Part shown: positions 1 through 64,000 of the stretch, in pieces
How positions within the stretch are numbered: the stretch's first letter is position 1
How the letters are laid out: every line of letters starts with the position of its first letter
Assembly: GCF_000194155.1 (NCBI RefSeq)
Contig: NZ_GL877878.1
Location: 3,240,907-3,304,906 of the forward strand
From: Saccharopolyspora spinosa NRRL 18395
GTDB taxonomy: Bacteria > Actinomycetota > Actinomycetes > Mycobacteriales > Pseudonocardiaceae
Length of the DNA: 64,000 nucleotides
Direction: 5' to 3'
Translations under genes and position numbers: made by a program
Notes under the pieces: model-generated
The model's input: only the letters and a program-made list of their open reading frames with translations
Databases searched by the model: none
What the model was told of the DNA's origin: nothing

Positions 1-780
1 GTACGCCTTCGAGGCGGGGGCGATGAACCCGACACCGGCATCGATCATCGCCGAGACATTGGTGTAGGACACCAGTTTAGAGTCCCCGATCAGCAGGAAC
101 TCCTGGGGCTTGGCCATTTTTTGCAGTTCGGTCATAGCGCCCACTACCTGGGCCACTTCCCCGGCTCCGCCGTCGTAGGCTCGGTGGAAGACCGGCACGC
201 CGCCGTCGCCGGTGGCCGCCAGCCCGGCCTGGATCTGTTTCAGGTCGAGGCGGCGGTCTTTGGGATGCCCGAACTTCGGCGCCGGGTGGTCGGCGTCGAT
301 CTGCTCGTAGGCCCCGTACAGCGAGATCGACGTCATGTCCCAATGAAGCCGGGAAGTGTCCAAACCGAACACGGAGATCGCTTGCGCTCCAACGGATCCC
401 ACGATCCGGTCGAGCTCGGGAGCGATCGCGTCCAGCGCGCGGCCGATCCGGTCGTCGTTGAGCAGTTCGGGGTCAGCGCCGAAGACTTCTTCCACTGCGT
501 GTTCGCGTGCCCACTCGGTCACCCGGACCAGCGGTGCCGGTGAGGTCAACCGGTTGGCGACCAGTGCTTCGATCACCTGCCCGTGGGTCAGATGGGCAAG
601 ATCCCGTATCGGGCAGGCCCGATCGATAATGTCGGCCAGGTCCAGACGGTGACAGTAATCAGCGATCACGGGCAACGCGCCCAGCTGCTTCTCGATGCTC
701 GCACCGACGTACCGGGCCCGTCGCCGTTCACGTTGATCCACGACCGAACACCCTGTCAGAGCCCTTGAACGGGAAGCCAC
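1..780 (-). CDS. IS1634-family transposase (C-terminus beyond window)
   Basis: Reading the minus strand from a GTG at 780 gives an open frame to the window edge, about 260 codons. It contains the N-terminal helical region (LADIIDRACPIRDLAHLTHG), the first acidic catalytic site in a GLDTSRLHWDMTSISLYG context, the KFGHPKDRRLDLKQIQAGL block and, near the edge, LIGDSKLVSYTNVSAM. This order is typical of IS1634/DUF4277-type DDE transposases. A second GTG at 741 is an equally good start; no clear ribosome site decides. The catalytic C-terminus and far inverted repeat lie outside, so activity cannot be judged. I could not identify the terminal inverted repeat in 781-900. Confidence 0.85.
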   Translation of the reverse strand, partial: MASRSRALTGCSVVDQRERRRARYVGASIEKQLGALPVIADYCHRLDLADIIDRACPIRDLAHLTHGQVIEALVANRLTSPAPLVRVTEWAREHAVEEVFGADPELLNDDRIGRALDAIAPELDRIVGSVGAQAISVFGLDTSRLHWDMTSISLYGAYEQIDADHPAPKFGHPKDRRLDLKQIQAGLAATGDGGVPVFHRAYDGGAGEVAQVVGAMTELQKMAKPQEFLLIGDSKLVSYTNVSAMIDAGVGFIAPASKAY

Positions 781-1209
781 AGGCCCGGCCGATCAACTCA
801 CCTATGCCCATGTGCGGATGACGGGGCTAGCGCTCACTGTCACTTTACTGTCACTCCACGCACACGAACCCCTCTAGTTTCGTGATCACGTGAACACTAA
901 AAGTAACCAATTTCGACCGGAAGGATCACGATGCGGCTGGTACCGGGGAGATGGTCTCTAGTGGTCAAGTGCTGTCCGGGCCCGAGATTCAGCCAGCGGT
1001 GACCCAGCCGTGACCGCCTCAGCCTGGACGTGGGTGGACTGGACGGGGAGTTCGTCACTACCGCACCTACGCCCAGACCACCCTGTGCGGGCGTGTGATC
1101 GCACTTCCCGATGCCGGTACCGCGAGCGCCGGCGACTGCTGACAGTGCGGGCCGCTCGATCACCTCGTGTTCCAACCAAGCCCCTCCGACCCGCCCCTGT
1201 GAGGCTGCG
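781..1209. other. Gap with no convincing gene
   Basis: This stretch separates the transposase from a run of small plus-strand genes. It contains the palindrome CGTGATCACG near 880-890. It also contains an ATG at 931 preceded by GAAGGA, opening a 27-codon frame of unknown meaning (starts MRLVPGRW). That frame may be the broken start of a longer gene, since the protein-like pattern does not continue in phase. I see nothing else. Confidence 0.4.
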
Positions 1210-1392
1210 ATGCCGCGTCGAACTTTCACGCCCGACTACGCCACCACGTGGCGGTGCTCCGCCAAACGATGCCTGTTCACCGACCCGGACCCCTCCGTGG
1301 TCAGCCAACACGAGCACGACGCCCACGGCCCCGCATGGATGGCCACCGACCAGGCCCCGCAACCCACCGCCGGGGTGGTGAGCCTGCAGTGA
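1210..1392 (+). CDS. Small Cys/His (zinc-finger-like) protein
   Basis: This 60-codon gene starts with ATG at 1210, about seven bases after a GAGG ribosome site. The product reads MPRRTFTPDYATTWRCSA at its N-terminus. It carries Cys-x4-Cys followed twelve residues later by His-x3-His (in SQHEHDAHG), a spacing compatible with a single C2H2-type zinc site. The stop overlaps the GTG of the next gene (GTGA), which implies translational coupling. The family is not recognised. Such small Cys/His proteins are common in actinomycete accessory regions, but the function is unknown. DNA binding is possible and not shown. Confidence 0.55.
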   Translation: MPRRTFTPDYATTWRCSAKRCLFTDPDPSVVSQHEHDAHGPAWMATDQAPQPTAGVVSLQ

Positions 1393-1586
1393 GCTCCCTG
1401 TCTTTCCGGACGCTGATCAGCCTGAACAACATCGCCCACACCATCCAGAGCGGAGCGACCCGCGCCCTGTGCGGTGTTCCCCTCACCAGCTTGTTCCCAC
1501 AAAACCCGCAGCGTCCCGCGCCAACGCCGTGCTCGTCCTGCCCAGCGAAACTCGCGCGACTGCGAAGAAAGGCGGACGCCCGATGA
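1389..1586 (+). CDS. Small zinc-ribbon-like protein
   Basis: This 65-codon gene starts with GTG at 1389, overlapping the previous stop as GTGA, and ends overlapping the next ATG at 1583 as ATGA. The product has a His in NIAHTIQSG, then TRALCGVPL and a CSSC knuckle near the C-terminus, followed by a basic tail. The layout His...Cys...Cys-x2-Cys suggests one zinc ribbon. The coupled arrangement with the flanking small genes supports genuine coding. No function can be assigned. Confidence 0.55.
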   Translation: MSSLSFRTLISLNNIAHTIQSGATRALCGVPLTSLFPQNPQRPAPTPCSSCPAKLARLRRKADAR

Positions 1587-1875
1587 CCGCCATCGCGATG
1601 GCCGGACTTCCGGTTCGCACCTCCCACGTAGCCGTGCTCCACGAACTGCGTCCTCCCCGGTTGACTGGTTCCCCAAGAACACCGGCAAACGCGACGACAT
1701 CGAGCACGCCGACGTGTGGACCGACCACCACCGGGTCACCCATGAACGTCACCCAACCCACGACGGCATGACCCGCTGCGGCAAGCGGATTCTCGGCAGC
1801 GACGCCCCCAGCCATGCCCGCATATACCCAGTGGGTTGCCACCTCTGCGCCGCCGCACACGCCCACTCCCCGTAA
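1583..1875 (+). pseudogene. Frameshifted third zinc-ribbon-like small protein
   Basis: An ATG at 1583 overlaps the previous stop and opens MTAIAMAGLPVRTSHVAVLH. The protein-like sequence then continues in a different frame from about 1655: DWFPKNTGKRDDIEHADVW, then MTRCGKRI and YPVGCHLC, ending at 1875. The second part again has His residues, one Cys and a Cys-x2-Cys knuckle, matching the preceding gene in style. A one-base change near 1650 would unite the two parts. If translation instead began at the in-frame GTG at 1714, a 53-residue protein would be intact. Both readings remain possible. Confidence 0.4.
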
Positions 1876-2127
1876 GCCCCGGTGCGGGTGTCGTCGTCAT
1901 AGCCCCCCAACCGGCACCCGCACCGGAACCACTCCCCGAAACAACCGCCTGATCACGGCCATTGCGGCGCAAAGCCGCTCACAAGTCCGGTCCGGTGCTG
2001 TCGCCGCCGATTCCCTTCGCGGCACCGGGCCGCGCCTGGCCAAGGCGCGACAACCCCGTACCGCTGCCTTGGCCAGGCATCCAAACCTCACCAACCGTCC
2101 AAAGTGAACACCCAGAAGGAGAATTCC

Positions 2128-2378
2128 GTGTCCATTGCGAACAGGCACAACAGCTGCACGCCTTGGCCGACGAAGTGCCCGTCGGCCAGGCCGAAGCGCT
2201 CAAGGGACAACTCGAATCCGTAGCGCAGCAGGTCGCTGGCATCCTTGGAGACACCTCCAGCGCCCAAGAGCTCCACGGCCAGATCAGCGCCGTCTCCAAC
2301 GAAGTCGGCACGGTCTCGGCCGGGCTCGAAGACCTGCGGCAGATGGTCGTCGAGAAGGCCTCATACCACCAGCAGTGA
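2128..2378 (+). pseudogene. Helical partner (Esx/WXG100-like) protein, one-base frameshift
   Basis: AAGGAGA at 2116-2122 sits six bases before GTG 2128, an excellent start, but that frame stops after about 30 codons. From about 2138 the neighbouring frame reads EQAQQLHALADEVPVGQAEA and continues to 2378 as an all-helical, Gln/Ala-rich hairpin of about 80 residues ending KASYHQQ. One extra base near 2137 would join them into a protein of about 83 residues. The helix pattern closely resembles residues 10-75 of the next gene, whose ATG overlaps this stop (TGATG). By family analogy this would be a small partner or adaptor for toxin export. Either a real frameshift or a sequence error is possible. 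Confidence 0.5.
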
Positions 2379-3040
2379 TGAATGACCAAACAATCAGCGG
2401 TCAGGCGGAAAACCTCCGTCTGACCGCTGACGCCATACCACTGACGGAAACCAACGCACTCTGTGACACCATCGAAACCCTCAGGGACCAACTCGCCGAA
2501 ATCCTCGGACCCGACAACGACGCTGTTGCCGCCGCACAGCAGATCGCAGTAGCAGCCGCCAAGACTGTCCGCGCTCTCGCGAATCTCCAAGCGAGGATTC
2601 AGGAAGTCGCAAGCCGCCAACGCGGACACGTATCCGGCAGCACCCCGACCCCAGTGCGTTCGAGTGACTCCCCGCAAGCGCCACGTCGGCGAACTTCCAG
2701 AGCGGTCATCGACGATGGTAAAATCGATTACGCTTTTGGAAAAGTCAACTCAAGTAAGCACGCCGCCGACAGGTCGAACCAAATCAAAACCGAACTGAAC
2801 CGCATTAGGATATTCGACAACTCTAAAGGTAGAGAAATTATTCGTGAGCATTTGGAGAATGTGGTAAGATCCGACAATAATATTTCGCAGATATCAGATC
2901 ATAGCTGGGGGCGTCGACAAGTGCGCGAATCACTTCTAGCAGGCCCGGGCGGTTTCATGAAACTTCAAACCGTCTGGCAGGAGAGCAGCGACGGAAACCT
3001 TCAACTAATCACGCTCATCCCGTTTGGAGGAAAAAATTGA
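2378..3040 (+). CDS. Polymorphic-toxin-like protein
   Basis: This 220-residue protein starts with ATG 2378 overlapping the previous stop. Residues 1-80 form an Esx-like helical hairpin (NLRLTADAIPLTETNALCDT then a long Ala-rich helix). Residues 80-110 are a Ser/Pro/Arg linker. Residues 110-220 are a compact C-terminal domain beginning DDGKIDYAFGKVNSSKHAAD, with a conserved-looking HLENVV, a WGRRQVRESLLAGPGG turn and LITLIPFGG at the end. That domain resembles toxin tips found at the C-termini of large bacterial contact toxins, possibly of the BECR RNase group; this is my recollection of the fold pattern, not a search. The toxin part (2700-3040) is visibly more AT-rich than its surroundings. 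The overlapping acidic gene that follows is the expected immunity protein. Confidence 0.5.
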   Translation: MNDQTISGQAENLRLTADAIPLTETNALCDTIETLRDQLAEILGPDNDAVAAAQQIAVAAAKTVRALANLQARIQEVASRQRGHVSGSTPTPVRSSDSPQAPRRRTSRAVIDDGKIDYAFGKVNSSKHAADRSNQIKTELNRIRIFDNSKGREIIREHLENVVRSDNNISQISDHSWGRRQVRESLLAGPGGFMKLQTVWQESSDGNLQLITLIPFGGKN

Positions 3041-3384
3041 TCACCGAGCTAGCAGTACCCGCGGACCAGGAATTTCTCGAACAGTTCGGCGAGTCGCCTC
3101 AGCAAGGAGAAGAGCCCTGGATCCGCTACGTTACCATCCCAACTGGTGACGGAGAGCTGCACGTCAGTTTCGACACCGCAGAATCATCAGTCCGCTTCGA
3201 TTGGTATCGAGGCGATGATTTGATCTGGCATTGCTACCGGGAGCAGGCCACGACCCTGCAAATCGAAACCAGTGAAGAGGAAACACGCCTCGCGGCCACC
3301 TTCGAGTCCGAAGACATGAAAGGCCAACTCAACGTGCGCGTGTATCCACACGTCGCCATTCACGATTCAACACTGCGCGGCTAA
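3037..3384 (+). CDS. Probable immunity protein for the upstream toxin
   Basis: This 115-residue protein starts with ATG 3037, overlapping the toxin stop by four bases (ATGA). It is strongly acidic (runs such as TSEEETRLAATFESEDMK), has no signal peptide or membrane segment and is predicted mostly beta (WIRYVTIP, LHVSFDTAESSVRFDWYRG). An acidic small cytosolic protein directly coupled to a toxin-like gene is the usual arrangement for a cognate inhibitor. I do not recognise the family, so the role is inferred from position and charge alone. Confidence 0.5.
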   Translation: MITELAVPADQEFLEQFGESPQQGEEPWIRYVTIPTGDGELHVSFDTAESSVRFDWYRGDDLIWHCYREQATTLQIETSEEETRLAATFESEDMKGQLNVRVYPHVAIHDSTLRG

Positions 3385-3493
3385 TCGGACCGCCATAGTA
3401 GACGCCCTATATGCTTGGCTCATGTGGGGCGTTCCTCTGCAGAAAAAGGCTGGTACGTCCTATCGTTTTGATCAGGCGAGACGCCTTGGCAGC

Positions 3494-3537
3494 GATGCCC
3501 CGGGAGTGGTGAAGGGGAGGCCTCTGCCCGGGGCATC
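3494..3537. repeat. Inverted repeat, possible terminator
   Basis: GATGCCCCGGG at 3494-3504 pairs perfectly with CCCGGGGCATC at 3527-3537 across a 22-base loop. It lies 110 bases after the immunity gene stop and could end the toxin/immunity transcript. It has no U-run. Confidence 0.45.
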
Positions 3538-3572
3538 TGCACGGCCAGCGTCGAGCCGAACCGGGAAACAAT

Positions 3573-3612
3573 GAAAGCGCCTCGCGCCCGATGCAGGGTG
3601 CGAGGCGCTTTC
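3573..3612. terminator. Strong hairpin, probable transcription terminator
   Basis: GAAAGCGCCTCGC at 3573-3585 is the exact reverse complement of GCGAGGCGCTTTC at 3600-3612. Extra CCC/GGG pairing continues into the loop. The arms carry AAA and TTT at their outer ends, as in bidirectional Rho-independent terminators. It separates the toxin locus from the alcohol dehydrogenase remnant. Confidence 0.65.
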
Positions 3613-3654
3613 TCATCCACGCGGGCGCGTGGGGCCTGCTGCGGTGTCCGCAGT

Positions 3655-3990
3655 GTCACGCCCGAAAGGGTTGGAACTGCCGCGCCCGGATGGCGACTCC
3701 TATCTGGAGACGCTGCGCATCGGCGGCGCGATGGTCAACGTCGGCTTACTGGCGACATCGTCGTCCTACAGCCCTACCGCGCTGATCGACGGGAACAGGA
3801 TTCTCGCCGATTCACTGGTCGGCAGCATCGGCGAGGTCCAGGACATGCTGGACTTCTGCGCCGAGCACGGCATCGGCGCGGAGATCGAGAGGATCTCCGC
3901 AGATCAGGTCAATGCCGCCTTTGATCGCGTGGAGAACAGCGACTGCGGTACCGGTTTGTCATCGACGCCGCAACCATTGGAGCCCTGAAC
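3655..3990 (+). pseudogene. Alcohol dehydrogenase remnant (C-terminal third)
   Basis: From about 3665 the plus strand encodes the end of a medium-chain zinc alcohol dehydrogenase of the AdhC/YjgB type. It has the ETLRIGGAMVNVGLLAT strand, ADSLVGSIGEVQDMLDFCAE and HGIGAEIERI, then the helix before the final strand. Near 3940 the frame slips: the family ending RYRFVIDAATIGAL is present, but one frame over. The N-terminal catalytic domain is missing altogether. Truncation plus frameshift make this a dead gene. The hairpin at 3573-3612 marks roughly where the truncation begins. Confidence 0.75.
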
Positions 3991-4299
3991 CTGGGATCCC
4001 CGTAGTACTTCGGGCGGATCTGGCTCGCTAGGCTCCTGAGCTGGTGTTTCACTCCGCCGACGTGCTGCTTTGCGGTGGGTCGTCGGGTGGCTTTGCCAAC
4101 CCTGCGGCGACCAGGCGCGGAACTCGTGTAGCGGTGCGGCGACGTATTCGACGGCGGCGAATTCGCCGCGTGCAGCGCTGCGCCTCCGCTGGGTGGATTC
4201 CCGGCCCGGAGACGCAGCGTGGTGGAGTTTCAGGTGTTCAGCGCCGCCAGGTCCCGCAGCCAGCACTTTGGCGTGCGGCGCTTCGGGAGAACCGGGCCC
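3991..4299. other. Gap with no recognised gene
   Basis: Open frames exist on both strands but none shows a ribosome site or family resemblance. The stretch lies downstream of both the dehydrogenase remnant (plus) and the SsgA-like gene (minus), so it is a convergent spacer. Confidence 0.4.
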
Positions 4300-4725
4300 T
4301 TACAGGTTGTGCGAGAGCAGCTGGCTCAGCGTCTCGTCGATGTTCATCCACCGGTGTTCGTCATCGGGTTCGACCACGTCGTAGGTGTCGTTCACGAAGT
4401 CCGCAAGCTGATCGGCGTTCACCTCGAAGGAGGCCTGCCCCGACGGCGAGCTCAACTCGATCACGACCAACGTCGGATCGTCCAGTCGAGGGCGGATGCG
4501 CACGTCGCCTTCGCCTGCCTCGGCGATCAGCCCGTCGGCCAGCCGGCCGCGGGCGATCACCCAGTCCACCTGACCGTCCGTGCCCACGTTGAGCTTCATG
4601 GCGATCTCGTACGGGTTGCGGCTGTCGTACCGGAGTTCCACACCGACCGGCGCGATCACTCCCGCCGGGGCTACCAGGTTGAAGGTCATGGTGGCGAGTA
4701 CCGTGCCGTGATCGTTTGCCATCAT
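4300..4725 (-). CDS. SsgA-family sporulation/cell division regulator
   Basis: This 141-residue protein matches the size and pattern of SsgA-like proteins (SALPs) of sporulating actinomycetes. It has a beta strand with ELRYDSRNPYEIAMKLN, then DWVIARGRLADGL, the GDVRIRP strand, a SPSGQASFEV block and a C-terminal helix with LADFVNDTYDVVEPDDEH. SALPs help place or remodel septa during spore formation; which paralogue this is cannot be told. The start has two consecutive Met codons (4725 and 4722) after a GGGAG site. It stands alone with no operon partners. Its presence is the best clue that the host forms spores. Confidence 0.88.
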   Translation of the reverse strand: MMANDHGTVLATMTFNLVAPAGVIAPVGVELRYDSRNPYEIAMKLNVGTDGQVDWVIARGRLADGLIAEAGEGDVRIRPRLDDPTLVVIELSSPSGQASFEVNADQLADFVNDTYDVVEPDDEHRWMNIDETLSQLLSHNL

Positions 4726-4954
4726 GTCCGCACTCCCAAGTATCGGCTTCCCATACCTTCTGAACGAAGCATGCCCAACTTGGGTTCATACCTTCTTCAC
4801 GAAGTCTTCAGGCCCTGGTGGCAGTCCACCCTCGGGCTCCCAGCGAGGAACCTTCACTCACACTGAACCCACGATCGAGGCGTCCCGGCAGCAGGCGCTC
4901 GGGAGCGTTGACCTGGGCCGGGGCCGGGGGGCGAGCGCTCGGTCGGTCCTGAGT

Positions 4955-5095
4955 TCGGGGGCGACTTGTAGATCGTCGAGCGGGAGACGCCGCGCAGGCG
5001 GGCGATGGAAGCGACAGTGTTGCCGGGCTCGGGAGCAGGGCGGAGGCGGCGTTCTTGAGGTCGGCGGGTGTGAGGCGGCTCTCCCCCACACCCGC
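4955..5095 (-). pseudogene. Serine recombinase/invertase C-terminal remnant
   Basis: The minus strand carries RLTPADLKNAASALL in one frame and, directly after a frame slip, NTVASIARLRGVSRSTIY in the next. Together these form the C-terminal helix-turn-helix of a resolvase/Hin-type recombinase. No catalytic serine domain is found upstream. It is a frameshifted fragment, probably the trace of a lost mobile element. Confidence 0.6.
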
Positions 5096-5181
5096 CCTGC
5101 AAGCCGGCTCAAAGAACTTGCGCGCGCTGTGTAGGCCGCACCGGCGATCCGACCGGGTTGCCCACCATCACCGCGCCCGGA

Positions 5182-5787
5182 TCACCCGCAACACGGGGGA
5201 GGCGGGCAGGACTTGACCGTGACGTCGTCGATCACCGGTCCCCACGCACTGTTGGGGGTGGTGCTGGCGAACGTCAACGTCGTGGATGTACTGGTGGCCA
5301 CGAAGGTCACCTGCCGTCTCACATAGCCCATGTTCGTCGTTGTCTTCCCGGTCGTGTCAAAGGAGAAGTCCTGGAAATTCTGCCCGCTGACGAGGACTTT
5401 GCCCGTTTTCAGATTCGGCGATCCCTCGGGATTACCGGCAAGGGAGTACGTCACCATGTACGTCGTCCCCGGGACCGTGGTAAAAGTCTGGGAAACAGCC
5501 CCCGCAGTTGTGCCGTTGAGGTCGACGGACTGGTCACCCTCGGCAGCCTGCCAGTACCCCGCGCCGATCAGGTCGACATTCCCGCTCGTCACCCGCCACG
5601 CTCCGACGGACTGCCCGGTCGCGAGGCCCTGGAACGTGTTTGCCGCCACCGTTGGTGTTTCGAAACTGCCGCCGTCAAAATGGCTGATCGCGCTAGGCGA
5701 CGCGGAAGCCGGTGCCACCAGCAAGGTGCCTGCACCTCCGATCAGAACGGCCGCCGTGGCAACAGCGAGGTAGTTTCTCATGGGCAC
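5182..5787 (-). CDS. Secreted protein, choice-of-anchor C/DUF642-like
   Basis: The product is about 201 residues. It has a classical signal peptide (MRNYLAVATAAVLIGGAGTL, cleavage near APASA-SPS) and then one beta-sandwich domain. The domain opens with SHFDGGSFETP and contains VGAWRVTSGNVDLIG, QSVDLNGTTAGAVSQTF, TYMVTYSLAGNP and WGPVIDDVTV. These are marks of the DUF642/choice-of-anchor C group of extracellular carbohydrate-binding-like proteins. The C-terminus is a short Pro/Cys tail (CPPPPCCG). A GGAGG site at 5796-5800 is best placed for GTG 5787; TTG 5790 and ATG 5781 are alternatives. It is a single gene with an exported role of unknown substrate. Confidence 0.75.
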   Translation of the reverse strand: MPMRNYLAVATAAVLIGGAGTLLVAPASASPSAISHFDGGSFETPTVAANTFQGLATGQSVGAWRVTSGNVDLIGAGYWQAAEGDQSVDLNGTTAGAVSQTFTTVPGTTYMVTYSLAGNPEGSPNLKTGKVLVSGQNFQDFSFDTTGKTTTNMGYVRRQVTFVATSTSTTLTFASTTPNSAWGPVIDDVTVKSCPPPPCCG

Positions 5788-5802
5788 CAATGAATCCTCC
5801 AA

Positions 5803-6402
5803 GGGAAGGGCGAGTTACACCAGCCCGCAGGTCAATTATCAAAATCGCAGGTCAGCGACAAAGAAACTGGTTGCGGCCCACTGAAAGTAGTTGGCCGATT
5901 CGCATGCCACAATCGACTTTTCGGGTTGGCCTGCGCGGCCGTATGGGTGGCCCCGTCTTACCTGCTCAAAATTTGTGCTCCCGCAAGCAAGTCTGACGAT
6001 GCATGATCATCAGACTTGCATTTGACTATTCAAGATTTCCGAAACCTGTCCGGCCCGGACGATCATCGGATGAATTAATTGATCGTTCTTCGAGCCGTGC
6101 AGCGGTCGTGGCCTGCTGGCGTTGTCAGTGGTGGCCGAGGCTACAGCCGCTACTACCGCATGCGATTCCGACGACGAAGCCGCGGACTGCATGCAGCCGG
6201 GCGAGCGCGGCTAAGTGCATCAGCCCGCCGCTGACGGCTTGGCCAAGCGAGAACAGCCGACGCTCGTGACGACGTGCCCGCAGTCCGTCCTGGATCACGC
6301 ACGCGAGCAGCCACAACACCCGTCAGCACTGCCTCCCTTACAGCTCCGAGGCTTTCGCACCGCACTACGCCGCGCGTTTCGCTGTCGCATCCCGGTTATT
6401 GT
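5803..6402. other. 600-bp gap; one inverted repeat, no clear gene
   Basis: GCAAGTCTGA at 5987-5996 pairs exactly with TCAGACTTGC at 6010-6019, a 10-bp stem and 13-base loop. A minus-strand frame at 6125-6319 (LARLHAVRGFVVGIACG near its end) has protein-like composition but no ribosome site and no recognised family, so I do not call it. The stretch is the downstream flank of the sulfur operon, and no obvious terminator follows 6403. Confidence 0.4.
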
Positions 6403-7467
6403 TCATCCGCGCAGCAGTGGTAGGAGCTGATCGCCCTGGCGCTTGATCTCCGGCAGGTAGGGGGTGTCGGAGAGCACGAAGTGGGTGATGCCGAGACTCT
6501 GGTACTTCCGCAGCGACTTCGCCACGTCTTCGGCAGAACCGACCAGCCAGGTGGTACCCGCACCGCCACCACCGTACTTGCCTGGCGTGGTGTAGAGGTT
6601 CTCGTCGAGCACTTCGCCCCGTGCGGCCAGGTCAAGCAGCCGCTGCTGCCCCGTGGCGGTCCGCCGGTTCGGATCGAGGAGGCCGATTCCCTTGCCCCGC
6701 GCCATCTCCGCGACCTTCGCCTCGGCGTCGGCCCACGCCTGTTCGGTGGTGTCCCGCACCAGAGTGGTGACCCGCAACCCGAACTCCAGCGGAGCGTGCT
6801 CGCGGCCGCGCTTCTCGCTGAGCCGCTTGAGCCGGTCGATCCGCTCGCTGATGCCGCCGAGCGGCTCTCCCCAGAAGAGCTGGACATCCGCTTCGGTGGC
6901 GGCCACCTCCTCGGCGGCTGAAGAGGCCCCGCCGAAGTAAATCCGGGGGTGTTTGCGTCCGCCCTGGACAACCGGTCGGGGCAGCACTGTGGAGTCGGTG
7001 ACGCTGAAGTGCTCGCCGCGGTAGGTGACGTTCTCCTCGGTCCACAGCTTGCGCGCGATCTGGAGGAACTCCCGGGTGCGGGCGTAGCGGTGGGCTTGGT
7101 CGCCTTCGCTGTCGCCGTAGGCCGCCAGATCGTCCTTTCCCGACACGATGTTCACCAGCACCCGGCCGCGGGTGAGTTGGTCCAGTGTCGCGGCGGCGGA
7201 GGCGAAGTTGGCCGGATGCCAGTAACCGGGCCGGATCGCGATCAGCGGCTGGAACGTCGTGGTCTGCGCGGCCAGTGCGGTGGCGACGGTGAAGGTGTCG
7301 GGTCTACCCCATCCGGCGCCGATGAGCGCGCCGCCCCAGCCGTGTTCTTCGAGGGCTTTGGCGTGGCTGGTGAGGGTCGCAAGGCTGTTGTGGTCGGCTA
7401 CGACGTCGTCGCCGCGGTGACCGGGATGGACCTGGTTCGGGATGTACCAGAGGAGTTCGAGGCTCAT
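6403..7467 (-). CDS. SsuD-like alkanesulfonate/organosulfur monooxygenase
   Basis: This 354-residue luciferase-like (LLM) flavin monooxygenase is close to the family's usual length of about 380. Residues 1-20 (MSLELLWYIPNQVHPG) and the block at 77-113 (LIAIRPGYWHPANFAS...GRVLVNIVSGKD) are typical of the SsuD/SfnG branch. That branch uses FMNH2 and O2 to split C-S bonds, releasing sulfite. The C-terminal WLVGSAEDVAKSLRKY and THFVLSDTPYLPEI complete the barrel. It is the last gene of the long minus-strand operon, 82 bases after the previous stop. No flavin reductase is encoded in the operon, so FMNH2 must come from elsewhere. Substrate is unknown. Confidence 0.85.
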   Translation of the reverse strand: MSLELLWYIPNQVHPGHRGDDVVADHNSLATLTSHAKALEEHGWGGALIGAGWGRPDTFTVATALAAQTTTFQPLIAIRPGYWHPANFASAAATLDQLTRGRVLVNIVSGKDDLAAYGDSEGDQAHRYARTREFLQIARKLWTEENVTYRGEHFSVTDSTVLPRPVVQGGRKHPRIYFGGASSAAEEVAATEADVQLFWGEPLGGISERIDRLKRLSEKRGREHAPLEFGLRVTTLVRDTTEQAWADAEAKVAEMARGKGIGLLDPNRRTATGQQRLLDLAARGEVLDENLYTTPGKYGGGGAGTTWLVGSAEDVAKSLRKYQSLGITHFVLSDTPYLPEIKRQGDQLLPLLRG

Positions 7468-7549
7468 GGCTGAGTCCCCTGTTCTGATCGGTGGCCGGTT
7501 GTGCGAATTGCATGGGGCTCGCCCTGGAAAGCGAAGCGCAGCGCGGACA

Positions 7550-8890
7550 TCACGCCAGAGCCTGGACCGCTGTGGGCAGCGGCGGGCTCGGCAACGGCAG
7601 CCCGAGACGACCGCGGAGGGTGCGGTGGCCGTAGTCCTCCTGGAACAGGCCGCGCTCCTGCAGGATCGGCACCACTAGGTTGGCGAAGTTCTCCAGGTCG
7701 ACGACGGTTTCCGCCGGCATGACCGTGAAGCCATCCGCCGCGCCCGCCTCGAACCACGACTGCAGGTCGTCGGCGACCTGCCGCGCGGAGCCCACCAGCA
7801 GCCGATGTCCCGCACCGCCGGCACCGCGCTGGATGAGCTCGCGGGGCGTGCGGGGCCCCTCCGCGATCAGGGCCCGAGTGGCGGAGCTGAAGCCTGCGGA
7901 GAAGGCTCCGCCCGGTACGGTGTCGGGGAGATCGTCGGCGGCTATCGGGTCGTCCGGACCGAATTCGCCGTGCGGCAGGCCGAGGTTCCGGAGTAGCGCA
8001 GCGGTCAGCCGCTCGATCGGCAGGGTCGCGTAAAGCTCCTGTTCCCGGCGTCGGGCTTCCTGCTCGGTTGCCGCGACGAGAACGACCACTCCGAGGGAGG
8101 TCTTCACGTCGTCGGGGTGCCGGCCGGCCGCCGCCGCGCGCCGGCGGATGTCGTCGCGGAAAGCGACCGCCTTCGCACGGGTTTGCGCCACGGTGAACAC
8201 GACATCGGCGAAGCGGCCGGCCAGCGCGAGCCCACCTTCGGAACCGCCTGCCTGAACGACGACTGGCCTCCCCTGCGGGCCCGCCTTGACCGGAAGAGGC
8301 CCGGCCACGGAGAAGAACTCGCCCTCGTGGTCGATCCGGTGGATGCGCGAAGGGTCGGCGAAGCGACCGCGGTCCTTGTCCGCGGTAATCGCGTCAGGTG
8401 CCCAGCCATCCCACAGCCGGGTCACGACTTCGAGGAACTCGTGCGCCCGGCGGTAACGGGTCCGCTTGCCGGGGTGCTCGGTCAGGCCGAAGTTCGCGGC
8501 CGCGGCGGGCGTTCCGGTGGTGACCACGTTGACCGCCGCTCGCCCCTTGGTGACGTGATCGAGGTCCTGGAACCGGCGAGCCAGGTCGTACGGCGAGTTG
8601 TAGGTCGTGGAGCTGGTGATGACCACGCCGAGGTTCGTGGTGATCGCCGCCAGATTTCCCAGGAGCACGAACGGGTCGAGCCCCGTGCCCGGTGCTTCCT
8701 CGATCCCATCGTGTAACGCCGGGGCGTCCCCCAGGAAGACCGCGTCGATCTTCGCGTCCTCGGCGATCCACGCCAGCCGCTGGAAGAAGTCGATGTCCAG
8801 GTAGGACAGCGGATCTGCGTGCGGCAACCGCCAGGCGTGGCGGAAGTGGCCGGGTGTCATCACCGACAGGTTGAGGTGGAATCCCTTCAT
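7550..8890 (-). CDS. NtaA/DmoA/DszA-family FMN-dependent monooxygenase
   Basis: This 446-residue LLM protein has the group hallmarks. The N-terminus reads [20 protein letters not shown]. It is followed by [80 protein letters not shown] and [20 protein letters not shown]. Family members open aminopolycarboxylate, dimethyl sulfide or dibenzothiophene sulfone substrates with FMNH2. Its ATG overlaps the stop of the preceding LLM gene (ATGA), so the two are translated together. In this operon an organosulfur substrate is the likely target (inference). Confidence 0.85.
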
Positions 8891-10038
8891 CGTGTCCCTC
8901 TCGATGTGGTGGCTCGGTCTGATCGCCCGGTGTGGTGCCCGGTTCCCACGAGCGGGCGGTCGGCCGGTCGCGCCGAGGACAGCGGTGCAGGTCGCCAGCC
9001 GAGCAGGGGTGCGAGTTCCTGCGCACCGGCGGTGAGCAGGCGGACGTGTTCGTCGAAATCGGGCACCCCGGGGACGAAACTCACCAGCAGGTCGGTGATT
9101 TGGCGCAACGCGGGATCGGCGGCCAGCTCGGCGGCCAGGGCGTCCGGCGGACCAAGCAGTGCGCGGTCGGCCGCCAAGTACTCCTCGACGTCGAGGCCAG
9201 CGACGTCACGCCGAGTGGAAAGCCAACTCTGCCAACGGCGAACGCCGGGCGTGACCAGCCGCACCGCCGTTTCGCGGTCCGGGTGCGGGTAGACGGCTCG
9301 GGAGACCTGCACCCGGGCCTGCCGGTCGGGCTCACGCCAGGCCGCGCGGTAGTCCTCGATCCACCGCGCCTGCTGGTGCTGCGCTTCGCGAACGGTCGTG
9401 CCGCGCCAGCCGGTCGCGCGGGAGAACTGCAGCCCGTCGCCGGCGAGTGCGGCGGCGGCCGCCCCGGCACCGGCCCGTTGCGGATCGCTGGTGGTGGCCT
9501 GCCACAACCGTCGCCGCACGCCGGCGGCGGGCGGGTGGAGCACCTCACCGAGGCTGTTGAGCGCCGTACCCTCCAGCACCTCGTGCAGGCGCGCTACCGA
9601 TTCGTCGAAGAGCCGGTGCCTGTCGGCCAAGTCCTTCCCGAATGCCTCCCAAGCCCCCGGGAAGGGCCCCGACCCGACGCCCAGCTCGAGTCGGCCGCCG
9701 CTGAGCTCATCGAGCGTCGCCGCGTCTTCGGCGACCTTGAGGGGATCCTCCAGCGGGAGCACCAGCACGCCGGTGCCCAGCGCGATCCGGCTGGTGTGCT
9801 CGGCGATGGCGGCGAGCAAGATCAGCGGCGCGGATACGTGCTCATTGCCCTGCCGGAAGTGCCGCTGGATGACCCATCCCGAGTCGTAGCCCAGTTCCTC
9901 CGCGACCGCGAACAACTCGATCGCTTCCCGGTACGCCCGGGCCGGCGGCTGATCATCGTCGAGGTGCAGGAGGAAGCCCAGGCGGAAGGGGCGGCCGTCC
10001 TCGACACCGGCCCCGATCGTCCCAACGAGGTCCGTCAT
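8887..10038 (-). CDS. LLM-class flavin-dependent oxidoreductase
   Basis: This 383-residue bacterial-luciferase-like protein carries [13 protein letters not shown] at the N-terminus, [20 protein letters not shown] and [40 protein letters not shown], a flavin phosphate-binding region, and a C-terminal helical part with [20 protein letters not shown] follow. It belongs to a different LLM branch from its neighbours (alkanal monooxygenase-like rather than NtaA-like). The start is ATG 10038, two bases after the stop of the aldo/keto reductase gene. It overlaps the next gene by four bases. The exact reaction is unknown. Confidence 0.8.
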
Positions 10039-10039
10039 C

Positions 10040-11071
10040 TCAGAGCCTCAGCCCGGTACCGTGCACACCGTGCTCGTCGATCAGGGCCAGCTCTTCCTCT
10101 GTCAGCGGCGGGAATTCGAGCGCCCTGACGTTGTGGTCCAGTTGCCGAACCGAGCTGGCGCCGATGAGCGCCGAGGTCACCTGCGGCTGCCGCAGCACCC
10201 ACTGCAGCGCCAGCTGCGCCAGGGACTGGCCGCGCTGCTCGGCGATCTGGTTGAGGGCGTTGGCCCGCCGCCGATAGGTGTCGTCGATGACGTCAGGTGA
10301 GAGGAACGTGCTGTTCTCGGCGCGCGCACCCGCTGGGATGCCATCGAGGTACTTGTCCGTCAGCAGTCCCTGCGCCAACGGCGAGTAGACGACCAGGCCG
10401 AAGCCGTCCTCGGCGGCCAGCTTGAGCAGACCGTTGTTCTCCGGGCTGCGGTCGAAGATCGAGTACCGGGGCTGGTGGACCAGCAGCGGAACTCCCGACC
10501 GGCGCAGCAGGTCGGCCGCCTCGTGCGCCCGCTCGGGCTGGTAGTTGGAGATGCCGGCGTAGAGCGCCTTGCCTTGCTGCACCGCGCTGACCAGCGCACC
10601 GACGGTCTCCTCCAGCGGCGTGGTCGGGTCCGCGCGGTGGCTGTAGAAGATGTCGACGTAGTCGGTGCCCAGATCGCGCAAGCTGTGGTCCAGCGAGGCC
10701 AGCAGCGACTTGCGCGAGCCGCCCTTCTGGTAAGGACTGGGGCCGATCGGGTTGCCGGCCTTCGTGGACAGGATCAGCTCGTCCCGGTACGGGGCCAGGT
10801 CCTTGCCCAGCACCCTCCCTAACAGCTGCTGCGCGGCGCGGTGCGGCGGGCCGTACCGGTCGGCGTTGTCGAAGTGCGTGATGCCCAGGTCGAAGGCGTG
10901 CAGCACGATATCGCGCTGGGTCTCGTAGGGGTGGTCGGTGCCGAACTTCTGCCACAGGCCGAAGGAGAACGCGGGCAGGTCAAGGCCGGAGTGGCCGGCA
11001 CGCCGGTACTCGATCTTGTCGTAGCGGTCTTCGGCCGCCGCGTAAGTCTTCTCGAAAACGCCGTAGCTCAT
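10040..11071 (-). CDS. Aldo/keto reductase, YghZ-like
   Basis: This 343-residue NADPH-dependent reductase shows the catalytic tetrad in standard context: Asp and Tyr in [12 protein letters not shown], Lys in [11 protein letters not shown], and His in IFYSHRADP. The glyceraldehyde-3-phosphate reductase (YghZ/GpR) subgroup is indicated by [20 protein letters not shown] and by [10 protein letters not shown]. The start at ATG 11071 follows AGGAAGGG; upstream in-frame codons lack a ribosome site. It may reduce aldehydes released when monooxygenases cleave C-S bonds, which would explain its place in this operon (inference). Confidence 0.88.
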
Positions 11072-11096
11072 GGTTGGATTCCCTTCCTGTTGCCGG

Positions 11097-12137
11097 TCAG
11101 TGGTTGCTCGTGCGGCCGCGGCGGAGCGCCGTCGGCTGCAGCGACGGGGTGTCGTGGCCGGTGTCCCGCTCGACGAAGTGCGTGCCGGGGTCGACGATCT
11201 CGTCGATGCGGTCGAGGACGTCCACACCGAGTTCGACGGTGGCGGCTTTGAGGTACGCCTCCAGGTGGTCCAGCGTGCGCGGGCCGATGATCACGCTGCT
11301 GACCGCCGGGTGGTTGAGCGCGAACGAAACGGCCAGCTCGACCACTGCCAGGCCGTTGTCCTCCGCCAGCCGGGCCAGCGCGTCGGCGGCGGCCAGCTTG
11401 CGCTGGTTGCGGTCAAGGCTGATGTCGAACCGGCCGGGGACGAGGTCGGCGCGCGCCGACTCCGGCTGCTCGCCGCCGACGCGGTACTTCCCGGAAAGCC
11501 AGCCGGCGGCAAGCGGACCGTAGCTGAGCACGCCGACGCCGTACTTGCGCACGACGGGGAAGACCTCGCGCTCGGCGCTGCGAATGAGCGGGGAGTACGG
11601 CAGCTGCTCGGTGTGCGGGGCGATGAGCCGGTGTTTCTCGGCCAGCCAGTGCGCCTCGACGAGCTGGTGCGCCGGGAACACCGACGTGCCGTAGTAGCGG
11701 ATCTTGCCCTGCTTGATCAGGTCGTTGAGGGTCTGCAGCGTCTCCAGCAGGTCGGTGTGCGGATCCGGCCGGTGCGCCTGGTAGAGGTCGATGTGGTCGG
11801 TGCCGAGCCGGCGCAGGCTGTCCTCCACGGCGCGGAGTATCCAGCGTCGGGAGTTGCCCGCGTGCTGGGGGTTGTCGCCGATCTGGCCGTGGAACTTGGT
11901 GGCGAGGAAGACGTCGTCGCGGCGGCCCTTGATCGCCTTGCCCACGATCTCCTCGGACCTGCCCTGGGCGTAGATGTCGGCGGTGTCGACGGCCGTGATC
12001 CCGGCATCCAGGGCGGCCCGGATAATCCTGGTGCTCCCGCTTTCCTCCTGCCAACGGCCGAAGTTCATGGTGCCGAGCGTCAGCGGCGTGACGAGGACGC
12101 CGGTGCGGCCGAGTGCGCGGTTGACCTCGATGGTCAT
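11097..12137 (-). CDS. Aldo/keto reductase
   Basis: This 346-residue protein belongs to the AKR superfamily. The Asp/Tyr pair lies in AVDTADIYAQGRSEEIVG, Lys in VFLATKFHGQIG, His in IDLYQAHRPDPHTD, and the C-terminal NADPH-binding part in VIIGPRTLDHLEAYL. It differs from its neighbour in subgroup (closer to the YajO/general stress type). ATG 12137 follows AAAGGAAC. It is separated from the upstream SfnB-like gene by a perfect 23-bp tandem duplication. Two non-identical reductases in one sulfur-type operon suggest two different carbonyl products. Confidence 0.87.
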   Translation of the reverse strand: MTIEVNRALGRTGVLVTPLTLGTMNFGRWQEESGSTRIIRAALDAGITAVDTADIYAQGRSEEIVGKAIKGRRDDVFLATKFHGQIGDNPQHAGNSRRWILRAVEDSLRRLGTDHIDLYQAHRPDPHTDLLETLQTLNDLIKQGKIRYYGTSVFPAHQLVEAHWLAEKHRLIAPHTEQLPYSPLIRSAEREVFPVVRKYGVGVLSYGPLAAGWLSGKYRVGGEQPESARADLVPGRFDISLDRNQRKLAAADALARLAEDNGLAVVELAVSFALNHPAVSSVIIGPRTLDHLEAYLKAATVELGVDVLDRIDEIVDPGTHFVERDTGHDTPSLQPTALRRGRTSNH

Positions 12138-12146
12138 CGGGTTCCT

Positions 12147-12192
12147 TTCGGTCGATTCGTCGGGTGGCTTTCGGTCGATTCGTCGGGTGGCT
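12147..12192. repeat. Perfect 23-bp tandem duplication
   Basis: The 23 bases starting TTCGGTCGATTCGTCGGG at 12147-12169 are repeated exactly at 12170-12192. They fill the short gap between the SfnB-like gene (whose stop begins in the second copy) and the aldo/keto reductase. This looks like a recent slippage duplication that lengthened the intergenic space. Confidence 0.9.
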
Positions 12193-13442
12193 CAGAACAG
12201 CCCGGTCGTCGGCGGCTCCTCGCCGGTCAGGTGGTACGCACCAGCCACTGCGGCTTTCCACTGCCGTGGGTTGTGGTTGGCGACCGTGCGGGCGTTGCGC
12301 CAGTGCCGGTCGAACCCGAGGTCGCGGTTGGTGATCGAGCCCCCTCCGACGTCGAAGAGCAGCTCGGCGGCGCGCAGCGCGGACTCGACGGCGATCACGC
12401 CGGTCTGCGCCACGGTGACGGCGGCCTCCGCGCCCACGGCTCGCGCCTGCAGTCCGGCCAGGCCGCGCACGCCCGCCAGTGCTTCGGCGGCGAACAGCAC
12501 CGCCGCGCGGGCTGCCTGCGCCCGGGCGGCAATTTCGCCCACCGTCTCGCGCACGTACGGGTCCTCGACGCTCTTGTCGGCTGTGCTGTGCTTGATCGGT
12601 CGCGCTTTCTCTCGGGCGAACCAGACGGCGTCGTCCAGCGCTGCTGCGGCGATGCCCGCTTCCACCGCCGCCAGGTAGAGCTGGGCGAAGGATCCCAGCC
12701 ACGGGCTGTCGAACCGGGTGTTGTCGCGGACCTCGACTTCGTCCGCGTCGACCCGCACGTTCACCAGCCGCGTGGTACCGCTCGCGGTGAGCCGCTGGCC
12801 GACGGCGTCGAAGTCGTCGAGCCGCTGCACGCCCTCGCGATCCACCGGCACCGTGAAGCCCAGCACCGTCCCGTTCTCGTCGCGGGCCAAGCCCGAGAAC
12901 CACGAGGCGTAGAGCCCACCGGTCGAGTAGTACTTCTCCCCGTTGATGACGTACCCGTCGCCGACGCGCCGGATGGTGGTGTTGACCGTTCCGCTGGCAC
13001 CGCCGGTGCGCTCGTTGGCGGTGCCAGCGAAGAGGTCGCCGTTGCGCAGCCGCTGCAGCGTCACCGCCCGGTTCGGCAGATCGCGCAGGGTCGCCACCCG
13101 GTTGGCGACGAGGAAGCTGCTTCGCAACGCCTGCGCCACGTTGGAATCGGCCCTGGCGATGGCCATCACCAGTTCGGTCAAGTCCCGCAGCGAGCCGCCG
13201 GCACCACCGTCCTCCGCCGCGATGCCGACCAAGGTGATGCGCTGCCCGGCCAGCGCCCGGACGTCTTCGAAGGCGTACTCGCGGGCTCGTTCCCGCGCGC
13301 CGGCACAGGCTCCGATGCGCTGCAGGATCGGGGAAATCGCAGTGCGGATGCTTTCGGCTGTGAACCGGGTGGGTGTGGGAAGCCGCCCAGCGCGGGGCTC
13401 GGTCGCGGCGGCGGGTCCTGTGTCCACCAGTTCGGCACTCAC
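12192..13442 (-). CDS. SfnB/DszC-like flavin-dependent oxidase (acyl-CoA dehydrogenase fold)
   Basis: This 416-residue protein has the acyl-CoA dehydrogenase fold. Helical N-domain: ILQRIGACAGARERAREYAF. Substrate/flavin region: ANERTGGASGTVNTTIRRVG and NGEKYYSTGGLYASWF. C-terminal helices: FDVGGGSITNRDLGFDRHWR and ARTVANHNPRQWK. The terminal RHWRNARTVANHNP is a hallmark of the SfnB/DszC subgroup, which lacks the acyl-CoA dehydrogenase glutamate and acts as an FMNH2 oxidase on sulfur or related heteroatom compounds. GTG 13442 overlaps the preceding stop (GTGA). Confidence 0.85.
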   Translation of the reverse strand: MSAELVDTGPAAATEPRAGRLPTPTRFTAESIRTAISPILQRIGACAGARERAREYAFEDVRALAGQRITLVGIAAEDGGAGGSLRDLTELVMAIARADSNVAQALRSSFLVANRVATLRDLPNRAVTLQRLRNGDLFAGTANERTGGASGTVNTTIRRVGDGYVINGEKYYSTGGLYASWFSGLARDENGTVLGFTVPVDREGVQRLDDFDAVGQRLTASGTTRLVNVRVDADEVEVRDNTRFDSPWLGSFAQLYLAAVEAGIAAAALDDAVWFAREKARPIKHSTADKSVEDPYVRETVGEIAARAQAARAAVLFAAEALAGVRGLAGLQARAVGAEAAVTVAQTGVIAVESALRAAELLFDVGGGSITNRDLGFDRHWRNARTVANHNPRQWKAAVAGAYHLTGEEPPTTGLF

Positions 13443-14410
13443 CTCAGCACCTCCGCGGCCTCGCGCAGGCCGAACGCGGCCCGCAAGGTCGGTGGGGACG
13501 AGTCGGCAGCAGCGTCCGCGATCTGCGGGACCAACCCACGCAGCACGGTCACCACGTCCTCGGCGCCACCCGTGGGTACCAGTTCGAAACCATCCAGCCG
13601 GTGCTCGTCAGCCCAGGCGCGGAGCTCATTACCGACGGCTGCGGCAGCCGGGTCGTCCGTGGCGACCTCGACACGGCCGAGCAGCGCGACGTCCTCCCGG
13701 GAACGGCCGGCTCGCCGCAACGCCACCGTGAGCGCGGCGTCGGCACCGGCGGCGCGCTCACGGTCCACCACGACGACATCCGCGGACCGCGCCACCGCGG
13801 TCGGGTCGAGGGCCCCGAGATCTGCCACGAGAACAGGGCGTCCTTGCGCCGACGAGGGACCGTCCAGGGGGCCCGCGACGCGGTAGAAGGCGGCTTCGTG
13901 GTTGATCGGCTCGATGAGCGCGTCGTCGGCGACGAGGCCCGACTCCTGGTCGCCGATCAGCGCCGCGCGCGGGAAGGACTCCCACAACCGGGTCAGCACC
14001 AAGGCGTACTCCGCCCAGCGCTGGGCGGGATCGGTCGCGCTGGGGGCCGGGACGGTTGCCTCGCTCACCTCGTCGCCGCCGCCCGCGCTCAGGGCGACAC
14101 CGGTTCGGCCACCGGCGGCCCGGTCCAGCGAGAGCACCCGGCGCGCGGCGTTGTAGGGCGCGTTGTGGGTCGTCGGGACCTCGGCGACAAAGCCGACGCC
14201 GCCGTGGATGCCGGCGAGGTAGGCGCCTACGACGGTCGGGTCAAGCGTGCGGCCCGCTCCGCCGTCGACGAGCCGGATCGCCGCGACCCCGACCTCTTCG
14301 GCCACCGCCGCGATGGCGGCCGCATCGGCGAGCGAAACCGGCGACGCGCCGTCGACAGGTCCGCCGGTCGCCTCGCCGACCGCGAGGGTGAGCTGGATCG
14401 CCTTGCTCAC
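13439..14410 (-). CDS. Divergent LLM-class protein
   Basis: This 323-residue protein starts at GTG 14410, overlapping the stop of the NtaA-like gene. The LLM barrel is recognisable: AIAAVAEEVGVAAIRLVDGG, FVAEVPTTHNAPYNAARRVL, GGRTGVALSAGGGDE, RWAEYALVLTRLWESFPRAA, GRPVLVADLGA and the C-terminal RLDGFELVPTGGAEDVVTVL. It is about 100 residues shorter than its NtaA-like neighbours. Several blocks are reduced, including the usual QAGGS phosphate-binding loop, which reads VADLGA here. It may be a non-catalytic partner or a narrowly specialised enzyme. It is coupled on both sides by four-base overlaps. Confidence 0.75.
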   Translation of the reverse strand: MSKAIQLTLAVGEATGGPVDGASPVSLADAAAIAAVAEEVGVAAIRLVDGGAGRTLDPTVVGAYLAGIHGGVGFVAEVPTTHNAPYNAARRVLSLDRAAGGRTGVALSAGGGDEVSEATVPAPSATDPAQRWAEYALVLTRLWESFPRAALIGDQESGLVADDALIEPINHEAAFYRVAGPLDGPSSAQGRPVLVADLGALDPTAVARSADVVVVDRERAAGADAALTVALRRAGRSREDVALLGRVEVATDDPAAAAVGNELRAWADEHRLDGFELVPTGGAEDVVTVLRGLVPQIADAAADSSPPTLRAAFGLREAAEVLR

Positions 14411-15672
14411 GAGGAGATCACCTGTCCTTCCTGGTAGGGGTCGAGCAGATGGCGCTCGTGCGCCGCTGCGGGAACTGCGGGAAGACCGAGCCCGAGGTGC
14501 TCGCGCAGGGTCGTCCCGTCGTATTCGGTCCGGAACAGGCCTCGCCTCTGCAGCTCGGGAATCACGTGATCGGCGAAGTCGTCGAAGCCCGACGGCAGCA
14601 CGTCGGGCATCACGTTGAAGCCGTCGGCCGCACCGGCGCGGAACCACGTTTCGATGTCGTCGGCGATCTGCTCCGGCGTCCCTACGACGATCCGGTGGCC
14701 ACCGCCGCCGGAGAGCTTCTTCAACAGCCGGCCGAGCGTCGGTCTCTCCTTCTCGATGATTTCCTTGACAACGCGGTAGAAGCTCTGCGACCCACCGGCC
14801 TCGTCGGGTTGGACGAGCAGCTCGGTCGGGATCGTTTCGTCGTCGCGCCGTCCGTCGAGGGAGATCCCGAGCTGGCCCGCCAACCGGTTCCGGGCGTAGG
14901 CGTCCGGGAGTATGTCGTCCAACAGCTCCCGCCGGGCCTTGGCCTCCGCCTCGGTGCTGCCCACGACGGTGGAAAGCCCCGGCAGCACCACGATTTCCTC
15001 GGGACCGCGCCCGAACTCGGCTGCACCGTTGCGGATCTCGGTGCGGAACGCCCGGGCGTGGTCGAGGTCCTGATCGGCGGAGAAGATCACCTCGGCGACG
15101 CGGGAGGCCAGCCGCCGCCCGTCGCTGGAACCACCGGCCTGGACGACGACCGGCCGGCCTTGCGGGGAGGCGAATTGGGTCCTTCCCGCCCAGTCGGCGA
15201 TGACCCGCTCGGTGAGCTCGGCGGCGCGGCGGTAGCGCGAAGCGTGCTCGGGCTCGCTCGTGCGGCCGAAGTTGCGCGCCGCCACCGATCCCGCCGTGGT
15301 CACCACGTTCCAGCCGAAGCGGCCACCGCTGACGTGGTCGAGGTCGCCGAGCCGGCGCGCCAGTTCGGCCGGGTCGTTGTACGACGACGACAGCGTCCCG
15401 ATCAGACCGATCCGCTCGGTCTGGGCAGCGATGCGCGCCAGAACCGTGGTGGGCTCCAGGTTGTTGCCGGTGCGGTGCTTGATGCTCGGGTCGAGCAGCG
15501 GGCTGTCCGCCAGGAAGACCGCGTCGAGTTTGGCTTCCTCGGCCTTCTTCGCGATCGAGGTGTAGTGCTCGATCCGGTAGCTCGCGGTGCCGTCGGTGTT
15601 CGGGAATCGCCACGACCCGCCGAAGACGCCCGCGTTGAGGATGTTGACGTTGATGTGCAGTTGACGTGACAC
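14407..15672 (-). CDS. NtaA/DszA-family FMN-dependent monooxygenase
   Basis: This 421-residue LLM protein has [100 protein letters not shown] and GAADGFNVMPDVLPSGFDDF. These are full-length family hallmarks. Compared with the paralogue at 7550-8890 it is equally complete but only moderately similar by eye, so the two probably take different substrates. It follows the ABC ATPase gene closely and overlaps the next LLM gene by four bases, placing monooxygenation directly after uptake. Confidence 0.87.
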   Translation of the reverse strand: MSRQLHINVNILNAGVFGGSWRFPNTDGTASYRIEHYTSIAKKAEEAKLDAVFLADSPLLDPSIKHRTGNNLEPTTVLARIAAQTERIGLIGTLSSSYNDPAELARRLGDLDHVSGGRFGWNVVTTAGSVAARNFGRTSEPEHASRYRRAAELTERVIADWAGRTQFASPQGRPVVVQAGGSSDGRRLASRVAEVIFSADQDLDHARAFRTEIRNGAAEFGRGPEEIVVLPGLSTVVGSTEAEAKARRELLDDILPDAYARNRLAGQLGISLDGRRDDETIPTELLVQPDEAGGSQSFYRVVKEIIEKERPTLGRLLKKLSGGGGHRIVVGTPEQIADDIETWFRAGAADGFNVMPDVLPSGFDDFADHVIPELQRRGLFRTEYDGTTLREHLGLGLPAVPAAAHERHLLDPYQEGQVISS

Positions 15673-15683
15673 GCTTTTCCTCC

Positions 15684-17348
15684 TCAGCGCACGCCGGCCG
15701 GGGCGAGCCGGACTCCCGGGATCGCCGCCAGCAGGTCCCGGGTGTACTCGTGCCGCGGCGAGTGGAACACCTGCTCCACCGGGCCGGTCTCCAGCACGAC
15801 ACCGTCTTTCATCACCGTGACGTCGTGCGCGATCAGGCGTACGACGCCGAGGTCGTGGGTCACGAACACGTAGCTGAGCCCGTACTCGGCCTGCAGGTCG
15901 ACCAGCAGCTGCAGGATCTGCGCCTGGGCCGAGACGTCGAGCGCGCTTACCGCCTCGTCCAGGACAAGGACCTTCGGCGTGAGCGCGAGTGCCCGCGCGA
16001 TCGCGACGCGCTGCCGCTGGCCTCCCGAGAGCTGGCTCGGGAGCCGGTGCAGGTAGCTGGCGTCCAGCGCCACCGCCTCCAGCAGCTCGACCACCCGGGC
16101 CGTCCGCTCCTGCTTGCCCGTCGCCAGTCCGAATGCGCGCAGCGGCTCCGCGATGATCCTGCTCACCGTGAAACGCGGGTCGAGCGAGGTGAACGGGTTC
16201 TGGAACACGAACTGCAGATCCCGGCGGATCTCCTGCAGCTGTCCGCGGCGGAGGCCGCCTAGCACGCGATCATCGACGCGCACCGTGCCGCTGTCCGCTG
16301 CGGTGAAGGCGGCCAGGATGCTCGCCAGCGTCGACTTGCCGGCACCGGACTCCCCCACGATCGCGTGCGTCGTTGCCTTCCGCACCAACAGGTTTGCCGA
16401 GTCCAGCGCACGCAGCTCGCCCTGGCCCCGCAGGCGGTAGGTCTTGGTCAGCTCGCGTGCTTCCAGCTCCGTCGGCGCTGCGGCGGGAACCAGCCGGGCG
16501 CCCGATGCCGCTGGGGCCGCGTCGAGCAACCGCCGCGTGTAGTCGTCGGTCGCATTCTCCAGAACCTGGTGCGCCGGGCCGTCTTCCACGATTTCGCCTT
16601 GCCGCATGACCAGAATCCGGTCGGAGCGGTCCAGCGCGACGCCGAGGTCGTGGGTGACCAGGAGAACGCCGATGCCGAGTTCCTCGCGCAGCCGCACCAG
16701 GTGGTCGAGGATGACCTTCTGGACAGTGACGTCAAGCGCGCTGGTGGGTTCGTCGGCCAAGATGATCTTCGGCTTGCCCGCAAGCGCGATCGCGATGAGC
16801 GCGCGCTGCTTCATGCCGCCGCTGAGCTCGTGGGGGTATTGCTGGAACACCCGCTCGGCGTCGTTGAGGCCCGCGGTGCGCAGGCTCTCCAACGCGGCCT
16901 CCTCGTGCTGCGACGCATTCCTCGCAGCGCGCTCGTTGAACCGGACCGCCTCGATCACCTGCTGCCCGATCTTCTTGACCGGGTTGAGCGAGGTGTTGGG
17001 GTCCTGCGGGATGAAGCCCACGTGGTTGCCCCGCACCAGTGCCATCCGCTGATCGTTCCAGCCGGTGACATCGACGCCGGAATAGACGATGGAACCGGAC
17101 CGGATCCGCGCGGAGCTCGGCAGCAGGCCGAGCGCGCCCTGAACCACGGTGGTCTTGCCCGAGCCGGACTCCCCCACCAGCGACACGAACTCGCCCGGCT
17201 CCACGTGCAGGTCGACCCCGCGGACCGCCCTGGTCCACCTGCGGTGTCCGTTGCGGTAGTCGATCGCTAGATCGGTGATCCGCAGCAGCGCGTGGTCATC
17301 CTCCGCCACAGCGGCGGCCGCTCCGGACGCGGTGGCAATGTCGGCCAT
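15684..17348 (-). CDS. ABC importer ATPase, two nucleotide-binding domains fused
   Basis: This 554-residue protein carries two complete ATPase domains of the Dpp/Opp (peptide/nickel) type. In the first, Walker A is at 59-67 (GESGSGKTT), the signature at 175-179 (LSGGM), and Walker B with its Glu at 195-200 (IILADE). In the second, Walker A is at 332-340 (GESGAGKST), followed by LSGGQRQRVAIARAL and VLVLDEAVSALD. The two normally separate DppD/DppF subunits are thus one polypeptide, as in GsiA-type proteins. Its ATG at 17348 overlaps the permease stop by one base. It energises the importer encoded upstream. Confidence 0.92.
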   Translation of the reverse strand: MADIATASGAAAAVAEDDHALLRITDLAIDYRNGHRRWTRAVRGVDLHVEPGEFVSLVGESGSGKTTVVQGALGLLPSSARIRSGSIVYSGVDVTGWNDQRMALVRGNHVGFIPQDPNTSLNPVKKIGQQVIEAVRFNERAARNASQHEEAALESLRTAGLNDAERVFQQYPHELSGGMKQRALIAIALAGKPKIILADEPTSALDVTVQKVILDHLVRLREELGIGVLLVTHDLGVALDRSDRILVMRQGEIVEDGPAHQVLENATDDYTRRLLDAAPAASGARLVPAAAPTELEARELTKTYRLRGQGELRALDSANLLVRKATTHAIVGESGAGKSTLASILAAFTAADSGTVRVDDRVLGGLRRGQLQEIRRDLQFVFQNPFTSLDPRFTVSRIIAEPLRAFGLATGKQERTARVVELLEAVALDASYLHRLPSQLSGGQRQRVAIARALALTPKVLVLDEAVSALDVSAQAQILQLLVDLQAEYGLSYVFVTHDLGVVRLIAHDVTVMKDGVVLETGPVEQVFHSPRHEYTRDLLAAIPGVRLAPAGVR

Positions 17349-18229
17349 CAGTCGTGGTCCTTCCTGAACGAAGTGCTGATCCGGTGGGTGGCGAGCACGA
17401 CCACCGCCAGTGCCGCCCCCGGCAGGAGCGATATCCACGGGTAGACCGCTACGAAGTCACGCCCCTCGGCGACCAGGAGTCCCCACTCCGGCGTCGGCGG
17501 CGGCGCGCCGTAGCCGAGGAAACCGAGGCCTGCCACGGCGAGGATCGAGGTGCCGATCTCCAGTGCCGCCAGCGCGAGCACCGAGCTCAGCGAATTCGGC
17601 ACGATGTGCCGGAGCACCACGCCGAGCCGGCCGACACCGAGCCCGTACGCCGCGCGCACGTAATCCCGGGAGACGACGGTGAGCACCTCGGCTCGCATGA
17701 CCCGCGCGAAGGCGGCGATGGACGAGATACCCACCGCGACGGCGATGTTGTTCGTGGAGTAACCCAGCACGGAAACGATGATCATGGCCAGCAACAGGTT
17801 CGGGATCGCGAGGAAGACGTCGACCACCCGCATGATCGCGGTGTCGGTCACGCCGCCGGCGAACCCGGCAGCCAGCCCCACCGCGGTGCCGGCACCGAAC
17901 CCGATGAGCACGGCGAACAGCGTGGCGGCCAGCGTGGTCCCCGCGCCGAAGACGCTGCGCGCGAAGAGGTCCCGGCCCAGCCGGTCGGTGCCGAACCAGT
18001 GTTCCGCGCTCGGCGGTGCGAAGCTGGCGTCGGGCTCGCCGACGTAGGGGTTGTAGGTGGTGAACGCTCCGGGGAACAGCGCCCAACCGACCGCGACCAG
18101 CAGTATGATCCAGGCGAGCAGCAGTCCCGGCTTGCGGACGATCCCACCGAGCCGGTCGAGCGCGCTGCGAGCGATGTCGGCCCACCGGCTGCCGGTGGGC
18201 GCGGTCAGGGCGTCGAATTCGACGGTCAA
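17348..18229 (-). CDS. ABC importer permease, DppC-like
   Basis: This 293-residue membrane protein has about six hydrophobic segments. A first helix (LLLAWIILLVAVGWALFPGA) precedes EHWFGTDRLGRDLFARSVFG, the DppC hallmark. The cytoplasmic EAA loop is RVMRAEVLTVVSRDYVRAAY with GLGVGRLGVVLRHIVPN. It forms the inner-membrane pore with the following permease. It starts 10 bases after the stop of the DppB-like gene and overlaps the ATPase gene by one base. Confidence 0.92.
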   Translation of the reverse strand: MTVEFDALTAPTGSRWADIARSALDRLGGIVRKPGLLLAWIILLVAVGWALFPGAFTTYNPYVGEPDASFAPPSAEHWFGTDRLGRDLFARSVFGAGTTLAATLFAVLIGFGAGTAVGLAAGFAGGVTDTAIMRVVDVFLAIPNLLLAMIIVSVLGYSTNNIAVAVGISSIAAFARVMRAEVLTVVSRDYVRAAYGLGVGRLGVVLRHIVPNSLSSVLALAALEIGTSILAVAGLGFLGYGAPPPTPEWGLLVAEGRDFVAVYPWISLLPGAALAVVVLATHRISTSFRKDHD

Positions 18230-18239
18230 CTGGTCCTCC

Positions 18240-19202
18240 TCAGTCCGCCGGACGGGCGGTGGGCACGGCGAAGGTGGCGCGCAGCCGCGGATCCAGCAGC
18301 GGGTAGATCAGGTCCACGACCAGGTTGATCAGCGCGAAGGTGGCGGCAACGAAGACGACGATTCCCTGCACCAGCGGGAGATCGAGCGTGTTGATCGCCG
18401 TTTGCGTCATTCGACCGAGTCCCTTGCGGGCGAAGACCGTCTCGGTGATGACCGATCCCGCGACGAGATTGCCGAAGGTGACGGCGGCGATGGTCAGCGC
18501 GGGCAGGCTGGCGTTGCGGAAGACGTCACCGACGATGACGCGGGTGCGGGTGGCGCCCTTCGCCCAGCTCGTCGTGACGTAGCCCGAGCGGAACTCGGCG
18601 GCGAAGCAGCGCACGAGGAGTTGCGCGATGGGACCGGAGACCGGGATCGCCAGCGTGATCAGCGGCAGCACCAGGCTCCGCCAGCCCTGATCCCCGAACG
18701 ACGGGAACCAGCCGAGCCTGAAGGAGAAGACCTGCAGCAGCAGGATGCCGGAGAGGAAGACCGGCACCGAGACCGAGGCCGTCGGCAGCGACTCGACCAG
18801 GTTGCGCAACCACCGGTGCCGGGTCGAAGTCGCGACGAGCGCGATGGTGAACGCGATGACCAGCGCGAGCAGCAGCGCCCCGACGGCGAGCACCAGGGTG
18901 TGCGGGAGCACATCGAGGACCACCGCCCTGACCGACTGGCCCGACTGCACCGAGGTTCCGAAGTCGCCCCGCAGCGCGTGTCCGAGCCGACCGAGGTATT
19001 GCAAGAGGACCGGCTCGTTGAAGCCGTAGCTGTCCGCGACCTGCGCGCGCACCTCCGGCGGCACGGAGTTGAGCTCGGTCGGGTCGAAGAGGAGATCGAC
19101 CGGGTTGGCCGGCAGCACGAACAAGAAGACGAAGGTCAGGGTGAACGCCGCCCAGACCACGAACGCGGCCCGGCCGGCCTTCAGCGCGACGTAACGCAGC
19201 AC
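18240..19202 (-). CDS. ABC importer permease, DppB-like
   Basis: This 320-residue membrane protein starts MLRYVALKAGRAAFVVWAAF, the typical first helix. It has the DppB markers GRLGHALRGDFGTSVQSGQS, an EAA loop in TSWAKGATRTRVIVGDVFRN and GSVITETVFARKGLGRMTQT, and five or six hydrophobic spans. It lies 58 bases after the binding-protein stop and 10 before the DppC-like gene. The transported molecule is unknown. Peptide-type importers also carry nickel chelates, opines and sulfur compounds, and the downstream genes favour the last. Confidence 0.92.
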   Translation of the reverse strand: MLRYVALKAGRAAFVVWAAFTLTFVFLFVLPANPVDLLFDPTELNSVPPEVRAQVADSYGFNEPVLLQYLGRLGHALRGDFGTSVQSGQSVRAVVLDVLPHTLVLAVGALLLALVIAFTIALVATSTRHRWLRNLVESLPTASVSVPVFLSGILLLQVFSFRLGWFPSFGDQGWRSLVLPLITLAIPVSGPIAQLLVRCFAAEFRSGYVTTSWAKGATRTRVIVGDVFRNASLPALTIAAVTFGNLVAGSVITETVFARKGLGRMTQTAINTLDLPLVQGIVVFVAATFALINLVVDLIYPLLDPRLRATFAVPTARPAD

Positions 19203-19260
19203 GACTCTTCCTTTCCCGGGAGGGCGTGGCCCGCCGGGAGCCTGAGCTCCCGGCGGACGA

Positions 19261-20976
19261 TCACTTCCCGTCGCTCTTCCAGGTGTCCACGAAGTGGTTG
19301 CGGGACTGGGCGTCGAAGACGATGCCGTGCACGTACGGCGCCTGGGCGATCACCTGCGAGGGGTTGTAGACCGGGTTCACGAGCGCGTACTTGTCGATCA
19401 GGATGTCCTGCGCCTGCTTGGCGTACTGGGTGCGCGCGGCCGGGTCGAGGGTCGTTTCAAGCCTGCCCAGCACCTGCGTGACCTCGTCCGCGTCGACCCC
19501 GGTGGAGTCTTTCGTGACGTACGCGCCGTTGCCGCTCTGCGGCCCGTACTGCCAGTTGAGGACCGCCGGATCGTTGCGGGAGCGGTTGGCTGCGACGACG
19601 TTCCAGTCGGTCTTCGCCTTGGCCTGCTGGGCGGTGTAGTCCGGGATCGGCACGACGGTGAGCTGCAGATCGATACCGATCTTCCGCAGGTCCTGCTGGA
19701 TCGACTCGTAAGCCGGCTTGTTCACCACCAGGTTGTTGATGCCCAGCAGCTTGACCACCAGCTTCTTCCCCTCCTTGACCCGGATCCCGTCGGGGCCGGC
19801 CACCCAGCCGGCCTCGTCGAGGATCCGCGCGGCCTGCTCCGGGTCGTGCTTCAGCACCGAACCGCTGTAGTCGGCGTGTCCGGGCACCGACGGTTCGAGG
19901 ATCGAGTCCGCAACCGAGTAGGAGTCGGTCAGGATGGTCTTCTGGACGCTCTGCCGGTCCCAGCCGAGCTGGATCGCCTTGCGGACCGCGATGTCGTTGG
20001 TCGGGAAGAGCGAGCTGTTGAAGTCGAACCGGATCGCCGTGCCGGACACGCCGCGGTGGATTATCTCGAAACCCTGTGCGGACAAAGGCTTCTCATCGGT
20101 TGTGCCGACGTCGAGGGTCGCGTCGATCGTGCCGGACACCAAAGAACCGGTGCGGACGCTGGCCTCCGGGATCGTGTTGAACACGATCCTGTCCAGATAC
20201 GCCTCACCAGGGTGGCGCAGCGCGGGCGGAGCCCAGTTGTAGCCGTTTCGCTTGACCAAGACCGTTTTGGCCTGCGGCTCCCACGACTCGTACACGAAAG
20301 GGCCGGTACCGATCACCTTCTTCGGGTCCGTCCGCTGCTCCGCGCTGAGCTTCAACGTCGAGGGCGACAGGAAGCCCGGCTGCGCATTGGCCGTGAACGA
20401 AGACGCCTGGAGGAAGCTCGCGAGCGGTCTCTCGAAGCGGACCACGGCGGTGTATTCGTCCACCACCCTGGTTTCGAGGTAGCCGGGCAGCAGGGTGGCG
20501 CCGTTGGGCAGGATCCCCAGGCTCGGGTCGCCGTGCACGTACTGGTCGAAGTTGGCTTTGACGGCCTCGGCGTTGAACGGCGACCCATCGCTGAACGTCA
20601 CGTCCCGGCGCAGGTGGAAGGTGAATTCGGTCAGGTCCTCGTTGTACTCCCACGACTGGGCCAGCCACGGCGTGATCTCACCGGTCTTGGGGTCCTGCCA
20701 GGTCAGCTTGTCGGTGATGTTGTTGCCGATCAGCGACTCGGCGTAGTTGGTGCCCCACTGCGGATCGAGGCTGCGCTGGTAGTCGATCAGCGCGAACTGC
20801 AGCGTGCCACCGCGGACGGGCGCGCCGTCGGCCGCGCCCGGATCGGCGCCGCCGCCCCTGGTTGCGGCGAAAGCGGCGATTCCGGCGATCAGCAGGATGG
20901 CGAACGCGATCGCCGGCAACCGCCATTTCTTGCGCGCGGACGTCGCGCTCTCGATGGAACTGCGAAGGTCGGACAT
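19261..20976 (-). CDS. ABC importer substrate-binding protein (SBP_bac_5)
   Basis: This 571-residue family 5 solute-binding protein is membrane anchored by a helix at residues 19-38 (RLPAIAFAILLIAGIAAFAA) rather than by a lipobox cysteine. Family blocks include GGTLQFALIDYQRSLDPQWG, LAQSWEYNEDLTEFTFHLRR, FSDGSPFNAEAVKANFDQ and GTGPFVYESWEPQAKTVLVK. It starts at ATG 20976 after GGGAGAA. It is the first full gene of the operon, 213 bases downstream of the leader peptide stop. It should select the compound fed to the monooxygenases. Confidence 0.92.
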   Translation of the reverse strand: MSDLRSSIESATSARKKWRLPAIAFAILLIAGIAAFAATRGGGADPGAADGAPVRGGTLQFALIDYQRSLDPQWGTNYAESLIGNNITDKLTWQDPKTGEITPWLAQSWEYNEDLTEFTFHLRRDVTFSDGSPFNAEAVKANFDQYVHGDPSLGILPNGATLLPGYLETRVVDEYTAVVRFERPLASFLQASSFTANAQPGFLSPSTLKLSAEQRTDPKKVIGTGPFVYESWEPQAKTVLVKRNGYNWAPPALRHPGEAYLDRIVFNTIPEASVRTGSLVSGTIDATLDVGTTDEKPLSAQGFEIIHRGVSGTAIRFDFNSSLFPTNDIAVRKAIQLGWDRQSVQKTILTDSYSVADSILEPSVPGHADYSGSVLKHDPEQAARILDEAGWVAGPDGIRVKEGKKLVVKLLGINNLVVNKPAYESIQQDLRKIGIDLQLTVVPIPDYTAQQAKAKTDWNVVAANRSRNDPAVLNWQYGPQSGNGAYVTKDSTGVDADEVTQVLGRLETTLDPAARTQYAKQAQDILIDKYALVNPVYNPSQVIAQAPYVHGIVFDAQSRNHFVDTWKSDGK

Positions 20977-21189
20977 AGAATTCTCCCGTGCTGGAGAGGC
21001 AGCGGACGACGGCACGAGGTGGTGACATCCGTCGTGGTCGGCAGGCATGGTCCTGCCACCGCGGGCGGATTTCTCTGCCGTTGGGTGGACGAGGGCGCAC
21101 TGCGCCCGCACAGATTTGAAGGGCTCTGAAACCCGAAGGAGTGCGCAGGTTCGCTGCCGGCACTCAGGCGCGAACGGTGCGGCTGTCGA

Positions 21190-21264
21190 TCAGCCCTGAC
21201 ACCGAGCGCTGGCGAAGAACGCGAGATCGACCTCTCGCCTGGACCACAGGAGTGAATCACCCAC
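21190..21264 (-). CDS. Leader peptide of the sulfur operon (24 residues)
   Basis: A GTG at 21264-21262 opens a 24-residue frame ending TGA at 21192-21190. Its C-terminal half reads RREVDLAFFASARCQG. This fits the RRxVDLxxxxSAxC signature of short actinomycete leader peptides found before sulfonate and sulfur genes, with Cys at residue 22. The residue numbers of RR, VDL, SA and C match the second leader at 22296-22373 exactly. The GTG is placed about where transcription should begin, so the message is probably leaderless. The likely role is cysteine-responsive attenuation of the 14.3-kb operon. The conclusion rests on motif, spacing and position, not on experiment. Confidence 0.7.
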   Translation of the reverse strand: MGDSLLWSRREVDLAFFASARCQG

Positions 21265-21270
21265 GAGACG

Positions 21271-21299
21271 ACTATATGTCGCGAAACAAGGCCAGCCAA
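21271..21299 (-). promoter_or_regulatory. Promoter of the leader peptide and sulfur operon
   Basis: On the minus strand TTGGCT (21299-21294) and TATAGT (21276-21271) are separated by 17 bases. The leader GTG begins seven bases after the -10 box, near the expected +1. This supports a leaderless transcript. Confidence 0.6.
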
Positions 21300-21329
21300 C
21301 GCATCCCACGAGGCAAGATCCCACGGAAA

Positions 21330-21720
21330 CACAACCGAAACACCAGGAGGCAGCCAACTAAAGATCTTTTGGTATCTGGATGATCTTGGTCAGGGAAAAG
21401 GCCGGTATGATCAAGGAAAGCGAAGCGCAGCTCGTAGCGGCTGCCCACCCGCTCCAAGCCGGTCAGTGCGGCAGCCTGGGCCTCGTCCAAAGTGTCCGGA
21501 CACAGGTTGGCCAACGCGACCGCTTTCCCGTTGCCCCACAACATTTCCAATCGGGTTGAGATCACGGTCGTAACCGGGCAACGGTTCGACGCGCGACCAC
21601 CGCCGCTGGGTGGCCAGCCATGCCGTCATATCCGCCGACCGATGTGCGGGCAGCCCATCCCAGATCAACGTGACCGCGCTGAAGTGCCAATGCGTATTGG
21701 ATCGGGAAATGGCACGACTG
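21330..21720 (-). pseudogene. IS630-family transposase remnant
   Basis: The minus strand encodes LIWDGLPAHRSADMTAWLAT and VEPLPGYDRDLNPIGNV. After a frame slip it reads EMLWGNGKAVALANLCPDTL, then GLERVGSRYELRFAFLDHTG. These are the catalytic-Asp and catalytic-Glu regions of an IS630 DDE transposase; the expected NP-x-E-x-VW motif is broken by the frameshift. The N-terminal half is missing. The fragment lies between the two leader-peptide loci and probably caused the loss of the genes once behind the upstream leader. Confidence 0.75.
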
Positions 21721-21807
21721 TCGACCTGGTGCGCTACGCCGGTGCTTTCCGCTCGGACAACGCAGTCTTGCGGAAGGATTCGCCGATCCCGCCAAGTTCA
21801 GCGATCG

Positions 21808-22290
21808 TCATCGTTTCAGCGCTGCGGTGCCGCTGACGGTGCGGATCGTGTCGTCCTGCGGGGTGTGGATGCGGCCGCAAAGCACGTCGCGATAGTGCCG
21901 TTCGATGGGATTGGCGCGGGAAAGGCCGGGATTGCCGACGAACGAGACACCCAGCTCGACGGCACGGGGCGTTGTTGGTGACGGTGCGCTTGACCAGCCC
22001 TGCCCTGCTCGTCACGGCAAGGCCGTGGTCTGCGTCGCGGGCGGTTTCCGCCAGCAGGCAACGGTTGGTGAGCAGCCACCGCAGGCGGGGAATACCGGTC
22101 GAATAGGTCTTGGGCCCGAGCAGCGCCCACCCACCGGCCTGGCAGGGGAATCCAGTCGTCGTTCGGGTCGGTGACGTCCAGAATCCGCCTACCCCGCAAC
22201 GGAATCTCCGAGCCGGAGCGCGTGACCGGCCCCCAGACCGGGAACAGCAACCGTCATTGCTGCCGGACCAGCAGCAGCGTTTCGGGCTCG
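21808..22290 (-). pseudogene. Decayed SfnB/DszC-like oxidase gene
   Basis: Three minus-strand frames carry consecutive pieces of an acyl-CoA-dehydrogenase-fold oxidase: GWALLGPKTYSTGIPRLRWL with TNRCLLAETARDADHGLAV, then VELGVSFVGNPGLSRANPIE, RHYRDVLCGRIHTPQDDTIR and a normal end at 21808. NPGLSRANPIERHYRDVLCG is the C-terminal hallmark of flavin oxidases in sulfonate/organosulfur clusters. At least two frameshifts and loss of the N-terminal domain make it dead. It lies directly behind the leader peptide at 22296-22373. A second short frame (MTIAELGGIGESF) overlaps its stop and is cut off by the IS630 remnant. Confidence 0.75.
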
Positions 22291-22295
22291 GATGA

Positions 22296-22373
22296 TCAGG
22301 AGGCCGGACACGCCGCCGAACCAATCCGCAGCAGATCCACGTGGCGGCGATTGGTCAGCAGCGGTCGGAGCAC
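22296..22373 (-). CDS. Second sulfur-type leader peptide (25 residues)
   Basis: GTG 22373-22371 opens a 25-residue peptide ending TGA at 22298-22296. Its core, LTNRRHVDLLRIGSAACPAS, is a near-textbook version of the actinomycete leader motif RRHVDLLR-x2-SAxC. The start lies six bases after a -10 box, again implying a leaderless message. It no longer precedes an intact gene: the DszC-like gene behind it is frameshifted and the rest is replaced by an IS630 fragment. The leader itself is intact while its operon has decayed. Confidence 0.78.
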   Translation of the reverse strand: MLRPLLTNRRHVDLLRIGSAACPAS

Positions 22374-22379
22374 ACGTCG

Positions 22380-22409
22380 ACGCTATGGAGGCGGCCGACG
22401 CGATGTCAA
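22380..22409 (-). promoter_or_regulatory. Promoter of the second leader peptide
   Basis: A perfect -35 box TTGACA (22409-22404) is followed after 18 bases by TAGCGT (22385-22380). The leader GTG follows six bases later. Confidence 0.55.
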
Positions 22410-22620
22410 GCACAATCCAGCACGTCACCGCCGGAGGCGCAAGGATTTCAGGTACTGGGACGACAGCTGGCGGACGTTGACGTTCGAGATCTCGGGCGGC
22501 GATGCTTGGAAGAACCGGATCGGCCACGCTATCGGACGCGTGACGCCGTGGGCCGCTTCACTGGTCCGTTGTAGATAGTGGAACTGAATCGGCCCGGATC
22601 CGCCTTTCCGAGGAGAGAAA

Positions 22621-23277
22621 ATGGACGATCAGCGGAAACGCGCAGCGGTTCTCGATCGCCGGCCGAGCGAGCTCAGGCCGATCGACCTGGCACTGCACGA
22701 GATCGCAGCAGGCCGGCCGACGATCGTGCACGGCTGCACGTCCGGTGACGGCGGCCTCGTGTTCGCCGCTGCACGCGCGGATGTCGAGCTGACGGCCTTG
22801 GCGGTCCGCCATTCGTCGGGCTTTCTGTGCGTGGCGCTTCCACGCGAGCGCTGCGATGCGCTCGTGCTGCCGCCCATGTCGCCCCGGCTGCAGGAGCACC
22901 ACGGCGCGACGGTGTGTGTCACCGTGGATGCCAGCACGGGGGTGAGCACCGGCATTTCCGCCTCGGACCGAGCCAGGACCGCTCGCGTACTCGCCGACCC
23001 CGACGCGGGCCCCGCGGACTTCACCCGGCCCGGCCACGTGGTGCCGGTGGCCGTCGGCGATGCCGGTGTGCTCGGCAACGCCGGACTCGCGGAATCGGCT
23101 TTCGACCTGGTCGGACTCGCCGGGACGCCACCGGTCGCGGTGTTCGCCCACCTGGTCAGCCCAGCGGACCCGACCCGGATGGCCACCGACGACGAACTGC
23201 GCGGATTCGCGGCGAGCGCGCACATCGCCGCCGTATCGGTGCCCGAGATCGCAGCTGCTCGCCGGTCCGCCAGGTAA
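22621..23277 (+). CDS. RibB-like (3,4-dihydroxy-2-butanone 4-phosphate synthase) paralogue
   Basis: This 218-residue protein has the RibB fold markers. They are AVRHSSGFLCVALPRERCDA (the R-x2-SG-x2-C site), EHHGATVCVTVDASTGVSTG, FTRPGHVVPV and NAGLAESAFDLVGLAG with the late catalytic Glu. The Mg-binding acidic loop that normally reads (D)ENEGD is altered to SGDGG at 41-45, so normal synthase activity is doubtful. GAGGAGAG precedes ATG 22621. It stands alone on the plus strand beside a flavin-monooxygenase operon, so a link to flavin supply is tempting but unproven. A specialised or inactive paralogue is the safer reading. Confidence 0.8.
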   Translation: MDDQRKRAAVLDRRPSELRPIDLALHEIAAGRPTIVHGCTSGDGGLVFAAARADVELTALAVRHSSGFLCVALPRERCDALVLPPMSPRLQEHHGATVCVTVDASTGVSTGISASDRARTARVLADPDAGPADFTRPGHVVPVAVGDAGVLGNAGLAESAFDLVGLAGTPPVAVFAHLVSPADPTRMATDDELRGFAASAHIAAVSVPEIAAARRSAR

Positions 23278-23403
23278 GACGACCGGGCGCAGGCGCGATC
23301 CTCCCCCGGTCCGTTCACCGCTGCCCCTCGGCGCGGCCGGGCGAGTCGACCTGGGCTCCCATCCACTGCTGGGAGTCCTGGCCTGCACGGCCGTGTACGT
23401 GAC

Positions 23404-23432
23404 GGAGCCCCGACCGCATTGGTCGGGGCTCC
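23404..23432. terminator. Bidirectional terminator hairpin
   Basis: GGAGCCCCGACC (23404-23415) pairs perfectly with GGTCGGGGCTCC (23421-23432) over a five-base loop, followed by CAAAATTCT. It sits between the convergent RibB-like gene and the secreted-protein gene. Confidence 0.8.
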
Positions 23433-23453
23433 CAAAATTCTAGGAACTTGAAG

Positions 23454-23792
23454 CTACCGGCGATCCTGCGTATCGCCACCCGTAACTCGGTCCCCCGGGG
23501 CACACCAAGCAATGGAACTTTGTCCGCCGCCTACCAGCCTATCTGGCCCAAATACCGTGTAGGGGCCGCGCCAACTCGCACAAAACGCCACCGCGCGAAA
23601 TCTTTCCCCTGGATATTCGGCACGAAAACAATTGGAACCTGATCCCTCTTGATTTCCACGCGCAACCGGTCCCGACGAACAGGAACCGGCTCGCGTGCCG
23701 ACTCCTGTCGACCCTTCGGCCGCACTGGTTCCTGCGAGCGCCACCGAGATCATCCCTGCGATCATCACAGCAGTAATCACACGCCGTCGCAT
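23454..23792 (-). CDS. Small secreted cysteine-containing protein
   Basis: This 112-residue protein has an actinomycete signal peptide (MRRRVITAVMIAGMISVALA, cleavage near TSAAEG). The mature part holds four cysteines (SCSSG, NCFRA, FCASW, WCAPG) that could form two disulfide bonds. It is rich in Gly, Arg and Ser and matches no family I recognise. It ends just before the terminator hairpin at 23404-23432. No neighbours suggest a role. Confidence 0.5.
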   Translation of the reverse strand: MRRRVITAVMIAGMISVALAGTSAAEGSTGVGTRAGSCSSGPVARGNQEGSGSNCFRAEYPGERFRAVAFCASWRGPYTVFGPDRLVGGGQSSIAWCAPGDRVTGGDTQDRR

Positions 23793-24120
23793 ATCCTAAA
23801 CGCCTCTCAAGTAGACAGTCGGGGGACAAATGGAAGAGTAGACGCCCGTCGCCGGATTCCGCTCGATAAAGCACCTTTAGTTCACCAAATCGGGGCCAAT
23901 CTCCACCATCAGGGGAGGCCTGCCACACGAGAAGGAAAACCTAAGGCGGATTGTTTGCCTCATGCCAGGAAAGCATATTCCATAGCGAAGAATGCACCTG
24001 CGCCGCGAACCGGGCAGCGGATCGTCGACTCCGCCGAGCCGGGGCCCGGATGTGCAGTTCAACATCGGTGAGCCGACCCTGAACCCGGCCGTACCGGCAC
24101 TGATCAACCAGCGCGGCCGG
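23793..24120. other. Gap with no recognised gene
   Basis: About 330 bases upstream of the secreted-protein gene. Short overlapping frames exist on both strands without ribosome sites or family resemblance. The promoter of the minus-strand secreted protein should lie here but no clear boxes stand out. Confidence 0.35.
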
Positions 24121-24129
24121 GCTGGATCA

Positions 24130-24372
24130 GCCGCGCGGGATGCGGCGATGGCAAGATCGCGGTCGCGGTTCGAGGCGCTGGTGACGTTTTCTGTCGGAGA
24201 CAACGGATCGGAAAATCCACCCTGGTCGAGGCGATCGCCGAGAGTTTCCGGCTGGCACCTACGACTGCCAGGGGCCACCTCGGCCTGTCGCTCGCCCCGA
24301 TCGAACATCTCCGTCTCCCGCATCCGACGCTCCCGCAACGCATCGAAATCCCTTTTGACGGCAGCACGTTCG
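24130..24372 (+). pseudogene. AAA ATPase N-terminal remnant, interrupted by IS66
   Basis: The plus strand reads FEALVTFSVGDNG in one frame. One base over it continues GKSTLVEAIAESFRLAP and RIEIPFDGSTFG. This is the P-loop start of a RecF/SbcC-like or predicted ATP-binding protein (usual form VTFLVGENGSGKSTLVEAIA), split by a frameshift inside the P-loop. The IS66 element then cuts the frame at 24372. Removing the element and one target copy continues the frame for only about nine codons to a stop, so the gene was already broken. Confidence 0.6.
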
Positions 24373-25960
24373 GTAAACATTCAGGTGCCTGAGTTGATCT
24401 CGGGCGCGAAGTGTGATGATCTTGGCTCGTGGCTGGGTTGGAGGAGCTCTCGCGTGAGGAGCTGATCGCGCTCGTTGAACGGCTCCTGGAGTCCAACGCC
24501 AAGTTGACCGAGCGGGTCAAGCAGCTGGAACGGCAGGTCAGCCGCAACAGCGCGAATAGTTCGATGCCTCCCTCCGCCGATGATTTGCCCGGCCGGGCCA
24601 CGCCAGCGGCGAAACCGGCGAAGCGGGCCGACCGTAAACGAGGCAAGCAGAAAGGCGCGCCGGGCAGTGCGATGTCGTGGGCGGTGCCGGATACGACTGT
24701 GCCGCATCGCCCGAGCGGGAACTGTGGTTGCGGTGCTGATTTAGCCTTCGCCGAGGATCTGGGTGTCGAACGTTCCCACCAGGTTCACGACCTGCCCGAA
24801 GTGCGTCTCACAGTTTGGCAGCACGATGTGCACCGGGTGCGGTGTGCCTGCGGCACCGAACACCTCGGCTCCCTGCCCGATGAGGTGCCGGACTCGCCGT
24901 TGAGTTATGGGCCGAATCTGCGATCGCTGGTGGTGTATCTGCTTGTCTACCAACACGTTCCGGTGCAGCGCTGTGTCCAGCTGATCGCCGACCTCACAGG
25001 CGGAAAGGGCCCGTCGGGTGGGTTCGTGCACGGCATGCTGACCCGATGCGCCCGCGCGGTGAACGAGGTCGTGGCCGTGATCAGGTCGCTGATCACGATG
25101 GCGCACGTGGCCGGGTTCGACGAGACCACCCTGCGCGTCGGTCCCGCCGGGTCGAGGAGGCGATACGTGTTGTCGGCTTCCACCGAGACCGCCACGGTTT
25201 ATCACTTGGGTGGACGGGATCTGGACTCGTTTGCCGATGCCGGGATCCTGCCCGGATTCGCCGGCATCGCGGTGCATGACCGCTACAGCAACTACTTTCA
25301 CTCGCGCTGGGAGAACCTAGCCGGGCATCAGGCCTGTGTTGCTCACCTGCTGCGGGACTTCGCCGACGCGGCGGAAACCTACCCGGATGAGCACTGGCCG
25401 AAACAGGCCCAACGCGCTTTACGCGGTCTGATCAAAGCCTGGCACCAAGCCAGGGAGAAGCGCTTGGCCGAGATCGACCCACGGGTGTCCGGCCCGCTGA
25501 TCACCGAGTTCGATAACGCGGTCAAGGTCGGGATTTCCCGGGTTCCGCGGGTGCCCGGGCCGCCTTCGTCGACGGCGCAACGCCCCGGGCGGGAACTGCT
25601 GGAGTTCTGCCGCGACCGCCAAGGCGATGTTCTCCGCTTCAGCGGCGACACCCGGGTCTGGCCGACCAACAACATCAGCGAACGCAACCTGCGGCCCACG
25701 AAAACACAGCAAAAGATCTCCGGGCGTTTGACCAGCGAAGACATCACCCAAGATCGGTTGAACATCCGCAGCTACATCGACACCGCCCGCAAACAGGGTG
25801 TCAACGTCATGACCGCACTACGCCAGGCCATCACAGGCAACCCCTGGCAACCAGCGCTGCCCCCACCGATCTAAACCACCGGCAGATTCATCACCACCAC
25901 ACCCGACCCGCAAGAGCCGGGGACTTCAGCATGCCCACAGCAAAGCACCTGAATGTTTAC
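24373..25960 (+). mobile_element. IS66-family insertion sequence with 8-bp target duplication
   Basis: The ends are a perfect 16-bp inverted repeat: GTAAACATTCAGGTGC at 24373-24388 and its complement at 25945-25960. The element is 1588 bp with a single transposase gene and no accessory orfA/orfB. It is flanked by identical 8-bp direct repeats CACGTTCG at 24365-24372 and 25961-25968, the target length known for IS66. Intact ends, transposase and duplication indicate a recent insertion. Confidence 0.95.
24429..25874 (+). CDS. IS66-family transposase
   Basis: This 481-residue transposase starts at GTG 24429. An N-terminal coiled coil (ELIALVERLLESNAKLTERV) is followed by NSSMPPSADD and a zinc-binding region (NCGCGADL, CACGTEHL). 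The catalytic core has Asp in HVAGFDETTLRV, Asp in GIAVHDRYSNYF and Glu in NNISERNLRPTK. All three DDE residues are present and the reading frame is intact, so it is probably active. It fills most of the element. Confidence 0.93.
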   Translation: MAGLEELSREELIALVERLLESNAKLTERVKQLERQVSRNSANSSMPPSADDLPGRATPAAKPAKRADRKRGKQKGAPGSAMSWAVPDTTVPHRPSGNCGCGADLAFAEDLGVERSHQVHDLPEVRLTVWQHDVHRVRCACGTEHLGSLPDEVPDSPLSYGPNLRSLVVYLLVYQHVPVQRCVQLIADLTGGKGPSGGFVHGMLTRCARAVNEVVAVIRSLITMAHVAGFDETTLRVGPAGSRRRYVLSASTETATVYHLGGRDLDSFADAGILPGFAGIAVHDRYSNYFHSRWENLAGHQACVAHLLRDFADAAETYPDEHWPKQAQRALRGLIKAWHQAREKRLAEIDPRVSGPLITEFDNAVKVGISRVPRVPGPPSSTAQRPGRELLEFCRDRQGDVLRFSGDTRVWPTNNISERNLRPTKTQQKISGRLTSEDITQDRLNIRSYIDTARKQGVNVMTALRQAITGNPWQPALPPPI

Positions 25961-26054
25961 CACGTTCGCTAGCACGGGCCCACTCACCCGACTGTCATGA
26001 AGAACCCAGCAATACAAACCCCCACAAGCAGGTCAACCTAAAACCGAAAGATCA

Positions 26055-26651
26055 TTAGGGCAGCAGCTCGTCTGCGGTAGACACCAGCGAGCTGACTCGC
26101 AGGTACTTCGCGGCGAACTTCACGTTGCCGTCGCCGAGAACGTTGACCGGCTGGGCCTCGGACAGGTCCGGCAGCGAGGACTGGAACCCGGTGAGGACAT
26201 GAGCGTTCGGGTCGCCGCTGTCGGCCAGGACCATGCCAATGCCGGCGTACGCGCTCTGACCGGGCTGGAGGGTGAATTCCTTGGGCGCGTCGGGAAGCCG
26301 CACGTCCTCGACCGGCAGGTCCTCGATCGGCGAGTTGCTCATGTCCACGCCCTTGAGGTTCGGCACGCCGCCGTTGATCGTGCAGGTCTTGTCCGACCGG
26401 TTCCCGTACGCCACGATGAAACTGCCGGGGTCGCCTTTCACCGGTGTCGCGGTGGCGAGGAAATCGGCCTCCGAGCAGTTCGACGTGCCGATGTCCCCGC
26501 CGCCCCCGCCCGAGGCCATACCAACATTGCGCGCGTCATGCCCGGGCGCCGGCGAGGACTGAAGTGCGGCGGCGGTTCCGCAGCCGCTGACCAGCAGTGC
26601 TCCCCCCAGCAGGCCGGTGATGGCGGTCGTCATACGGTGGCGCTTGAGCAT
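26055..26651 (-). CDS. DUF4232-type lipoprotein
   Basis: This 198-residue lipoprotein has a basic N-terminus, a hydrophobic stretch and the lipobox LLVSGC at about residues 19-24. A Gly/Ser linker follows, then a beta-rich domain with NCSEADFLATATPVKG, IVAYGNRSDKTCTINGGVPN and QSAYAGIGMVLADSGDPN. That pattern is the DUF4232 domain common in actinomycete cell-envelope lipoproteins; its function is unknown. Two cysteines (NCSE, TCTI) likely form a disulfide. It is a single gene flanked downstream by the IS66 element. Confidence 0.8.
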   Translation of the reverse strand: MLKRHRMTTAITGLLGGALLVSGCGTAAALQSSPAPGHDARNVGMASGGGGGDIGTSNCSEADFLATATPVKGDPGSFIVAYGNRSDKTCTINGGVPNLKGVDMSNSPIEDLPVEDVRLPDAPKEFTLQPGQSAYAGIGMVLADSGDPNAHVLTGFQSSLPDLSEAQPVNVLGDGNVKFAAKYLRVSSLVSTADELLP

Positions 26652-26755
26652 CGTGCTTCCCTTTTCCTCAGGTGTGTCAACGGTTTCTCACCGCTCTGTC
26701 AGCAAGAAAGACGCCCCACGCCCGCCGGGGTTGCGTCCACGGCGCGGATTCGGCC

Positions 26756-26822
26756 GCATTCCGAGGTGAGGGGCACCCTTGGGTGGCTGAGCCGCTCAAG
26801 GGTGCCCCTCACCTCGGAATGC
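26756..26822. repeat. Near-perfect 26-bp-arm palindrome
   Basis: A 26-base arm starting GCATTCCGAGGTGAGGGG at 26756-26781 is exactly complementary to 26797-26822, with a 15-base loop. GCGGATTCGG lies just outside both arms (about 26744 and 26821) as a direct repeat. The arms are far longer than a typical terminator stem, and the GGTGAGGGGCACCC core resembles dispersed palindromes seen between genes in related actinomycetes. I read it as a REP/MITE-like element that may also end transcription of neighbours. Confidence 0.85.
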
Positions 26823-26876
26823 GGATTCGGCTGAAGTCGCTCAACGTTGCCCGAAAGGACACCGAACCCTGATCAA

Positions 26877-27110
26877 CTTGACTCACGGCGCAGAAGGTCC
26901 GGCTGCTGCACGCAACCATCCGATACTCCCTGCGGACCAGCGACGACTGGGACACGGCAGTGCTCGGCCTGGCCGCGAACCAGGAAGAGCTGGCCGCCGT
27001 CATGGGCACCGTCTCCGTGTGCCTGCCCCAGGGCTGGTGGCGCTCGGCGTGGACTTGCCCGACCAGGACCGCGACGACTGCTTCCACCTTCGCCCCTGGG
27101 CGCACGTCCA
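26877..27110 (+). pseudogene. MpaB/DUF2236-like oxygenase fragment
   Basis: One plus frame reads TAQKVRLLHATIRYSL, then AVLGLAANQEELAAVMGTVS. After a frame slip it continues LVALGVDLPDQDRDDCFHL. This order (RLLHAxIR helix, NQE-x2-L helix, L-x-LG-x3-DQ-x5-FHL helix) matches the middle of MpaB-like (DUF2236) haem proteins. The ends are missing and the frame is broken. I could not follow the family beyond 27110. Confidence 0.5.
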
Positions 27111-27674
27111 AGTTCTGCCAGCATCTCGTCGTTCACGTCGACCGGGCGCGGCGTGTGCGGCAGCGAGAGGGAGGCGCCAGCGGTGATGAACGCGTCCTGG
27201 GCAGCGGTCGGCGATCCGTCGCATGGCCGAAGCGGGTGGATGAGCCACCTGGTGGCCGCGGGCCGGACGACCATTCGACGCCTCGCCATAAACCTTCTGG
27301 TCACGCTCAAAGGGGCGCCGCGACAGAAACCCAGAACGCACCGCCGCAACACCGCGGTCCGTGCCAGCGGCCGCATGTTCGCCCGGGACCAGCCGTGTCC
27401 AGGCCGTGCAGCGTCGGACGGTCAGGAACTCTGACCGCGGAGTACTCCGGAGTACTCCTCCCGTGTTGTCAACGGACAGGCTGTCGCCTGGTCAGCACGA
27501 ATCGTTCACTTAGACGGCGGTTTCCGGTTACCACAAGTGAGGATTTGCAGGCTTCGAGGATGCGCGATGCCGACAGAGAATCACACTTCTTGACCTGACA
27601 TCCTCGAGATCGTTTCTCTATTCTCAGGCCGTGCGGCTGAGCCGCTGTCCGGGCTGTCGATCGAAAGGCGGGCT
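27111..27674. other. Gap with one striking palindrome, no recognised gene
   Basis: No frame in this 560-bp stretch resembles a known family. Its one clear signal is the perfect palindrome at 27439-27458 (listed separately). The ribosome site for the next gene is probably GAAAGGCGG just before 27675. Confidence 0.4.
27439..27458. promoter_or_regulatory. 20-bp perfect palindrome, candidate operator
   Basis: GGAGTACTCC occurs twice back to back. Each ten-mer is itself a perfect palindrome and the pair forms a 20-bp one. This is operator-like symmetry about 220 bases upstream of the deoxyribosyltransferase-like/GppA pair. The binding protein is unknown. Confidence 0.55.
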
Positions 27675-28013
27675 ATGCACGCTTACTACTGTGCGAAGTG
27701 CAAGAACGAACAAACAGATCCCACGGATGCGCTGAAGTTCGCGGCCTCGATCGGCTTGGAGTTGTGGCTGCCGAAGGATGAGGTGACGTTCGACTTTCCC
27801 CGTGGCGCGCAGCAGTGCCAGACGGCGATCGATAAAGCGGAATGTGTGATCTGCCAGCCTCCGATAGGCAACGACTGCTCCTGGGAACTCGGATACGCCA
27901 TCGGGATCGGCAAACCGGTCTACGTCATCGGAACGCTGGCCGAGCAGGACTGGATGACCAAGCTCGGCGTCACTCACGTGGACCCGGTGTCGTTGACCGC
28001 CGAGAAGAGCTGA
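27675..28013 (+). CDS. Nucleoside 2-deoxyribosyltransferase-like protein
   Basis: This 112-residue protein has the small Rossmann-like fold pattern of nucleoside deoxyribosyltransferase-like proteins: MHAYYCAKCKN at the start, then FAASIGLELWLPKDE, a strand AECVICQPP, GNDCSWELGYAIGIGKPVYV and a closing helix. The ND-x2-WELGYA-x-GIGKPVYV block corresponds to the conserved nucleotide-binding/catalytic region, including the Glu of WELGYA. The family is built like TIR and Sir2-like nucleotide-processing folds. An NAD or nucleoside substrate is plausible but not shown. Its stop is eight bases before the GTG of the GppA-like gene, so the two form an operon. Confidence 0.65.
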   Translation: MHAYYCAKCKNEQTDPTDALKFAASIGLELWLPKDEVTFDFPRGAQQCQTAIDKAECVICQPPIGNDCSWELGYAIGIGKPVYVIGTLAEQDWMTKLGVTHVDPVSLTAEKS

Positions 28014-28021
28014 GGGCCTGC

Positions 28022-28960
28022 GTGACTCAGCACAGCCGGCGGCCCACCGGCAAAGCGGTGGGGCGCCGCAGAGTAGCGGCGATCGACTGCGGGACGAACT
28101 CGATCCGGATGCTGGTTGCCGACCTCGGTGCCGACGGGCATTTGACGGAAGTCGCGAAACGGTTCGACATCGTCCGTCTGGGTCAGGGAGTCGACGAACA
28201 CGGCTCGATCTCCCGCGAATCCTTCGAACGGGCGCGCGCCGTGTTGGCCGAATACGCAGGAATCATCACCACGGCTAGTGTGGAACGCGTGCGCATGTGC
28301 ACCACATGGATCTCCCGACGAGTGTCCAACAGCGACGAGTTCCGCACCCTGGTCCAAGAGACACTCGGCTGCGCACCGGAAGGCATCACCAGCGACGAGG
28401 AAGCACGGCTCGCTTTCGCCGGGGCTACCAGCGGTCTTCCGCAGGCGAGCTACCTGGTCGCCGACATCGGTGGCGGGTCCACACAGCTCGCGCTGGGAAC
28501 AGCGGGTATCACGGACAGATCCGTCTCCGTCGGCCTGGGCTGCGTACGCCTGACCGAACGCCACCTGCGGTCGGATCCTCCAGCCTCGGGCGAACTCGCG
28601 GCGGTACAGGACGAGATCACGGCACTGGCCGATCAGGCGCTGGCCGAACTTCCCGATTTGTCGGGCACTCGGCTTCTCGGCGTCTCCGAAGCAGTCGGCA
28701 CCGTTGCCGCCATCGCGTTTCCTGGACGAAGGCTCCATCACGCACGAATGACCTACGACCAGGTCGATTACGTGACAGAGCGGGTGCTCGGGATGTCCTT
28801 CGCCCAGCGACAAGCGCTGCCCGGAATCCACACAGGTATGGCCGACGTACTGCCCGTCAGCGCGCTCGGCGTGCGTGCGGTGATGCGATGTGCTCGGGCG
28901 ACGGAACTGATCATCAGCGAGCACGACATCCTGCACGGAATCGCGTACTCCCTGAGATAA
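28022..28960 (+). CDS. Exopolyphosphatase / guanosine pentaphosphate phosphatase (Ppx/GppA)
   Basis: This 312-residue protein belongs to the Ppx/GppA family (ASKHA fold). The phosphate-1 motif is RVAAIDCGTNSIRMLVADLG; then come IVRLGQGVDEHGSISRESFE, VRMCTTWISRR, the phosphate-2 motif SYLVADIGGGSTQLALG, SVGLGCVRLTERHLRSDPP and the C-terminal SEHDILHGIAYSL. It starts at GTG 28022. Length and motifs match actinobacterial Ppx paralogues, which hydrolyse polyphosphate or pppGpp. Most such genes sit beside housekeeping genes; here the partner is the deoxyribosyltransferase-like gene, suggesting a nucleotide-signal or phosphate-stress role (inference). Confidence 0.88.
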   Translation: MTQHSRRPTGKAVGRRRVAAIDCGTNSIRMLVADLGADGHLTEVAKRFDIVRLGQGVDEHGSISRESFERARAVLAEYAGIITTASVERVRMCTTWISRRVSNSDEFRTLVQETLGCAPEGITSDEEARLAFAGATSGLPQASYLVADIGGGSTQLALGTAGITDRSVSVGLGCVRLTERHLRSDPPASGELAAVQDEITALADQALAELPDLSGTRLLGVSEAVGTVAAIAFPGRRLHHARMTYDQVDYVTERVLGMSFAQRQALPGIHTGMADVLPVSALGVRAVMRCARATELIISEHDILHGIAYSLR

Positions 28961-29154
28961 GCGGGATCAGATCCCAATGCCGAACAGCATCACGGCGAAG
29001 GAGTTCACCGCCGGTCGGCTGGAGGCAGCTGCTTTCGGAGCCAGCGAGTCGTCCACAATTCTCGGCGCTCCAACGTCTTGCCTGCTCGAAGTTGTGCCGA
29101 GTCGGGCCCGACGATGGCCGCGGTGAAGGGATCTTGACGGTCATGCATGGAGGT

Positions 29155-29460
29155 TCACCATTGTTGGAGCAAGAGGCTGATGGCGGTGGCGGCGGTCGTT
29201 GCGCCAGCGGCGATCATCCAGCCGTGTCGGAATAGTGGGCTGGCTCCGAAGAATTGGCTCAGGCCGGGAGTTTGGACGACAGCGGCCAGTGCCACGAACG
29301 AGACAAGCGCACACGCCATGACCAGTGGTGTCCGTCCGCGCACGACCAGGGTCTGTCCGAGCTGGACGGCGACCAGCGCCACGAGCGCGACCGTGTTGGC
29401 CTGGCGCAGGGTTCCGGTCGCCCTACCCAGGATCCACGCACAAATGGCGGCCAGCGACCT
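29155..29460 (-). pseudogene. Cation P-type ATPase C-terminal remnant
   Basis: The minus strand from about 29460 to the stop at 29155 encodes ILGRATGTLRQANTVALVAL, VQLGQTLVVRGRTPLVMACA and VVQTPGLSQFFGASPLFRHG, ending LLQQW. This matches the last membrane helices of CtpI-like/Ca-type P-type ATPases of actinomycetes. Nothing of the phosphorylation or nucleotide domains remains. The frame is open further upstream but the sequence loses resemblance, so the gene was truncated, probably by the insertion-sequence cluster beginning at 29715. Confidence 0.7.
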
Positions 29461-29663
29461 CGAAACAGCCGCACATCCGTCCTCTCGGTGGCCTGCGAGC
29501 TGATCAGCAACACCGACGGCTTCGCCACGCTGTTCGACCCGCCGACACACCAGCAGTTGTCGCTTCCGGCTGAATAATGACCTGTTGTTTCCGCGCGCTC
29601 GTGCCCGACGTTCAGCCGAATACCAGCGGTAGCACAATCGCCGCACCGACGAGCGAGATACCG

Positions 29664-31175
29664 CTAAACAGGTCGGATCGGATCCGAACAACATTGGCAG
29701 CCATACGTCCGAGGGTAACTGGTCAGGTTGCCGGGTAGAGGTCGGTGAATCGCGGGTAACCAGGGGCGGCCCTCGGCGAGCATGACGAGGACTTCGAAGA
29801 ATTGCTTGCCGTGTTTGGCGGCGGTAGATAGGTAGCTGCGGATCGCGCAGAACTGTTTGGCTCCGGTGAGGGTGCGCAGGCACCCGGAGACCTTCTGACG
29901 GAGCTTGATCATGCGGATGTCCCGCTCTGAGCCGTTGTTGTCGGCGGGTATTCGCCAGTCGGTGGTGAAACGGAGGTAGTCGTCTTGCCGGTCGAGGAGC
30001 CTGCGGGCGAGCGCGTTGTGCTTCTTCATCACCGTGCCGGTCCGAGCGGCGGTCTGGGTGATGCCGATCTGGACGGCCGAGCGGTAGAGCTGGACCTGCT
30101 TGCCAAGCGCGTCCTGGTCGAGAACCGGGGCCTCGGTGGCGATGGCTTCGGCGACCAGCTTTTGCATGGCCACGAGCGCGTCGGAGGCCTGTCCGGCCCA
30201 ACACCACAGGGCATCAGACGGTGCGGTGTCGGCAACACCGGCCAGCTCTCGCAGCGCATGCGCACAACAGAGCTGATGTCCGACATCGGCGTAGGTGTCG
30301 TACGGGGCCCACGCGTCGTGCACCGCGACACCATGGAACCGGCCGAGAACACCGGCGTCGTCGATGCCCTTCTTGCCACGCTTGGGGTGGCAGGTGACCA
30401 CGGTGTACTTGTCGGTGCGGGCGCAGTGCACCCAGTGCAGCGTGCCCGCCACCAGCAGACCGGTCTCATCGAAACCGGCCACCCCGGCCTCTGCGACACG
30501 GTCTTTGACTTGGGCGAGGAAGCCGGCCAGGCAGTCAGCGGCCCGCATGGTCATTCTGGCCACGGTGGCTTCGCAGACCGGGGTGCCAAACAACTCGGCC
30601 AGCGCCTGCGCGGTGCGTTTCTTCGACAGGAACTGCCCAACGTAGAGGTAGAGGATGATCGCGCTGACCCGTGGCCCGTACTGCACCGGCGACCCCACGC
30701 CCTCCGGAGCGGTGCCGCACGTGGTGGCCCCACAGGCGCAGCGACGCGTGATCAGCTGATGCTCGGTGACCTGCACCGCCATTGGCGGCAGGTCGAACAC
30801 CTGCCGCCGTTGCACGCCCACCTCCGGGGCGTCCGCCAAGTCCGCGCCGCAACCGCCGCACGGGCCCGGCTCGTGCCGCAACCGCTTGTTCGGGTTGTCG
30901 ACCAGCGCCAATGTCGACCCCGGATGCCCTGGCCGGCCGCCTGGTTTGCGGCCGCTCTTACGCCGCAACGACTTCGGCGTCGGTTTGGTGAACGGCGAGT
31001 CCGACGACGGCGGCTTGGAGGAGTTGGTCGAATCCATACCCAACCGGCGCTTCAGTTCAGCGTTCTCGGCTTCCAGCGCGGTGACCCGCTCCCGAAGCTC
31101 CGTGATCACCCGCGCCTGCTCGATGACCAGGGCGGCAAGCTCGTCATACGACGGACGCCCATCCCCGGCCTGCAC
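29664..31175 (-). CDS. IS66-family transposase
   Basis: This 503-residue transposase has an N-terminal coiled coil (VITELRERVTALEAENAELK), NSSKPPSSD, a zinc region (PCGGCGADL, RRCACGATTCG), DDE Asp in GVAGFDETGLLV, Asp in GVAVHDAWAPYD and Glu in DNNGSERDIRMIK. All catalytic residues are present. The normal end, GNLTSY, is encoded inside the terminal inverted repeat. The stop codon lies 51 bases outside the element, so the last 14 or so residues come from flanking DNA. It is a different lineage from the IS66 at 24373-25960. Confidence 0.92.
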   Translation of the reverse strand: MQAGDGRPSYDELAALVIEQARVITELRERVTALEAENAELKRRLGMDSTNSSKPPSSDSPFTKPTPKSLRRKSGRKPGGRPGHPGSTLALVDNPNKRLRHEPGPCGGCGADLADAPEVGVQRRQVFDLPPMAVQVTEHQLITRRCACGATTCGTAPEGVGSPVQYGPRVSAIILYLYVGQFLSKKRTAQALAELFGTPVCEATVARMTMRAADCLAGFLAQVKDRVAEAGVAGFDETGLLVAGTLHWVHCARTDKYTVVTCHPKRGKKGIDDAGVLGRFHGVAVHDAWAPYDTYADVGHQLCCAHALRELAGVADTAPSDALWCWAGQASDALVAMQKLVAEAIATEAPVLDQDALGKQVQLYRSAVQIGITQTAARTGTVMKKHNALARRLLDRQDDYLRFTTDWRIPADNNGSERDIRMIKLRQKVSGCLRTLTGAKQFCAIRSYLSTAAKHGKQFFEVLVMLAEGRPWLPAIHRPLPGNLTSYPRTYGCQCCSDPIRPV

Positions 31176-31229
31176 CCCAAGATCATCCCACGATGCCGAT
31201 CAAGCCCCACAAACACCTGACCAGTTACA
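29715..31229 (-). mobile_element. Second IS66-family insertion sequence
   Basis: Terminal inverted repeats GTAACTGGTCAGG (29715-29727) and CCTGACCAGTTAC (31217-31229) bound a 1515-bp element with one transposase gene. The 8-bp flanks (GTCCGAGG and ATTCTTCT) do not match. Either the element is old, or one side has been rearranged since insertion; an IS3 element lies only 160 bp away. Confidence 0.8.
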
Positions 31230-31459
31230 TTCTTCTTAGGTGGGCGATGTCGAGAGCGAACCAAGCCGCGGTATCGGCTTTGTGGCGGGGCCCTCGCCCA
31301 GAGAGAGGGTTTGGGGCCTCCCCGTGGCCTTTGGCCGTACCCACTTGGCCAGGTCGTGAGGGAACCAGCCCTCCCGGAACGGACCACACTGAGGCTCCCC
31401 CGGTTGCCCGGAGACTTCCAAACCAGGTTTGATCTTGTGAACCGAGGAAGGAAGTCGTC

Positions 31460-31771
31460 GTGGTTGCCCCCAAGAAGTATCCGGACGAGCTGCGTGAACG
31501 GGCGGTGCGGCTGTACCGGGAATCTGACCCCAAGCCGATGATCCGCCGACTGGCCGAGCAGTTGAACGTCCACCCCGAGGCGCTGCGGAACTGGATCCGC
31601 CAGGACGAGGCCGACAATGGCCAGCGCGCCGACCGGCCGACCACCGCGATGGTCGAGGAGAACCGCCGGCTCAAGCGGGAGAACGCCGAGCTCAAGCGCG
31701 TCAACGAGGTGCTGCGGGCGGCCAGCGCTTATTTCGCCTCCGAGATCGCCCCGACCCGGAGGACGTCATGA
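31460..31771 (+). CDS. IS3-family transposase OrfA
   Basis: This 103-residue protein starts MVAPKKYPDELRERAVRLY. It has the helix-turn-helix of HTH_Tnp_1 type (IRRLAEQLNVHPEALRNWIR) and a C-terminal leucine-zipper-like stretch (RRLKRENAELKRVNEVLRAA). It binds the element ends. GTG 31460 follows GAGGAAGGAAG. Its stop overlaps the orfB ATG by four bases (ATGA); IS3 elements often also make an OrfAB fusion by -1 frameshifting here. Confidence 0.92.
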   Translation: MVAPKKYPDELRERAVRLYRESDPKPMIRRLAEQLNVHPEALRNWIRQDEADNGQRADRPTTAMVEENRRLKRENAELKRVNEVLRAASAYFASEIAPTRRTS

Positions 31772-32691
31772 GCTTCATTGACGCCCACACGTTCTCGGTC
31801 GATCTCGTACTGCGGGTCCTGGGCATCCTAGCGTCGACCTACTACGACTGGCGGGCCCGTCAGGCTGCGCCCAGCCACCGTCAGTTGGAGGACGCGCAGC
31901 TGCTGGAGATGATCGTCAAGATCCGCACGGCGCACGAGTTCGCCGGTACGTACGGGTCCCCGCGGGTGTGGCTGGAGTTGCGCCGCCAGGGGATACGGGT
32001 GGGCCGTAAGCGCGTCGAGCGGATCATGCGCGAACACGGCCTGGCTGGCGCGTTCCTGCGCCGGGGTTGGAAAGGTGGCTCGACTAAGCAGAACCCCCGG
32101 CACACCGCCGCCCCGGACCTGGTCGACCGGCAGTTCGACGCCGACGAGCCGAACCGGCTGTGGGTGGCCGATCTGACCCGGATCCTGACCAGTCAGGGGG
32201 TGTTGTGGCTGGCCTCGGTGCGGGATGCGTTCTCTAACAAGGTCGTCGGCTGGGCCACCGCCGCCCGCGCGGACACCGCGTTGGTGATCACCGCGCTGGA
32301 CTACGCCCTACGATCCCGTAATGTCCAGGATGGACAGTTGATCCATCACAGCGACAAGGGCTGTCAAAACACCGCGCTGCGGTTCACCCAGCGCCTGGCC
32401 GATGCGGGCATCGCTCCGTCGACAGGCAGCGTCGGCGACTCGTTTGACAACGCGCTCGTCGAGAACCTGTGGTCGACCATCAAGACCGAGCTGATCTACT
32501 GGCCTGGCAACACTTTCGCCACTCGCGCCGAGGCCGATTCAGCGATCTTCCGCTACATCGACGGCTGGTATAACCCCCGCCGCATCCAGAAACGGCTCGG
32601 CGGACTGTCCCCCGACGAGTACGAGGAGGCATGGAGTATCCGGCAACAGACCGGCTCGGCTACGATCCCAGCCAAGCCGGACGAATCCTGA
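31768..32691 (+). CDS. IS3-family transposase OrfB
   Basis: This 307-residue catalytic subunit of the rve integrase fold has an HTH_21 region (YGSPRVWLELRRQGIRVGRK). The DDE triad is Asp in RLWVADLTRI, Asp in LIHHSDKGCQ and Glu in FDNALVENLWSTIKTELIY. The C-terminal YNPRRIQKRLGGLSPDEYE is the family ending. The gene is complete. It overlaps orfA by four bases. Confidence 0.94.
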   Translation: MSFIDAHTFSVDLVLRVLGILASTYYDWRARQAAPSHRQLEDAQLLEMIVKIRTAHEFAGTYGSPRVWLELRRQGIRVGRKRVERIMREHGLAGAFLRRGWKGGSTKQNPRHTAAPDLVDRQFDADEPNRLWVADLTRILTSQGVLWLASVRDAFSNKVVGWATAARADTALVITALDYALRSRNVQDGQLIHHSDKGCQNTALRFTQRLADAGIAPSTGSVGDSFDNALVENLWSTIKTELIYWPGNTFATRAEADSAIFRYIDGWYNPRRIQKRLGGLSPDEYEEAWSIRQQTGSATIPAKPDES

Positions 32692-32869
32692 TTACCAAGT
32701 CTCCGGCAAAGCGGGGGAACCTCGCGATGCGACGCGCCCGCTGCCGGTACCGCGGCGAAACCCCCGCATTTCCACCGGCTTCCGGAAGCTGGTCGACGTC
32801 CGAGCGGCAACGGATGTGGCTGCTGGCCAGGCAGGCCCGGTTCGTCCGCTAGCCGCTATTCAGAGGGGT

Positions 32870-33715
32870 TCAGAGGGGTTTGACCACCTCGCCGTACAAG
32901 TCGGGCCGCCGGTCCCTGAAGATGGTCATTTGAGATCTTTCCTCGAGAAGCGCATCTCGTTCCAGAACGCCGTAGATGATGGCTTCCCCGCCCTCCGCGG
33001 ACGCGATCAGCTCGCCCACCGGGTTGGCGATCGCGCTGTATCCGAAGAATTCGATCTCGTGGTTTTCACCGATCCTGTTGCAGGAAACGGAGTACATCCT
33101 GTTCTCGAAGGCGCGCACCGAGGTGAGGTTGTGGAGTATGGTGCCGCCGTTGGAGAAGCTGGGCATGTTCCACAGCATCACCAGGATCTCGGCGCCCTTC
33201 AACGCGTACGTCCTGGTCAGTTCCGCGAACTGGTTGTCGTAGCAGACGCCGATTCCGATCGTGCCCAGATCGGTTTCGAACACATCGCTGGCGTGGGTTT
33301 GCGAGGGCACGAAGTAATGCTTCTCGTACCCGGGGATGTGCGCTTTCCGGTGTACGCCCAGCAGATCTCCGGTCGGGCCGATCAGGACGGCGGAGTTGTA
33401 GAGGGTCCCGGGGATCGTGGGGTGCGCCTCGGCCATTCCGGAGATGATGTGGACGTCGTGCTCGTCCGCCAATTCGCCTAGAGCTTGGGTGAATTCACCC
33501 GGTATCTTCTCCGCGTGCTTGATATACCGCCCGCCGAACTGCTTGTCGCGGCCTTTGATGTACCCGATGTTCGCCAGCTCGGGAAAGACGACCAGATCCA
33601 CGTCCTGCGCCAGCCTGGCCGCCTCGATCGCGGTTTTCATCCGATCCAGGTTCTTGCTCGCGTCGAGGAGGGATACGTCCATCTGCACGGCCGCAACGAC
33701 AACTTTTTCTTTCAC
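32870..33715 (-). CDS. Carbon-nitrogen hydrolase (nitrilase superfamily)
   Basis: This 281-residue amidase/carbamoylase-like enzyme has the Glu-Lys-Cys triad: E46 in VVFPELANIGY, K124 in HRKAHIPGYEKHYF and C158 in GIGVCYDNQF. The later blocks RAFENRMYSVSCNRIG and FFGYSAIANPVGELIA are typical of N-carbamoyl amino acid amidohydrolases and beta-ureidopropionases. GTG 33715 is 22 bases after the stop of the amidohydrolase gene. It is last in the minus-strand cluster and would hydrolyse a linear amide or carbamoyl amino acid formed by the amidohydrolase (inference). Confidence 0.88.
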   Translation of the reverse strand: MKEKVVVAAVQMDVSLLDASKNLDRMKTAIEAARLAQDVDLVVFPELANIGYIKGRDKQFGGRYIKHAEKIPGEFTQALGELADEHDVHIISGMAEAHPTIPGTLYNSAVLIGPTGDLLGVHRKAHIPGYEKHYFVPSQTHASDVFETDLGTIGIGVCYDNQFAELTRTYALKGAEILVMLWNMPSFSNGGTILHNLTSVRAFENRMYSVSCNRIGENHEIEFFGYSAIANPVGELIASAEGGEAIIYGVLERDALLEERSQMTIFRDRRPDLYGEVVKPL

Positions 33716-33737
33716 CGGAACAACTTCCCTACTTTCG

Positions 33738-34943
33738 TCAGATGACGCGGCGGCCGGCGCGGTAGGTCGCCTGGACCGCGCGGGTGGCCTCGATGTCGTG
33801 GGTGGGGTCGCCGTCGAACACGGCCAGGTCGGCGATGTGCCCTTCGCGCACGAAGCCGATCTCGTGGGCCAGGCGCAGGTACTCGGCGTTGCCGCTGGTG
33901 GCCATGCGCAGCACCTCGGCGGGCTGGTAACCGGCGAGCACGAGCAGGTGCAGTTCGCTGGCGAAGTCACCGAATGCCGTGTGCTTCCACCCGGCGTCGG
34001 AGGCCGGTGCGATGCGCGCGCCCATCATCCGCAGCCGCCCGGCGTTGCTGACGTAGTACGAGGTTCGTTGTCGCTGTTCGTCGAGCTCGTCAGCGGAGAT
34101 CCGGCCTGCCTCCGCGTCGCGGATGTAGTGGAAGTTGCAGCCCAGCGTGGATCCGAATGTCGTGCCGTGTGCGATGGCCAGTTCGGCGAGTCGCTCGTCG
34201 AACCCGGTGGAGCCATCCGGGGTGAGGAACGCGATGTGCTCGATGCCGTCGCTGCCGGCGAGGACGGCCCGTCGGATGGCTTCGTTCGACAGGGCGTGCG
34301 TCGTGGACAGCAGCCCGTGCTCGTGCGCGACCGACACCGCGGCACCGATCTGCTCCGCGGTGAGTGTTTCCTCGTGCGGGACGGTGTTCAGGGTACCGCC
34401 GCCGGTTGCTGCGATCTTGATTCCGTCAGCGCCGAGCTCGATGTTGCGGCGCGCGATCTTCTGGGCCTGCGCGGCGTCGGCGGCTCCACCGCCGAAGAGG
34501 TGCATGTGCCCGCGCACTCCGGTCACCGGCATGCCGTAGCGCAGCAGACGCGGCAGCTCGCTCGGGTCGGCCGGCAACCAGCCCAGGAAGTCCGGATGCG
34601 AGCCGAGGTCGCGCACGGTGGTCACCCCGGCGGCGATGTGCTTGCGCAGGTTCTGCGCGGCGACGGCGAATCGGGTGCTCGCCTCGCGGTTCACCGCGGG
34701 TTCGTAGGCGGTGCCGTCCCCCGGCATCGTCAGGTGGACGTGCGAGTCGATCAACCCCGGGGTGAGGGTGCCGGTCGGGTAGTGGTCGAGCGCGATGCCC
34801 CGCCAGCGCGCCTGCAGTTCCGCCGCGGGTCCGACCTCGGCGATCTTCGTTCCGTCGAGCGCGACCACCACATCGCCGGTCGCTCCGGTGAGGCCCTCCC
34901 CGTCGAACACGCGGGCTACCTTGATCAGCCGATCAACGGGCAT
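33738..34943 (-). CDS. Metal-dependent amidohydrolase
   Basis: This 401-residue protein is of the imidazolonepropionase/Xaa-Pro-dipeptidase-like amidohydrolase group. The N-terminal beta domain leads to TPGLIDSHVHL with metal ligands H68 and H70. Lys lies in GADGIKIAATGGG. Later His ligands lie in LLSTTHALS and GIEHIAFLT, and Asp in APASDAGWKHT. The usual final beta strand HIADLAVFDGDPTHD closes the fold. Members open cyclic amides or cleave N-acyl/dipeptide bonds. It sits between an MHS transporter (one-base spacing) and a nitrilase-type hydrolase, so sequential hydrolysis of an imported compound is likely. Confidence 0.87.
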   Translation of the reverse strand: MPVDRLIKVARVFDGEGLTGATGDVVVALDGTKIAEVGPAAELQARWRGIALDHYPTGTLTPGLIDSHVHLTMPGDGTAYEPAVNREASTRFAVAAQNLRKHIAAGVTTVRDLGSHPDFLGWLPADPSELPRLLRYGMPVTGVRGHMHLFGGGAADAAQAQKIARRNIELGADGIKIAATGGGTLNTVPHEETLTAEQIGAAVSVAHEHGLLSTTHALSNEAIRRAVLAGSDGIEHIAFLTPDGSTGFDERLAELAIAHGTTFGSTLGCNFHYIRDAEAGRISADELDEQRQRTSYYVSNAGRLRMMGARIAPASDAGWKHTAFGDFASELHLLVLAGYQPAEVLRMATSGNAEYLRLAHEIGFVREGHIADLAVFDGDPTHDIEATRAVQATYRAGRRVI

Positions 34944-34944
34944 A

Positions 34945-36258
34945 TCAGCTCTCCTTCAGCGGGCTGTGCGCGGTTTCCGGGATGGCGAGCACCGCCAGGG
35001 CGGTCACCGCGGCGGTGAGCACCATGTAGTAAGCGGGCATCGCGCTGTCCCCGGTGGCCGAGATGAGGTAGGTCATCAGGAACGGCGCGGAACCTCCGAA
35101 GGCCGCGGTCGAGATGTTGTAGCCGAGCGCGTAGGCGGTGTAGCGCAGCCGGGTGGGGAACAGCTCCACCAGCACGATGTGGATCACGCCGGTGTGCCCG
35201 GCGAACAGCAGCGCCATGATCACGCCTCCGATCATGGCCAGCGCGACCGAGCCCTGCGTGAGCAGCCAGTAGCACGGGTAGCCGAGGACCACGAGGGAAA
35301 ACGCCGACCCGGCGATGGTGCGTTTGCGGCCGATCCGGTCCGACAGCCGCCCCGCGAACGGGATCGCGGCGATGATCGCGATCAGGGTGCACACGGTGAT
35401 CAGCAGTCCCTGGACCACGGAGAAGTGCAGGGTCTTGTTCAGGTAGGTGGGCATGTAGCTGAACAGGACGTAGTAGCCGGTGCCGTTGAGGATCGGGATC
35501 GTGATGGCCAGCAGCACGGCCTTGCGGTGCTCGGCCGAGGCCAGCGTTTCCTTCAGCGGGTTGCGCGCCGGGGCGGAATCCTTGCGCAGCTGTTGGAATT
35601 TCGGCGTTTCGTCGAGCTTGCTGCGAATGTAGAAGCCGATCACGGCCATCGGCACGGCGAGCAGGAACGGGATTCGCCAGCCCCACTCGGTCATCTCATC
35701 GGTGCCGAGGGTTTCGGTGAGCACGGTGGTGACGACGGCGCCGAGCAGGAGCGAGGCGTAGGACCCGAGCTGCGACAGACTGGTGAGCATGCCGCGGCGG
35801 CCCTCCGGCGCGTACTCCGCGACGAACGACATCGCGCCAGCGCTCTCGCCGCCGGCGGAGAATCCCTGCGCCAGCCGCAGTACCAGCAGCAATATCGGGG
35901 CGGCGACGCCGATGGCCGCATAGGTGGGCAGCAGGCCGATGGCCACCGTCGATCCACTGATCAGCATCAGCACCAGGACCAGCGTGCGCTGCCTGCCGAT
36001 CCGGTCGCCGAGATAGCCACAGACGACACCGCCGACCGGGCGCACGAAAAACGTGAGCCCGAAAATACTGAACGTCAGCAGCAGCGCGGCGGTGCCGTCC
36101 TGCTTGGGGAAGAACACGGTTGCGATCGTGCTGGCCAGGAAGCCATAGACGCCGTAGTCGTAGAACTCGACGAAAACTCCTACCGAGCCGGCCACGGTGA
36201 CCCGGCGGAGGGTCTTCTTGTCCACTTCGGATGTTCCGAGTTCCTGGGTCGTTGCCAT
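34945..36258 (-). CDS. MFS transporter, metabolite:H+ symporter (MHS) type
   Basis: This 437-residue, twelve-helix transporter starts at ATG 36258 after AGAGGAATCGAG; upstream in-frame codons lack a ribosome site. MHS hallmarks are GVFVEFYDYGVYGFLASTIA, VVCGYLGDRIGRQRTLVLVL, LRLAQGFSAGGESAGAMSFV and AGRLSDRIGRKRTIAG. Relatives import proline/betaine, shikimate, alpha-ketoglutarate or citrate with protons. Its place between the aminotransferase and amidohydrolase suggests it brings in the compound degraded by this cluster. Confidence 0.9.
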   Translation of the reverse strand: MATTQELGTSEVDKKTLRRVTVAGSVGVFVEFYDYGVYGFLASTIATVFFPKQDGTAALLLTFSIFGLTFFVRPVGGVVCGYLGDRIGRQRTLVLVLMLISGSTVAIGLLPTYAAIGVAAPILLLVLRLAQGFSAGGESAGAMSFVAEYAPEGRRGMLTSLSQLGSYASLLLGAVVTTVLTETLGTDEMTEWGWRIPFLLAVPMAVIGFYIRSKLDETPKFQQLRKDSAPARNPLKETLASAEHRKAVLLAITIPILNGTGYYVLFSYMPTYLNKTLHFSVVQGLLITVCTLIAIIAAIPFAGRLSDRIGRKRTIAGSAFSLVVLGYPCYWLLTQGSVALAMIGGVIMALLFAGHTGVIHIVLVELFPTRLRYTAYALGYNISTAAFGGSAPFLMTYLISATGDSAMPAYYMVLTAAVTALAVLAIPETAHSPLKES

Positions 36259-36425
36259 CTCGATTCCTCTGGGTGGGTGGCGGATATCGACCGTGACGCC
36301 ACGCTGCTCCGCGGGCGCGCTTGGTGGTTGCACGGCAGGGTCCGCGAGTCCGAACCCTGCTCGCCGGGAGTGTTTCGGCTCGCCGGCCTGGTGGGAACGC
36401 GAGCGTGGAACTCGGCGTTGAGTTG

Positions 36426-37646
36426 CTAGGCGCGGGGCAAGCTGTGCAGCACGTCGGTCATGCGCTTCAGTGCTGCGTCCCAAGCCTGCTCGTCCTGGGC
36501 GAAGCAGATGCGGAAGTGCTTGCGGCCGCGGGGGCCGAACTGGTAGCCGGGGTTCACCACGAGGCCGGCGTCGCGCTTGAGCGCGATGGCCACTTCCTGG
36601 TCGGTGGCGTCGATTCCGGGGAAGCCGGGGAACAGGTACGCCGAGCCGCCGGCGGGCCGGACGTCCACGCCGGGGATCTCGCTGAGCGCCGCCACGCTGA
36701 CGTCGCGCAGGGACTGGTATTCGCCGATGCGCTTGGCGACGTAGTCGGTGTCGTCGTCGAGCCAGCGGGTCAGGATGTGCTGCGCGTAGGCCGGGCAGCG
36801 CAGGGCGGCGACGCTCATGACGTCTTCCATCCGGTCGATGATCTCCGGCGGTGCCACGGCCATGCCGATGCGGTAGCCGCTGAGGCTCTCGGTCTTGCTC
36901 GGGCCGAGCGTGGTGATGGTCCTGGAGCGCATGCCGGCTTCGGAGATCATGTGCGCGAAGGGTTTGCCGTCGTACACCAGCCTGCTGTAGAGCTGGTCGA
37001 CGAGCAGCAGCGCGCTGCTGTCAGCGACGAGCGCGGCGATCTCCGCCACGTGCGAAGGATCGAACACCGCACCCGTCGGGTTGTTGGGGTGCGAGAGCAT
37101 CACCAACTTCGGTTCCTGCCGCAACCCGGCCGCGAGCGCGTCCAGGTCGAGGCAGGGGGATTCCCCCTCGGGCCACAGCAGCGGAACGGGGTGGACGTCC
37201 GCGCCGAGGTAGCGCACGGATCGTTCGCTGGTGATGTAGTCGGGGTCGGGCAGCACCACGGTGTCGCCCGGCTCGATGATCGCCGAGAGCGCGGTGTAGA
37301 GACCTGCTTGGGTTCCCGGGGTCAGGATGATCTCGCCGTCTGGGTCGAGCTGTTCACCGAGGAAGGCGCTGACGTGTTCGGCCACGGCTCGGCGAACTCC
37401 TGGGTCACCCCGGTACGGGGTGTAGGTCATCCCCGCGCCCGAGGCGGCTTTGACGAACTCGTCCAGAACCCACGAGTCGGGCGGGAAGCGGTGGGTGTCG
37501 GCGTAGGTGATGTCGAGGAAATCCGGCCCGACCGGGGTTCGTTCGAGTTCACGTTCCAGTTCGCGCAGCGACGCGCCCTCCGTCGCTGCGCGTTCCGGCA
37601 CGTCCAGTCGCAGCAATCGGCTGGTCGGCTGGTAGATCTCACTCAT
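36426..37646 (-). CDS. Class I/II PLP-dependent aminotransferase
   Basis: This 406-residue fold-type I enzyme has ILTPGTQAGLYTALSAIIEP, SHPNNPTGAVFDPSH (185-199), the Asp/Tyr pair in LLLVDQLYSRLVYDG, and the PLP lysine K251 in LGPSKTESLSGYRIGMAV. An Arg near the C-terminus (FRICFAQDE) should bind the substrate carboxylate. It overlaps the racemase gene by eight bases (ATG 37646 lies inside the end of that gene). It probably transaminates the amino acid produced by the cluster. Confidence 0.9.
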   Translation of the reverse strand: MSEIYQPTSRLLRLDVPERAATEGASLRELERELERTPVGPDFLDITYADTHRFPPDSWVLDEFVKAASGAGMTYTPYRGDPGVRRAVAEHVSAFLGEQLDPDGEIILTPGTQAGLYTALSAIIEPGDTVVLPDPDYITSERSVRYLGADVHPVPLLWPEGESPCLDLDALAAGLRQEPKLVMLSHPNNPTGAVFDPSHVAEIAALVADSSALLLVDQLYSRLVYDGKPFAHMISEAGMRSRTITTLGPSKTESLSGYRIGMAVAPPEIIDRMEDVMSVAALRCPAYAQHILTRWLDDDTDYVAKRIGEYQSLRDVSVAALSEIPGVDVRPAGGSAYLFPGFPGIDATDQEVAIALKRDAGLVVNPGYQFGPRGRKHFRICFAQDEQAWDAALKRMTDVLHSLPRA

Positions 37647-38451
37647 GGTGGTGCACTCCAATCAGGTCGTTGTCGATGGTTACGGTGCGCACTGGGGGCA
37701 GGGTGAGTCCGAACGCGTCCCACGCGAACGCGACGCCGTCGGTCGGGTGTGGCCCAGTGAGGCAGAAGAGGTCTTCCTGACCGGCGCGGGGGCTGCCCGG
37801 TTTCTGGAGCAGGCCGAGGGTCAGGTCAGCGGCGCTTTCCACGGGGTCGATGAGTGCGAAGCCGGGTTCCGCGGCGCGCATCGCATCCAGGATGCAGGTG
37901 AAGTCGGTACAGGCCAGAACGGCCGACGCGCAGCCCGCCGCAGTGATCTGCTCCATTGCCCGCCGGGCGAGGCGCCGCAGCCTGACCGGGTCATCGCCGC
38001 CGCCTTCCTCGGCCAACCGCAAAAGCTCCTCAGTGGCCACCTGGAACACCTCCCGTTCGGGAAGTGCCCGCGGTAGCGCTCCACTGGCGACGGTGCCCGC
38101 GGTGGCTAGTACTCCCACCGGACCCACCGGTGCCATTCGGACCGCCTCGCGGACCGCGGAGACCATGTCGACGAAAGGAATTGCGCCCACGTCGGCTTCT
38201 GCAGCCACCACGCTAGCGGTGTTGCACGCGATGACCCACGCATCACAGCCCGCTCGCACGAAGAACTGCTCTGCCTGACCGAGAAATCGTGCGACCTCGG
38301 CACCTGGGCGGGGACCGTACGGGCGGCGCGCGGCATCACCGAGGTACACCAGCCGATGCTGCGGGGCACGGCGCCGCAGCATCGCAGCTAACGGCAGGCC
38401 ACCGATCCCCGCGTCGAAGATGCCGACCGAACCACCCACCTCCGGGTTCAC
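37639..38451 (-). CDS. Asp/Glu racemase-family protein (MurI-like)
   Basis: This 270-residue protein has the glutamate racemase pattern: GIFDAGIGGLPLAAML (Asp13, with Ala in place of the usual Ser), YLGDAARRPYG, the first catalytic Cys76 in VIACNTASVV and the second Cys181 in LACTDFTCIL. The essential MurI gene would normally sit elsewhere. In this cluster the protein more likely racemises a catabolic amino acid, as hydantoin or glutamate racemases do. It is the first gene of the minus-strand unit. Confidence 0.8.
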   Translation of the reverse strand: MNPEVGGSVGIFDAGIGGLPLAAMLRRRAPQHRLVYLGDAARRPYGPRPGAEVARFLGQAEQFFVRAGCDAWVIACNTASVVAAEADVGAIPFVDMVSAVREAVRMAPVGPVGVLATAGTVASGALPRALPEREVFQVATEELLRLAEEGGGDDPVRLRRLARRAMEQITAAGCASAVLACTDFTCILDAMRAAEPGFALIDPVESAADLTLGLLQKPGSPRAGQEDLFCLTGPHPTDGVAFAWDAFGLTLPPVRTVTIDNDLIGVHHHE

Positions 38452-38954
38452 GACGCCGCCGCCGGTTCCGGTACGGCGCGTAGGAGGCGAGCGCCGACTG
38501 CGGCAACTGCTGTGGTGACGGGGTTCGAGGCGTTGCGCATCTTTCGCTCCTCAGGTTCGTCCGCTCGCAGGCGTTGGATCGGTGCCAAGCGCCGCGGTCG
38601 ACGTGGTGGAAACCCGGTATCGACGAATTGGTCCCGTGTCTGGCGGGGAAGCGCTCCGGATGCCGACCGATCCTGCACCACGCATCACGATGACGCAAGG
38701 GCGACCGCGTTCCGGCTTTCTCGGATCGCAGCAGACCCCCTGTTTCGGTCAAGTAGAAGATAAATCCTCTTCTTGATTCACATCCGGCGCAGCAACTTTG
38801 ACGGTGAGCACACTTGCGTCATATTTGAAAATGATGCAAGCTCCGAGCATCGGGCGAACTACCGGCAGACGCCCCGGAGCCGCCTCCGGACCGGTGCCCT
38901 CGCACGTCGAACGAGCGCCCGGACCGGATGTGGGCGGCAGGGATTGGAGGCACG
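38452..38954. other. Divergent intergenic region of the amide/oxoproline clusters
   Basis: About 500 bp between divergent operons. It contains the candidate promoter/operator for pxpA (see 38798-38840) and, presumably, the promoter of the racemase unit, which I could not pin down. GGAGG at 38946-38952 is the ribosome site of pxpA. No gene is recognised. Confidence 0.5.
38798..38840 (+). promoter_or_regulatory. pxpA promoter with overlapping palindromic operator
   Basis: TTGACG at 38798-38803 and an AT-rich -10 region near 38821-38827 form a likely promoter. Overlapping the -10 is CTTGCGTCAT (38813-38822), eight bases, then ATGATGCAAG (38831-38840). This inverted repeat has 9 of 10 positions matching. 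A repressor bound there would block the promoter; the MurR/RpiR regulator at 41270-42115 is the natural candidate. Confidence 0.55.
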
Positions 38955-39758
38955 ATGGCACAACCGCACCCCACCGCGACAGCGGCCCTCTCGTTGAACA
39001 CCGACATCGGGGAGGGCTACGGCGCATGGGTCATCGCCGACGACGAAGTGTTGCTGGGCCTGGTGACCGATGCCAACCTGGCCTGCGGGTTCCACGCGAG
39101 CGATCCGGACATCATGCGGCGCACCTGCCAGACCGCGCGCCAGCGCTCCGTCGCCATCGGCGCGCAAGTGGGTTTCCGGGACGTGATCGGTTTCGGGCGA
39201 CGGTTCATCCAGGTGCCCCGCGCGACGTTGAGCAACGACGTGCTCTACCAGCTGGGCGCGCTCTCGGCGTTCGCTTCCGCGGAGCAGGCGCCGATCACGT
39301 TCGTGAAGGTCCACGGCGCGCTCTACCACGCCGCCGTGCAGCACGAATCGTATGCCCGGGCGATCATCGACGCGGTGCGGGACTTCGACCCGGACCTGCC
39401 CGTGCTCTGCCAACCCGGCACCGCGTTCTGGCGCGCCGTCCAGGACGCGGGCCTGAGCACGGTCGCCGAAGGCTACCTCGACCGCGCCTACACGGCCGAG
39501 GGTCTGCTCGTCCCGCGCGGTGAACCAGGTGCTGTGATCACCGACCCCCAGGCCGCCGCACGCCGCGCGGTGCAGTTCGCCACCGAGCGCACCGTCACCG
39601 CGATCGACGGGACGGTGCTCGACATGCCGGTCGCCTCGGTGTGCGTGCACTCCGACTCGCCCGGCGCGTCGGCACTAGCCGCAGCCGCCCGCGAAGCTCT
39701 GGAGGAAGCTGGAGTGGCGTTGCGCTCGTTGTCCGGGAAAGTGGCCGTCGGTGGATGA
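38955..39758 (+). CDS. pxpA: 5-oxoprolinase subunit A (LamB/YcsF)
   Basis: This 267-residue protein starts at ATG 38955 after GGAGG. The LamB/YcsF signature is complete: LNTDIGEGYG with metal-site residues, TDANLACGFHASDPDIMR, GAQVGFRDVIGFGRRFIQVP, TFVKVHGALYH and EGYLDRAYTAEGLLVPRGEP. With PxpB and PxpC it hydrolyses 5-oxo-L-proline (pyroglutamate) to glutamate using ATP. It overlaps pxpB by eight bases. The usual order A-B-C is kept. Confidence 0.95.
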   Translation: MAQPHPTATAALSLNTDIGEGYGAWVIADDEVLLGLVTDANLACGFHASDPDIMRRTCQTARQRSVAIGAQVGFRDVIGFGRRFIQVPRATLSNDVLYQLGALSAFASAEQAPITFVKVHGALYHAAVQHESYARAIIDAVRDFDPDLPVLCQPGTAFWRAVQDAGLSTVAEGYLDRAYTAEGLLVPRGEPGAVITDPQAAARRAVQFATERTVTAIDGTVLDMPVASVCVHSDSPGASALAAAAREALEEAGVALRSLSGKVAVGG

Positions 39759-40377
39759 GGCGGTCACCGCGGTGCGACGCGTCGGTGACCGCGGCCTCCT
39801 GGTCGAGCTCCCGCCGCGATCCGACCCGCACCGGCTGGCCGCGTGGGTGCGCGACCACCCGTGCGCGCCCGGCCTGACCGAGGTCATCCCCGCCGCGCGG
39901 ACGGTTTTCCTGCTCGGTGACATCACAGCGCTGCGCCGGATCGCCCAGGCCATCGGCGCGGCGAAGCTGCCCGATGCGGACGAGCTCGGCGGCAAGACGG
40001 TGGTCGTCCCAGTCCGATACGACGGGCCCGACCTCGCCGCCGTCGCCGAGCGCACCGGCTTGTCGGTGCGCGAGGTCGTGGAACGCCACTCCGGCACCGA
40101 GTACCGGGTCGCCTTCTTCGGGTTCGCCCCCGGGCAGGCGTTCTTCGCGGCGCTCCCCGACGTCCTGCACGTCCCCCGCAGGCCGAGCCCGCGTATGAAG
40201 GTGCCTTCGGGCAGCCTCGCGATCGCCAACGAGTTCACGGTGATCTACCCCCTGGATTCTCCCGGCGGGTGGAACCTGATCGGCACCCGGGCGGGCCCGC
40301 CCCTGTGGGACGCGCGGGCCCAACCGCCGAACTCCGTCGACGTCGGCGATCGCGTGGTCTTCTACGAGGTCCGTTGA
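39751..40377 (+). CDS. pxpB: 5-oxoprolinase subunit B (KipI-like)
   Basis: This 208-residue cyclophilin-like AHS1-domain protein starts at GTG 39751 inside the pxpA end. Family markers are AVRRVGDRGLLVELPP, VPVRYDGPDLAAVAERTGLS, EYRVAFFGFAPGQAFFAALP, VPRRPSPRMKVPSGSLAIA and SPGGWNLIGTRAGPPLWDAR. It pairs with PxpC. It overlaps pxpC by one base (TGATG). Confidence 0.94.
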   Translation: MDEAVTAVRRVGDRGLLVELPPRSDPHRLAAWVRDHPCAPGLTEVIPAARTVFLLGDITALRRIAQAIGAAKLPDADELGGKTVVVPVRYDGPDLAAVAERTGLSVREVVERHSGTEYRVAFFGFAPGQAFFAALPDVLHVPRRPSPRMKVPSGSLAIANEFTVIYPLDSPGGWNLIGTRAGPPLWDARAQPPNSVDVGDRVVFYEVR

Positions 40378-41273
40378 TGGAAGTGCTCACCACCGGTCCG
40401 CAGGCGACCGTCCAGGACGGCGGCCGACCCGGCTGCGGCCACCTCGGCGTGCCCCGTGCCGGAGCGATGGACCGGCTGGCCCTGGCCCAGGCAAACCGCC
40501 TGGTCGGAAACCGACCGGACGCGGCCGCGATCGAGTTCCTGCTGGGCGGGCTCGCGGTCCGGTTCACCGAGCCGGTCGGCTTTAGCCTCGCCGGCGCACC
40601 GGTGCCCGCCTACCTCGGCACGGTGCCCGTACCGCGGAACACCTGGACCTACGCCCGAGCCAACGACGTCCTCACCACCGGCCGGCCCGCCTACGGCCTG
40701 TGGACTTACCTGGCGGTAGCCGGCGCCATCGCCGTGCCACCGGTGCTGTCGAGCCGGTCGACGGACTCGCTGTCCGGCCTGGGACCTCCCCCGCTGAGGC
40801 CCGGCGACGTCATCCCAATCGGATCCTGCCGCGGCACGCCGGGCACGCCGAGCGACGTCTTCGTCGAAAACGCCTCCGCCAGCGCACGGCTCGACCTGGA
40901 AATCCACTGGGGGCCGCGGGACGACTGGTTCACCGACGAGGCGCGCCGCACCTTTGTCACAGCGACCTGGCTGGTCAGCACCGAAGTCAACCGCATCGCC
41001 GCGCGCTTGACCGGCCCGCGCCTCGACCAGCGCCGCCACGACCAGCTGCCGACGGAAGGCGTCCATCCCGGCTCGATCCAGGTGCCGCCATCCGGGCAGC
41101 CACTCGTCTTCCTCGCCAACCATCCGCCCACCGGGGGGTATCCGGTGATCGGTGTAGTGTCGGAGCCCGATCTCGGGCGGATGGCCCAAGCCGCTCCCGG
41201 AACAATGGTGACGATGCGCGTGGCCCGACCACGTGCCGACCTGACCGGACGAGTCAGAAGGGGATTCAGGTGA
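40377..41273 (+). CDS. pxpC: 5-oxoprolinase subunit C (KipA-like)
   Basis: This 298-residue AHS2-domain protein starts at ATG 40377 overlapping the pxpB stop. The hallmarks are VLTTGPQATVQDGGRPGCGH, LGVPRAGAMDRLALAQANRL, WTYLAVAGAIAVPPVLSSRS and the C-terminal FLANHPPTGGYPVIGVVSEP. Together with A and B it forms the ATP-dependent pyroglutamate hydrolase. Its stop overlaps the GTG of the regulator gene (GTGA). Confidence 0.94.
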   Translation: MEVLTTGPQATVQDGGRPGCGHLGVPRAGAMDRLALAQANRLVGNRPDAAAIEFLLGGLAVRFTEPVGFSLAGAPVPAYLGTVPVPRNTWTYARANDVLTTGRPAYGLWTYLAVAGAIAVPPVLSSRSTDSLSGLGPPPLRPGDVIPIGSCRGTPGTPSDVFVENASASARLDLEIHWGPRDDWFTDEARRTFVTATWLVSTEVNRIAARLTGPRLDQRRHDQLPTEGVHPGSIQVPPSGQPLVFLANHPPTGGYPVIGVVSEPDLGRMAQAAPGTMVTMRVARPRADLTGRVRRGFR

Positions 41274-42115
41274 ACAACGGGGCAGACTCGCTTCCGGAGC
41301 GGGTCAGGGTTCGCTACGACCAGCTGAGCAAGAGCCAGCGCAAGATCGCGCGCTTCTGCATATCCCACGCAGCTGAGGCGGGTTCCCTGACCGCGATGCG
41401 GATCGCCGAGAAACTGGGCGTCAGCGAGTCGACCGTGGTCCGGTTCGCGATCAAGATCGGCTACGACGGCTTCCCGCAGATGCAGGACGCGCTCCGGGAA
41501 GAACTTCGCGGCGCGCCAACGCCATCCGGCGAGCACACGGAGCGCGACACCCACGACGTCGCGCTGGAATCGTTGCGCAACGACCTGGACGCGCTTCAGC
41601 AATCCATCGACGAGATCGACCTCGCCGCGCTGACGCGCGCGACCACCGCACTCGGCGAGGCCACCAACGTCTACGTCTGCGGGTTCCGCACCTCATTCAG
41701 CCTCGCCTACCAGGCCTACTTCCACCTCAGGAAGGTGCGCCCCTCGGTGCGCCTGCTCGGCGACATCGGCGGCACGCTGGTCGACGACCTCGAAATGATC
41801 GAGCCCGGCGACGCGGTCCTGGCGTTCACCTTCCCCGTCTACGACGACCGCGCGATCCAGGTTGCCAACCGGGCCGTGTCCGTCGGCGCCTCCTGCGTCG
41901 TCGTGACCGACAGCGCGCTGGCACCGCTGCCGATCGACCCGCTCCTGCACCTCCTGATGGTGCGCCACGACAGCTTGAGCTTCTTCAACTCCACGGTCGC
42001 CGCCACCGCACTGCTCAACTCGATCATCGTGCGCCTGGCGGAAGCCCGCAGCCGGCAAGAGCCCTCGTTTGAAAGGACCCTGTCGAAGTCCTTCCACACC
42101 AAGGGAAAATTGTGA
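41270..42115 (+). CDS. MurR/RpiR-family transcriptional regulator
   Basis: This 281-residue protein has an N-terminal RpiR helix-turn-helix (LSKSQRKIARFCISHAAE, then AMRIAEKLGVSESTVVRFAI around residues 40-65). The C-terminal half is a SIS domain (VYVCGFRTSFSLAYQAYFHL, GDAVLAFTFPVYDDRAIQVA, SCVVVTDSALAPL) that should bind a phosphorylated or acidic effector. It is encoded in the pxp operon with stop-start overlap, so it probably controls the operon it belongs to. The palindrome at 38813-38840 is the likely target. Confidence 0.9.
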   Translation: MNNGADSLPERVRVRYDQLSKSQRKIARFCISHAAEAGSLTAMRIAEKLGVSESTVVRFAIKIGYDGFPQMQDALREELRGAPTPSGEHTERDTHDVALESLRNDLDALQQSIDEIDLAALTRATTALGEATNVYVCGFRTSFSLAYQAYFHLRKVRPSVRLLGDIGGTLVDDLEMIEPGDAVLAFTFPVYDDRAIQVANRAVSVGASCVVVTDSALAPLPIDPLLHLLMVRHDSLSFFNSTVAATALLNSIIVRLAEARSRQEPSFERTLSKSFHTKGKL

Positions 42116-42279
42116 TCAACGAAGCCATGCAAGCCGTCGCCACGCCCGACGCACCGGCACCGGCACCGGCACCGGCACGAACCTGCTCGCAGGCGATCAC
42201 AGCCGGAGGCTTCGTCTTCATTGCTGACCTGGGGTTGTCCGTGGTCGGGCATGATTCGTCATCTTGCTCGTACGGATGA
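42112..42279 (+). pseudogene. ridA (enamine/imine deaminase) N-terminal fragment
   Basis: GTG 42112 overlaps the regulator stop (GTGA). The frame reads MINEAMQAVATPDAPAPAPA and then ARTCSQAITAGGFVFIADLG, which matches the RidA N-terminus (usual form: PDAPAP-x-GPYSQA-x-x-AGGFVFVAGQ). After about 38 residues the resemblance stops and the frame ends at 42279. A hexanucleotide repeat (GCACCG four times, 42151-42178) replaces the normal PxGPY segment with Ala-Pro repeats. RidA would remove reactive enamines from the PLP enzymes of this cluster. Confidence 0.7.
42151..42178. repeat. GCACCG hexanucleotide tandem repeat
   Basis: Four copies of GCACCG plus GCAC encode Ala-Pro repeats within the ridA fragment. 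This is a slippage-prone tract that likely grew after the gene lost function. Confidence 0.85.
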
Positions 42280-42390
42280 TCTACCTGCTCGCTACGCCTG
42301 GCATCGCCAAACAGAAGTGGACCCCAGCCACCCCCACCACGACGCCCACCGGCATCCGACGATGCCTCGCGACCTGTTATTGAGCCGGGA

Positions 42391-44697
42391 TCACGCTGAG
42401 CGGCTGTCTAGTATCCAACCCACGATTTGTGTTCGGGACGTGAAATTGAGTTTCACGAGTATGTGTTCGACGTGGGCTTCAGCGGTACGCGGCGCGACGA
42501 CCAGTCGTGCAGCGATGTCCTTGTTGCTCAGGCCTTCGGCGATGAGTTCGGCGACTTGGACCTCTCGGCGCGTCAGCAGCGATGACCTCTCCGTACTCTG
42601 CTGCGACGGAGCAGCCGATGATGCGGATTGTGATTTCGTAAGCGCGAGATCCAATGCTTGCTCGTAGGTCAGGTGTTGACCTTCGCGGAAGGATTCGTCG
42701 AATCCCGGCTCGCCGAGCGACTTGCGGAGTTGGGCCTCGGCCAGATTGCGGGAAGAGATCAAAATACCCAACTCTGGTAGCGATACGCCGGTACGTCGCC
42801 AGAGGGTATGTGCGGCACCGAGCAGCTGAGCGGCCCGCGGGCCGGGTTGAGTCGCGGACGTGACCCAGGCGAGTACTTCCATGACCCAGGGCGTCCCCCA
42901 GCGGTCCTTGAGGTTATGACAGTGCTGCATCGCTTCGCTGATCAAAGCCGTGGCGCGAGTGAGGTTGCCCAGGCGGAACTGGGCGACACACGCCGTCCAC
43001 AGCGCAAATTCCAGGAAGAATTCGGCCCCTGAATCGCGAGTCATGACGAGAAGTTCCTCGCTGAGCGGTTCGGCGGAGGCGTCGTCGGTCAGGGCGGCGC
43101 CCATAGCCCAGTTGAGCAATGCGAGCCAGCCGTGGACGGTGTCACGGTGGGCGCGGTGTTCTTCGGTGGCTTGCCGCAGCAACGGAGCCGCCTGGGCGAA
43201 GTCTCCCTGCTGCCACAGCGCGATCATTCCGGACAGGTAGACCGCGCCGGCGAGAACGGAATCGTCGCCCAACTGTTGCGCCAAGTTGCGGTAGTCCCGT
43301 AGCAACCGTGGCGCGTCGGGGTCGCCTTGCAGACATGCCAGGTGGGTGGCGGCCCACAACGCCCAGGCTCGGGTCAAACCAGGTTGTTGAACACGCTCCA
43401 GCGCTCGCTCGATCCAATAGCGGCCCTCGCCCGGCAGACCGGTGATGAACCAGAAAAAAAGCGTTTGCTTGAGGATACGCAACGCCGCCGTGACCTCATG
43501 AGGTTCGGCCACGCAGAATTCCAGCGCTGCGCGCAAGTTGGCTTGCTCGGTGACCAACTGAATGAGCCAACGCCCTTGGCTCGGGCCGAACAACTCGGCG
43601 TCGGCCTGGGCTGCCAGGCCTTGGACCCAGTCGCGGTGCCGGCGACGCAGCATCGTTTCCTGGCCGCTCTCGGCCAGTCGTTGCATGCCGTACTCGCGAA
43701 TGGTGTCGAGCATCCGGTACCTGGTCTGCGAACCGTGTTCTTCACGGAAAAGGATCGACTTGTCGAGAAGCGCGTTGATCAGCTTGAGCACCTCGTACCG
43801 GTCGGCCTCCTCTTCGTAACAGACCGCTTCTGCGCCGTCCAGATCGCATCCCCCGGCGAAGACCGACAAGCGCGCCCACATTGCCTTCTCCTGCGGTGAG
43901 CACAGGTCGAAGCTCCAGTCGATGGCCGCCCTCAGCGTCTGCTGCCGGGCGGGGAAACCCTGGCGCCAATTCGTCACCAGACCGAGACGGTCTTCCAGCC
44001 GTGATGCCAACTGCCGTACGGTTAACGTCTGTAGCTGCGCCACCGCCAACTCGATAGCCAACGGAATTCCGTCCAGCCGACGACATATCTCTGCGACCGC
44101 GGCGTTGTTGCCGACACTGATCGCGAAATCTGGTGCCGTAACTGCTGCCCGATCCGCGAACAGCCGCACAGCCTCACAGCCTGCGATCTCCTGCTCTGAC
44201 GTGACCGCAGGGTCGGGTAACGACAATGGCGGGACGATAACCACGTGTTCGCCGGCAACGTCGAGTACGCCGCGGCACGTTACAAGGATCTTCACGCCTG
44301 AGGCTCTGCGCAACACCGCGCTGACCAGGTTCGCGCACGGCGACAGGAGATGCTCACAGGTGTCCAGGATCAGCAGCAACTGCTTGTCTGCCAGGTAGTG
44401 CACCAGTGATTCCAACGGCGGCCGACTTGACCGTTCGGTCAATCCGACCGCGCTGGCCACCGTCGAGGCCAACAACTCCCCGTCCGTGAGACCGGACAGC
44501 TCCACGAACCACAAACCGTCAGGAAAGGCCCGACGGCGCTCGTGGGCAATGCGCAACGCCAACCGCGTTTTCCCTACTCCACCCGCACCCGTCAACGTCA
44601 CCAACCGCGCACCAGCGAGTGCCCGCTGTACTACGGCGAGTTCCTGGCGGCGGCCTACGAAACTCGTCAACTCGGCTGGAATTACACCGACTGGCAT
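42391..44697 (-). CDS. LuxR-family regulator with NB-ARC ATPase and TPR repeats
   Basis: This 768-residue protein starts at ATG 44697 after GAGGGG. Residues 1-330 are a signal-transduction ATPase (Walker A GAGGVGKT at 37-44; LLLILDTCEHLLSP as Walker B; VTCRG sensor; RLDGIPLAIELA as the GLPLA-like motif). The middle consists of helical TPR-like repeats. The last 65 residues form a LuxR HTH (LLTRREVQVAELIAEGLSNK, then VAPRTAEAHVEHILVKLNF). Such proteins couple a ligand or ATP state to transcription of nearby genes. No operon partner adjoins it, so its target is unknown. Confidence 0.92.
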   Translation of the reverse strand: MPVGVIPAELTSFVGRRQELAVVQRALAGARLVTLTGAGGVGKTRLALRIAHERRRAFPDGLWFVELSGLTDGELLASTVASAVGLTERSSRPPLESLVHYLADKQLLLILDTCEHLLSPCANLVSAVLRRASGVKILVTCRGVLDVAGEHVVIVPPLSLPDPAVTSEQEIAGCEAVRLFADRAAVTAPDFAISVGNNAAVAEICRRLDGIPLAIELAVAQLQTLTVRQLASRLEDRLGLVTNWRQGFPARQQTLRAAIDWSFDLCSPQEKAMWARLSVFAGGCDLDGAEAVCYEEEADRYEVLKLINALLDKSILFREEHGSQTRYRMLDTIREYGMQRLAESGQETMLRRRHRDWVQGLAAQADAELFGPSQGRWLIQLVTEQANLRAALEFCVAEPHEVTAALRILKQTLFFWFITGLPGEGRYWIERALERVQQPGLTRAWALWAATHLACLQGDPDAPRLLRDYRNLAQQLGDDSVLAGAVYLSGMIALWQQGDFAQAAPLLRQATEEHRAHRDTVHGWLALLNWAMGAALTDDASAEPLSEELLVMTRDSGAEFFLEFALWTACVAQFRLGNLTRATALISEAMQHCHNLKDRWGTPWVMEVLAWVTSATQPGPRAAQLLGAAHTLWRRTGVSLPELGILISSRNLAEAQLRKSLGEPGFDESFREGQHLTYEQALDLALTKSQSASSAAPSQQSTERSSLLTRREVQVAELIAEGLSNKDIAARLVVAPRTAEAHVEHILVKLNFTSRTQIVGWILDSRSA

Positions 44698-44904
44698 CAC
44701 GCACCCCTCGCCATGAACGCAAGCACCACGGGGAAACGCCGGCGCTGCACCGCTTCGACTCAAAGATCCGAAATCCCGATTTCCAGATTAGCATTGTTCG
44801 CATTCACCCGCCTTGCGGTGCGTGTCATTTAACGATTGTGGTGTGACATTTGGTGATGGTGTTGGGCCGGTGTCGGGTTGGCTGGAGTTGAACCTCGCGA
44901 CTAA

Positions 44905-45200
44905 ACCGCCGGCTTATACGTGCCTGAAAATCGTGCTCGACACGCCGGGCCTGGTGGTCAACAAAGCCCGCCGCGCCACCAAGAGCGACGAGGCCAAGCC
45001 CGACCCCCGCGACGCTCAGACCATCGCTGACCAACTGCGGCTGCGTGGCGGCTGCTGGCACGGGTCACCACCAGCGACGAGACCACGCTGGATCTGCGCA
45101 TGTTAGTTTCCCTCCGCCGGGAACTCGTGGTGGAGCAGACCCGCCATCTGGCCACGCTGCGGGAATGCCTGGGCCAGCGTCTTTCCCGGTCGGGAACACT
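44905..45200 (+). pseudogene. IS110-family transposase remnant
   Basis: The plus strand shows TPGLVVNKARRATKSDEAKP and DPRDAQTIADQLRLRGG. After a frame slip it continues LARVTTSDETTLDLRMLVSL and RRELVVEQTRHLATLRECLG. This is the DEDD catalytic region and following coiled part of an IS110 transposase. Both ends and the C-terminal transposase_20 domain are missing. It abuts the damaged phosphopantetheinyl transferase gene and may have caused that damage. Confidence 0.75.
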
Positions 45201-45222
45201 CCGTGGACGTCACCCGCCTCCG

Positions 45223-45643
45223 CCGTGGACCACGCAGCCGCGCTCGACGCCCGAACCCGACGAGCCGTTGCCCGTTGGTGTGCTGGAGGCCATCGCCCGC
45301 CCGGAACACCCGGATGCAACCACTCGCTACCGGCCGGACGACGAATTGGGACCGGTTGTTGTTCAGCGCCAAGGAATCGGTCCACGAGGCCCGGTTCCCG
45401 CTGGCTCGTCGCTGGGCCGAGGTCGAGGACGCCTCCATCACCGTCGACCGGACCGCCGAGACCTTCCATGCCCGGCTGCTGATGCCCGGGCCGGATTTGG
45501 CGGGCCGACCACTGCGCGAGTTCCACGGCCGACGGCTGGCCGGAAACGACCTGGTGAGCACCGCGATCACGCTGTTGGCGGCGCCTAACGCCGCAGTCTC
45601 CCGCCGAATGCGGGGGTTCGTCTGGACTCGTGGAGCAGCGTGA
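45223..45643 (+). pseudogene. 4'-phosphopantetheinyl transferase remnant
   Basis: Three successive plus frames carry VDHAAALDA, PDEPLPVGVLEAIARPEHPD and NWDRLLFSAKESVHEARFPL. The last continues RRWAEVEDASITVDRTAETF and FHGRRLAGNDLVSTAITL. WDRLLFSAKESV-x3-WFPL is the magnesium- and CoA-binding signature of EntD/Sfp-type transferases, which activate carrier proteins of polyketide and peptide synthases. Two frameshifts and a missing N-terminus make it non-functional. The 3' end is the natural one. Confidence 0.72.
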
Positions 45644-45757
45644 AATAATCGCGGCGAAACGCGCTCGGCCGCCGCGCCCGTGGTGGTCGCAGTGGCGTAT
45701 ACGGCAGACGGATCGGGGAATCTGCCGCTTGGTGGTGTGATTTTGGAAAGGAGTTCA

Positions 45758-47677
45758 GTGAGTACGCAGGTGGAAACGCTCGAGTTCCAGGCCGAAACGC
45801 GGCAGCTGCTGCAGTTGATGGTGCATTCGATCTACTCGAATAAGGACATTTTCCTACGGGAGTTGATCTCCAACGCCTCCGACGCGCTGGACAAGCTCCG
45901 ATTGGAGGCCTTTCGGGACAAGGAACTGGCCGTGGATCTCGCCGATCCACGTGTCGAAATCGAAACGGACCGCGAGCAGCGGACACTAACTGTGCGGGAC
46001 AACGGCATCGGCATGTCCCGCGATGAGGTCGTCGGGCTGATCGGCACCATAGCCAAGTCGGGCACCGCCGAACTGCTGCAAAAAATGCAACAGCAGGAGA
46101 CCACCAGCGGCCCGGCGGCGAAGGAACTCATCGGGCAATTCGGGGTCGGGTTCTACTCTAGTTTCATGGTCGCCGACCGGATCAGCCTGCTGACCAAACG
46201 CGCTGGCGAGAAGCAGGCCACTCGCTGGGAGTCAAATGGAGACGCGACCTACACCATCGAGACCGTGGATGACGCCCCGCAGGGCACCGCGGTGACCCTG
46301 CACCTGAAACCGGCTGACGACGAGGACAACCTCTTCGACTACACCTCGGAATGGAAGATCCGGGAACTCGTCCGGCGATACTCGGACTTCATCACCTGGC
46401 CGATCAAGATGGAGATCGAGAGCAAGGACTCCGAGGGAGAGAATAAGCGGGAGCTGAAAACCCTCAACTCCATGAAGGCGTTGTGGGCGCGTGCCCGCGA
46501 TGAGGTCTCCGATAAGGAATACAACGACTTCTACAAGCACGTCAGCCACGATTGGCGGGATCCGCTGGAGATTATCCCGCTCCGGGCCGAAGGTACCTTT
46601 GAGTACCAAGCGCTGCTGTTCCTGCCCGCGCACGCACCGGCGGATCTGTTCACCCGGGACGCGAAACGCGGCGTCCAACTCTACGTCAAGCGCGTGTTCA
46701 TCATGGATAACTGCGAGACTCTCCTCCCGGAGTACCTGCGGTTCGTCAAGGGCGTGGTGGACGCCCAGGACCTATCGCTGAACGTGTCGCGGGAAATCCT
46801 GCAGCAGGATCGCCAGATCAGCCTGATACGCCGGCGGTTGACCAAGAAGGTGCTTTCCTCGGTGCAGAGTCTGCTCAATGACGACGTCGAGCGTTACCGG
46901 TCGTTGTGGACCGAATTCGGCGCCGCCGTCAAGGAAGGCCTACTCAGCGATCCGGACAACCGGGATACCATTCTGGAGCTGGTGTCGTTTTCCTCCACCC
47001 ACGACCCGAAGCAACAGACCACGCTGCGGCAGTACGTGGAACGAATGAAGGAAGGTCAGCGGCATATTTACTACATGACCGGTTCGTCGCGGTCGATCAT
47101 CGAAAGCTCGCCGCACATGGAGGCCTTCCGCGCCAAGGGCTACGAGGTGCTGCTACTCACCGACGCCGTCGACGAGGTGTGGGTGGATTCGGTCACCGAG
47201 TTCGACGGCACCCCGCTGCAGTCGATCGCCAAGGGCGAAGCGGGCCTGGAAACCGACGAGGAGAAGGAAGCCTCAGAAACCGAACGCGACGAGAAGCAGA
47301 AGGAGTTCGCCGACCTGCTGGCCTGGATGACCGGCAAACTCACCGAACACGTCAAGGAAGTGCGGCTGTCGACACGGCTGACCACTTCGGCCGCCTGCCT
47401 GGTCAGTGCGGCAGACGATATGACCCCGGCAATGGAGCGGATGTATCGCGCTATGGGACAGCCGGTGCCGCAGGTTAAGCGCATTCTCGAGCTGAACCCG
47501 GGACACCCGCTGGTGGCCGGGCTGCGCAAAGCTCACGAGGAGCGCGGTGACGACGTCGAACTCGCCGAAACCGCCGAGCTGCTGCACGGCACGGCGCTGC
47601 TGGCCGAGGGCGGCGAGCTCAGCGACCCGTCCCGCTTCACCCGTCTGCTGGCCGACCGGTTGGCAAGCGCCATGTGA
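45758..47677 (+). CDS. htpG: Molecular chaperone HtpG (Hsp90)
   Basis: This 639-residue Hsp90 starts at GTG 45758 after AAAGGAG. The N-terminal ATPase domain has the family motifs YSNKDIFLRELISNASDALD, VRDNGIGMSRDEVVGLIGTI and GQFGVGFYSSFMVADRI. The middle domain has LYVKRVFIMDNCETLLPEYL with RFVKGVVDAQDLSLNVSREI, and the C-terminal dimerisation domain is complete. It is a cytosolic ATP-dependent chaperone. It stands alone with no heat-shock operator of CIRCE type visible upstream. Confidence 0.97.
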   Translation: MSTQVETLEFQAETRQLLQLMVHSIYSNKDIFLRELISNASDALDKLRLEAFRDKELAVDLADPRVEIETDREQRTLTVRDNGIGMSRDEVVGLIGTIAKSGTAELLQKMQQQETTSGPAAKELIGQFGVGFYSSFMVADRISLLTKRAGEKQATRWESNGDATYTIETVDDAPQGTAVTLHLKPADDEDNLFDYTSEWKIRELVRRYSDFITWPIKMEIESKDSEGENKRELKTLNSMKALWARARDEVSDKEYNDFYKHVSHDWRDPLEIIPLRAEGTFEYQALLFLPAHAPADLFTRDAKRGVQLYVKRVFIMDNCETLLPEYLRFVKGVVDAQDLSLNVSREILQQDRQISLIRRRLTKKVLSSVQSLLNDDVERYRSLWTEFGAAVKEGLLSDPDNRDTILELVSFSSTHDPKQQTTLRQYVERMKEGQRHIYYMTGSSRSIIESSPHMEAFRAKGYEVLLLTDAVDEVWVDSVTEFDGTPLQSIAKGEAGLETDEEKEASETERDEKQKEFADLLAWMTGKLTEHVKEVRLSTRLTTSAACLVSAADDMTPAMERMYRAMGQPVPQVKRILELNPGHPLVAGLRKAHEERGDDVELAETAELLHGTALLAEGGELSDPSRFTRLLADRLASAM

Positions 47678-47783
47678 GCCGACGCGGGGGTCACTGCGGT
47701 TTGACGCGGCGACCCCCGCAGGCCAGCCGAGATCGGAGTTGATCCGGTCTGCCAGCAGCTTAGGATCTGTTCCGGCAGTCCGT

Positions 47784-48692
47784 TTACTCGTGGGGAACTG
47801 AACTTCTGCGACCGGTGACCGTGATCATGAAATCTGCCATCCGGTCGATTGCCTCCGCTGCTTCCGGGGTTCCCCCGGCCAGCGCCGGGTAGGAATGGAT
47901 GGCTCCGGGGACCGAATGGAAACGTACGTCGTTCCCGGCTTCCGTCAGCTTTTCGACTAGCCGGGTGGAGTCGCTGTACAACACGTCCCTGGTGCCCGCC
48001 TCGACATGCACCGGCGGGAGCTCGGTGAGGTCGGTGTAGAGGACCGAGGCGAGTGGGCTACGCGGGTCCTGACCGTCGAGGTACAGCCGCGCCATCGACC
48101 CCGCTGACTCCTCGGTGGTGAGCGGATCATTGGTGGCCGGGGTCATCGATTCGCCACGGAGCTCCAGATCGGTCCAGGGCGACATCACCACGCCACCCGC
48201 CGGCAGCGGCAGGCCCTTCTCGCGTAGCTCGACGAGTACAGCCAACACGAGAGCCCCGCCCGCCGAGTCGCCCGTCAACACGATCTCTTGGGGACTGACA
48301 CCGCCGTTGAGTAGCCAGCGGTAGGCGTCGAACGAGTCGCTGACGGCCGTCGGGAACGGGTACTCCGGCGCAAGCCGGTAGTCGAAGGCGAGGCACCGCA
48401 TGCCCGACGCTCGCGACAGCGTCCCGTTGAACTGCCGCCACATCCACGGCTCGCCGCACACGTAGCCGCCACCGTGGAAGTACATGAAGCAGGCATCGCT
48501 AGCCTGCTCGCCCGTCCACACCCATTCCGACCGTGCTCCGCCGATACCACCCAGGTCCGCAGGCTCAGAGCGGATGTCCTCGTCGACCGGCACTGCCCGC
48601 CACACCCTCTCGTAGTGGCGCCGCTGCCCCGGAACATCCAAGGGAAAATCGGTAATGCTATCGATCACTTTTAGCATTTCGTGGCTGACCAT
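47784..48692 (-). CDS. Alpha/beta hydrolase, hormone-sensitive-lipase type
   Basis: This 302-residue esterase starts at ATG 48692 after AGAGAGG. The oxyanion-hole motif FMYFHGGGYVCGEP, FDYRLAPEYPFPTAVSDSFD and the nucleophile elbow VLTGDSAGGALVLAV mark the HSL family. The catalytic acid lies in HVEAGTRDVLYSDS and the His in VPGAIHSYPALAGG. It probably hydrolyses short acyl esters. It is a single gene; sequence just upstream (48750-48850) encodes an unidentified protein-like tail (NENQAFEDVEIVDLAQLLLP) that may be the end of another broken gene. Confidence 0.9.
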   Translation of the reverse strand: MVSHEMLKVIDSITDFPLDVPGQRRHYERVWRAVPVDEDIRSEPADLGGIGGARSEWVWTGEQASDACFMYFHGGGYVCGEPWMWRQFNGTLSRASGMRCLAFDYRLAPEYPFPTAVSDSFDAYRWLLNGGVSPQEIVLTGDSAGGALVLAVLVELREKGLPLPAGGVVMSPWTDLELRGESMTPATNDPLTTEESAGSMARLYLDGQDPRSPLASVLYTDLTELPPVHVEAGTRDVLYSDSTRLVEKLTEAGNDVRFHSVPGAIHSYPALAGGTPEAAEAIDRMADFMITVTGRRSSVPHE

Positions 48693-48879
48693 GAACCGAC
48701 CTCTCTCATATCGACGGGAAACTCGTGGGGAATGATGCGTTGCCTGTGCACGATCGGTGCCGTGTTTGACTGCCGGGAGCAGCAGCTGCGCCAAGTCGAC
48801 GATCTCGACGTCTTCGAAGGCCTGGTTCTCGTTCTGCCGCTGGATCAGGCGCATCTCCCGGGGTCTTCTTCGCCCTCTA

Positions 48880-49574
48880 ACGCCCCGGCGCAGCCGACCC
48901 AGAACAGGTATTCGACATCCTTGCCCAGATCACCGTCGAAGACCGGCACCTTGAAGTCGAGTTCCTCGGCCCAGGCGAGCCGGTCCTTGGCGTTCTGGCC
49001 CCACGGGTTGCCCTTGTTGTCCAGGTTCTTGAACATCCCGCCCAGCTCAGTGGGGAAGTTCGACTCGATCAACACCTGGTAGCGGCGCGCATATCCACGA
49101 TGTAGTCGACGTGCTCCATATCCACCGGGCACTGGTCCACGCACGCCCCGCAGTTGGTGCACGACCACAGTACCTCCGGGTCGATGACCGCGAGCTCCTC
49201 GCCGCCGCCCGGCTCGCCGGCAGCGCGCTGCCTAGCAGGTACGAGACCGGAGCCGACCACACCGCCGCGTGCAACAGGCCCGAGGATTCCTTGAACGCGC
49301 GGAGACCCATGATGCCCGCGCCTTCCAGCACCACCACGGCCTTGACGAAATACGCCTGCCTTAAATTCGAACCCGCAAACCGCGACACCCGCCCCGCCCG
49401 GCGCGGGTGATTGGCCTGGCGCACCCCGATCAGCCAGAACCCGCCGGCGATCGTGGTTGAGATCCCCAGGATCTCAACCAGCAGGTTCCACGGGCCGGAC
49501 GCACCCAGCAGCGGGAACTCGAACGCGGTCACGGCGAGACACATCAAGCCCAGGACCAGCTGCACGGCACCCAT
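48880..49574 (-). pseudogene. Degraded membrane (Fe-S)-binding protein, ETF partner type
   Basis: The minus strand starts MGAVQLVLGLMCLAVTAFEF and continues with GASGPWNLLVEILGIST and QANHPRRAGRVSRFAGSNLR, fragments of the membrane domain. It then jumps to VLWSCTNCGACVDQCPVDME with HVDYIVDMR, a 4Fe-4S motif, and after a further frame slip YQVLIESNFPTELGGMFKNL and VEYLFWVGCAGA. These belong to one large actinomycete (Fe-S)-binding reductase (about 700-800 residues, CCG-domain type). Internal deletions, two frameshifts and loss of the C-terminal half are evident. It sits beside etfA-etfB, its normal neighbour. Confidence 0.72.
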
Positions 49575-49735
49575 GCAATAGCCCTTCAATCAGAATTTCT
49601 CTTTTGCACACCGGGAAAACGAGCGGCCCACGAATCCTGTCGAGTCCTTTGAGGACAGTACTGCCGACCGAAGCCGGCAGCTGACGGGCTCGATGTCAGC
49701 CACCGGCTTCGAGGCCTGCCCGCGAGACTCCCCGG

Positions 49736-50695
49736 TCAGCCGTTGCGCTTGGTGATCTCCTCGGTGAGCTGCGGCGCGACGGTGAACAGGTCCCCGACCA
49801 CGCCGAAGTCGGCAATCTCGAAGATCGGCGCCTCGGGGTCCTTGTTGACCGCCACGATCCGCTTCGACGTCTGCATACCGGCCCGATGCTGGATCGCACC
49901 CGAGATCCCCAGCGCGATGTACAGCTGCGGCGAGACGGTCTTACCGGTCTGCCCGACCTGGAACTGGTGCGGGTAATACCCGGAATCCACCGCCGCACGC
50001 GAGGCACCGACCGCCGCACCCATCGAGTCGGCCAGCTTCTCCACCACCTCGAAGGACTCCGCCGAGCCGACACCCCGGCCGCCGGAAACCACGATCGACG
50101 CTTCGGTGAGCTCCGGGCGGTCCCCGGCCTCCACCGGCCGCCGCCCGGTGATCCGCGCCGCCTTGGACGCATCCTGCGCCGGAACCTCCACGGCCTCTTC
50201 CGCCGCGGCACCCTCGGCCGCCTCGGCCTCGATCGCACCCGGCAGCACCGTGATCACCGGCGTGCCCTTCGTGATCCTGGCCTTCGCGTCATACGCGCCG
50301 CCGAACAACGAGTGCGCCCCGACACCGTCGCCGTCGAGGTCCACGACCTCCGAGAGCAGACCCGAGCCCAGCCGCAGCGCCAGCCGCCCGGCGATCTCCT
50401 TGCCATCCACTGTCGCCGGCACCAGCACCGCCGCCGGCGACACCGAACCCACCAAGCCGGACAGCACGTCCACCTGCGGGGTCACCAGAAAGCCCGCCGC
50501 CTCCGCCGACTCCGCGGAATAAACCTTCGCCGCGCCATAGGCCGCCAGCGACTCGGTCAGCTTCCCGGCGGTGCCCGGCTCACCGACCACGACCGCCGAC
50601 GGCTCACCCAACCGCCGCGCCGCCGTCAAAAGCTCGAACGTGACCTTCTTGACCTCAGCGTCCACATGATCGACGAGGACCAGAACCTCAGCCAT
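49736..50695 (-). CDS. etfA: Electron transfer flavoprotein alpha subunit
   Basis: This 319-residue protein has the EtfA C-terminal FAD domain in full: [60 protein letters not shown] and [20 protein letters not shown]. The N-terminal domain starts [20 protein letters not shown]. With EtfB it carries electrons from acyl-CoA dehydrogenases to a membrane quinone reductase. It is 32 bases after etfB. The Fe-S partner gene downstream is broken. Confidence 0.96.
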
Positions 50696-50727
50696 AACTT
50701 CCTCTCCTCGAAATACCGCAGACGGCG

Positions 50728-51510
50728 TCAGACCAGCTTCTCGCCGGCCAGGAACCCGGCGACGGCCACGCCACCCTCGCCCTCATCGGTGACCTTCACA
50801 CCCGCGGCCTTCGGCGGCTTCGGCGCCGAGGCCACCACCTGCGAGGCGGCGCCAGCCAGCCCGACCTCGCCCACCTCGATCCCCACGTCCGCCAGCGAAA
50901 GCACGCTGACCGGCTTCTTCTTCGCCGCCATGATCCCCTTGAAGGACGGATACCGCGGCTCGTTGATCTTCTCCGTCACCGACACAACCGCCGGCAACCC
51001 AGCCTCGACGTTGACGATGCCCGCGTCGGTCTCCCGCTCGGCCTTCACGCTGGAACCGTCGGTCTCGACCTTGCGCGCGAAGGTCAGCTGCGGCCAGCCC
51101 AGCACCTCGGCCACCATCGCCGGGACCGCGCCCACGCGGCCGTCGGTCGCCTCGTTACCGGCGATCACCAAGTCGACGTCCTCGACGGTGCCGATAACCT
51201 TCGCCAGCGCCCGCGCCGTCGCCGGCGCGTCGGTGCCGCCCAGCGCCCCATCGGATAGGTGCACCGCCTTGTCCGCACCCATCGACAACGCCTTGCGAAT
51301 CGCATCTGTGGCGCGATCCGGGCCCATGCACACAACGGTGACCTCACCGCCCTGTGCCTCGGTGATCTGCAGCGCCTCCTCCACCGCACGCTCGTTGACC
51401 TCGTCCAGCACCGCATCCGCCGACTCACGATCCAACGCGTGATCCGCACCCGCGAGCCGCCGCTCGGAATACGTGTCCGGCACCTGCTTGACCAGAACGA
51501 CGATGTTCAT
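50728..51510 (-). CDS. etfB: Electron transfer flavoprotein beta subunit
   Basis: This 260-residue protein has the EtfB pattern: MNIVVLVKQVPDTYSERRLA, LDEVNERAVEEALQI, VCMGPDRATDAIRKALSMGA, LVIAGNEATDGRVGAVPAMV and the signature VTEKINEPRYPSFKGIMAAK. It binds AMP and pairs with EtfA. ATG 51510 follows GGAGAGGA. It is first of the etfB-etfA unit. Confidence 0.96.
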   Translation of the reverse strand: MNIVVLVKQVPDTYSERRLAGADHALDRESADAVLDEVNERAVEEALQITEAQGGEVTVVCMGPDRATDAIRKALSMGADKAVHLSDGALGGTDAPATARALAKVIGTVEDVDLVIAGNEATDGRVGAVPAMVAEVLGWPQLTFARKVETDGSSVKAERETDAGIVNVEAGLPAVVSVTEKINEPRYPSFKGIMAAKKKPVSVLSLADVGIEVGEVGLAGAASQVVASAPKPPKAAGVKVTDEGEGGVAVAGFLAGEKLV

Positions 51511-51577
51511 TCCTCTCCTCTCCCCACGGCGCTGTCCAACAGGCCAACCGACTCCGTTGCTCTTTAGGTCGGTTTCC

Positions 51578-51615
51578 GGCGTCGGCCGCCGGGAGGCCTC
51601 CCGGTGGCCGACGCC
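51578..51615 (-). terminator. Hairpin terminator after the GlcG-like gene
   Basis: GGCGTCGGCC-G-CCGGGAGG (51578-51596) pairs with CCTCCCGG-T-GGCCGACGCC (51597-51615), an 18-bp stem with one mismatch. It lies 49 bases beyond the stop of the minus-strand GlcG/HbpS-like gene and upstream of etfB. Confidence 0.7.
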
Positions 51616-51663
51616 TCAACCACACCGATGTGCGCCAAGTGCTGCCTAAAGACCGACTCGCGG

Positions 51664-52065
51664 TCAGGCGACCGCAGCGCCAGCCTTCGCGACTTCCTCG
51701 TCCTGTTCGCCGGTTCCGCCGGCAACGCCAATCGCGCCGACGACCTCACCATCGACCAGGATCGGAACGCCGCCCGCGAAGGTCACGAACGGCCGGGCCT
51801 GGGCAGTCTGCAGGCCGAAGAACGGCCCACCAGGTTGGACCAGCTCATTGAGGTCACCGGTCGGCATCTTCATGGACGCCGAGGTGTAGGCCTTGTTGGA
51901 CGAGATCTCCGGTGATGCGAGGAGAGCGCCATCCTGGCGCAGGAAAGCCACCGGTTCCCTTCCGCTGTCGAGGATGGAAATGCTGGAGGGCGAGCCGATT
52001 TCCGTTGCCTTCTCGGCAGCTGCGACCAGAATCTTCTGCGCGAGCTCGGCCGTGAGCCTTGCCAT
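51664..52065 (-). CDS. GlcG/HbpS-family protein
   Basis: This 133-residue protein belongs to the GlcG/HbpS (haem-binding/degrading-like) family: LTAELAQKILVAAAEKATEI, ISILDSGREPVAFLRQDGAL, KAYTSASMKMPTGDLNEL, GGVPILVDGEVVGAIGVAGG and the E-x-D-E-x-VAKAG end. ATG 52065 follows AAAGGAAAA. Members bind haem or act in small-molecule catabolism beside oxidoreductases. Here it is the last gene behind a GMC oxidoreductase and its small partner. Confidence 0.85.
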   Translation of the reverse strand: MARLTAELAQKILVAAAEKATEIGSPSSISILDSGREPVAFLRQDGALLASPEISSNKAYTSASMKMPTGDLNELVQPGGPFFGLQTAQARPFVTFAGGVPILVDGEVVGAIGVAGGTGEQDEEVAKAGAAVA

Positions 52066-52118
52066 GACAATTTTCCTTTCTGAGCGGATGACGCCGTCTT
52101 GTGCTGCGAAGAAACGAG

Positions 52119-52550
52119 TCAAACAGTCGGCCTATAAACTGGCCCTCGTTCCACAACGGGCTCTAGAAGGTGGATATAGGTATCCACCTCGTCGTTCGCG
52201 ACAGGTCGATTTTCCTGCCCCGGGTAACCGATGAGCGCGCGCACTTCGGGGTTCATGAGGTACGCGCCGGCGACGAGCAGGCTGAACGCGTCGAACAGCT
52301 CGGGGCTGTTCTTGTGGAGCGTCTCGATTGCCTCGGCAGGAGGTTCATCCACCGCTTCGGCCAGGGACGCCCGGAACCGGCCGGCCAGGTCTGGGCGAGC
52401 ACCGAGCGCACGCTCGATCCAGACTGTATGCACGTCCATCTGCGTGGCAGCAGGCATCCCGGCAGCGTTGGGGATAAGGACATCGGCGCGGGCGCCACAG
52501 ATGTCACGCTCGTGATCGGTCAGCGTCACATTGGGGTCCGAGGTGGTCAT
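52119..52550 (-). CDS. Small subunit-like partner of the GMC oxidoreductase
   Basis: This 143-residue soluble protein overlaps the GMC gene by four bases (ATG 52550). Mostly helical; it contains PNAAGMPAATQMDVHTVWIE, ALGARPDLAGRFRASLAEAV, LFDAFSLLVAGAYLMNPEVR and a C-terminal segment ending GYPGQENRPVANDEVDTYIH. The fusion of position and size fits the small (gluconate 2-dehydrogenase subunit 3-like) partners of membrane GMC dehydrogenases. It lacks an obvious Tat signal, so that identity is tentative. Confidence 0.6.
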   Translation of the reverse strand: MTTSDPNVTLTDHERDICGARADVLIPNAAGMPAATQMDVHTVWIERALGARPDLAGRFRASLAEAVDEPPAEAIETLHKNSPELFDAFSLLVAGAYLMNPEVRALIGYPGQENRPVANDEVDTYIHLLEPVVERGPVYRPTV

Positions 52551-54181
52551 AGGGGGACCTCCTGGTTTTTCCGGTTCGCGATGAGCTGCTCCGTGGCACG
52601 CAGCGTGAGCGCGGTGATCGTGGCAGTGGGATTGGCCGCGGCCGATGTGACGAACGCGCTGCCATCGATGACGTAGAGGTTCGGCACGTCGTGCGCGCGA
52701 TGCCACTCGTTGATCACTGAGTCGGCGGGGTCGAGGCCCATCCGGGCAGTTCCCATGATGTGCCAGCCGCAGTCCCGCATCAGGGGCGTGATGTGGACCT
52801 CGGTCGCGCCGGCGGCTTCGTGCGCATCGCGGGCTCGTGCGAGGTTGAAATCCATCAGCCGCCGGGTGTTCTCCGACGTCCGATAGATGATCTTTGGCGA
52901 TGGGATGCCGTCGGAGTCGGTCTGTACCGAGTCGAGGACGACCCGGTTTTCCATGTCAGGCAAGTCCTCTGCGGTGATTCCCCACTCGAACGACCGGCCG
53001 AGAGTCCTGCGGATCCGGTCGTGGAAGTTCTCACCCCAGACCTCCTCGACCGGGCTGTCGCTGTAACCGGCGCGCAGCCCCAGCGGACCGCCGCTGGGCA
53101 TGACCTGCCACTTGCCTCCGCGCGCAAAGCCACGGCTGGCATCAGTTTCGTAGAACTCGAAGGTCTGGATCGCGTGCCCGGCAGGACCGAGCCAGCTCTC
53201 CAGCGGCTCGTCGTAGACACCCGTCGCCGCAGCATAGGGGTGCATCATCAGGCGACGGCCGACAAGACCGGACGAATTCGCGAGCCCGTCAGGGTGAGCT
53301 CGCGACGTCGAGAGGAGCAGCAGGCGCGCGGTGCCGATGCCGTTGGCAGCCATGACGACCACATCGGCGGCCTGATGCCTCTCTACGCCGTTCCGATCGA
53401 TATAAACCGCCCCGGTCGCGAGGCCCTTCGCATTGGTGGTGACCTCCCTGACCCTCGCCCCGGTGACTAGGCGCGCGCCCGCATCGATGGCGTCCGGCCA
53501 GTGCGTGATATCCACCGAGCCCTTCGCACCTTCGGGACAGCCTGTCAGGCATGTCCCCCGGCGGACGCAGGCGTTCATGTGGCGATATTTCCTCGCCGAA
53601 ATCGCGTTGGGCGCGGGCCACCAGTGCCAACCCAACTTGTCCAGGCCTTCCGCCGCCTTCCGGCCGATCTTGTTGATCGGCATGGGCGGATTGGGATAGG
53701 GCGCCTCGTCTGGATACGCGGGATCGCCTGCGAGACCCGAGACGCCCATGTCGATCTCGGTCCGTCCGTAGAAGGGAGCAAGGTCTTCGTAGCTGATCGG
53801 CCAGTCGTCGCCCACGCCGTCACGGGTTCGGGTCTGGAAGTCCGACGGCAGCATCCTCACCCAATGTGCTGCGTACAAGATCGTGCTTCCGCCGACGCCG
53901 TTGAACATCAGCGGGTTGACATCGGATTCGCTGGTGTCGATCGGGTAGTCCGAGGCCCGAGCCCGCGTGTTTGGGTTGGGATGCCAGTCCTTTTGTGCCT
54001 TGAGCTCCCACTCCGGGCGGGCTCCCGCGAACTCGGTCGGCCGGGTCCAGTCGCCTTGCTCCAGGCACACCACCGAGAAGCCCGCCTTCGACAGCTCGAC
54101 TGCGGCGAAAGCACCGGAGGCGCCCGCCCCCACGATCAGGACGTCGGCCTTCTCCTCGCTGAGATTGTCACGGCCGTTCAT
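52547..54181 (-). CDS. GMC-family FAD-dependent oxidoreductase
   Basis: This 544-residue protein has the FAD-binding GAGASG at 18-23 in VLIVGAGASGAFAAVELSKA. Also seen are VNPLMFNGVGGSTILYAAHW, a Cys-containing segment (HMNACVRRGTCLTGCPEGAK), VVMAANGIGTARLLLLS and the C-terminal catalytic region GWHIMGTARMGLDPADSVIN with VIDGSAFVTSAAANPTATI. Relatives oxidise sugars, alcohols or 2-keto-gluconate-type substrates. It overlaps the Dabb gene (four bases) and the small-partner gene. Substrate unknown. Confidence 0.9.
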   Translation of the reverse strand: MNGRDNLSEEKADVLIVGAGASGAFAAVELSKAGFSVVCLEQGDWTRPTEFAGARPEWELKAQKDWHPNPNTRARASDYPIDTSESDVNPLMFNGVGGSTILYAAHWVRMLPSDFQTRTRDGVGDDWPISYEDLAPFYGRTEIDMGVSGLAGDPAYPDEAPYPNPPMPINKIGRKAAEGLDKLGWHWWPAPNAISARKYRHMNACVRRGTCLTGCPEGAKGSVDITHWPDAIDAGARLVTGARVREVTTNAKGLATGAVYIDRNGVERHQAADVVVMAANGIGTARLLLLSTSRAHPDGLANSSGLVGRRLMMHPYAAATGVYDEPLESWLGPAGHAIQTFEFYETDASRGFARGGKWQVMPSGGPLGLRAGYSDSPVEEVWGENFHDRIRRTLGRSFEWGITAEDLPDMENRVVLDSVQTDSDGIPSPKIIYRTSENTRRLMDFNLARARDAHEAAGATEVHITPLMRDCGWHIMGTARMGLDPADSVINEWHRAHDVPNLYVIDGSAFVTSAAANPTATITALTLRATEQLIANRKNQEVPL

Positions 54182-54528
54182 GCGCGCCTTCCTTCCATAG
54201 TCTTGCCGGTTCGGAGGTGCCGCTCCAGGGCGTCGGTAGAGAACTGAACCGCTTTCCGTTCGGCCACGATGTGCAGGACATGGTCCCGCACCAGTTCCAG
54301 GTGTGCGGGGTGGTCGAGGTAGCCGTCGATCTCATCTGCGGATCCGAGTTCAGCCACGACACCGAAATCGAAGTTGCCGTCGCGAGCCCCAAGGTCCCGC
54401 CCGTAACGGTACGCCTGCAAGCAGCCGGTACGCTCCGGCATGGTTGCGAGTTCCGCTTCGAATTTCGCTATTTGATCATCGGTTACACCGTCGCGGAAGC
54501 GAAACATGGCGATATGAGTGATTGACAT
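54178..54528 (-). CDS. Dabb (stress-responsive A/B barrel) protein
   Basis: This 116-residue ferredoxin-like alpha/beta-barrel dimer has MSITHIAMFRFRDGVTDDQI, YRYGRDLGARDGNFDFGVVA and YLDHPAHLELVRDHVLHIVA, the classic Dabb pattern with the paired HP-x-H region. Dabb proteins catalyse or assist small aromatic or polyketide-like transformations. It overlaps the GMC gene by four bases and follows the MFS gene by one, so all are co-transcribed. Confidence 0.88.
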   Translation of the reverse strand: MSITHIAMFRFRDGVTDDQIAKFEAELATMPERTGCLQAYRYGRDLGARDGNFDFGVVAELGSADEIDGYLDHPAHLELVRDHVLHIVAERKAVQFSTDALERHLRTGKTMEGRRA

Positions 54529-54529
54529 C

Positions 54530-55918
54530 TCATGCGCCTCCCGTCGGCTGGTCGAGATTGCATGACCTCAACGAGACCAATGCTCTGTCCCTGCTCTGGA
54601 ACCGTCCCACTGTCTCCCGCGTGAACAACGCAGTGACGATAAGCGCGACGAGCATCAGACCGGCGAGGAAATAGAGCGCGATATTGTAGCCCGTGGGCGA
54701 CGAGAACCCTCCACCTAGCGCGATGAGCGCACCGACGAGGTACGGGCTGAAACCGCCAAGGTAGATCCCGACATTGATGATCGAACTCGCGACGCCGGTC
54801 GATCCCTTTCCCGCAGAATCGAACGCAATGGCATAAACCAACGTGTAGGGGGCGTTCAGCGCGAAACCGACGAACAACTGAATCCCGATAACGGCACCGA
54901 GACTGGTGTCCGCGAATTGGAAGAGAACGATCCCCACTGCGATCCAGCCGAGTACGATCATGAGTGAGAGTTTGCGGCCGATGCGGTCGGAGATCGCACC
55001 CCACACGATCTGCCCGATCCCACCCGTGATCGTGAAGAGTACCGAGTAAGCAGCGACTTCAGCGTAGTTGTAGTGGGCCACGAAGGCCAGGTATTGCGGG
55101 AGCCAGAAGCTAAGCCCGAAGTATCCGACGATCGACATCATCGCGACGAGCGCGATCACCCCGATGTTGGGATTGCGCACAGCCTGTGCCGGCTTGATTG
55201 AATCCGCGTCCACTGCCTCAGCTTCGAGCGGCTTCGTGTGCCCTACGGCCTCGACCGACTCGACGACCGTGTCGTACCGCCGCTTATTCGCGAACCACCA
55301 GTAGATCGTGAAGACGATGACCACCGGGATCGGGAAATAAAGGAACGCAACGCGCCAGTTCTCCGGGCCGTACGCGGCCAGGACAGCTGCGACCGCGAAG
55401 CCCCCGACCAGCGTTCCCCACGGATAGCCGGTGTGGTGGATTCCGAGGGCCATTCCTCGGCGCTGTTTGGACCACCATTCACCGGCCGAGGCCACCTCGA
55501 TAGCCTCGCCCGCACCACCGATCGCGTGGGAGAGCACCTGCATGAGGACGAGCATGGCTAGCGACGCGGTCAGTACGTTGAAGCCGGTCAGGAACGTGAA
55601 CAGCGTGTAGCCGATCACGATCGGAAGGTGCCGATATTTCCGCCGCCAGCCGTGTCCGCCCTTGTCGGCCCACACCATCACCGGGACGCAGATGGCCGCC
55701 GTCGACAGCGTGACGAGCGTAGTCATAAGACCCGACGACGAAGGCGTCAGATTGAACTCGGTGGTGATCGCGGGTAACACCATGTAGATCATCTGCCGCG
55801 AAATCGAGTCAAGTCCGTAAATCAGCCATAAGAGCACCAGGGAAATCGCGGAGTTGGTGAGTCCGCGGCGAACAATCGCCCGGGCGCCCTGCTGAGCGAG
55901 TGCAGTTTGCATCGACAT
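54530..55918 (-). CDS. MFS transporter
   Basis: This 462-residue transporter starts best at ATG 55918 (GAGG nine bases upstream; GTG 55933 is possible). About twelve helices: LVLLWLIYGLDSISRQMIYM, AGEAIEVASAGEWWSKQRRG, GIHHTGYPWGTLVGGFAVAA, GGIGQIVWGAISDRIGRKLS. The GAI-SDRIGRK-LS loop between helices 8 and 9 is a standard MFS motif. It resembles the ACS (anion:cation symporter) and D-galactonate type. Being in one unit with the GMC oxidoreductase and DUF6282 hydrolase, it likely imports an organic acid. Confidence 0.88.
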   Translation of the reverse strand: MSMQTALAQQGARAIVRRGLTNSAISLVLLWLIYGLDSISRQMIYMVLPAITTEFNLTPSSSGLMTTLVTLSTAAICVPVMVWADKGGHGWRRKYRHLPIVIGYTLFTFLTGFNVLTASLAMLVLMQVLSHAIGGAGEAIEVASAGEWWSKQRRGMALGIHHTGYPWGTLVGGFAVAAVLAAYGPENWRVAFLYFPIPVVIVFTIYWWFANKRRYDTVVESVEAVGHTKPLEAEAVDADSIKPAQAVRNPNIGVIALVAMMSIVGYFGLSFWLPQYLAFVAHYNYAEVAAYSVLFTITGGIGQIVWGAISDRIGRKLSLMIVLGWIAVGIVLFQFADTSLGAVIGIQLFVGFALNAPYTLVYAIAFDSAGKGSTGVASSIINVGIYLGGFSPYLVGALIALGGGFSSPTGYNIALYFLAGLMLVALIVTALFTRETVGRFQSRDRALVSLRSCNLDQPTGGA

Positions 55919-56074
55919 TGATGTTGTCCTCACGGTGAATGTACGCAGGGCAAATTGCCCGGGCGCGGTGGCCCCCAGGAATGTGCGGAACCGGCCCCCA
56001 AAAAAGGGTTATTTCCGGCTCCCATCACGCCGTGCCGACGCGCGGCACGACCGAACGACGTCAGCCGGATGACA

Positions 56075-56971
56075 TCACCCGGTGAGAAGGCGCTTGGGCG
56101 CCTCCGATGTCATGTACCGGAGCTCGTCCGGGGTGAAGCCCTCCTCGAGCATGCCTTCGATGAACAGGCGGAACGCCTCGGCGGGATGCGGGTTGACCTG
56201 CTGGCCGCCGTCGGTGGCCAGGTGACATGACTCCATTCCCACCTTGCGGATCAGTTCGGCGATGTGCCCCATGCTCTGCGGCGGCACGATGACCTTCGTA
56301 ACGAACGCGTACTGGAACTCGTTCATCGCCCCGAACGACGCCAGCTCCCGCATGTCTTCGGCGCTGGCCCCGACAAACAAGGCGTGCGGGTGTGTGACGA
56401 TCAGACGGGTGATCCCGAGTTCGGCCGCCCGCCGGAAAACCTTGATCGCTTCGGCAGGCGAGACGTGCCCGGAGGCGAGGATCATGTCGTGCTCTTTGAT
56501 CAGCTGCAGAATGTCCTCGATCTCGGGCTTGAGGGTGCCGTTGTCATCGACGACGACAATTCCCTCACTGCTGACCGGGGATTCGGCGCGCAGGATCGGA
56601 ACGTTCTCCGCGTGTTCCAGAAAATGCCGTGCGCTCAACGTCGGCAACCACACGATGCGGCCACCCTGCTTCGCGGACTCGAGCACTGCGTAGGGATTGA
56701 GCCCACCGACCGGATAGTTGAGCGCGACACCGCCGCGGACGTCGAATCCGGCGGCCGTACGCGCCATTTCGGCACGCGCGGCGGTGTCCGTCGAGTGGCT
56801 TTTGACCACGATCGCGTCCATCCCGGCGGCCTTGGCCTCCTCGGCGGCCTCGATCGCCGTCACCGAGCGCGGGAAGATGTCCGGCGCGGTGTGGATGTGA
56901 AGGTCGACCGCACCCTGCAACAGCTGGTAACTGAGCTCGACCCGTTCCTGCTTGGTCATCGCCTCGGTCAT
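56075..56971 (-). CDS. DUF6282-family metal-dependent hydrolase-like protein
   Basis: This 298-residue protein has the metal-binding start LQGAVDLHIHTAPDIFPRSV, then MDAIVVKSHSTDTAARAEMA, KQGGRIVWLPTLSARHFLEH, HDMILASGHVSPAEAIKVFR, RLIVTHPHALFVGASAEDMR and LATDGGQQVNPHPAEAFRLF. The HxH, K, H, H and D series is that of amidohydrolase-like (TIM-barrel) enzymes, and the DLHIHTAPDIFPR opening is the DUF6282 mark. Reaction unknown, perhaps a lactonase or hydrolase. It overlaps the SDR gene by four bases. Confidence 0.82.
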   Translation of the reverse strand: MTEAMTKQERVELSYQLLQGAVDLHIHTAPDIFPRSVTAIEAAEEAKAAGMDAIVVKSHSTDTAARAEMARTAAGFDVRGGVALNYPVGGLNPYAVLESAKQGGRIVWLPTLSARHFLEHAENVPILRAESPVSSEGIVVVDDNGTLKPEIEDILQLIKEHDMILASGHVSPAEAIKVFRRAAELGITRLIVTHPHALFVGASAEDMRELASFGAMNEFQYAFVTKVIVPPQSMGHIAELIRKVGMESCHLATDGGQQVNPHPAEAFRLFIEGMLEEGFTPDELRYMTSEAPKRLLTG

Positions 56972-57690
56972 GCCGAGAGCCCCCCGTCAACGGTGATCGC
57001 CTGCCCGGTCATGTAAGACGCGGCATCCGAGACCAGGAAAGCGTGCCACTTCGCAAGCTCGGGTGGCGCCGCTTCGCGGGACAGCGGAACGTTGGCCTTG
57101 ACATTAGCCAGGTGTGCCTCTCTACCGCCTTCGAAGGTGATCACCGGGTCGTTGAACGGAGTGTCGACCCATCCCGGGCACAGGCAGTTCGCCCGGATGT
57201 TGTCCGCGGCGACTTCGACGGCGAGCGTCCGGGTGAACGCGATGACCGCGCCCTTCGACGCGCTATACGCCGTCATGCCCGCAAATCCCTTCAGCCCGGC
57301 CAGGGAAGCCGTGGTCGTGATGCTGCCGCCACCGGCTGCCCGCAGGTGCGGCACCGCGTACTTCGAGGTCAGGAAGCAGGACTTGACATTGACCCGAAGC
57401 TGGTCGTCCCAGTCGGTCTCGTCGAGCACCTCCACTGCGCCGGAACGCTGGATCCCGGCGACATTCACCACCGCATCGAGCCCACCGAGGCCCGTGACCG
57501 CCTCGTCGACCATCGCGGCGACCGAACCCGAGTCGGCGACATCGCATTTGATGAAACTGGGGTCGTCACCGGGATCCCGCAGATCCACGCTCACCACGGA
57601 CGCGCCCTCCGAGCGCAGTAAACCCACCGTGGCACGGCCGATGCCGGACGCTGCTCCCGTGACTATGACGCGCTTGCCGGAACCTGCCAT
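56968..57690 (-). CDS. Short-chain dehydrogenase/reductase
   Basis: This 240-residue classical SDR has the NAD(P) motif VIVTGAASGIGRATVGLLRS, the cofactor Asp in VVSVDLRDPGDD (suggesting NAD), NVAGIQ, the catalytic Ser in SITTTASLAGLKGF, and Tyr-Lys in MTAYSASKGAVIAF. The C-terminal signature is CLCPGWVDTPFNDP with YMTGQAITVDGGLSA. It is first in the minus-strand unit SDR-DUF6282-MFS-Dabb-GMC-small partner-GlcG. Confidence 0.94.
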   Translation of the reverse strand: MAGSGKRVIVTGAASGIGRATVGLLRSEGASVVSVDLRDPGDDPSFIKCDVADSGSVAAMVDEAVTGLGGLDAVVNVAGIQRSGAVEVLDETDWDDQLRVNVKSCFLTSKYAVPHLRAAGGGSITTTASLAGLKGFAGMTAYSASKGAVIAFTRTLAVEVAADNIRANCLCPGWVDTPFNDPVITFEGGREAHLANVKANVPLSREAAPPELAKWHAFLVSDAASYMTGQAITVDGGLSA

Positions 57691-58293
57691 GTCGCCTCCA
57701 CCTTCCCTGCGCCGACGCTGACGCGAGGACTCGACTCGCTTGGCATGCCATTTGGCCGCATTTGTACGACCAACTTGGTGCGCTGACCTTAACTATTGGC
57801 CCAGGTGAGTGTCAAGTGTCACAACACCCACGCTTACCTGCGCTTTTGCTGATCAACACCGAGCCGGCTCGGCAACGCGGCGAGACCCCTCAGTCTCGTG
57901 CGCCACCTCCGAACACGGCCATCGGCCGACCTGACCAGACAATGGCCGCACAAACTGACAAGAAGTGGCTCTTTTCGCCGTCAACTGCCCCCCGCACGCC
58001 ACCGTGCTTGGCGCCGCGGAACTGCCGTACGCGATCGAGAGCACGCTGGCCGAAGAGCGCCGCGCCGGAGCCGGATGCCTGACCGACCCGTGCCCGGCAG
58101 GCACCCTCAGCCGGGTACCCACCGGGGTGCCAGTAGCCAAAGTCATCCGCGGCTAGTCTTCCCGCCAGCGACTCCGGACCGGGACAGGGGCGCTCGGGAC
58201 GACCGCGCAAGTCCGGTTGCCCATTTGTCCGGCTAAATGACATATAGTTGACGACAAACCGTCCTCAAGCCTTCACTCTCAGGGGTAGTGAGA
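57691..58293. other. 600-bp divergent intergenic region
   Basis: Between the SDR and GntR genes. It holds the minus-strand promoter at 57786-57815, a perfect palindrome TGGCATGCCA at 57741-57750, and near 58250 CGTCAACTATATGTC on the minus strand. A plus-strand GTG frame at 57965-58156 has protein-like content (NCPPHATVLGAAELPYAIES) but lacks a clear ribosome site or family. I leave it uncalled, possibly a remnant. Confidence 0.45.
57786..57815 (-). promoter_or_regulatory. Promoter of the SDR-GMC operon
   Basis: Minus-strand TTGACA (57815-57810) and TAAGGT (57791-57786) are spaced by 18 bases, 96 bases upstream of the SDR start. Repeated TGTCA half-sites around the -35 could bind the divergently encoded GntR regulator. 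Confidence 0.5.
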
Positions 58294-59028
58294 ATGCCGA
58301 CCAACGAGCCGAGCTACCAGGTGCTCTCGCGAAACCTCCGTGTGCAGATCCGCCAGGGTGAGTTCTCCGACGGTCATCGTCTGCCCACAGAAGCCGAGCT
58401 CGCGGAGCGTTATGGGCTGAGTCGGCAAACGGTGCGGCGCGCTTTTCAGGATCTCGTTTCCGAAGGTCTCGTCTACCGGATCCGGGGCCGGGGTACCTAC
58501 GCGCGCTCCGGTGGCGACGGGTACGTCCGCCAGGTCGGATCGGTGGACGACCTCATGGGGCTTTCCGAGGACACCGCTATGGAGGTCGTCCGGCCGCTGA
58601 CGCGGAAGGTCGATCCGATCAACGCGGGACGGCTTCGCCTGGCTGCGGATGTCGTCTACGAGATGCAATTCGTGCGGATCCACGATGGAGTACGGTTCTG
58701 CACCACGACGGTGGCGCTGCCGCCGAGTGTGGCCAAACTCCTGGATTCCGTCGAGGAACCGCACAAGGTCGGCACGGTGAGCACCATCACGATCATCGGG
58801 CTGCTCGACAGCCGACTGCCGTTCGCGGTCAAGGAGGCCCAGCAGAGCATCACGGTTGACCGTTTCTCGGAAACGGACGCGAAGTGTCTGTCCACCGAGG
58901 TCGGCAGCCCGAGTCTGCGGGTCGACCGGCTCTATTTCGGCACCGACGGCAACCCGGTCGAACTGGCGATCAGCCATTTCGTACCTGAGCATTACTCGTA
59001 TCGCATCAGCCTCCGGCGGAACGCCTGA
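58294..59028 (+). CDS. GntR-family regulator (HutC/UTRA type)
   Basis: This 244-residue protein starts at ATG 58294, eight bases after AGGGG (GTG 58288 is too close). Winged helix at 10-75: QVLSRNLRVQIRQGEFSDGH, RLPTEAELAERYGLSRQTVR, DLVSEGLVYRIRGRGTYARS. The UTRA effector domain follows (YEMQFVRIHDGVRFCTTTVA, LRVDRLYFGTDGNPVELAIS). It is divergent from the SDR operon and convergent with the ThDP/acyl-CoA unit. It most likely senses an intermediate of that catabolism and represses the SDR promoter. Confidence 0.9.
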   Translation: MPTNEPSYQVLSRNLRVQIRQGEFSDGHRLPTEAELAERYGLSRQTVRRAFQDLVSEGLVYRIRGRGTYARSGGDGYVRQVGSVDDLMGLSEDTAMEVVRPLTRKVDPINAGRLRLAADVVYEMQFVRIHDGVRFCTTTVALPPSVAKLLDSVEEPHKVGTVSTITIIGLLDSRLPFAVKEAQQSITVDRFSETDAKCLSTEVGSPSLRVDRLYFGTDGNPVELAISHFVPEHYSYRISLRRNA

Positions 59029-59099
59029 CAGCCTGCTCAGGTGATTGGACGGCACCGCCACGCCGGGTCGGGATGTGGCGGTGCCAAGGCGTTTACCGC

Positions 59100-60638
59100 T
59101 CAGCGCTTCCCGCGAATCGCGGCCAGGACCTCGCCATAGGCGCGCGAATCAACCCGTACGTCCACAATCGACGGACCGTGCTGCCCGAGCGCCCGCGCCA
59201 AGGCCGTGTCGAGTTCATCGGCGGAATCGGCGGAGAAGCCGGCCAAGCCATAACCGCGGCCGATCTGCGCGAAATCGGTCTCGCCGTACCCGATCGCGTT
59301 CTCCCCGCCGTTGCCATCGGGCTTGGCCTTGATCGCGATCAGGCTCAACCGCGAATCGTTGAAGACCACGATCGTAACGTTCAAGCCCAACCTGCTGATC
59401 GTCTCCAACTCGCCCAGGCACATGCCCAGCCCACCGTCCCCGGTGAAACACACAATGCGCCGACTCGGCCGGGCGAGGGCCGCCGCGACCGCGGCGGGAA
59501 CGGCGAAGCCCATCGTCGCCAGACCACTCGAGATGATCATCTCGTCCACGTCCTCGGTGGTCCACAGCGAAGTCGCCGGAAGCATGTGTGCCCCCGCGTC
59601 GACCGTGGCGATCGTGGCGGTGGGTACTGCGGCCCGCGTCCGTAACACCACCTCTTGTGGCGTGACGCCCTCCGGGATCCCGGGCGTGGCCGCACACAAA
59701 CGGGCCAACTCGTCGTCGCGATGCCGGTTGCCCGCGCCGGGCGGCCAGGTCGTCGCCGGCCAGATCTGCGACAGCTCAGTGACCAGCTTCTCCAGGTTGC
59801 CGACGACCTCGACGTCCGGGCGCAGGTAGGGGCTGGTCTCCGCCCAGGACGAGAACGAGACGACCGGCGCCTGGTAGGGCCAGGCGTTGGGAATGAACTC
59901 GACCGTGTCGACTCCGATCATCACGATCAAGTCCGCAGCGTGCAGCAACGGTGCCTCGGTGGTCGCGCCGGTGACCAATCCAGCGGAGTTCGACCAGGAA
60001 TCCGGCACGAGCCCCTTGGCCCGATAGGTCATCAGCGTGGGAGCGGCCGACTCCGCCAGTAGCGTGCGTACCGGTTCGGCGAGCCCGCGTGCACCGACAC
60101 CGAGCAACACGAGCGGCCGCTTGGCCTGGGAGACAAGACGCAACGCGTCATCGACCGTATCCGGAGAAGGCTCTGCGGCGATTTCCGAGGGCGTCGCCGA
60201 CGACGTCGCGCTGGGGTCGAAGTCGAGGTGCACCGGCCCTCTCGGAAGCGACATCGCCGCACCGACCGCATGACGCACCGTCGCCCCCGCGTCACCGCCG
60301 CTTCCAGCGGTGGCGGAGCACTTGGTGACCGGCGCGTACAAAGCCCGCTGATCGAGACGCTGATGCGCGATCCGCTCGGCGTCCGCAGCGCTGACCGTGT
60401 CGGTGACCAGTACCAGCGGCTGCCGATCAAGCATGGCGTTGGCAACCCCGTTTACTGCGCTCGCGGCTCCCGGCCCCCGAGTGACGACGCAGACCCCCGG
60501 GCTGTCGGTCAAATCGCCGTAGACGGACGCCATCATGGCCGCCGGTGTCTCGGCGTGGGCGAGCACAAATCGGAGGCCGATGGCTTCAGCCGCCCCGATG
60601 AAGTCCAGGTTGTTTCCGCCGCCCGGCATGCCGAACAC
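59100..60638 (-). CDS. ThDP-dependent enzyme (acetolactate synthase/benzoylformate decarboxylase fold)
   Basis: This protein has about 512 residues. The PYR domain has the cofactor-activating Glu in FVLAHAETPAAMMASVYGDL, then CVVTRGPGAASAVNGVANAM. The central domain contains KRPLVLLGVGARGLAEPVRT. The PP domain carries the ThDP motif FTGDGGLGMCLGELETISRL with VVFNDSRLSLIAIK. The first recognisable residues are ADTVFGMPGGGNNLDF. Only the GTG of VFGMPGG (60638) is available as a start, with no ribosome site, and relatives begin about 15-25 residues earlier. The N-terminus may be altered by its junction with the acyl-CoA dehydrogenase gene. Likely a 2-keto acid decarboxylase or ligase. Confidence 0.82.
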   Translation of the reverse strand: MFGMPGGGNNLDFIGAAEAIGLRFVLAHAETPAAMMASVYGDLTDSPGVCVVTRGPGAASAVNGVANAMLDRQPLVLVTDTVSAADAERIAHQRLDQRALYAPVTKCSATAGSGGDAGATVRHAVGAAMSLPRGPVHLDFDPSATSSATPSEIAAEPSPDTVDDALRLVSQAKRPLVLLGVGARGLAEPVRTLLAESAAPTLMTYRAKGLVPDSWSNSAGLVTGATTEAPLLHAADLIVMIGVDTVEFIPNAWPYQAPVVSFSSWAETSPYLRPDVEVVGNLEKLVTELSQIWPATTWPPGAGNRHRDDELARLCAATPGIPEGVTPQEVVLRTRAAVPTATIATVDAGAHMLPATSLWTTEDVDEMIISSGLATMGFAVPAAVAAALARPSRRIVCFTGDGGLGMCLGELETISRLGLNVTIVVFNDSRLSLIAIKAKPDGNGGENAIGYGETDFAQIGRGYGLAGFSADSADELDTALARALGQHGPSIVDVRVDSRAYGEVLAAIRGKR

Positions 60639-60720
60639 CGTGTCCGCACCGGCGGCCGCCCCCGCCCCCGGTCTCCTTGCGTGGGCGTCTGGAGCGGGTG
60701 TGTGCGGGTCCGGCCGCGCA

Positions 60721-61926
60721 TCACACGTTGAGTTTGTAGTCTTCGAGAACCCGCCGGCCGATGATCATCCGCTGGATGTCCGCGGTTCCCTCGCCGATGA
60801 GCAGCATCGGCGCCTCCCGATAGAGCCGTTCGATCTCGTACTCCTTCGAGAATCCGTACCCGCCGTGGATCCGGAACGAATCCTCCACAACCTGCGCGCA
60901 GTATTCGGAGGCGAGATACTTCGCCATTCCGGATTCCAGATCATTACGCTGCCCCGAGTCCTTTTTGCGCGCGGCGCGCACCATCATCTGATGCGCCGCT
61001 TCGACCTTCGTCGCCATCTCGGCAAGCCGGAACAGCACGGCCTGATGTCCGGCGATCGCCTTGCCGAAGGTTTCCCGTTGCTGGGCATAAACGACACCGA
61101 GTTCAAAGGCCCGCAGGGCCACCCCGCAGCCGCGCGCGGCTACGTTCACCCGACCAACCTCGACACCGTCCATCATCTGGTAAAAGCCCCGGCCCGGCAC
61201 GCCCCCCAGGATCTGGCCTGCACTGATCCGGTGGCCGTCGAACACCAGCTCAGTGGTGTCCACGCCCTTGTACCCCATCTTCTCGATCTTGCCCGGCACC
61301 GTGAGCCCCTGAGCTGTCTCGCCGAAGCCTGCTTCCTTGTCGACCAGGAACGTCGTCATGTTCTGGTAGACCGAGTCCGAGCCCTCGTCGGTCCGCACGA
61401 GGACGGCGACCAGGTTGGCTGAGCCGCCGTTGGTCAGCCACATCTTCTGGCCATTGATCGTGTAGTCGCCGTCGCCGTCGTCGTCCTTGACCGCCTTGGT
61501 CCTGATCGCGCTGACATCGGAACCGCAGCCGGGCTCGGACATCGAGAAGGCCGCCCGCACCTCTCCGGTGGCCATGCGCGGCAGATACTTTCGTCTCTGC
61601 TCCTCGGTGCCGTGCTGGAGCAGCAGGTAGGCGACGATGAAGTGGGTGTTGATGATGCCGCTGACGCTCATCCAGCCGCGGGCGATCTCTTCCACACACA
61701 ACGCGTAGATCAGCAAGGATTCCCCGAGGCCGCCGTATTCCTCGGGGATCATCAGGCCGAACAGGCCGAGTTCCTTGAGGCCGTCGACGATTTTCGCCGG
61801 GTATTCGTCGTGGTGTTCGAGCTCGTTGGCGACTGGAAGGATCTCCTGCTCCACGAACGACCGCACGGTCTTGAGGATCTCTTGCTGGACGTCGGTGAGT
61901 CCGTCGGTCTCACAGAGGTGGCCCAT
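60721..61926 (-). CDS. Acyl-CoA dehydrogenase
   Basis: This 401-residue flavoprotein has the two PROSITE-type signatures: AAFSMSEPGCGSDVSAIRTK with NGQKMWLTNGGSANLVAVL, and HGGYGFSKEYEIERLYREAP with the catalytic Glu in MLLIGEGTADIQRMIIGRR (glutaryl/short-chain subgroup position). The QRETFGKAIAGHQAV segment is standard. It oxidises an acyl-CoA and passes electrons to ETF; etfA-etfB lie 9 kb away. It is three bases after the CoA-transferase stop. Confidence 0.95.
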   Translation of the reverse strand: MGHLCETDGLTDVQQEILKTVRSFVEQEILPVANELEHHDEYPAKIVDGLKELGLFGLMIPEEYGGLGESLLIYALCVEEIARGWMSVSGIINTHFIVAYLLLQHGTEEQRRKYLPRMATGEVRAAFSMSEPGCGSDVSAIRTKAVKDDDGDGDYTINGQKMWLTNGGSANLVAVLVRTDEGSDSVYQNMTTFLVDKEAGFGETAQGLTVPGKIEKMGYKGVDTTELVFDGHRISAGQILGGVPGRGFYQMMDGVEVGRVNVAARGCGVALRAFELGVVYAQQRETFGKAIAGHQAVLFRLAEMATKVEAAHQMMVRAARKKDSGQRNDLESGMAKYLASEYCAQVVEDSFRIHGGYGFSKEYEIERLYREAPMLLIGEGTADIQRMIIGRRVLEDYKLNV

Positions 61927-61929
61927 GAT

Positions 61930-63120
61930 TCAGCTCTTCCTTCCGTTGCTGCCTGCCGAATCGACGGACAGACCACCAATGACCTTGTCGTTGTGTTCGC
62001 CCAGCCGAGGGGGCGCCAGCCGGACTGTAGGGGCGATTCCGTCGAACTTCCACGGTGTGTTGACGACCCGGGCCTCGCCCGCATCGTCGCGATGGAAATG
62101 AAGGACCATCTGACGCTCGTGCGTGGCAGGGTCTTCCAGCACGCTTCCGATGTCCAGGACAGGCCCGACCGGCACCCCGACCGCTTCGAGCTCGGCGATG
62201 ACCTGTTCGGTGCTCATGCGGGTGAGGGTGGCGTCGACCTCGCGCAGAAGCTCGTGCTTGTGAGCCAGCCTCAGCGGGTTGGTGCGGAACCGCGCGTCAA
62301 CGGCCAGGTCGGGCTGTCCGAGTGCCTCGCACATCCGCTCGAATTGGGAGTCGTTGCCGACGCACATGTTGATGAAGCCATCGCCCGTGCGGAACATGCC
62401 ATAGGGAGCGATCGTGGAATGACCGTTGTGGTCGGATTCCGGCACGACACCGGTTTCGAGGAACCGGGCCGCGTGGTGCGTCAGCATGGAGACGACGCTG
62501 TCCTGCATCGCGATGTCGATGGCGCGGCCGAGTCCGGTGCGTGAACGTTCGAACAGCGCACTGACGACGGCGGTAGCGGCGAACATGCCAGCCGCGATGT
62601 CGGCGACCGGGACGCCCCACTTCGCCGGCTCACCCGGTCGGCCCGTCATCCGCATGACGCCGCTGGTGCCCTGCACAATCTGGTCGTAGCCGGACCGGGT
62701 TCCCTGGCCCTGCCCGAATCCACTGATGGAGCAATAGACCAACGCGGCGTGTGCGGCGCGCAGGGACGCGGCACCCAATCCCAGTCGGTCGGCCGTACCC
62801 GGTCGCCAGTTTTCGACGACGACGTCCGCGGTGCCGATCAGCTCGCGCACCCGCCTGCGGTCCCCGTCGTCTTTGAGGTCGAGTGCGACGCTGTGCTTGT
62901 TGCGGTTGACCGACATGAAGTACGCCGCATCGTTTCCCACAAATGGCGGCCCCCAATGCCGCGCATCGTCACCACGATGCGGACTTTCGACCTTGATCAC
63001 CTCAGCACCGAGATCGGCAAGCATCAGCGTGCAGTACGGGCCGGACAGCGCCTGGGTGAAGTCGACGACCCGAACCCCCGCGAGCAGGTTCAGCCCCTCG
63101 GTATGTGCGGACCCCGTCAT
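61930..63120 (-). CDS. CaiB/BaiF family III CoA-transferase
   Basis: This 396-residue protein starts at ATG 63120, overlapping the aldehyde dehydrogenase stop. Family blocks are VRVVDFTQALSGPYCTLMLA, DLGAEVIKVESPHRGDDARH, NRNKHSVALDLKDDG, VVVENWRPGTADRLGLG, with the catalytic Asp146 in SGYDQIVQGTSG. The C-terminal EAVGVPVGPVLDIGSVLEDP completes it. It transfers CoA to a carboxylic acid, providing the acyl-CoA for the dehydrogenase that follows. Confidence 0.95.
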   Translation of the reverse strand: MTGSAHTEGLNLLAGVRVVDFTQALSGPYCTLMLADLGAEVIKVESPHRGDDARHWGPPFVGNDAAYFMSVNRNKHSVALDLKDDGDRRRVRELIGTADVVVENWRPGTADRLGLGAASLRAAHAALVYCSISGFGQGQGTRSGYDQIVQGTSGVMRMTGRPGEPAKWGVPVADIAAGMFAATAVVSALFERSRTGLGRAIDIAMQDSVVSMLTHHAARFLETGVVPESDHNGHSTIAPYGMFRTGDGFINMCVGNDSQFERMCEALGQPDLAVDARFRTNPLRLAHKHELLREVDATLTRMSTEQVIAELEAVGVPVGPVLDIGSVLEDPATHERQMVLHFHRDDAGEARVVNTPWKFDGIAPTVRLAPPRLGEHNDKVIGGLSVDSAGSNGRKS

Positions 63121-64000
63121 CGGGTCACCTTCGTCACGATGGTCTTCGTCTGGCAAAAGCCCTTGAGCGCTTCGAAGCCCTTCTCCCGGCCGTAGCCGGA
63201 TTTTCCGAAACCGCCGAAGGTGTATTCCACTCCGCCGCCCCCGCCGTAGGTGTTCAGGTAGACCTGGCCCGCCCGGATCTCCTCCGCCATCACGTGGGCC
63301 ACGTCGAGATTCCTCGTCCACGCTGCGGCGATCAGTCCGTACTGGGTGCCGTTCGCCAGCTGGATGGCCTCGTCGACGGTCCCGAACGACATCGCGGCCA
63401 GCACGGGGCCGAACACCTCCTCCTGGGCGATCTCCTGTGCGGGATCGACGTCGGTGAATACCGTCGGGGGAAAGTAGAAGCCACCCTCGGGTAGTTCGAC
63501 CTGCCCAGGACCGCCGAGCTGCCGGGCGCCGGAGTCGGCTGCTCGCTGCACCATCTGCGTCACCCGGTCTCGCTGCTTGGCCGAGATCAGCGGCCCGAGG
63601 TCGAGATCCTGCGGTCCGGGCCCGATACGGACGCCGCGCAGCGCCTCATCGATCCGCGCGAGGACCTCGTCGCGCACCTCCTCGTGCACCAGCAGTCGCG
63701 AACCGGCGGAGCAGGTCTGTCCGGCGTTTTGGAGCATCGACTTGACGATCACGGGAATGGCGGCGTCGAGGTCGGCGTCGGGAAATACGATGTTCGGCGA
63801 TTTCCCACCGAGCTCGAGCACGACCGGAATGACGTTTTCCGCCGCCGCGTGCGCGACAGCCGCACCGACCGGCACCGACCCGGTGAAGGACAGGTGGTCG
63901 ATGCCAGCGTGTCCCGCCAGCGCCGCGCCGGCTTGTGCCCCCAGGCCCGGCACCACGTTGAGAACACCGGCAGGCAGGCCGGCTTCGAGTGCGGTGCGGG
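63117..64000 (-). CDS. Aldehyde dehydrogenase (N-terminus beyond window)
   Basis: The frame is open to the right edge, giving the last 293 or so residues of an NAD(P)-dependent aldehyde dehydrogenase. Visible are GIDHLSFTGSVPVGAAVAHA, the catalytic Glu in PVVLELGGKSPNIVFPDADL, the nucleophile Cys in LQNAGQTCSAGSRLLVHEEV, the QEEVFGPVLAAMSF region and FGGFGKSGYGREKGFEALKG. It oxidises an aldehyde to the acid that the next gene product activates to a CoA thioester. The four-base overlap with the CoA-transferase gene supports this order. Confidence 0.95.
   Translation of the reverse strand, partial: RTALEAGLPAGVLNVVPGLGAQAGAALAGHAGIDHLSFTGSVPVGAAVAHAAAENVIPVVLELGGKSPNIVFPDADLDAAIPVIVKSMLQNAGQTCSAGSRLLVHEEVRDEVLARIDEALRGVRIGPGPQDLDLGPLISAKQRDRVTQMVQRAADSGARQLGGPGQVELPEGGFYFPPTVFTDVDPAQEIAQEEVFGPVLAAMSFGTVDEAIQLANGTQYGLIAAAWTRNLDVAHVMAEEIRAGQVYLNTYGGGGGVEYTFGGFGKSGYGREKGFEALKGFCQTKTIVTKVTR

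Follow-up and report, generated by a model that had tools for sequence, protein, structure and literature searches.

A putatively leaderless 24-codon open reading frame at the head of a large ABC transporter/monooxygenase operon of Saccharopolyspora spinosa probably encodes a cis-acting leader peptide, through which the operon would be controlled by cysteine-responsive, ribosome-mediated attenuation. The peptide is a distinct, so far unmodelled and operon-linked version of a known kind of cysteine leader. The following elements of the leader region were located in the window, that is, the whole 64-kb stretch of DNA that was analysed.

21190..21264, minus strand: leader frame VGDSLLWSRREVDLAFFASARCQG plus stop, 24 codons, opened by GTG at 21264 and with a stop codon that ends at 21190; the putative regulatory Cys is codon 22 (TGT)
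21271..21299, minus strand: promoter TTGGCT-N17-TATAGT, 6 nt 5' of the start codon, kept in three same-genus relatives
21303..21325, minus strand: two direct CGTGGGAT repeats, 15 nt apart and 5' of the −35 element, read as a candidate activator site

On the minus strand, the −35 element TTGGCT (21299-21294), a 17-base spacer, the −10 element TATAGT (21276-21271), CGTCTC and the GTG at 21264 follow one another. The initial annotation had described this promoter as pointing at the GTG of a 24-codon peptide; it was read at the same positions here and is conserved in relatives. It was the one sigma-70-like promoter found between 20850 and 22500, where shuffled sequences gave 0.0 ± 0.2. The geometry fits a leaderless-type promoter, with a transcript start predicted from sequence, and is kept among relatives; the spacing from the −10 element to the start of the leaders is maintained under two unrelated promoter types. 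The downstream CGTGGGAT copy is retained in G007, G020 and G015, and a CGTGGGA block resembling CGTGGGAT occurs in Amycolatopsis orthologs with a divergent LysR-like gene.

The NCBIfam actinomycete leader model NF042934 assigned VGDSLLWSRREVDLAFFASARCQG 15.3 bits (E 0.012), short of its curated cut-off of 27, with profile positions 1-19 (all 19 positions, ending in Cys) aligned to residues 4-22. Over the whole genome (8.6 Mb), the window leader scored 13.3 bits with an E value of 1.1 and ranked 16 of 22 matches. Its subfamily relatives received 17.7 bits or no match from NF042934. A position matrix built from other leaders, with both window peptides left out of training, gave the window leader 17.6; the best value among 60 copies of the 64-kb window generated by an order-3 Markov model was 16.2. 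The Rfam search of the window returned no match, and the literature search for the leader motif itself found no paper on it. Taken alone, the model scores are weak evidence for the peptide, a doubt that we consider removed by conservation across relatives. The leader is taken as real because orthologous operons repeat the peptide together with its start position and promoter geometry, which also bears out the earlier proposal that a leaderless Cys leader peptide heads the ABC/monooxygenase operon. The opposite reading, a chance short frame near a promoter with an accidental resemblance to RRxVDL...C, could appeal to the genome-wide E value; it is refuted by conservation, since the leader recurs at 13 loci in four families and every time at this or a related operon, and retains next to no probability.

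To follow the leader within the genus, we compared 22 Saccharopolyspora genomes, with the operon scored by its first structural gene, which encodes the substrate-binding protein (SBP). The SBP gene is present in four genomes, all four of which carry the leader peptide, and the remaining 18 have neither. In these four genomes, the leaders have the promoter and end 170-220 nt 5' of the SBP gene. Similarly, the A3 profile (13 leaders) exceeded 53 bits once in each of the four operon-bearing genomes; its best score in the 18 operon-less genomes was 21 bits, from a canonical leader. Moreover, among 26 further ortholog genomes, A3 gave a single strong match in each of nine, every one at the operon.

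A scan of named genomes yielded 27 SBP orthologs (68-89% identity), and a subfamily leader (SRRE[IV]D[FL] and a late Cys) lies directly 5' of the SBP gene in 10 of these loci, namely those of Saccharopolyspora, Micromonospora, Sphaerisporangium, Nonomuraea, three Glycomyces, Streptosporangium, Microbispora and Phytohabitans. The leader is present in four actinomycete families, including nine orthologous loci outside Saccharopolyspora. Each of the 13 leaders is 24 codons long and places its Cys at codon 22, and S8, R9, R10, E11, D13, A18 and C22 are invariant. The substitutions of E for H and FF for LR had initially been attributed to divergence of a single copy; since E and the replaced LR recur across orthologous operons, they are instead a conserved hallmark of an operon-linked subfamily rather than drift. 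The changed threshold suggested together with that divergence is unsupported by the present analysis.

The remaining 17 of the 27 named orthologous operons have no subfamily leader directly upstream. These include the operons of Amycolatopsis (L101; L090 and L091 belong to the same group), Actinoplanes and its kin, Dactylosporangium, Streptomyces shenzhenensis, Gordonia, Kribbella and Microbacteriaceae. The initial annotation had suggested searching for the peptide before orthologous operons, and the outcome can be described as mixed but favourable: all four same-genus operons and the 10 named loci have the peptide, and the other named loci are without it. In the window's family, L092 and L093 carry VSRSASLRRRQRLPPGACAHCRR plus stop, or a sister form, at the same leaderless position, with a late Cys and no RRxVDL. 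This leaderless-type frame has 23 codons, ends in CAHCRR or CAFCRR before the stop and lies approximately 160-230 nt before the SBP start; no NCBIfam model matched the replacement peptide of L093. Additionally, a canonical leader is located 0.4-1.8 kb upstream of three orthologs from Streptomyces/Peterkaempfera (L102, L121 and L124). When mapped on the SBP tree, the subfamily label requires 4 changes, compared with 10.9 for shuffled labels, which indicates that the leader was mostly inherited with the operon and was lost or replaced several times.

A CCTAY-N7-RTAGG palindrome, a candidate repressor operator, overlaps the promoter of orthologous operons. It lies upstream of the leader in L105, L106, L107, L125 and L126 and also occurs at the Actinoplanes-type loci L111 and L114, that is, with or without the leader, and is absent from Saccharopolyspora.

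We also searched with A3 for the leader only, in 343 genomes of the Nonomuraea-containing family and 351 of the Micromonospora-containing family, and obtained five new strong matches. The match in L225 heads an intact operon. In L209, L214 and L215, the operon is absent and the leader adjoins a divergent SsuD-like gene; transposase debris follows the leader in L209, and the start codon is gone in L214 and apparently also in L215. In L222, the leader heads genes for an ROK regulator, an NMT1-type SBP, a permease, an LLM monooxygenase and an SsuD-like protein. These results indicate that the subfamily goes with this operon and with a single related sulfur operon, and that it decays upon operon loss.

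The substitution pattern points to constraint on the peptide. In 13 chosen leader pairs, which are not independent, 38 amino acid changes were counted against 57 expected under random placement of the same base changes, and the +1 frame of the same pairs showed no deficit of amino acid changes. GC content in the leaders is 0.83 at the third codon position versus 0.60 and 0.59 at positions 1 and 2. TGT, the rarer of the two Cys codons, is used in 16/16 leaders versus 67/326 Cys codons of nearby long genes, a comparison in which related sequences are counted several times. In the canonical leaders of the window's genome (labelled L068-L079), TGT likewise stands at the first late Cys in 12 of 13, the exception being the sulfite reductase leader. 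The preference for TGT in canonical leaders as well suggests selection on the sensing codon. Amino-acid-level constraint could also reflect a small protein acting in trans; however, the leader is linked to the 5' end of the operon and its copies decay where the operon is lost, which makes action in trans very improbable.

The conserved unit could also be mainly an RNA or DNA element, either the hairpin GCGAG-n6-CTCGC over codons 10-15 or a block 3' of the stop codon, with the frame secondary. Across the 13 related leaders the hairpin is more stable than under synonymous recoding (mean z −1.2), and a block just 3' of the stop codon is conserved in Saccharopolyspora and Streptosporangiaceae. In contrast, the window's own hairpin is no more stable than the null (z −0.1), and the exact 24-codon length, the invariant Cys position, the leaderless start geometry and the coding-type substitutions all argue against such an element, which we regard as unlikely. 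The leader-internal hairpin was also rejected as the cause of the E and A residues, as the moderate gain in stability over synonymous recoding does not extend to the window itself.

The operon headed by the putative attenuating leader extends from 20976 to 6403 on the minus strand and contains the following genes.

19261..20976, minus strand: ABC substrate-binding protein, first structural gene, TIGR04028-like but below the model cut-off
18240..19202, minus strand: Opp/Nik-type ABC permease B
17348..18229, minus strand: Opp/Nik-type ABC permease C
15684..17438, minus strand: fused double ABC ATPase
14407..15672, minus strand: NtaA/DmoA family FMN-dependent monooxygenase (396.9 bits, cut-off 279.7)
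13439..14437 (approximate), minus strand: second LLM-type protein, partial NtaA/DmoA match
12192..13442, minus strand: SfnB-like (sulfur acquisition oxidoreductase) flavin enzyme (TIGR04022, 259 bits, cut-off of 430.9 not reached)
11097..12137, minus strand: aldo-keto reductase
10040..11227, minus strand: aldo-keto reductase
8887..10038, minus strand: LLM monooxygenase, TIGR04027-like but below the model cut-off
7550..8890, minus strand: NtaA/DmoA family monooxygenase (450.7 bits)
6403..7467, minus strand: SsuD-like alkanesulfonate or SfnG-like monooxygenase, below the cut-offs of both models

A 787-aa frame at 13439-15802 (minus strand) was set aside as misleading, since it reads the first half out of frame; the genes are those at 14407-15672 and approximately 13439-14437. 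The canonical leaders of the same genome precede genes for sulfite reductase, rhodanese, cysteine dioxygenase, TauE/SafE and two LLM monooxygenases, as well as an NMT1-type SBP, an FMN reductase, an ABC permease and a Trans_reg_C-domain regulator. Because this leader class precedes sulfur genes and the operon has SsuD-, SfnB- and DmoA-like enzymes, the sulfur role assigned to the operon at the outset is well supported; the operon is predicted to serve the uptake and use of organic sulfur.

Two identical leader-rhodanese units lie 1.5 kb apart in the window's genome (G000:C3:44590 and 46098; L069 and L070). In another genus, canonical leaders precede distant SBP genes of approximately 40% identity (three, and eight more). 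A SAM riboswitch (RF00162) lies immediately 5' of the canonical leader in L097 (14223-14317, minus strand) and L099 (12222-12316, minus strand), so that two sulfur sensors, the riboswitch and then the Cys leader, stand in tandem before a TIGR04028-type SBP. For L098, the riboswitch was listed on the strand opposite to the leader, although a similar sequence is visible on the strand of the leader.

A second leader lies in the window.

22296..22373, minus strand: canonical leader VLRPLLTNRRHVDLLRIGSAACPAS plus stop, behind TTGACA-N16-CATAGC; NF042934 30.5 bits, over the cut-off in the genome search

This peptide is also matched by the Ms4527A and Ms5788A Cys-leader models, below their cut-offs. 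It is followed by a decayed SfnB/acyl-CoA-dehydrogenase-like gene (22295-21400, minus strand). In G007 (L094), the same gene has an uninterrupted frame of at least 338 codons, and a transposase-like frame lies between leader and gene.

The route from the leader to the first gene was examined for structures that could transmit a ribosome pause, and one hairpin was found.

20982..20998, minus strand: hairpin CTCTCC-AGCAC-GGGAG pairing the Shine-Dalgarno sequence of the first gene, terminator-like in the scan, but located at the ribosome-binding site

Its counterpart is similar or weaker in three same-genus sequences, and the leader-to-gene interval on the minus strand has no other hairpin with a U-run. 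In Nonomuraea and Glycomyces, the gap between the leader and the SBP gene is 43-54 nt; this leaves little room for an intrinsic terminator and argues for control at the ribosome-binding site in these genera. In Nonomuraea L107, GCUUUCUUCG forms a 10-bp pairing with the ribosome-binding site, the sole clear case. An anti-Shine-Dalgarno function of the F-F codons (UUCUUCG), striking in this locus and plausible in Microbispora L125, was rejected as a general feature, as the pairing between leader and ribosome-binding site over all leaders was −15.1 kcal/mol for cognate and −14.9 kcal/mol for non-cognate combinations (permutation p 0.39). Folding with a modelled stalled ribosome did not consistently expose the Shine-Dalgarno sequence. 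For a terminator or covarying structure conserved across the leader-to-gene interval, RNAalifold on six sequences gave little support, attributing −1.1 of −45.4 kcal/mol to covariation.

The nearest systems with experimental tests are the leaderless polycysteine short ORFs of mycobacteria, for which PMC9031893 and PMC13236596 summarise Canestrari et al. 2020 and which PMC4633059 foreshadowed. Translation of the window leader, its response to cysteine and the sign of regulation are inferred by analogy with these ORFs. In the preferred reading, cysteine-responsive attenuation, transcription would start at or beside 21264, and ribosomes would translate the 24 codons at once. When Cys-tRNA is sufficient, ribosomes would reach the stop codon and the operon would stay low. 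When Cys-tRNA is short, they would pause at the TGT of codon 22, which lies three codons ahead of the stop, and the organic-sulfur ABC/monooxygenase operon would be expressed more strongly. The pause could act by freeing the ribosome-binding site of the first gene, blocking Rho or preventing a terminator.

The fixed spacing from the peptide body to the Cys codon would be compatible with a TnaC-like nascent-peptide arrest, in which SRRE[IV]D..A..A.A within the exit tunnel would help stall the ribosome at codon 22, so that cysteine is sensed by codon and peptide and not by codon hunger alone. This would refine, and overlaps with, the attenuation described above. The invariance of S8, R9, R10, E11, D13 and A18 at a fixed distance from C22, the amino acid constraint and the presence of one Cys codon only are consistent with it, although RNA structure may account for some of the constraint, and we regard arrest as possible rather than probable. 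Also possible rather than probable is a separate class of single-codon cysteine sensors, in which a peptide of constant 24-residue length, with a body (SRRE[IV]D...A.AxC) that joins in the arrest, would serve one organosulfur operon type, be kept with that operon across actinomycete families and use the rarer UGU codon as selected for sensing.

The conserved leader shows that, among the Cys leaders of actinomycetes, there are subfamilies dedicated to one operon type that the current model misses. It also supplies, from regulation, an argument that this large and uncharacterised ABC/monooxygenase operon has a sulfur role, and provides a compact system for asking whether one UGU codon and a conserved peptide body suffice to sense cysteine.

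Similar to the mycobacterial Ms5788A and Ms4527A, the window leader is a short ORF, predicted to be leaderless, with a late Cys codon before sulfur genes, and its mechanism is likened to their presumed Cys-responsive attenuation, as outlined in PMC9031893 and PMC13236596. In contrast to the polycysteine ORFs, it has a single Cys codon rather than a run, and a conserved peptide body. The cys leader peptides proposed in PMC1262725 for Mycobacterium, Propionibacterium and Bifidobacterium likewise have Cys codons near the stop and no evident terminator, whereas they belong to a different sequence family and precede different operons. A further close relative is NF042934 (cis_reg_atten, 'putative leader peptide', actinomycetes), which shares RRxVDL, the late Cys a few codons before the stop, the leaderless-type start and the location before sulfur genes. 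The window subfamily differs in having Glu for His/Tyr and Ala with mostly aromatic residues for (L/R)R, in scoring below the model cut-off and in being tied to one operon type.
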